DNA of 21,311 nt from a virus: the IMG/VR virus record IMGVR_UViG_3300025168_000810, positions 1 through 21,311 of that record; one strand, 5' to 3'. A program made the position numbers and the translations under genes. Shown piece after piece: positions 1 through 21,311 of this stretch. The notes under the pieces are model-generated. The model searched no databases. It was not told the origin of the DNA and saw only the letters and a list, made by a program, of their open reading frames with translations. Position 1 is the stretch's first letter. Every line of letters starts with the position of its first letter.

Positions 1-2417
1 GTAGTATGACTAAACCTTAAATATTCTGTAGCATTTTCTGATGATGTACCATTTTGAGAAGGTATAAAATAAGTTCTTCCATTTTGAAAAGCATAAGGTG
101 TGGCTGAAACCTTATATAATATTCTAGGTTTATTATCAAAACTTTCAAATTCAGTTTGTTCATCATTTGAAGAAAAAATAGCAGGTATTATAAATGTACT
201 TAAGTAATCTAATGCAGGTCTAATAAGTGTTGCAGAAAAAGGTGTTGCAGATATTTCTTCTTCTCCTGTAAATATACTTGATGTATTATTATTTGCTAAG
301 TGTTCATAATCCCCATAAGGTTCACCAATTACATTACCATAATATTTTGTATTATAATCTCCATCATCTTCAGCATATTTAAAATTAGTTTTATAATTTA
401 ATTCTAAAGCAATTAATTTAATTTGTGTTTCATCTATTTTATCTGTCCAATCGTGTGTTATATTTCTTGATGCTAATGTAGTTCCTATAGCATCTTTAAA
501 AAATACAGTATTATAAGTTTCTATGATTAAATTATTAGGATTTTCTTTATCTTCTAAAACAACCAAATTAAACATATTTATAAAACCTTTAATAAACTCC
601 CATTGACCTAAATCTCCTCTTAATGTATTTAATAATGTAGCATTAGTCATTTTGAAAAGAGTTACAGAGCCATCAATATGTGCGCCCATAACTTTTATAG
701 AATTATTACCACCTGCTGCTATTTGCAATTCTAATGTATCCCCTGTGTTTAAAGTTGCAGTAACATTACCACTTACATTATAAAGTCCTGCACCACTTGA
801 ATTACCTAATGTACCAAAAGGTCCATAAGTGTTTAATATAGTACCACTACTATTTTTATGTAACCATTGTGCTTGTGCTACAGTAGTAGAACCAACTGTT
901 GTAAAAGCTACTGCCCAAGAAAACTGATATGTAGTATTATATGCACTTGCAGTAAATTTGTCTGTAGTCATATCAAAACCAAACTCAGGAGTAAATGTAT
1001 TACTATTAAAATTTACATTAATAAAAGTTGTAGTTAATAAAACACCTGATGTAGTCATTGTTGCTTCCCCAATATGATTACTGTCATTAGGTGCATTACC
1101 TCCACCCCAATTAAAGTCCATAAATAAATCTGTAAAGTCAGGAGAATCTAGAAATTGAGATGTATAAGTAAAGGGTGTTGATTTAAATATTTCATCTAAT
1201 AAATATTTACATTGTATCCATGGTCTAAAAGCATCTTCAAATGTTTTAAGTATTATATTACCTGTGTTGTTGTCTATATTGAAATCACCTATCCAATTTA
1301 CAAAAGGATATTTTAAAACATTAGTTTTGTTTACTCCCAAAGCAGCGTCATAAGCATTAGAAGTTATTTGCAATGGTAAATCTAAAGTAATACCTACTGC
1401 ATCAGACCAACTATGTTTGATATTTGTTTTATTATAATTGTGATTTAACTCTGTTAAGTTTAAATCTTTAAATTTTTTGTTTTCTAATATGTCTTTTAAT
1501 GCTACTGATTCACTAAACAAACTAACATTATAACTGACTTCTCCTTCATTATCGTTTATATCTATTAATCTTAAATACCCTTCAAACAAAGTGTAACCAT
1601 CTTGTTTTAATATTGACTTTGTTTTACGATAAGGATTAAAATTAACATCATCTTGTGTTCTTGTTACATCAAACAAATGGTTAAATATTTTATTATTTCT
1701 TTTTGTTGCAGGAAGGTTAAAGTCCTTAGAATAACTTTGTGATTTTTCTGCTACTTTAGTGAAATTATCAATAGACAAAGTAAGGGGTATATCTTCTTCT
1801 TCATACATATCACAAATAACTTGACCATCAAATATATCTCCAAAACCTTGTGATGGTGGATTAACTGCATCTGTAATACTTACATTAGCTATAGTACAAC
1901 CACCTGCACCATTATATTCCATTACTAATATTTCTTCTGTTTGTATAGCAGTAAAAGTTACAGTATGTGTAATAGCTGAAGCAGTTGATAACGTAACATA
2001 TAATCCACCTGAAGCTGCACTACCACCTAAAGCATTATTAATAAAAGGACTACCAATGACAATATTTCCTGCACCACCTGTTGCTACTTCAATTTCTAAA
2101 TTATATAAAACCCCTATATTTAAATTTTCTACTTTTTGATAAACTCCTGCTGAACCTGAACTAAACACTAAACCATTTGCATTACCTAAAGGTGCAGTTG
2201 TTGTTGATGTTCTCCAAGTAAGCCATGCTTGTATTGGTGGTACTGCAGTTACTGCTTGTAATTCATTATATAATGTTCCTCCAGGTATTACATAACTGCT
2301 ATAAGTGTTTACCCAAAAAAAGTATGGGTCTGCAACATATTCTGATAATACAGGTACAGATGTAGTTTGATAAACTCCCTGATAATTTTGTGGGTATAAT
2401 ATTAATTGTACTGACAT
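1..2417 (-). CDS. Large tail-tip/baseplate-type structural protein, 3' end cut by window edge
   Basis: An open frame of at least 805 codons starts at the ATG at 2417, directly after the stop of the previous gene, and runs off the left edge without a stop. After a short N-terminus there is a beta-rich stretch (about residues 50-200) that resembles CBM4/9-like or galactose-binding folds. Then comes a region around residues 240-260 with 'LPATKRNN' and 'IFNHLFDV', a signature I know from large tail proteins of Bacteroidetes phages (polar FxLPATxxNNxIF pattern). A later Gly/Thr/Ser-rich jelly-roll-like segment is roughly residues 470-590. The layout suggests a baseplate or tail-tip protein with embedded carbohydrate-binding modules, so it is a receptor-binding candidate. 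The fold assignments are by eye; the family recognition is moderate and the structural role is mostly inferred from position. Confidence 0.8.
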   Translation of the reverse strand, partial: MSVQLILYPQNYQGVYQTTSVPVLSEYVADPYFFWVNTYSSYVIPGGTLYNELQAVTAVPPIQAWLTWRTSTTTAPLGNANGLVFSSGSAGVYQKVENLNIGVLYNLEIEVATGGAGNIVIGSPFINNALGGSAASGGLYVTLSTASAITHTVTFTAIQTEEILVMEYNGAGGCTIANVSITDAVNPPSQGFGDIFDGQVICDMYEEEDIPLTLSIDNFTKVAEKSQSYSKDFNLPATKRNNKIFNHLFDVTRTQDDVNFNPYRKTKSILKQDGYTLFEGYLRLIDINDNEGEVSYNVSLFSESVALKDILENKKFKDLNLTELNHNYNKTNIKHSWSDAVGITLDLPLQITSNAYDAALGVNKTNVLKYPFVNWIGDFNIDNNTGNIILKTFEDAFRPWIQCKYLLDEIFKSTPFTYTSQFLDSPDFTDLFMDFNWGGGNAPNDSNHIGEATMTTSGVLLTTTFINVNFNSNTFTPEFGFDMTTDKFTASAYNTTYQFSWAVAFTTVGSTTVAQAQWLHKNSSGTILNTYGPFGTLGNSSGAGLYNVSGNVTATLNTGDTLELQIAAGGNNSIKVMGAHIDGSVTLFKMTNATLLNTLRGDLGQWEFIKGFINMFNLVVLEDKENPNNLIIETYNTVFFKDAIGTTLASRNITHDWTDKIDETQIKLIALELNYKTNFKYAEDDGDYNTKYYGNVIGEPYGDYEHLANNNTSSIFTGEEEISATPFSATLIRPALDYLSTFIIPAIFSSNDEQTEFESFDNKPRILYKVSATPYAFQNGRTYFIPSQNGTSSENATEYLRFSHT

Positions 2418-3875
2418 TTATACTGTTTGTGTTCTTTTATTATATGTTTTTTCTAAGTCAAATGTATATTGAATTAATTTATCATTTGCTTTTGTTTTAG
2501 TAATATAATTTGATGTAGTTAATGTAACAGGTGTTACAAATTTATTAATCATACCAAAGTTAGCAATATTAGAATACGTGTCATATCCATTTAACATATA
2601 TACTTCAGTCGAATTTATTAAGTTTTCAAACCATACTGCTTCACTTTCAATCAAAAAATCTGTATTTACAGTAATTAATTGTTTTGTATTTACTCTAAAG
2701 TTTTTCTTACCACCTTTATATCCATTAATTCTGAATGTATTTCCACCCCAAGTTCCATTTTGTTGTGTATATGATGTTCTTTTTGTTTGTAATGATTTAA
2801 CTGATTTTTTATTAAATGTATAATAATCCCAAGTGCCATATTGATTCAACCAAGTAAGTCGTATTGCTTCAAAACCCTTACAAGGATTACCTATAATATT
2901 AATAGTATATTTTTGACTTATTGGCTCATCTTCATCATCAAATGCTTCTATTGTGTAATGACTTACATTAGCTTTATGTGTATCCCATATTGTACTCCAA
3001 CCATCTAAATTAGCAGGAAAAACTCCTGCAAACATTATTCTTGTATGTGCTGAATTGTTATTAATATTCCAACCACCATTTGCGCCTGTTGATAGATATT
3101 CAATAACACTACCTAAAATACTACCTGAACTATTATATAAAGTTATGTTTAAATATTTTACCATATTAATAGTAGCATCATCAGTACCCACTTGAAAACT
3201 ATTAGAACTTACATTTAAAAAGTTAAGAAAAGAAAATGTACCATAATCTGTTAATCTGGCATATTGTGTAGTAGGTGCATTAGTTAAAAAATTACATTGG
3301 TTAGAATTCATAACTAATTTTTTAAAATTTAAGTTATACCCATAATTTTTGTTTTGTAATTTTAAAACATCATCTTCATCTAAAACACCATTAAAAAATA
3401 AATACTGTTCACTATTAAGATTACTTTGTAATGTATTTACAATAGTGCTATTTAATGTATCTGTATATTCAATATTGAAACCTATTTGAAAATATTTAGC
3501 AACTTTTTTATTACAAGATAATTTATCAATTATATGTATTGGATGTGGGCTTTCTTCTGAATAATCAACACCCTGAAATTGACTAAATGAAAAACCACCA
3601 AAATCTACTCCTTCCTGTTGTGGCTCTACATAACTTTCTAAAATAGAATTTAAAGAAAAAATACCTACACCCCTGTTGTTTGGTGTTACTTTTAATGTAG
3701 CAACTAAATTAGCAGGTACAGTAAATAAACCAACTCCATCATCTATATAAACATAAGCTACAAATTTAACATTGTATTTAGTTGCAATTATTACATCTTC
3801 TTTTAATGTAAACATAATATCCTGTCCTACAGGTAAAGTATTATAAAGTGGTTGTTGTTCTATTGTTAAAGCCAT
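2418..3875 (-). CDS. Tail structural protein, 485 aa, function unassigned
   Basis: The ATG at 3875 overlaps the stop of the upstream gene as TAATG, and the stop is immediately followed by the ATG of the large tail-tip gene, so translation is probably coupled on both sides. The protein is beta-strand-rich with many aromatic, Asn and Thr residues, a single 'TWLNQYGTWDYYTF' segment near residue 340 and no enzymatic motif. I do not assign a named family. Proteins of this size lying just before the large tail protein are common in flavobacterial phages, and a distal-tail or tail-tube-adjacent role is reasonable. The C-terminus (last 80 residues) is Thr/Lys/Tyr-rich. No signal peptide or transmembrane segment is visible. 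Confidence 0.8.
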   Translation of the reverse strand: MALTIEQQPLYNTLPVGQDIMFTLKEDVIIATKYNVKFVAYVYIDDGVGLFTVPANLVATLKVTPNNRGVGIFSLNSILESYVEPQQEGVDFGGFSFSQFQGVDYSEESPHPIHIIDKLSCNKKVAKYFQIGFNIEYTDTLNSTIVNTLQSNLNSEQYLFFNGVLDEDDVLKLQNKNYGYNLNFKKLVMNSNQCNFLTNAPTTQYARLTDYGTFSFLNFLNVSSNSFQVGTDDATINMVKYLNITLYNSSGSILGSVIEYLSTGANGGWNINNNSAHTRIMFAGVFPANLDGWSTIWDTHKANVSHYTIEAFDDEDEPISQKYTINIIGNPCKGFEAIRLTWLNQYGTWDYYTFNKKSVKSLQTKRTSYTQQNGTWGGNTFRINGYKGGKKNFRVNTKQLITVNTDFLIESEAVWFENLINSTEVYMLNGYDTYSNIANFGMINKFVTPVTLTTSNYITKTKANDKLIQYTFDLEKTYNKRTQTV

Positions 3876-4408
3876 TATATTTTTCTTATATTATTTGTTA
3901 TTTCTTCTTTTATTGAAGTTAAAATTTCTTCAGGTAGTTTAGCTAAACCCAAACCTAAAGGTCTTTGAAAAAAACTTATACCTTTAATTCCATCTCTTTT
4001 TATTTTTCTACTAACTAAAAAAGCAAATGGAGAAATATATTGACCTGTTTTTTTTGACCTAGCTTTACCTAAACCTTTAGGTGCTATTCCTCTCATTCCT
4101 ATCCATTTAGAAATTATATCAATAGGTGGTCCTTTAGTAGTATATTGAAACGGACTTTGTTCTGTATTTCCACCATAAGTAATATAATCATTTATTTTTT
4201 TATTTCCTGACACTCCTTTATCTACAAATTTTCCAAAATCAGCCATATAAAATTTAACACTAAAACCTTGATTAGTTATAGAAACTTCAAATCTTAATGA
4301 ATCATACAAACTTTTAGTTACGTTTTTTTTCTTTCTAGTAAGTTGATTTCTAGACTGTTGTATTACGAACTTACCAAAAGATTCTAAGTATCGTTCTAAT
4401 GTTTTCAT
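3875..4408 (-). CDS. HK97 gp10-like neck/tail completion protein (tentative)
   Basis: A 177-aa basic protein. The N-terminus is helical ('LERYLESFGKFVIQQSRNQL'), followed by a short beta region and 'MADFGKFVDKGVSG' around residues 55-68. Near the end is a block 'PFAFLVSRKIKRDG'. A helix, then an 'FVDKGVSG' turn, then an 'AFLVSRKI' segment is the general pattern of HK97 gp10-like proteins that sit at the head-tail joint. The similarity is by eye and moderate. Both ends use TAATG overlaps with neighbours (start at 4408 on the stop of the 147-aa gene; stop on the start of the 485-aa gene), which ties it to the virion morphogenesis operon. Confidence 0.75.
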   Translation of the reverse strand: MKTLERYLESFGKFVIQQSRNQLTRKKKNVTKSLYDSLRFEVSITNQGFSVKFYMADFGKFVDKGVSGNKKINDYITYGGNTEQSPFQYTTKGPPIDIISKWIGMRGIAPKGLGKARSKKTGQYISPFAFLVSRKIKRDGIKGISFFQRPLGLGLAKLPEEILTSIKEEITNNIRKI

Positions 4409-4851
4409 TATACACTAGCTACAAATATCTCTACATCTAAAGTAGCAGCAGGATTAACCTGTAAGCTAATTAAATCAGCCATAGTACCAAAACTAGGAGA
4501 AGTGTCTGCTTCTGCTAACATAACATCTTCTGCTGCACATAATATATGCGACTGACCTGCTTTAAGTAATACTTGGTATAAAGTTGCATCCCCTACTACT
4601 GCTAATTCTAAAGTGTTTGTAGCATCTAAATTAGTTATTCTAATGTATCTAACATCTTGTCTGTCTATTTGAACTACTGAACCAAAAGAATCAGAATTAA
4701 AAGCTGCTAAAAAAGTAGTTTGTGCTATAGTACAAGTAACTATTCTTTCATAAGCATTATTAATTCCTGTTGTTGTTACTGTGTTTGTTGAACCCCTTAC
4801 GCTTCCATTCAAGACTACGGATTCGCTGATGGTTGTTGTTAAGTCTGCCAT
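4408..4851 (-). CDS. Small beta-rich virion protein
   Basis: A 147-aa protein rich in Thr, Val, Ala and Leu, with alternating hydrophobic/polar segments typical of all-beta virion proteins. The middle part ('VRYIRITNLDATNTLELAVVGD') reads like a repeating strand-turn-strand unit. It has almost no Lys and few basic residues, unlike its very Lys-rich neighbours. It could be a decoration or tail-sheath-like accessory protein; I do not recognise the family. Start ATG at 4851 is three bases after the stop of a tiny upstream frame, and its stop overlaps the next ATG (TAATG). Confidence 0.75.
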   Translation of the reverse strand: MADLTTTISESVVLNGSVRGSTNTVTTTGINNAYERIVTCTIAQTTFLAAFNSDSFGSVVQIDRQDVRYIRITNLDATNTLELAVVGDATLYQVLLKAGQSHILCAAEDVMLAEADTSPSFGTMADLISLQVNPAATLDVEIFVASV

Positions 4852-4854
4852 ATT

Positions 4855-4944
4855 TTATATTTTAATTGTTATTTTTGGTGGTATTATTTTAATTATTAGT
4901 TTACCTATCTTTATCGTATTTAATCTCTTTAGTATCTCAATCAT
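4855..4944 (-). CDS. Possible tiny ORF of 29 aa in the tail operon
   Basis: The frame starts at 4944 in an ATGA overlap with the stop codon of the 164-aa gene and ends three bases before the next ATG, so it fills the intergenic gap exactly. The peptide has a basic N-terminus (MIEILKRLNTIKIGKLIIK) followed by an Ile/Pro/Lys-rich hydrophobic stretch, and it might be membrane-active or non-functional. Its placement and start/stop coupling favour a real gene, but a 90-base open frame in AT-rich DNA can arise by chance. Confidence 0.4.
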   Translation of the reverse strand: MIEILKRLNTIKIGKLIIKIIPPKITIKI

Positions 4945-5435
4945 TGTATTGCATCCGTTGTTGATTGAGGTGCTATACAAGTGTTATATTCATTTTCTAT
5001 TATTATTGGTAAGGTAAATACCCAACCTGTTACTGAACTGTCAAACCTTTCTGTAAAAGGTTCTAAATTTATATCTCCTTCTGTAAAGTATTTTGGTAAA
5101 GCATTAACACCTTGATTAGATAATAACAAACTTTCTCCATTTTTAAATGTTCCTATAAAGTCATTACATATCTGTAAACAATCTGATAATACTTCTTGTT
5201 CATTTGATTGGTCTGGAAAAACTAAATCCATAATAAATATTTGAAAGTTTAAAGTCATTTGATGTGTACCTGCTATTGCATTAACAGGATTTATATGCAT
5301 TAAAGGAAACATTGTATTTTTTTCCAAATCAATCTCCCATATATCTCCTGTAGCTACAGTTTGTATTTGATAGTGTTGTTCCCCTAATTTTTTTAAGGTA
5401 TCTATTGTGTTGTTGTAATCTTTAAAATATGTCAT
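4941..5435 (-). CDS. Tail completion/terminator-like protein, 164 aa (tentative)
   Basis: The start ATG at 5435 overlaps the stop of the frameshifted tail chaperone frame as ATGA. The N-terminal half is helical ('NTIDTLKKLGEQHYQIQTV'), then there is 'PLMHINPVNA' and a strand-rich middle ('HQMTLNFQIFIMDLVF'), followed by a helix ('VLSDCLQICNDFIGTF') and a final strand region ('VTGWVFTLPIIIENEYNTC'). This alternation of helices and beta strands fits the small tail-terminator or head-tail joining proteins that Bacteroidetes phages encode next to the tail chaperone, but I cannot name a family. No catalytic motif is visible. Confidence 0.7.
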   Translation of the reverse strand: MTYFKDYNNTIDTLKKLGEQHYQIQTVATGDIWEIDLEKNTMFPLMHINPVNAIAGTHQMTLNFQIFIMDLVFPDQSNEQEVLSDCLQICNDFIGTFKNGESLLLSNQGVNALPKYFTEGDINLEPFTERFDSSVTGWVFTLPIIIENEYNTCIAPQSTTDAIQ

Positions 5436-6201
5436 TTTTGTACTGCTTTAGTTTCATTTAAATCTGTTTCATAAGTTAGCCAAGTCAGGCACTCATATAA
5501 ACTTAAATTAGTTATTCTTTCCAAATTAATTATTTCTCCGTTAGTTAATTTATACATTACTCCAAACCATCCCCACTTGTTTGCAAATTGTTCTCCTGCA
5601 TTTTTTTCAACATTATCTGATTCTGTTCCATTAAATACTGCTGCAAAATTATCGACAGTTCTTTTACGAAAGTCCAAAAAAAAACCAAAGAACTATTTAC
5701 ATTTTCTGCTTTCATCTTTTTAAATTTTTCTGCTCTCATTCTCAAATCACTTAATCCGTATGCTTCAATAGAATAATTTTTACCTGATTTATCTGTAATT
5801 TTTCTATAAAGTACAGCCATTAATTTTGGTAAATTATCTTCTACACCATTTTTTAAATATGTTTCAATATCAGCATACTCTCCTAATGTAATTTCTTCTA
5901 AATTAGGATGAAATCCATATTCTACACCATCTATTTCAATTATTCTTTTTAATTTATTGTTAGCACTTTCTTGTAATATAGCCAACTTTTTCATTATTAA
6001 AGCTATATCATTAATAGATAGTTCTTTAATTATTTTTTTAGGTATATCGGATAATACACTAATTGTTTCTAATGCTTCTTCTGTTTTGGTTTTTTCTTTT
6101 TTGCTTATAAGTCTTATCCATTTATTAAGAGTAACATCATTCCAACTATTAATCATAGTGTAAACACTCTCTTTACCATCTTTATTTATTTTCAATCGCA
6201 T
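5432..6201 (-). CDS. Tail assembly chaperone, -1 frameshifted long product (256 aa)
   Basis: If the ribosome slips back one base on the T TTT TTT heptamer at 5677-5683 (codons Phe174-Phe175), translation continues as L-DFRKRTVDN and then 'ANKWGWFGVMYKLTNGEI' and 'LYECLTWLTYETDLNE', ending at 5432. This C-terminus is the conserved end of Bacteroidetes phage tail chaperones, where an aromatic 'WGWF' is followed by 'YECLTWLTYE'. It has no good start of its own: the frame opens only with a TTG inside the T-run. This parallels the lambda gpG/gpGT programmed frameshift. An alternative is an assembly error, since a single extra base in the 9-base homopolymer would fuse the frames. Confidence 0.75.
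5557..6201 (-). CDS. Tail assembly chaperone, 0-frame (short) product
   Basis: 214 aa. The sequence carries the typical look of Bacteroidetes phage tail chaperones: 'LNKWIRLI', then 'LSDIPKKIIKELSINDIALI', 'EIDGVEYGFHPNLEEITLGE', 'YADIETYL' and 'PKLMAVLYRKIT', ending near 'SSLVFF'. Tail assembly chaperones help the tape-measure protein fold and recruit tube subunits. The last 40 codons after 'VFF' (positions 5676-5557) look unlike the family, while the -1 frame at the same place encodes the expected conserved C-terminal extension. Start ATG at 6201 lies in a 23-base sequence that is repeated at another start codon. The gene follows the terminase after a 142-base gap with inverted repeats. Confidence 0.85.
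   Translation of the reverse strand: MRLKINKDGKESVYTMINSWNDVTLNKWIRLISKKEKTKTEEALETISVLSDIPKKIIKELSINDIALIMKKLAILQESANNKLKRIIEIDGVEYGFHPNLEEITLGEYADIETYLKNGVEDNLPKLMAVLYRKITDKSGKNYSIEAYGLSDLRMRAEKFKKMKAENVNSSLVFFWTFVKELSIILQQYLMEQNQIMLKKMQENNLQTSGDGLE
5676..5684 (-). promoter_or_regulatory. Candidate -1 ribosomal frameshift slippery site (T9 run)
   Basis: On the coding strand the run reads GG-T9-GG. In the 0 frame it is GTT TTT TTT TGG, so the heptamer T TTT TTT lies exactly in the X XXY YYZ register. A one-base backward slip keeps both tRNA(Phe) paired and moves into the frame encoding the conserved chaperone C-terminus. No strong downstream pseudoknot was assessed. Confidence 0.7.
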
Positions 6202-6221
6202 ATTATATAATAGAATTTGTT
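6199..6221 (-). repeat. 23-base exact repeat, copy A (at tail chaperone start)
   Basis: The sequence from the start codon back through the leader is identical to 10566-10588. It contains the 12-base perfect palindrome TATTATATAATA directly before ATG and reads AACAAATTC further upstream. Outside the 23 bases the two sites diverge. Confidence 0.85.
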
Positions 6222-6260
6222 GTTTTTTAGTTTAAAATTGCTAACTTTGTTCTCGTTTTC

Positions 6261-6342
6261 ATAACGTTTTTGTTATTAAAGGTGTTATTGCTATTCATAT
6301 TATATTTGTGGTTATTTATTCTAATTTAGTAATAACACCTTT
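6261..6342 (-). terminator. Inverted repeats between terminase and tail genes
   Basis: A perfect 12-base inverted repeat has arms at 6278-6289 and 6331-6342 (AAAGGTGTTATT / AATAACACCTTT on the plus strand) around a 41-base loop; the outer arm begins one base after the TAA of the large terminase gene. A smaller hairpin with arms 6261-6265 and 6272-6276 (ATAAC/GTTAT, 6-base loop) follows. The T-run of six is on the plus-strand side; the minus-strand transcript ends in only TTT. It may be a weak or bidirectional terminator, or an mRNA processing/stability structure. Nothing is seen on the plus strand that would need terminating here. Confidence 0.5.
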
Positions 6343-6343
6343 T

Positions 6344-7654
6344 TTATTGCACAAAATATTTACCATAATTACCATCTATTTCAAAAAACATTCTCATAGA
6401 TAAAGCATCTGCATAATCAGGAGAACGACCTATAATATCCTTTACAATATCTTTAGGAATTATTTGTAATTTATTATCTTTATCTGCATCTTTTGTTCTT
6501 ACTTGCTCCAATTCTTCTATAATTTGATTTTTAACATTAACATCAGGACAATCTATACCAATTTGTGCAGTATTTACTAAGTCGGCTAGTTTATAAAAGC
6601 ATTGCGTTTTTAAGTTTTGGTAGTTTTCTCCTTTTATTGGTCTTGAATTATTTACAAATCCCCTACATCTCATATAATCTTTTACACCTCCACCTACTCC
6701 ATCTTCATCAACTATAATATTTGTTAATCTAACATTGTTTTGTTGTTGTAATAATCTAATCTCGTCTACAACCTCATTTACAGCCGATTTAAGGATACTT
6801 CTTATTTTTTTAATATGTAACCCTTCCCAATACATTATAACTGTCTTATCGCTTCCAAAACGTGCTACATCACAGCTTATGTATTTATCACCATTAATTC
6901 CTTTTTGATTAAATAAATTTAAAATAGCATCATAATGTATTAAATTATCGTTTGTAGCATCATATTCCCAATTACCAAATAGTAATCTTTGTTTACTTAA
7001 TTCATCTAATGTTTCTAATTGTGTTTTGTAATATTTAGAAATAAATTCATTATCATCTACTAAACTTTGTATAAATTTTCTATATGGTTTTTGCTTTCCT
7101 TCTTTTGATGGTCTGTAATATTGAGTGTATACCCAATTTTTAGCAGGGTTACAAGTCATTAACATCTTTGGGATTAAATTATATTCATCTAACTTATATC
7201 GTAATCTTGATGCTACTATGTTCTTGGCTTTTTCTGTTATTTGATTTGCTTCATCTATAAATGCACCTGTTATTTCTAATGAACCTAAATTATCAAAGTT
7301 CCTATCTGATGGATAAAGAAATAAATCTTTTAATAATATCTCTGACTTATTATAAAATTTTATAATATTAGAACCACCATTAAAATTATAATGTTTGTTA
7401 GCTTTTAAACCCCACGTTTCACATACTTCTAAAAATGTATTTAAGGTAGTCTTTTTCAAACTGTCTAACTTAGACCTACCCATTAAGTACCTAGTCTTTG
7501 GATATTTTAAACACATAAGTATTAACCAACTACAACCCACCCAAGACTTTCCACCACCTGCTGCTCCACCAAATAAAACTTCCGTAGTAGTTTTATCAAA
7601 TAAGTATTCTATTGCTTCTGATTGTGTTGTTGTAAATTCTGTATCAATATTCAA
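6344..7654 (-). CDS. terL: Terminase large subunit
   Basis: 436 aa, ATPase plus nuclease that packages phage DNA into the prohead through the portal. Walker A is GGAAGGGKS at residues 29-37, Walker B AFIDEA at 131-136, and a coupling motif TCNP at 167-170. The C-terminal nuclease domain shows the acidic residues expected of the RNase H-like fold: CDVARFGSDKT (D262), IIVDEDGVGGG (D316/D318) and SPDYADAL (D413/D416). Length matches phage large terminases. It starts with ATG at 7654, overlapping the 3' end of the small subunit by 11 bases, and ends immediately before an inverted repeat. Identification is firm. Confidence 0.97.
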   Translation of the reverse strand: MNIDTEFTTTQSEAIEYLFDKTTTEVLFGGAAGGGKSWVGCSWLILMCLKYPKTRYLMGRSKLDSLKKTTLNTFLEVCETWGLKANKHYNFNGGSNIIKFYNKSEILLKDLFLYPSDRNFDNLGSLEITGAFIDEANQITEKAKNIVASRLRYKLDEYNLIPKMLMTCNPAKNWVYTQYYRPSKEGKQKPYRKFIQSLVDDNEFISKYYKTQLETLDELSKQRLLFGNWEYDATNDNLIHYDAILNLFNQKGINGDKYISCDVARFGSDKTVIMYWEGLHIKKIRSILKSAVNEVVDEIRLLQQQNNVRLTNIIVDEDGVGGGVKDYMRCRGFVNNSRPIKGENYQNLKTQCFYKLADLVNTAQIGIDCPDVNVKNQIIEELEQVRTKDADKDNKLQIIPKDIVKDIIGRSPDYADALSMRMFFEIDGNYGKYFVQ

Positions 7655-7997
7655 CTCCTTTGATATTTACATTAATTTTAATTGGTTCATCTCCTGAAGT
7701 TAAATCTAATTCTGACCTTTCTACATATCCTCTTTTCTTACCCTTAGTTTTTAGAAAGAATATAGTTGCCGAAGTATTTCCATCTCCTATCTGCTTGTGT
7801 AATTGACTTTCTCCAAAGTCTAATGCTATGTTTTCAATATCTTTAACTGCCTTTGCAAATTCTTCATCTTCGTTTAACCATTTGTAATATGTTGAACGTG
7901 GAACATCTGCCTGTTTACAAGCTACTGTTACTACACCTAATGACTTTTCTAATGCTTCTAATATTGATTCCTTTTTTATGTGTCTACTTTTGTCCAT
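7644..7997 (-). CDS. terS: Terminase small subunit
   Basis: 117 aa, DNA-binding partner of the large terminase that recognises the packaging site. Residues 21-45 form a helix-turn-helix ('VACKQADVPRSTYYKWL'), followed by a helical region with 'FGESQLHKQIGDGN' and the family hallmark 'TSATIFFLKTKGKKRGY' at 75-91. This layout (N-terminal HTH for DNA recognition, then the oligomerisation segment) is that of many phage small terminases. Overlaps: its start at 7997 sits on the stop codon of the upstream glycosyltransferase and its end overlaps terL by 11 bases. Identification is strong from motif and position. Confidence 0.92.
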   Translation of the reverse strand: MDKSRHIKKESILEALEKSLGVVTVACKQADVPRSTYYKWLNEDEEFAKAVKDIENIALDFGESQLHKQIGDGNTSATIFFLKTKGKKRGYVERSELDLTSGDEPIKINVNIKGVEY

Positions 7998-8845
7998 TAC
8001 TTTTTAATATTTTCTTTTAATATTTTTGGTACTGCTTTGTTCCAATTTATTCTATGATGTATTCTTTTATGAGTATGTCCTAATTGATATATTTTAATAC
8101 AAGAAGGATTATACATTACTGACATAAATGATTTAACATAAGTACCATATTCTAAATATACATCTGTAAGTCCACCTTTTACTTGCATTGTAGTTGCTTG
8201 ATTTATCATAGCATTTGGTATTGTAAGAAATAAATCACCTGTACTTCCTAGTCTAACGTATGTTGTTACATCTTCATTTAATCTACCTAAGAATTTAAAA
8301 GGTCTTTCTGTACTACATAGAAAAGTGTTCATTGCTTTTCTTTTCATTTTAAATTGTTTAACTAACTGACTATTTTCTCCACCTATAAAATCTCCACCCT
8401 GTGCAAAAGCAATAGATTTAGCAGGTATTGATTTATAAAATTCTAAAAAATAAGTAAATAATTTATCTAGATTTTTTACCTTTTTTGATTTATATTTTAA
8501 TTGACTATCAAACTTATAATTCAATGTATCATAATCATCACACATTATAAAAAAGTATTTATAACCTAGTTCTTTTGCTAGTCTAGGAATAGTATTAGCA
8601 GAATATAAAGTGCTTCTAAGGTCTCCACTATTATCTCCTGAATCTACTTCTTTTGCTGCTTTCTTTTTATCAAATACTAAAACTTCATCTTTATATATTT
8701 CTTTATACTTTTCTCGTGTTTCATCTAAATTATCGGCTACAAGAAATATTTTTCCTGTATATCCTTGTTTGCGCAAAGTATGATATGTTTTCATACGTTC
8801 TGGTCTTCCGTGAACCATAATAAAAACTGCTAAATCTTTATTCAT
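7997..8845 (-). CDS. TET-associated/GREB1-like glycosyltransferase (TAGT family)
   Basis: 282 aa. The N-terminus carries 'MVHGRPERMKTYHTLRKQG' (residues 10-28), then 'IFLVADNLDETREKY' and 'EVLVFDKKKA', and an acidic 'MCDDYD' at 101-106 that is the likely metal/nucleotide-sugar binding motif. An N-terminal 'xxxGRxxRxxT..L' strand-helix, a '(V/I)vddxD...Y' segment and a DDxD motif are the pattern I associate with TAGT glycosyltransferases (the fold also found in eukaryotic GREB1), which in phages are predicted to glycosylate modified DNA bases. No base hydroxylase (TET/JBP) or hydroxymethyl synthase is encoded in this window. It overlaps the ParB-like gene by eight bases and touches terS, so it is in one transcription unit with packaging genes. 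Substrate is unknown. Confidence 0.75.
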   Translation of the reverse strand: MNKDLAVFIMVHGRPERMKTYHTLRKQGYTGKIFLVADNLDETREKYKEIYKDEVLVFDKKKAAKEVDSGDNSGDLRSTLYSANTIPRLAKELGYKYFFIMCDDYDTLNYKFDSQLKYKSKKVKNLDKLFTYFLEFYKSIPAKSIAFAQGGDFIGGENSQLVKQFKMKRKAMNTFLCSTERPFKFLGRLNEDVTTYVRLGSTGDLFLTIPNAMINQATTMQVKGGLTDVYLEYGTYVKSFMSVMYNPSCIKIYQLGHTHKRIHHRINWNKAVPKILKENIKK

Positions 8846-9569
8846 ATTCTTCTGTATGTAGTTTTTTAATATTTTCAGTTAAAGTTACAAATCCATTACT
8901 AATAGCATCATGTAAATCTATAATTACCAAAGCTGATTCTTCCATTAATTCTTGTACTTCTTTATTAGAATGAGCATAAAAATCTGCTATATTTTGGTAG
9001 TTATAAACTGTATGTCTATAAGCTGCTTTTATTAAAAAATCTTTTTCATCTTCAGTTATATTTGCTAATCCTATTTTTTGTATTAATTCTTTTGTTTTAT
9101 TTTCATTGTATAATTCAGCTTCATTAGGTTTTTCATTTTTAGGTTCATAAGATGGTGCTTTTATATTTCTAGACAACATTTCTTCTTCTTCTTTTACATC
9201 ATCTGTATTTTCCCATACATCTAAACCCCATTCAGCAAGTTCTACACTATCCCATTCATTAGCTAACATATCCCATTCCCACTCCCCAAATCCTACATTA
9301 TCTTTAACAATAAACTCTTTCTTTTTTTCTTCACTAAGTCCTTTAGCTATTTCTACCCATACATCTGTTAGCCCTGCTGCTTTACTTGCTTTTAATCTCA
9401 TATTTCCACCAAGTACAACCATATCCTCATCTACAACTATTGGTCTGAGTTTTAACATTTCAGGAAACTCTTGAATTGATTTTACTAACTTTAAAAATTT
9501 ATCGTTCTTGATAATACGTGGGTTACTTGGATTACCTTTTACTTTATTTATTTTTACTTGTTGTTTCAT
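8838..9569 (-). CDS. ParB-like nuclease-domain protein without methyltransferase part
   Basis: 243 aa. Residues 1-125 match the ParB/Srx-type domain found at the N-terminus of many phage DNA methyltransferases: 'GNPSNPRIIKNDKFLKLV', 'KLRPIVVDEDMVVLGGNMRL' (the GGNMR box), 'FIVKDNVGFGEWEWDML' and 'LAEWGLDVWE'. In those homologues a methyltransferase domain usually follows; here residues 126-243 are instead charged and helical ('EEEEMLSRNIKAPSYEP', then 'KDFLIKAAYRHTVYNYQN', 'LVIIDLHDAISNGFV') with no SAM-binding motif. It may bind or nick DNA to guide a partner enzyme. It overlaps the downstream TAGT gene by eight bases and lies three bases after the GT32-like gene, which suggests it works with these glycosyltransferases. 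Function is inferred. Confidence 0.8.
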   Translation of the reverse strand: MKQQVKINKVKGNPSNPRIIKNDKFLKLVKSIQEFPEMLKLRPIVVDEDMVVLGGNMRLKASKAAGLTDVWVEIAKGLSEEKKKEFIVKDNVGFGEWEWDMLANEWDSVELAEWGLDVWENTDDVKEEEEMLSRNIKAPSYEPKNEKPNEAELYNENKTKELIQKIGLANITEDEKDFLIKAAYRHTVYNYQNIADFYAHSNKEVQELMEESALVIIDLHDAISNGFVTLTENIKKLHTEEYE

Positions 9570-9572
9570 TTT

Positions 9573-10568
9573 TTATTTATTAATTTGTATTGCTCTATCT
9601 ATCAATGTTTTACGCCAATCTTTTCCTATTACAAAATATGCTTCTAATCCTAACAAAGAATTTCTATGTAAATTTTTCAAAAATGTTATTTCATTATTTT
9701 CTTTTTCATTTGAAGTAACTCCATATCCTCCTTGTTTATGTGCTGCACTATCAAAAAAATGTTGTATTACAAAAGATTTAATAAATAAATCTGTTATAGA
9801 TGGCATTTTGTACCCAAACAATTCTGTTGTACCATCTAATCTTGTAGGAGATTCTAAAGAATAACCATTACCTTTTCTTAACCAAGCTGGTAAAGGACAA
9901 AAATAAATAGGTTTAAAAACTTTTCCTTCTGTATCATTTTTTATTATATCTTTTATTGACCATAAAACATAATTCCAAGCAAGACTTCCTTTTTTTATAG
10001 GTTCTGCTAAAGTTTTCATAATTTTCATAGATAAATTTTCTATATCTTTTTTTGTTTTATCACTTACCTTTATCGGAAAGGAAGCTAATGCTTTTCCATC
10101 CCAACTATTATCATGTATTTTTAAAGGTGGGTGAGAATCACCCCATCTTGGAGCCATACCTCCTGTAAGTTTTGCAGGCATAGAAGCATACCAACTATCT
10201 AATTTAGGTAATTCTTTTAAAACTATTGCATCCATATCCATTACAATACCATTTTTTTTAGATGCTACATTTAATCTTACTGCATCTGAAATATGCGCAA
10301 TACTATGTCCATTTATTAAAGAATTAAATGCTTTTTTAGAATCAAATATATCATTAGCATCTTTAATTTTTATTCCTTTAGGTACTTGACCTTCATTAAA
10401 TTTTTGATATGAATAAAGTGTAGTGTTATTTTTTAATTTAATATGCGATGTTAATGTAAGTAAATGAAATGCTGATATATTTAATTTTTTGTTTATCCAA
10501 TTTATATAATCTTTATCAGTTTTTATGTTAAAGGTACTCCAAAATAATATTATTTCATTTTTGTTCAT
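9573..10568 (-). CDS. DXD-type glycosyltransferase (GT32/Gly_transf_sug-like)
   Basis: 331 aa. The core signature is 'AHISDAVRLNVASKKNGIVM' (residues 91-110) followed by DMD at 111-113 and 'AIVLKELP'. This is the SDxxR...GGxYxDxD pattern of the sugar-binding DXD family (OCH1, capsular and toxin-type transferases), with K-N-G in place of the usual L-G-G. A C-terminal 'VIQHFFDSAAHKQGGYG' may supply the later metal-binding His. The N-terminus ('IILFWSTFNIKTDKDYINWI') fits the first strand and nucleotide-binding region. It should transfer a sugar from an activated nucleotide; acceptor unknown. Start ATG at 10568 lies in the second copy of the 23-base repeat. It is unlike the second glycosyltransferase of the cassette, so two distinct sugar transfers are possible. 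Confidence 0.75.
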   Translation of the reverse strand: MNKNEIILFWSTFNIKTDKDYINWINKKLNISAFHLLTLTSHIKLKNNTTLYSYQKFNEGQVPKGIKIKDANDIFDSKKAFNSLINGHSIAHISDAVRLNVASKKNGIVMDMDAIVLKELPKLDSWYASMPAKLTGGMAPRWGDSHPPLKIHDNSWDGKALASFPIKVSDKTKKDIENLSMKIMKTLAEPIKKGSLAWNYVLWSIKDIIKNDTEGKVFKPIYFCPLPAWLRKGNGYSLESPTRLDGTTELFGYKMPSITDLFIKSFVIQHFFDSAAHKQGGYGVTSNEKENNEITFLKNLHRNSLLGLEAYFVIGKDWRKTLIDRAIQINK

Positions 10569-10588
10569 ATTATATAATAGAATTTGTT
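10566..10588 (-). repeat. 23-base exact repeat, copy B (at GT32-like gene start)
   Basis: Identical to 6199-6221, with the start codon at its 3' end on the minus strand and the palindrome TATTATATAATA immediately upstream. No third copy was seen in the window. Confidence 0.85.
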
Positions 10589-10593
10589 AATAT

Positions 10594-10827
10594 TTATTTT
10601 AATCTTTCTTTTGCTCTTGTCCATAATTTATCTTTTTTGTTAGATAATGTTGGTTCAGTTCTTTTAAGTGAAGGAAAACCACCGAATGTTTTTTTTATTT
10701 CTTGCATATATTCTCCACATTTAGGACATTCAGTTTCAAGATTAATCACTTTACCATCTATAACCTTCATAGTTACCTTGCTTAGTTCTTTTTGTATTTT
10801 ACATTTATTGCATTGATATTTTAACAT
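10594..10827 (-). CDS. Small zinc-ribbon protein, 77 aa
   Basis: Two CxxC knuckles (C6/C9 and C34/C37) about 24 residues apart, in 'YQCNKCKIQKE' and 'ETECPKCGEYMQ', make a compact zinc ribbon. The remaining C-terminus is basic ('RTEPTLSNKKDKLWTRAKER'). Such proteins commonly bind nucleic acid or serve as assembly partners; no specific function is known to me. It precedes the glycosyltransferase cassette by 25 bases and follows a 100-base leader containing a nested hairpin, so it could be the first gene of a cassette with its own RNA-level control. Confidence 0.75.
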   Translation of the reverse strand: MLKYQCNKCKIQKELSKVTMKVIDGKVINLETECPKCGEYMQEIKKTFGGFPSLKRTEPTLSNKKDKLWTRAKERLK

Positions 10828-10846
10828 AGTTTATAGTTTAAAAATA

Positions 10847-10904
10847 AAGGAGAGTATAAAAACATTTAATATATTATTTTGTGGCAGTATGCCTACCCTC
10901 CCTT
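10847..10904 (-). promoter_or_regulatory. Nested stem-loop in leader of zinc-ribbon gene
   Basis: On the minus-strand RNA an arm AAGGGAGGGUA (10904-10894) can pair with UACUCUCCUU (10856-10847), with one bulged G and one G-U pair. Directly inside it GGCA-UAC-UGCC (10893-10883) forms a second hairpin. A T-rich stretch follows (UUAUUUUUAAA). The purine-rich arm/pyrimidine-rich arm/T-rich tail layout resembles the element at 16725-16807. It may terminate or attenuate transcription after the DUF3310 gene. A 14-base palindrome TATTTAATTAAATA (10904-10917) overlaps its start. Confidence 0.45.
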
Positions 10905-10927
10905 ATTTAATTAAATATGACTTATTC

Positions 10928-11155
10928 TTACATTTTTTTTTTCTTTTTTTCTAATACATTTAGTTCATTACTTAAATGATTTATAGCTTTTTGCAAACAT
11001 TCATTAGGTGTATTATGCTTTTTATCTGAACGTAATATGTAAGTAAGTGCAGTTGCACAATTATAATTTAATTCAAAATCTTCTATTATATCAAATGCTT
11101 TATAGCCATAGACTTTACCTTTATAATAGTTTGGTGTCTTATTTGTATTTTTCAT
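10928..11155 (-). CDS. DUF3310-like protein, 75 aa
   Basis: The pattern 'YYKGKVYGYKAFDIIEDFEL', 'NYNCATALTYILRSDKKHNT' and 'LQKAINHLSNEL' matches DUF3310, small phage proteins sometimes described as nucleotide-kinase-like, whose biochemical role is not settled. The usual His before the conserved Y is missing. The C-terminus ends in a Lys-rich run encoded by two poly-A tracts (A7 and A10), which is unusual but in frame. Its start overlaps the end of the Cys-rich gene by 17 bases, and a structured leader follows its stop. Confidence 0.8.
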   Translation of the reverse strand: MKNTNKTPNYYKGKVYGYKAFDIIEDFELNYNCATALTYILRSDKKHNTPNECLQKAINHLSNELNVLEKKKKKM

Positions 11156-11537
11156 ATATTCTTTTTATTCCTTTAAAACAATCACTTAAGCAGGTACTAC
11201 AACTTGTTCCTGTATCATAGTTACTTCCGTAAATTGTATTAAATAATGTTATCATTCTTTTTTTAACTGCTTGATTTTTTGCTATTCCTGTTTTTATATC
11301 TTTCCATATCAATAATATTTCTTCTATTAGTTCATCGGGTATTCCTTCAGGTTGTTCAAGTTCTTTAGTTTTTAACCAATACTTCTGTGGACATTCCATT
11401 AAACTAATTCTTGCTTTGATAGACATAAAACATAAACATACTTTACAGCTTCCTGTCGGTCTAAAATAATATTCACAACCCTTACAGATATTTAGTCTGT
11501 TTTTATAAATTTTATCACTTACAAAAAACTTATTCAT
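11139..11537 (-). CDS. Cysteine-rich zinc-binding protein, 132 aa
   Basis: Two Cys clusters are separated by a helical linker. The N-terminal one has C18, C21, C31, C34, C36 and C49 ('NICKGCEYYF', 'GSCKVCLCFMSIKARIS', 'MECPQKYW'), a ribbon pattern I have seen in many marine and T4-like phage small proteins. The C-terminal one has C113, C116 and C120 ('GTSCSTCLSDCFKGI'). Metal binding is likely; function is unknown. It overlaps the sigma-like gene by eight bases and could act with it in transcription, but that rests only on position. Confidence 0.75.
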   Translation of the reverse strand: MNKFFVSDKIYKNRLNICKGCEYYFRPTGSCKVCLCFMSIKARISLMECPQKYWLKTKELEQPEGIPDELIEEILLIWKDIKTGIAKNQAVKKRMITLFNTIYGSNYDTGTSCSTCLSDCFKGIKRIYEKYK

Positions 11538-12096
11538 CTAATAAGTCTTTTAGTTGTTCCCTTACTTTGTCTATAGTCGTAAACAAACTGTTTCTGCTTA
11601 TACCTGTTTTTTTTGCTAATCCTGTTAAAGTATTTCCCTCGTAATAATAAAGTTTAAATACATCCCTATCGTACCAATAAAAATTATCCAATGCTTTATC
11701 TATATCTTCAAGTTTAATCCATTGTTTGTATTCTTTAGGGTTAGGTATATTATACAAATGTTTTGGATGTGCTGTTTCTTCATCATCATAAATATATTCG
11801 TAAGTTACATGACTAGAATGTGAATCTATATGTTTGTAATATTTTTTATATTTATAATAATAAGGAGAACGTACAGATGTATAACTTCTTTTTAATACCA
11901 CAGAACCATAGCTAATTATACCTTTAGTTCCATCTTTTTTATATATAGATTTTAATGTTTCTGGATTCATTTGCAAAAAATACAACATTAATTCTTGAAC
12001 TACTTCTTCTATTTCATTAATATCTTGCGTAAAAGTGTAGGACATTTTTATAAATGTCTTTCTACAATCTGCTACTGCTTGATAAATTTTATTCAT
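11530..12096 (-). CDS. Sigma-70-like (ECF-type) regulator, divergent
   Basis: 188 aa. The N-terminus ('IYQAVADCRKTFIKMSYTF', 'EIEEVVQELMLYFL') has the helical look of sigma region 2, and residues 145-188 ('DRDVFKLYYYEGNTLTGLAK', 'TGISRNSLFTTIDKVREQL') form a helix-turn-helix like sigma region 4. Between them is an unusually Tyr/Lys/His-rich stretch ('YYYKYKKYYKHIDSHSSH'). It may direct host RNA polymerase to phage late promoters. Candidate target sites are the 23-base repeats at 6199 and 10566, but this is speculation. It overlaps both neighbours by eight bases. The alternative is a plain HTH regulator. Confidence 0.7.
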   Translation of the reverse strand: MNKIYQAVADCRKTFIKMSYTFTQDINEIEEVVQELMLYFLQMNPETLKSIYKKDGTKGIISYGSVVLKRSYTSVRSPYYYKYKKYYKHIDSHSSHVTYEYIYDDEETAHPKHLYNIPNPKEYKQWIKLEDIDKALDNFYWYDRDVFKLYYYEGNTLTGLAKKTGISRNSLFTTIDKVREQLKDLLDE

Positions 12097-12445
12097 TATT
12101 ATATTTAATGTCTTTTAAATCCTTTACCAACAATTCTAAACTATTGTCTAATAAAAGTTTATACGATTTAATTGTTTTTAAATTATTTTTTGTGGCTATT
12201 CCTGCAAAATATCCATTAATCATTACTGAAGAATTAATTGGTATAACCATCAACCAATCATTCCAATTACCTATAGTTACATCTTTTCCGTAACTATTAT
12301 GATATTCAATTATTAATTCTAGAACTTCTGTTAAATTTTGATATTTTGTTTTTGTAGATATTTCTTTAGTAAAAGACATCATAAGATTCAAATAATCATT
12401 AACAATTATTTGATGCATAGTATTTGCAAATATGGGTTTAATCAT
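12089..12445 (-). CDS. Hypothetical protein, 118 aa
   Basis: I do not recognise this protein. It is mixed alpha/beta: a helical N-terminal third ('IIVNDYLNLMMSFTKEI'), then 'LTEVLELIIEYHNSYGKD', a strand-like 'DWLMVIPINSSVMINGYFAG', and a charged helical C-terminus ('LLLDNSLELLVKDLKDI'). No catalytic, membrane or metal motif is seen. It sits between NinG and the sigma-like gene, overlapping the latter by eight bases, so it is part of the same run of early/middle genes. Confidence 0.65.
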   Translation of the reverse strand: MIKPIFANTMHQIIVNDYLNLMMSFTKEISTKTKYQNLTEVLELIIEYHNSYGKDVTIGNWNDWLMVIPINSSVMINGYFAGIATKNNLKTIKSYKLLLDNSLELLVKDLKDIKYNNE

Positions 12446-12466
12446 ATCCCAAATATAAAAAATATT

Positions 12467-12880
12467 TTATTCTAGATTTTTTTCTTTTATTAAGTTATGA
12501 ACAAGATTTTTGTAATAAATTATTTGTTCTACATAATCTACCCTAGTCATCTTAATATTTTGCTTTGAAATTAATTCTAATTCTTCGGCAGTACCTAAAC
12601 CATATTTAGCATCTAAGTTCAAACCAAATTTATATTGTTCTCCTTGTTTAAACATATTACACTTAACACATTGTACCTGACAGTTAGTTTCATTCCACCT
12701 AGTGTAATGATGTCTACGAGATTGAAAGTGTCCGTTTTGTAACTTCTTGTAATAATCAACCTTACCACAAGTAAAACATTGAGCCATTCCATAATCATTT
12801 GATTCCCTTAGTCTTATGTACTTAGAAAACCAACTGTCCAAATCTTTTTTTAGTTTGCTTACAGGTTTTTTTATCCCCAT
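12467..12880 (-). CDS. ninG: NinG (Rap)-like recombination nuclease
   Basis: 137 aa. Strong match by eye to the lambda NinG family: 'VSKLKKDLDSWFSKYIRLRE' at the start, C35 and C38 in 'CFTCGK', 'LQNGHFQSRR' (G50-H51), and 'TNCQVQCVKCNMFKQG' with C71/C74/N75, then 'LDAKYGLGTAEELE'. NinG/Rap is a structure-specific nuclease that acts on recombination and D-loop intermediates during phage DNA metabolism; the Cys pairs and the His-N motif form an HNH-like zinc site. ATG at 12880 overlaps the preceding HTH gene by 10 bases. It lies within the replication/recombination block, as in lambda-like phages. Confidence 0.9.
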   Translation of the reverse strand: MGIKKPVSKLKKDLDSWFSKYIRLRESNDYGMAQCFTCGKVDYYKKLQNGHFQSRRHHYTRWNETNCQVQCVKCNMFKQGEQYKFGLNLDAKYGLGTAEELELISKQNIKMTRVDYVEQIIYYKNLVHNLIKEKNLE

Positions 12881-13149
12881 ATAAGTTTTTGTTCAAATAC
12901 AGGTTTAGGTTTAAAATATAAATATTTAGATATGGTAGTTGTTCTTCCAAATCTTGTAGTCTTTTGTAAATCAGTACTATGTATAATATAACCTTCTTCT
13001 TTTAAATAAAATATAATACTAGCAAGTCTAGTTACTCCATATTCTTTTATTGCTTCTAAACTTGTTATATGACCATAATTTTTAAGGTGCCATTTAATAG
13101 CATCTTTACCTGTTTTAATTTCTTCTTTAGTTATTTTTATTGTTTTCAT
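12871..13149 (-). CDS. Winged helix-turn-helix domain protein, 92 aa
   Basis: Residues 18-58 read 'IKWHLKNYGHITSLEAIKEY' and 'GVTRLASIIFYLKEEGYII', which is the classic small phage helix-turn-helix pattern (ITSxxAIxxxGVTRLAxxIxxLxxxGY), followed by a Thr-rich wing ('FGRTTTISKYLYF'). It probably binds DNA. Whether it is a regulator or a replication accessory is unknown. It overlaps both neighbours (10 bases with ninG, 23 bases with the 130-aa gene). Confidence 0.85.
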   Translation of the reverse strand: MKTIKITKEEIKTGKDAIKWHLKNYGHITSLEAIKEYGVTRLASIIFYLKEEGYIIHSTDLQKTTRFGRTTTISKYLYFKPKPVFEQKLIWG

Positions 13150-13519
13150 TTGTTATTAATAATTTTAATGGTTCCTGATAATAAGGAACTTGGTTAGGTT
13201 TTTGGTTTAGTGTATGGACTTGGTAATAAGCATCATTTACTTTTTTCTTATGTTCTATAATCCATCTAAAAAAAGTTTTAATATTTAAAAAAGGTTCAAA
13301 CGTACAATATCTGACACCTATATGAAAAGCATCCTCTATTTGATTAAATGTCATTCGCCTGAATCTGTTTTCTTTTTGTAAATCTTGTGCAAATATTTGT
13401 GATAGTGAACCCATTGTTTTTCCATCTGCTCTATGACCTAACTCGACTGATGTTTTAGCTACCAAGTCTACTATTTTTTTGGTTAATTCTTTAAGGTTTT
13501 CTTCTTGTAATGTTTTCAT
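13127..13519 (-). CDS. Conserved phage protein of the replication block, 130 aa
   Basis: I do not recognise a named family. The central segment 'LSQIFAQDLQKENRFRRMT' and 'NQIEDAFHIGVRYCTFEPFL', followed by 'KTFFRWIIEHKK', is a helical pattern I have seen in replication regions of Bacteroidetes phages and elements, where a short helical protein precedes DNA-binding genes. A replication-accessory role (for example helicase-loading support) is inference only. Start and end overlap the neighbours (29 and 23 bases). Confidence 0.7.
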   Translation of the reverse strand: MKTLQEENLKELTKKIVDLVAKTSVELGHRADGKTMGSLSQIFAQDLQKENRFRRMTFNQIEDAFHIGVRYCTFEPFLNIKTFFRWIIEHKKKVNDAYYQVHTLNQKPNQVPYYQEPLKLLITNENNKNN

Positions 13520-13694
13520 TATAATTTTTTAATTTATACTTATTCATATCGTTTTTTATAATAGCTTTTTCTTCATATGTTAAATTACTATTTGCTTTTA
13601 CAAACTTACCATCTATTTCTATTTTTCCACTATATGCAAAATAGTCATTTAGTTCTATTGTATTTTTTCTATATATTTCTTTGCTTTTTCCCAT
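13491..13694 (-). CDS. Hypothetical small protein, 67 aa
   Basis: A Lys/Asn-rich charged protein ('KIEIDGKFVKANSNLTYEEK', 'NDMNKYKLKNYNENIT') with no motif I can name. Start ATG at 13694 lies inside the 3' end of the replication initiator-like gene (40-base overlap), and its own end overlaps the next gene by 29 bases. Such long overlaps weaken confidence slightly, but without it there would be a gap in an otherwise gapless operon. Confidence 0.55.
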   Translation of the reverse strand: MGKSKEIYRKNTIELNDYFAYSGKIEIDGKFVKANSNLTYEEKAIIKNDMNKYKLKNYNENITRRKP

Positions 13695-14299
13695 TCGCTT
13701 ATCTGTGAATCTAATTTTGATGTAGTTTTATTTTTAGGACTATCCCATTTTAAAGAATTTTTTAACCATCTTTCTAATCTTAGTTTTATTTCAAATGTAG
13801 CTTGTTTTTGAAATCTCATTTTGTTTTTACCCTCTGTCCAATAATCAATAAAGTCTTGTTTCATTTCTTTAGGGTAATCAAAATACATAACCTGACTAAT
13901 AAATTTTTCCTTTATAGATAATTTATTATTTAATATTATTTCTTTATTCTTATTAATAGAAGTTAAGTTTGTTAAGGGCTTGTTGTTAAGAAACTTGACA
14001 ACTTGTTCTTCATTTATTTTAAAGAATTTCTTAGCAGGTATACCCATACGTTTTGTTTCTATTATTTGATGCTTTTTAAGACTTTTAAGAGCATTTCTCT
14101 GCTGATAAGGGGTAAGAGTTGTATCCTTCTGTATATTAGCTTCTGTATTAAAAAACCATCCATTAGTCATACCATTATTTATAAAGTATTGTTCTTTACT
14201 TATTAAATCTGCTAACAAAACTGTTTCTTTCAAACCTATATTCCTAGCAAGTTCTTTATTAACTATAAGAAATGCTGTACTGCTTAGTAATTCTTTCAT
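13655..14299 (-). CDS. Replication initiator-like protein (winged helix N-terminus)
   Basis: 214 aa. Residues 10-95 resemble the N-terminal winged helix of phage replisome organisers: 'ARNIGLKETVLLADLISKEQ', 'GWFFNTEANIQKDTTLTPYQ', 'QRNALKSLKKHQIIET'. The C-terminus has 'DFIDYWTEGKNKMRFQKQAT' and 'LRLERWLKN', a signature (YWTE...RF.....RL..WL) common in phage DnaD/primosome-type proteins, where it is thought to help load the helicase. ATG at 14299 overlaps the DnaA-like gene's stop by four bases (ATGA). The stand-alone helicase is not in the window. Assignment is good for the family, inferred for the exact role. Confidence 0.8.
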   Translation of the reverse strand: MKELLSSTAFLIVNKELARNIGLKETVLLADLISKEQYFINNGMTNGWFFNTEANIQKDTTLTPYQQRNALKSLKKHQIIETKRMGIPAKKFFKINEEQVVKFLNNKPLTNLTSINKNKEIILNNKLSIKEKFISQVMYFDYPKEMKQDFIDYWTEGKNKMRFQKQATFEIKLRLERWLKNSLKWDSPKNKTTSKLDSQISEWEKAKKYIEKIQ

Positions 14300-14814
14300 A
14301 TTGTTTTTATTTCTAAGGAATAATCGTAATCTTTTAAAGCATCTTTTAATATTGTAATATTTTCAGAACAATGTAAATAATCTGTTTGTACTTTAAAAAT
14401 AACACTTTTTGATTTAACCAAAATATAAACATTAGGGTTTTTTAAATTTATCTTAACTCCTGTACTTACAATAAACATTCTCATTTCTTTAACAGAATGA
14501 AAAATCTTTTTACTTTTTTTGAGTTCTGAATAAGCATAATAAACTGTATTAAAAATTTCCCTGTACTTAGGAAATGTTGCGTAATTATATGTATGTGATT
14601 TAGTATAATATAAAACAGATGTCCTATCTCTACAAATAACATTAGCTATAACTGTGGGGTGTATATCATTAAACAATCTACCCACTACAGATGCTACCAT
14701 TCTAGGAACATGAATAGTTTCCTTCCTAGTTTTATCAGCTAAAGCACCTTGATGCAACCCTACTAAATTTGTAGTAAGGTCGCATATAGTTTGAAATTTT
14801 TCTCTATCTGTCAT
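14296..14814 (-). CDS. DnaA domain IV-like DNA-binding protein
   Basis: 172 aa. The region 'IHVPRMVASVVGRLFNDIHP' (34-53) and 'ANVICRDRTSVLYYTKSH' (57-74) matches the DNA-binding domain IV of bacterial DnaA, where the RDxTSVxxxxxK box contacts DnaA boxes. There is no AAA+ ATPase part, so it is a DNA-binding-only relative. Residues 85-172 form an unrelated tail. It could bind the phage origin and co-operate with the replication initiator-like protein encoded next (four-base overlap), or act as a regulator. It follows the ssDNA-binding gene by two bases. Confidence 0.75.
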   Translation of the reverse strand: MTDREKFQTICDLTTNLVGLHQGALADKTRKETIHVPRMVASVVGRLFNDIHPTVIANVICRDRTSVLYYTKSHTYNYATFPKYREIFNTVYYAYSELKKSKKIFHSVKEMRMFIVSTGVKINLKNPNVYILVKSKSVIFKVQTDYLHCSENITILKDALKDYDYSLEIKTI

Positions 14815-14816
14815 TA

Positions 14817-15152
14817 TTAAAATGGTAAATCATCTTCTGTTTTATGTTCTAAATTTTCTTCTGTGGATTTAATTTTATTACCATTTGCTATTCCACAAGC
14901 CCAACCATCTATATTATGATAATATTTACCATTATATTCTCTTGAAGAAATATTTACATTACAACTTAAATTATCTCCTAATTTAATTGATTGTAGTTTT
15001 CTAATATTATCTCCAAAATATGTAATAACAACTTCTTTATTATATTCAACATCTTGTTCTAATACAATAGATTGCTTTTTCCATTCTTTATTTGCTTTAG
15101 AAACTCCTGTTTCTTGTTGTAGTATTTTTACTAATTTACCATCTATATTCAT
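14817..15152 (-). CDS. DUF3127-type single-stranded DNA-binding OB-fold protein
   Basis: 111 aa. Begins 'MNIDGKLVKILQQETGVSKA', then 'KKQSIVLEQDVEYNKEVVIT', 'LGDNLSCNVNISSREYNGKY' and 'NIDGWACGI', and ends in the acidic tail 'EDDLPF'. The OB-fold outline and the DDLPF C-terminus, which in SSB recruits partner proteins, identify it as a DUF3127 relative, a family found in Bacteroidetes and their phages. It probably coats single-stranded DNA in replication. It has an A-rich leader with AATA repeats. Confidence 0.88.
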   Translation of the reverse strand: MNIDGKLVKILQQETGVSKANKEWKKQSIVLEQDVEYNKEVVITYFGDNIRKLQSIKLGDNLSCNVNISSREYNGKYYHNIDGWACGIANGNKIKSTEENLEHKTEDDLPF

Positions 15153-15182
15153 ATTTATTTATTTATTATTATTTATTAGTTT

Positions 15183-15347
15183 TTAAAATTTTTCTATCCA
15201 ATTTGGGTTTTCTTTTTCTATTTCTTCTATTTGTACTATTCCTTTAAAAGCTAATTGGTATTCCCTTCGCAATCTCTTAGCAGTATTAAGGTGAGTAGTT
15301 CTATCTATTTCTTTTCCGTTATATATTAAAACATATTTTTCTCTCAT
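15183..15347 (-). CDS. Hypothetical small protein, 54 aa
   Basis: Frame from ATG 15347 to TAA 15183: it begins MREKYVLIYNGKEIDRTTHL, contains a basic helix 'AKRLRREYQLAF' and ends 'NPNWIEKF'. It is short but has good codon content, clean start and stop in the gap between two clear genes, and an A-rich leader ((AAAT)5). Function is unknown. Confidence 0.7.
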   Translation of the reverse strand: MREKYVLIYNGKEIDRTTHLNTAKRLRREYQLAFKGIVQIEEIEKENPNWIEKF

Positions 15348-15350
15348 AAT

Positions 15351-15370
15351 TTTATTTATTTATTTATTTA
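15351..15370 (-). repeat. (TTTA)5 tandem repeat in a 23-base intergenic leader
   Basis: Exactly five copies of TTTA on the plus strand (AAAT on the coding strand) fill the leader between the TAA at 15371-15373 and the ATG at 15347. Similar AATA-rich leaders occur before 15152 and 9569. It probably acts as an A-rich translation-initiation leader and could vary in copy number by slippage. Confidence 0.8.
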
Positions 15371-15754
15371 TTAATTTTTTTTAAATTCTTCACTTTCATC
15401 TTCTCCAAATACTCCTAACTCATAGAAACCTGTCAATTTAAGTACTGCCCTAGACATAGCCCTTTTTTCTGCCATCTCCATAACATACCAAGTATTACAA
15501 TTACCATTTTTATAATCTCCTTTTAAAGCACTACCAAAGGTTTCTATTAAAGTATCTTTTTTATTTGCAATGGCTTTAACAACTGCAAAGTCTTTTTCAC
15601 ATTTTATAACTTGAAAGTCCATAGTAATTTTTTCCTGTGCCTGTATTTTTTCTATACCACTTCTAGTTATAATTATGTAGTGTTGATGTTTAAATACATC
15701 ACTAGGTTCTAAATTGTACTTGTTGTACTTTTCCTTTATTAAATCTGTTTTCAT
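15371..15754 (-). CDS. Conserved phage protein, possible ssDNA-annealing/recombination factor
   Basis: 127 aa. The N-terminal 'IITRSGIEKIQAQEKITMDF' and the C-terminal 'YVMEMAEKRAMSRAVLKLTG' with 'FGEDE' form a pattern (GIEKIQ...; MAEKRAxSRAVLK) that recurs in Bacteroidetes phages and elements. The helix with AEKRA..RAVLK resembles the Rad52/RecT/Erf-type annealing proteins in which an AxxRAxxRA stretch lines the DNA groove, but I could not prove this by eye. Its position next to SSB- and replication-type genes fits DNA metabolism. Start overlaps the next gene by four bases. Confidence 0.75.
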   Translation of the reverse strand: MKTDLIKEKYNKYNLEPSDVFKHQHYIIITRSGIEKIQAQEKITMDFQVIKCEKDFAVVKAIANKKDTLIETFGSALKGDYKNGNCNTWYVMEMAEKRAMSRAVLKLTGFYELGVFGEDESEEFKKN

Positions 15755-15942
15755 TTTTGTTTTATGTATTTAATTGTTTGTTTTTTTATGTATTGTATCT
15801 GCTCTTTATCTATCCATTCTAGAAAATTAAAAGCATCAAATACTATTGTAAAATCTTTCCCATATTCATCTTTTCCTGCTAAATACAATTCATTGTCTAC
15901 ACATTGAAAAGTATTTAATTCGTGTAATCTTTTATATTTCAT
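15751..15942 (-). CDS. Hypothetical small protein, 63 aa
   Basis: Compact: begins 'MKYKRLHELNTFQCVDNELY', then 'GKDFTIVFDAFNFLEWIDKE' and a Lys-rich end. A short beta segment followed by an amphipathic helix is likely. I do not recognise it. It starts one base from the preceding gene's stop and overlaps the next gene by four bases (ATGA). Confidence 0.65.
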   Translation of the reverse strand: MKYKRLHELNTFQCVDNELYLAGKDEYGKDFTIVFDAFNFLEWIDKEQIQYIKKQTIKYIKQK

Positions 15943-15943
15943 A

Positions 15944-16243
15944 TTAAAAGTTTTGTATTATAAAAGATTCTGTACCAAAACAATAAATATTTGTGTAATC
16001 CATAATAGTATCTGTATCAGGATATGTTTCTGAATCATAATCTAAATGAAAATCATCAATATTATTGTATTCTGTGTATTCGCAACACAAAGCTATAGGA
16101 TCAAAATCTATTTCTTCGCCTGTACTTTCTTCATATTCTTCTAAATATTCCCATAAAGCAGTTAGTCCTGCTCTGCTAAAATTGTTTGGTCTATGTTTTT
16201 CAAACCAATTTTGAAATTCCCATATTAATACTGTCTGTTTCAT
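15944..16243 (-). CDS. Acidic phage protein of unknown function, 99 aa
   Basis: The N-terminal half is 'WEFQNWFEKHRPNNFSRAGL' and 'TALWEYLEEYEESTGEEIDF', then 'DPIALCCEYTEYNNIDDFHL', a sequence pattern I have seen in several phages as a conserved small protein. It is strongly acidic (many D and E, few K/R), so a DNA-mimic or inhibitor role is conceivable but unproven; plain enzyme-accessory roles are equally open. It overlaps the upstream gene by four bases. The window's only GATC site falls inside it. Confidence 0.7.
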   Translation of the reverse strand: MKQTVLIWEFQNWFEKHRPNNFSRAGLTALWEYLEEYEESTGEEIDFDPIALCCEYTEYNNIDDFHLDYDSETYPDTDTIMDYTNIYCFGTESFIIQNF

Positions 16244-16590
16244 ATTATTATTAAGTTTTTGTTATTAGCTTCATATTCTTTTAACATATCTTCCGTTAAA
16301 TTATATGAATAAGTTCCTGTTATATTATATATTGTATCATCTGTACACATCTGTCTTTCTGTACCAACCATTATAACAGAATTCCAACCTGATTTTATAT
16401 CTGCAAACTTTTGGTTTAAAGTATAATCATTTTCTGCTGAAGCGATAGTGCCTTTGTAGTAAACTAACTTAGCTTGTACAATTCTATCATCATAAGTTAA
16501 TAGTCTTTTTTGCCTTTCTATTTCTTGTTGCTTTTTCAATTCAACTAATTCTTCGGTAGTTAATGGGGTAGGTTTAGGTATTCTATCCAT
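16240..16590 (-). CDS. Hypothetical protein, 116 aa
   Basis: Pro/Thr/Glu-rich N-terminus ('PKPTPLTTEELVELKKQQEI', probably a short coiled helix) and a mixed beta/alpha rest ('KLVYYKGTIASAENDYTLNQ', 'IMVGTERQMC', 'YNITGTYSYNLTEDMLKEYE'). No known motif. ATG at 16590 overlaps the stop of the 41-aa frame (AATGGATAG), suggesting coupled translation with it. Confidence 0.65.
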   Translation of the reverse strand: MDRIPKPTPLTTEELVELKKQQEIERQKRLLTYDDRIVQAKLVYYKGTIASAENDYTLNQKFADIKSGWNSVIMVGTERQMCTDDTIYNITGTYSYNLTEDMLKEYEANNKNLIII

Positions 16591-16708
16591 TTAATTTATA
16601 TATTTTAAGGTTACCGACTTCTACTTGATAATCTTTTAGGTGTTTTATCCATTGATTATATGTAGGTTTTTTTGTTGCTTGTATTTTTTTTATTCTCATT
16701 GGTTTCAT
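16583..16708 (-). CDS. Hypothetical 41-aa basic protein
   Basis: Frame from ATG 16708 to TAG 16583, a Lys-rich peptide ('MKPMRIKKIQATKKPTYNQW', then 'IKHLKDYQVEVGNLKIYKL'). It is the first gene after the promoter/RNA element and its end overlaps the next start by eight bases, giving a natural operon start. Leader upstream is A-rich (AAAAACAAAAACT). Very short, so moderate confidence. Confidence 0.6.
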   Translation of the reverse strand: MKPMRIKKIQATKKPTYNQWIKHLKDYQVEVGNLKIYKLNG

Positions 16709-16724
16709 AGTTTTTGTTTTTATT

Positions 16725-16807
16725 AAAAAAGGGGGAGTTTTGATTTCTTAAACTGCTGCTTTCTCTGTAGGTTGGATTGCTTGGTTTATATTCTTTTACC
16801 CCCTTTT
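16725..16807 (-). ncRNA. Possible structured leader/small RNA with terminator-like end
   Basis: On the minus strand AAAAGGGGG (16807-16799) can pair perfectly with CCCCCUUUU (16735-16727), followed by a T-run (six T). About 63 bases lie in the loop, including a possible hairpin AGUUU...AAACU. The promoter at 16814-16843 would start transcription within a few bases of the 5' arm, so the RNA's own 5' end would form the closing stem. It may be a self-terminating ~85-nt RNA or an attenuator before the early operon. No ATG or reading frame is seen inside the loop. Confidence 0.5.
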
Positions 16808-16813
16808 GTAATA

Positions 16814-16843
16814 CAAATATACTAAAAATAATCTAATTAACAA
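16814..16843 (-). promoter_or_regulatory. Bacteroidetes-type promoter (TTG-N19-TATATTTG)
   Basis: On the minus strand TTG (16843-16841) is followed after 19 bases by TATATTTG (16821-16814), matching the Bacteroidetes primary sigma consensus TTTG/TAnnTTTG at the usual spacing. It lies in the only large gap (after the phosphoesterase stop) and faces the early/replication genes. Start of transcription would be about 16806-16810. No comparable match was seen in other intergenic gaps. Confidence 0.75.
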
Positions 16844-16895
16844 CTATTTTAACAGAATATTTAACAAAAAAGAAAAATAAAAAGGTTTTACTAGA

Positions 16896-17618
16896 TTATA
16901 AAGGCATTAAAAGATTTAATGGAGTTTGTCCATTATTTAGGATAACTGCACAACCAACAGCAGGTCTTTTACCATATTTTGCGTAAGCCATAGCATACGA
17001 CTTGTGATTTATACCACAGCCAACTTGTGTTCCAAATACTCTAAAATTCTTCCCAACATAGTGTTCTGTATAACATTGTGTATGTAAATGTCCTTGAACA
17101 GTATTCATCATATCTGCTCTACATTTTGTTCTTGCAGTACCACCTTCTCCATGAATATACTGCACATTGTTTAATTCGTATCTTTCTACAAAGTTCCAAT
17201 TAGGAACTTCAAGAACTTCTTTGTAAGATTTAATCCACTTACTAGGGATTGCACTTGTTTGTGCCTTTCTCATTATAATTCTATCGTGATTACCAATAAT
17301 GACTGTTGCTTTTTCAAAAGCACTATACCATCTTGATATACGTTTAATAGCTAATTCTAGTTCATCTAAGCCACCCATTCCATCAGCAGAGGTTTCGTGG
17401 TAGCTTGAATAGTGATTGTCTATTACATCGCCTATAAACACTACCTCTGTGCAATTATAGGTGTCATACTGTTCTAAACACCAATCAAGATAAAAGTCAA
17501 GACAAAAAGGTTCGTGCAAATCTCCTATTACTAATACGTTACTGACTTCTTGCTCTCGCAGTTTTTGTATGACCTTTATCTCATTAGGTTTTAATCTGTA
17601 TCTATTACTTCTTTCCAC
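16896..17618 (-). CDS. Calcineurin-like metallophosphoesterase
   Basis: 240 aa. The metal-binding motifs are all present in order: GDLH (32-35), GDVIDNH (63-69), GNHD (109-112), a single His at 156 ('YIHGEGG') and GHLH (176-179). Such enzymes use two metal ions to hydrolyse phosphodiesters or phosphomonoesters; phage versions may act on nucleic acids, nucleotides or host signalling molecules, and substrate is unknown. It starts with GTG at 17618, overlapping the membrane protein gene by 14 bases; no in-frame ATG precedes the first motif. Its stop is followed by a gap with the main promoter. Confidence 0.92.
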   Translation of the reverse strand: MERSNRYRLKPNEIKVIQKLREQEVSNVLVIGDLHEPFCLDFYLDWCLEQYDTYNCTEVVFIGDVIDNHYSSYHETSADGMGGLDELELAIKRISRWYSAFEKATVIIGNHDRIIMRKAQTSAIPSKWIKSYKEVLEVPNWNFVERYELNNVQYIHGEGGTARTKCRADMMNTVQGHLHTQCYTEHYVGKNFRVFGTQVGCGINHKSYAMAYAKYGKRPAVGCAVILNNGQTPLNLLMPL

Positions 17619-17787
17619 TATCAGCTAAACCTTGTGCGCCTGTTAAACCAACTAAAGCCCAAAATATCTCGCTAACATGAACTTCATCTACATCTAAACT
17701 TCTAGCTATAAAAGGCACAACTATAGCTGATATTGTAAACCATACTTTTTTTGATTTGAGCATAGTTAAAATTAACCAATTTTTCAT
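17605..17787 (-). CDS. Small membrane protein, holin candidate
   Basis: 60 aa from ATG 17787. 'VWFTISAIVVPFIARSL' (15-31) and 'IFWALVGLTGAQGLA' (41-55) are hydrophobic segments, with a short acidic linker 'DVDEVHVSE' between them. Two short membrane segments beside an endolysin fit a holin. A longer start at 17820 exists but overlaps the peptidase end; the 17787 start follows the peptidase stop with an A-rich leader (AAAACAATAAAA), so I prefer it. Met9 (MLKSKK) is another option. Confidence 0.65.
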   Translation of the reverse strand: MKNWLILTMLKSKKVWFTISAIVVPFIARSLDVDEVHVSEIFWALVGLTGAQGLADSGKK

Positions 17788-17801
17788 TTTTATTGTTTTA
17801 A

Positions 17802-18170
17802 TTAATAATTGTATGTCCATAAGACATTTTCATCTTTACTTCTATCCATATCTACGTGTACAAATTTTCTTTTAAAGTTAATACCTAATCTATTAAGACC
17901 TACTTCTAATAAAGCACTAATAATTAAAAACCTTTCTCGAGAACTTTCAGGAAAATATATATCGGCTGCTAAACCAAATTGATGGCTAGAATTATTTTTC
18001 CCTTTTACTAATAAATTATGTTCTATTGTTCTGTAACCACTTAAAATTTTAAAAGGAACTCCTGCTTTATCTCTAGCTTGGTCTAAGAGTTTTAAAAAGA
18101 CTTTATCCATTTTTTGACCACTACCAATTAAATCAGGACTATCAAATTCAGATATTTTAAAATGCTTCAA
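17802..18170 (-). CDS. M15 peptidase endolysin (Peptidase_M15_3-like)
   Basis: 122 aa. The family outline 'FKISEFDSPDLIGSG', 'ILSGYRTIEHN', 'NNSSHQFGLAAD' (H63, D70) and 'VHVDMD' (H105) is complete: H63, D70 and H105 are the expected zinc ligands. These enzymes cleave peptidoglycan cross-links and serve as phage endolysins. It begins with TTG at 18170: no ATG lies between it and an in-frame stop upstream, and the family usually starts M-x-x-F-x-I-x-E-F-D-S-P-D, which TTG gives exactly. Neighbouring small membrane proteins support a lysis module. Confidence 0.9.
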   Translation of the reverse strand: MKHFKISEFDSPDLIGSGQKMDKVFLKLLDQARDKAGVPFKILSGYRTIEHNLLVKGKNNSSHQFGLAADIYFPESSRERFLIISALLEVGLNRLGINFKRKFVHVDMDRSKDENVLWTYNY

Positions 18171-18172
18171 AA

Positions 18173-18352
18173 TTATTTTTTTGAATTTCTTTTTTTTTGA
18201 TTATACCATTTGTCTATAGTATAAGCTATTGAAACGACTAACAAAATTATTTTTAATGCTATTTCTATATTAGTGAATGTTGTTACACTTAATACTGTTC
18301 CGTTTACTGCTGCTATTTCTAGAGTGTCTTGAACTGTTTTTTGTATTGGCAT
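18173..18352 (-). CDS. Small membrane protein, second holin/spanin candidate
   Basis: 59 aa from ATG 18352 to TAA 18173. It begins 'MPIQKTVQDTLEIAAVNGTV', then has the hydrophobic span 'IEIALKIILLVVSIAYTI' (29-46), followed by a basic tail 'DKWYNQKKRNSKK'. One membrane helix with N-out/C-in-type charge distribution suits a pinholin or accessory holin; a position directly before the endolysin supports this. I know similar single-span proteins in Bacteroidetes phages but cannot name the family. It overlaps the preceding tiny frame by 83 bases. Confidence 0.7.
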   Translation of the reverse strand: MPIQKTVQDTLEIAAVNGTVLSVTTFTNIEIALKIILLVVSIAYTIDKWYNQKKRNSKK

Positions 18353-18413
18353 TTGTCAAATATGATTTTAATTTTGTTTTATTTACTTCTTTTACTTTAT
18401 AATGTTTTTTCAT
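18270..18413 (-). CDS. Doubtful 47-aa basic ORF overlapping the membrane protein gene
   Basis: Starts at ATG 18413 in a TAATG overlap with the connector gene stop, and is very basic and Asn/Ser-rich ('MKKHYKVKEVNKTKLKSYLT' then 'NSSRHSRNSSSKR'). More than half of it overlaps the 59-aa membrane protein in another frame, so the second half may just be a shadow. Translational coupling could instead serve to lead ribosomes to the holin start. Kept only because of its start position. Confidence 0.3.
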   Translation of the reverse strand: MKKHYKVKEVNKTKLKSYLTNANTKNSSRHSRNSSSKRNSIKCNNIH

Positions 18414-18991
18414 TAATTATATGTAGTATCTAAAAAATCTTTTATTGTTATTCTATTATCTTGTCCATAATTTTTCTCTAGATTCATTCCTTGATAATAA
18501 GCATTGGAATTTGGTGTAACATCTGCACCACTATTTGTAGAGTATTCAGGAAACAAACTACTATTGTTACAAAGATAATCTACTAATCTTTCTGTATAAA
18601 ATTGTGCTGTATTTGAAATTTCAGAACGTAAGTCTTGTGCTTCTTCTCTAGACAAAGTAGTGGAATTTTCAGCAGTTTTAGAAACTACATTATTGTTTTG
18701 CACTTTATATCTTAAAAAAGGTAAAACTTCATAAAAAGCATAGTGAACTAACATGTCTGCTACATAATCATCTAATAGTGTCTTGTAATTAGCATTTCCT
18801 ACATTACCAATAGTACCACCACTAATCATTCCTTGTATCGCTACAAATAAATTTGTTCCAAGTTTAGTTTCTACATATTTTTTTTGTGCGATTTTTACAT
18901 ACGGTAATAAGAAATTTACATCTACATTCATATTGATTGCAGTTGAATCTTTAAGTTTATCTTCGCTTATGAATAGTACATATCCAGCCAT
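18413..18991 (-). CDS. Head-tail connector-like protein (DUF6712-like, tentative)
   Basis: 192 aa. A short beta start ('GYVLFISEDKLKDST') leads to a helical body ('NFLLPYVKIAQKKYVETKLG', 'LLDDYVADMLVHYAFYEVLP', 'SREEAQDLRSEISNTAQFYT', 'ERLVDYLCNNSSLFPEYS'). The fully helical bundle with 'I..AQ..YV...LG....' and 'LPFLRYKV' resembles small head-completion/connector proteins of Bacteroidetes phages placed right after the portal. The portal gene lies six bases upstream. Family name is my best recollection, not verified. Confidence 0.75.
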   Translation of the reverse strand: MAGYVLFISEDKLKDSTAINMNVDVNFLLPYVKIAQKKYVETKLGTNLFVAIQGMISGGTIGNVGNANYKTLLDDYVADMLVHYAFYEVLPFLRYKVQNNNVVSKTAENSTTLSREEAQDLRSEISNTAQFYTERLVDYLCNNSSLFPEYSTNSGADVTPNSNAYYQGMNLEKNYGQDNRITIKDFLDTTYN

Positions 18992-18996
18992 AGTTT

Positions 18997-21012
18997 TTAT
19001 TTATAATATCCGTTATTTTTCATTTTTCTTGGTGGTATTGCTACAAGATTGTCATTTTTTTGTGCAGTAAAACCTTCTTTTCTAGCTTCAGTATATCCAA
19101 TCATTTTATCATCCTGTATTTTATCAGGGTAATAAACATAGTTTTCATCTGTCTTTGGTGCTTTATAGACTTGTCTCAACCAAAAATGAAAACATTGAGG
19201 ACCTCCTTTGTAGAGAAAAATATCATAATTCTTAGCACCACCTATACCAAAACCTGGATTTACACCTATTTTAGACATTTTAGCAATATCTTCTTTTCTA
19301 TAAATCTTTTTAGCTTTCATCATTTTAGTACAAAATTCTCTATGTGTATCTGATTTATTTTCTAAAAAATTATCATTAGCATATACATATCTTACTTTAT
19401 AAAAAGCAGTTTTGGATTTATTTAATCCATCTTGACTACTACGAGCATCAGGATTTGCTCTTCCTGTTGTAGCTAATTCTGTATTGCTTATGTTATTTAA
19501 CTCAGTTTCATAATCAAAATCTCTGTGTTCTCCATCTACTTCTTCTTCGTGTATTAATTCCCAACCATCAGGAATATCTTCCATAGTATCTAAAAAAGTA
19601 TCTAAAACAGTTTTTTCTAGATTAAGCATTTCTTCGTGTGATTCACAAGCCATATAAACTGTTTTACCTTCATATTCGTGTTCGTGATAACCATTACACC
19701 CAAGTTTTTTTGCTTGTTTTTCTGCTTCTTCTTTAGTATCAAATACAGGTTTACCATCTATCATTCCTACTTTTTCAAAGTCATCTTCTTCTACAACTTC
19801 TTCTTTTTCTAATTCAGGTAACCCTAGTTCTTCTCTTATTTCATCTTGTGTCATAACTGCTCTCATATCATCTATAGTAAACTTAGATGTAATAGGTTTA
19901 AGTTGAACAAATGAAATAGGTAAATCCATATTGTTAATCTTAAATATTTTTGCTAATACTTTAATAATATGTTGTTGAAATGGTTTTATTACTGTATTTA
20001 GATAAAAATCTGCAGCATTCATTAATTCTTCTGCATTATTTCCTAAACCTGTATCAGATTTAATTCCACATAAAATAGGACTTGTTACTCTATGTCCTGT
20101 AAGTATATTCTGTACCAAGAGTTCTTGTAAAGCTAGGTACTGTTTGTCAGCATTACTAACTGATATAGGAAATATTTCAGGTGTTCTTGTTTTATCATCT
20201 GAGAATGTCAATACAAATTTACCACTATTACTAGCTGAAGTAAACTTGTCTGTCAAGCTACGTTCTATCTGTAATCTTTCCTCTTGTGTCGGTACCCCAT
20301 TAGAAAAATTGACCATATAACTGCCTGAAAATCCATTACTTATGTTGTTTAGATGAAACTCTGCTACTCTTTGGTCTACTAAAGCCCAATTGTTAGCAGC
20401 TATATAATCAGGTGTATGATAAATGTCCATGTTAGGACTATATAAACCACTATAAAGTAATTGACTAGGATTTGTTCTATCATTAGTATCAAAAGCAGGA
20501 ATCGGTGTAGGTCTGTTTTGTCTAGTATTACTCCAATCTGCTGATACATAATAAGTATCTACAACACCCATAGCATTAGGTTTTGCTGCTCGTACCCTCT
20601 CAACAGGAACGTGATACAATTCTACAATTTCTGTCTTAGCTTTATTCCATATAATATGCAAAGCAAAAGCACCTTGTAGTTTAAAGTCAAAACTAATTTT
20701 TTTAATTATTTCGTGTAAAGTTTCTTTTCCGTTTGCATGATAAAAAAAGTTTTTTAATTTAATCAACCTGTCTAAGTTATTTCTTTGTTCTTCTTCTTCA
20801 TCATCTATTACTATATCATCTCCTGCAATCATTTCTGCAGTAGCATTAATAATTGCTGCGTGAGTAGAACTGTTATAGTAAAGGTCTATTAAAAATTGAG
20901 GATATAAGTTTTTCCATTCTTCTGTTCCGTACTCAATATAATCTCTACCCCTTACTTCTTCAATAACAGGACTGGTTGAACTTGACAAATCTACACTTAG
21001 TATATTTTCCAT
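18997..21012 (-). CDS. Portal protein with extra C-terminal modules
   Basis: 671 aa. Residues 1-400 have the portal outline: 'YPQFLIDLYYNSSTHAAIIN', a helical clip/stem region ('LHEIIKKISFDFKLQGAFAL'), 'YHVPVERVRAAKPNAMG', and 'ALQELLVQNILTGHRVTSP' with 'GIKSDTGLGNNAEELMNAAD', characteristic of phage portals. The dodecameric ring is the DNA entry channel. Residues 416-462 form a module 'FDTKEEAEKQAKKLGCNGYH' with 'TVYMACESH', seen appended to other phage head proteins. Residues 535-620 form another ('HREFCTKMMKAKKIYRKEDI', 'NPGFGIGGAKNYDIFLYKGG', 'CFHFWLRQVY') with conserved Cys/His. The added parts make it about 270 aa longer than typical portals. Portal identity is strong, module functions unknown. 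Confidence 0.88.
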   Translation of the reverse strand: MENILSVDLSSSTSPVIEEVRGRDYIEYGTEEWKNLYPQFLIDLYYNSSTHAAIINATAEMIAGDDIVIDDEEEEQRNNLDRLIKLKNFFYHANGKETLHEIIKKISFDFKLQGAFALHIIWNKAKTEIVELYHVPVERVRAAKPNAMGVVDTYYVSADWSNTRQNRPTPIPAFDTNDRTNPSQLLYSGLYSPNMDIYHTPDYIAANNWALVDQRVAEFHLNNISNGFSGSYMVNFSNGVPTQEERLQIERSLTDKFTSASNSGKFVLTFSDDKTRTPEIFPISVSNADKQYLALQELLVQNILTGHRVTSPILCGIKSDTGLGNNAEELMNAADFYLNTVIKPFQQHIIKVLAKIFKINNMDLPISFVQLKPITSKFTIDDMRAVMTQDEIREELGLPELEKEEVVEEDDFEKVGMIDGKPVFDTKEEAEKQAKKLGCNGYHEHEYEGKTVYMACESHEEMLNLEKTVLDTFLDTMEDIPDGWELIHEEEVDGEHRDFDYETELNNISNTELATTGRANPDARSSQDGLNKSKTAFYKVRYVYANDNFLENKSDTHREFCTKMMKAKKIYRKEDIAKMSKIGVNPGFGIGGAKNYDIFLYKGGPQCFHFWLRQVYKAPKTDENYVYYPDKIQDDKMIGYTEARKEGFTAQKNDNLVAIPPRKMKNNGYYK

Positions 21013-21020
21013 ATTTTATT

Positions 21021-21266
21021 TTATTCTTGTTCAGGTGTCCAAGCAGCAGTATGTACTATTGCTAGGATTTCCTCGTGAGTATATTGGTCTAATCCATCTA
21101 AAAAAGTTGGAGTATCGCCCTCAAATTTAGCAATAAATAATGTACCATCTACTGACTTTCTAACAGTTTCTGCTGAATCTTCTACTATTTGAGAAAAGTC
21201 GCACACAGGGTTTCCCTCTGCATCTACTTCAGCTAATAATGTTGTTAGTGGTGTTGTATATATCAT
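21021..21266 (-). CDS. Hypothetical protein, 81 aa
   Basis: Acidic, helical protein beginning 'MIYTTPLTTLLAEVDAEGNP', then 'DFSQIVEDSAETVRKSVDGT' and 'YTHEEILAIVHTAAWTPEQE'. Not recognised. It lies eight bases before the portal gene, so it may be a packaging or head accessory. A-rich leader (AAAAATAAAATT) precedes the ATG at 21266. Confidence 0.6.
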   Translation of the reverse strand: MIYTTPLTTLLAEVDAEGNPVCDFSQIVEDSAETVRKSVDGTLFIAKFEGDTPTFLDGLDQYTHEEILAIVHTAAWTPEQE

Positions 21267-21276
21267 AATTTTATTT

Positions 21277-21311
21277 TTATGCAGGGTTATTTGGTGTATC
21301 TAAGACTATAT
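21277..21311 (-). CDS. 3' end of an upstream gene, cut by window edge
   Basis: In the minus frame the last codons read I-V-L-D-T-P-N-N-P-A followed by TAA at 21277-21279, ten bases before the next ATG. The spacing matches the operon style, so it is probably the C-terminus of the preceding gene; no function can be given from ten residues. Confidence 0.5.
   Translation of the reverse strand, partial: IVLDTPNNPA

Follow-up and report, generated by a model that had tools for sequence, protein, structure and literature searches.

A conserved structured RNA element predicted at the 5' end of an early transcript in flavobacterial phages

The stretch of viral DNA analysed here (IMG/VR record IMGVR_UViG_3300025168_000810, 21,311 nucleotides, referred to as the window) carries its main genes all on the minus strand, namely portal, endolysin and metallophosphoesterase (16896-17618) genes followed by an operon with SSB-like and replication-initiation genes; the site described below lies between the metallophosphoesterase gene and this operon, and all features are given on the minus strand. 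The pattern TTG-N18-20-TAnnTTTG has five matches in the window, of which only the one at 16843-16814, an early promoter of the Bacteroidota sigma-A type (TTG-N19-TATATTTG), is both on the gene-bearing strand and outside genes, in line with the first-pass annotation that had called it the only clear promoter of the window. The sigma-A box TAnnTTTG of Flavobacterium psychrophilum occupies positions -12 to -5 (PMC9723704), which places the predicted transcription start (+1) near 16809, the predicted transcript beginning with ACAAAAGGGGG. The first gene of the operon (41 aa, 16583..16708) is preceded by an ordinary A-rich leader (16709..16724) that resembles the leaders of motif-free related phages. 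Three TGTTAA hexamers with a 12-bp period (16837..16866) lie upstream of the promoter, the last of them overlapping its -33 element. An exact 12-bp period of TGTTAA-like hexamers upstream of the early promoter is also observed across 63 relatives, where pairs are 12 bp apart 31 times, 24 bp apart 20 times and 36 bp apart 9 times; shuffles yielded no TGTTAA-like pairs at 12, 24 or 36 bp. This array is perhaps an activator or repressor array, or a set of iterons.

From about +3 of the predicted transcript, the sequence AAAAGGGGG (16799..16807) pairs perfectly with CCCCCUUUU (16727..16735), the two arms of this stem, P1, being 63 nt apart and the second one being followed by two further U at 16726-16725. 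It is the only 9-nt inverted repeat of the window with at least 5 G+C and a loop of 40-90 nt, such arm pairs occurring on average 0.025 times in 40 dinucleotide shuffles of the window. RNA folding, one of the checks proposed with the first-pass annotation, reproduces the same stem (-14.9 kcal/mol, z = -2.2), so that the transcript's own 5' end would indeed form one strand of it. No open reading frame of at least 40 aa covers the stem region on either strand, and the statement that no coding frame explains the site therefore stands.

What had been taken for a terminator loop is a conserved folded domain that the earlier annotation missed. The whole motif, from P1 to P1 (16727..16807), is a segment of 79-85 nt. 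Helix P1 closes its ends and encloses helices P2-P4, an internal loop rich in A (AAAGAAUA / AGAAAYCA) and a conserved loop. In the window, the 5' side of the internal loop is UAAAAGAAUA with the conserved AAGAAUA (16789..16798), and its 3' side is AGAAAUCAAAACU with the conserved AGAAAYCA (16736..16748). Folding and covariation define P1 as well as the P2 arms UAAAC (16784..16788) and GUUUA (16749..16753). Folding and comparison with a copy from another phage (copy B of locus L554, GG/CC at this place) define the P3 arms, GC (16779..16780) and GC (16758..16759). Folding and conservation define P4 with its terminal loop, UCC-AACCUACA-GAGA (16762..16776). The sequence of P1 varies with the phage: GGGG/CCCC, AGGUUCGA/UCGAACCU or UUAAGAG/CUCUUAA, and AAAAGGUUCGA/UCGAACCUUUU in the L048 copy.

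Two protein searches gathered 160 loci of related marine phages, and a long leader occupies the early-promoter slot in a few relatives. The window and loci L113, L199 and L217 have a common inner sequence of regularly spaced AAGAAUA, AACCUA, GAAA and AGAAA, and each of the four folds separately into the same architecture. The covariance model R1, for which only L199 and L113 were used (the latter being the same phage type as L336) and hence not the window, recovers the window with 34.8 bits (E = 2e-5 in 155 kb); the model R3, in the building of which the window was included, recovers it with E = 2e-13. R1 also matches L048 (1.4e-17), L217 (1.3e-13) and L342 (1e-6), as well as L572, L564 and L478. 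A pattern scan for AACCTAACCNNNNTGGAAA added L478, L549, L554, L564 and L572; L554, a phage distantly related to that of the window, contains two tandem copies, and its copy B is 84% identical to the window's copy. In this way 12 copies of the motif were located, spread over 11 distinct phage sequences. The real family was recovered by scans with inner sequence; scanning for TTTG followed by G5/C5 or G4/C4 arms returned mostly chance matches in G+C-rich contigs. Among the results of the arm scans are L163/L181, L173/L186 and L168, Bacteroidota-type phage leaders (4540-4640 in L163) that resemble the motif in their outer stem but are not matched by its models, and in which the predicted 5' end closes a G5/C5 stem over a different inner sequence; they possibly represent a further class of RNA built on the same outer plan.

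The motif family is absent from Rfam 15: no family reached the gathering threshold in the window and nine carrier loci, and the site itself gave no match up to E = 5. Model and pattern searches behind a strict prefilter in up to 395 Flavobacteriia and 395 Bacteroidota genomes revealed no credible copy, the sole weak model match in bacterial genomes lying inside a coding gene. Cultured phages and plasmids did not match the motif, and the literature searched, in partial coverage, contained no flavobacterial phage leader RNAs.

Covariation across phages, an analysis also proposed with the first-pass annotation, supports a conserved structured RNA. Among the 12 copies, which are few and whose relatedness was left in, 20 of 21 base pairs change on both sides somewhere, and in the alignment, fitted to the model structure, standard pairs fill 93.6% of cells versus 33-62% in slid controls. 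The covariation score is 0.64 versus 0.23 in shuffles, with none of 500 shuffles as high, and the alignment from the two-sequence model (L199 and L113) agrees on covariation. Compensatory changes are present in P1, P2 and P3; between the window and L554 copy B, for instance, matched changes turn G-C into A-U three times in P1 and C-G into G-C in P3. Relatives lacking such changes in the two arms of P1 had been named as the result that would speak against the stem, and the changes are strongly present. Column identity is 69% for unpaired and 54% for paired positions. Conservation of AACCUAACC/UGGAAA is partly due to ascertainment, since this was a selection criterion of the AACCTAACCNNNNTGGAAA scan; GAAUA, AGAAA, P1, P2 and P3 were not selected there. 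As matched changes on both strands of the stems preserve the fold in unrelated sequence contexts of other flavobacterial phages, the 5' segment of the predicted early transcript is, judged by sequence comparison, a genuine conserved structured RNA element.

Nearly all relatives possess a promoter of the TTG-N19-TATATTTG type at the same slot, followed in nearly all of them by a plain leader of 23-38 nt without a stem (e.g. TACTATAATTAAAAAACAAAAACAATG), even where the metallophosphoesterase is up to 95% identical. Compared with these relatives, the window therefore has about 80 additional nt, which separate +2 from the usual A-rich leader, and the element is not a part of the promoter, because the nearest relatives carry the same promoter without it. 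The copies of the window, L336, L217 and L572 are located behind the metallophosphoesterase gene at the early promoter, and those of L199 and L564 at the start of an operon behind a different phosphoesterase-like gene. The L478 copy starts an operon that, as read from its sequence like the two operons mentioned next, has ParB-like and apparent 7-deazaguanine genes. The motif-led operon of L585, the phage of L478, has apparent QueD-, QueE-, FolE- and DpdA-like genes, which suggests 7-deazaguanine DNA modification; the operon led by the motif in L564 has recombination-type genes. Although found by a promoter-free pattern, the copies of L478, L549, L564 and L572 are directly behind TAnnTTTG. In most promoter-linked copies P1 begins about 2-9 nt past the predicted +1 (about 20 nt in L572). 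Directly behind the motif, the first genes differ in all carriers and are mutually unrelated, and the only protein families found common to all carriers are core phage genes.

Most copies lead operons; the others are inside RNAs with their own terminators. The L048 copy is found inside a non-coding RNA of about 490 nt with its own promoter and terminator, after which a new promoter serves the next gene, and the L342 and L554 copies precede a strong hairpin-U-run terminator among structural genes. Non-coding RNAs of about 450-550 nt with their own promoter occupy the same slot in L048 (1205-1720), L056 (745-1285) and L055 (2050-2600); they share a conserved 3' domain, GAGGAATTGCAATTCC...AGCGACCTCTACAA, end at a terminator in L048 and L056, and have no match in Rfam. 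At the place where the L048 RNA contains the motif, that of L056 has a different hairpin. In L083 and L087, a compact hairpin, GGGGGUGUAAAAACCCCC, is located between the first two early genes.

With a probability that we put at about one half, the motif is an independent early small RNA or RNA domain that would bind a factor and does not serve as a switch for a single gene. The RNA's own 5' end forms one side of the closing helix P1, compensatory change maintains the helices, and the unpaired stretches are conserved as sequence. The unpaired stretches would bind a host protein, RNA polymerase, the ribosome or another RNA, and P1 may protect the RNA ends; in the window, the early mRNA would begin with this RNA, which partial termination at P1-U6 or processing would set free. 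An independent RNA is favoured because the following genes differ, which makes a switch for a particular gene unlikely, and because some copies belong to transcripts with their own terminator; for the latter reason the discrete RNA of about 85 nt proposed in the first-pass annotation is plausible, though not with P1 as a conserved terminator. Against an independent RNA, L336, L478 and L564 contain nothing obvious that would release it from the mRNA. More specifically, and only tentatively, the motif may define a phage-specific family of small RNAs, made as the first early product, that captures a Bacteroidota factor (polymerase, ribosome or RNA-binding protein) and thereby takes over or protects early phage expression. 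A possible interaction of CUAACC with the D-loop of tRNA (GGUUAG) was discarded, as it is not preserved in the window or in L554 copy B. Bacteroidota phages are abundant in the sea and the gut, and to our knowledge little is known about how they control early transcription; a compact, strongly covarying RNA with conserved loops at the 5' end of an early transcript provides a handle, in the form of a defined sequence, base pairs that can be disrupted and repaired, and a bait to recover host partners.

By analogy, the motif could instead be a nascent-RNA antiterminator that folds on exit, binds RNA polymerase and confers terminator resistance along the operon. The put RNA of HK022 acts in this manner, binding the zinc-binding domain of the RNA polymerase beta' subunit and suppressing termination. 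Like putL (PMC9378689), the motif measures about 80 nt and sits immediately downstream of an early promoter, P1 starting at about +3. Its presence does not depend on the first gene, it is modular, being missing from closely related phages with the same promoter, and a terminator follows just downstream in L048, L342 and L554. However, no strong intrinsic terminator was found over the 2.4-4.5 kb that follow the motif in seven carriers with an early operon, the window among them, motif-free relatives retain the same operon, and both fold and covariation indicate one irregular hairpin, whereas put RNA is defined by two stem-loops in about 70 nt (PMC9378689); we consider this role doubtful. A cis-acting 5'-UTR element, in which the closed 5' end together with a protein bound to the RNA would stabilise the operon mRNA or set its translation, accords with P1 starting about 2-9 nt past the predicted +1 in the majority of copies linked to a promoter, and with seven copies in which an unstructured, A-rich leader separates P1 from a start codon 19-40 nt further on. 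It is nevertheless unlikely given that the L048, L342 and L554 copies lead no gene and reside in terminated RNAs, and that P1 of L572 begins well past +1.

It is improbable that P1 and its U-run end most transcripts at about 85 nt with some signal permitting read-through, the role of terminator or attenuator assigned in the first-pass annotation. That assignment holds for the window as far as a G+C stem followed by U6 is concerned, and the stem is followed by U10, U10 and U6 in L199, L217 and L572 (7 U in L048); as a conserved role it fails, for L336 has a single U at this place, L478 has no U-run and that of L564 is interrupted. Moreover, the length of the U-run (range 0 to 10) follows that of its pairing partner, the 5' A-run, the loop of P1 is large (about 60 nt), and a standard-terminator scan of the window does not list P1. 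An inverted repeat that arose by chance, or a small insertion bounded by terminal inverted repeats, in either case with no RNA function, would agree with the patchy distribution and the clean junction relative to motif-free relatives, but is already contradicted by the compensatory changes in all helices, the conserved internal loops and the constant sense direction behind a promoter, and is most improbable.

Comparison with known systems places the motif as follows. It shares with intrinsic terminators and attenuator leaders a G+C stem followed by U in several members, and differs in that its U-run is not conserved and that, in place of their short loop, 63 nt in the window form a conserved folded domain. 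With HK022 putL/putR it has in common a phage RNA of about 70-80 nt behind an early promoter, independence of the first gene and a patchy occurrence within a phage group; it differs by its single long irregular hairpin closed on the 5' end of the RNA in place of two stem-loops, by the lack of terminators found downstream in the window and by its Bacteroidota hosts. Riboswitch-type 5'-UTR aptamers likewise combine covarying helices with conserved nucleotides that stay unpaired within them, ahead of a start codon, but the motif is not attached to a single gene family, its downstream genes being unrelated in all carriers, some copies lead no gene, and no Rfam entry matches. With the candidate structured RNA motifs of comparative genomics (PMC2864571, PMC8040213) the motif shares the type of evidence, covariation together with conserved loops; it is matched by none of the Rfam 15 families.
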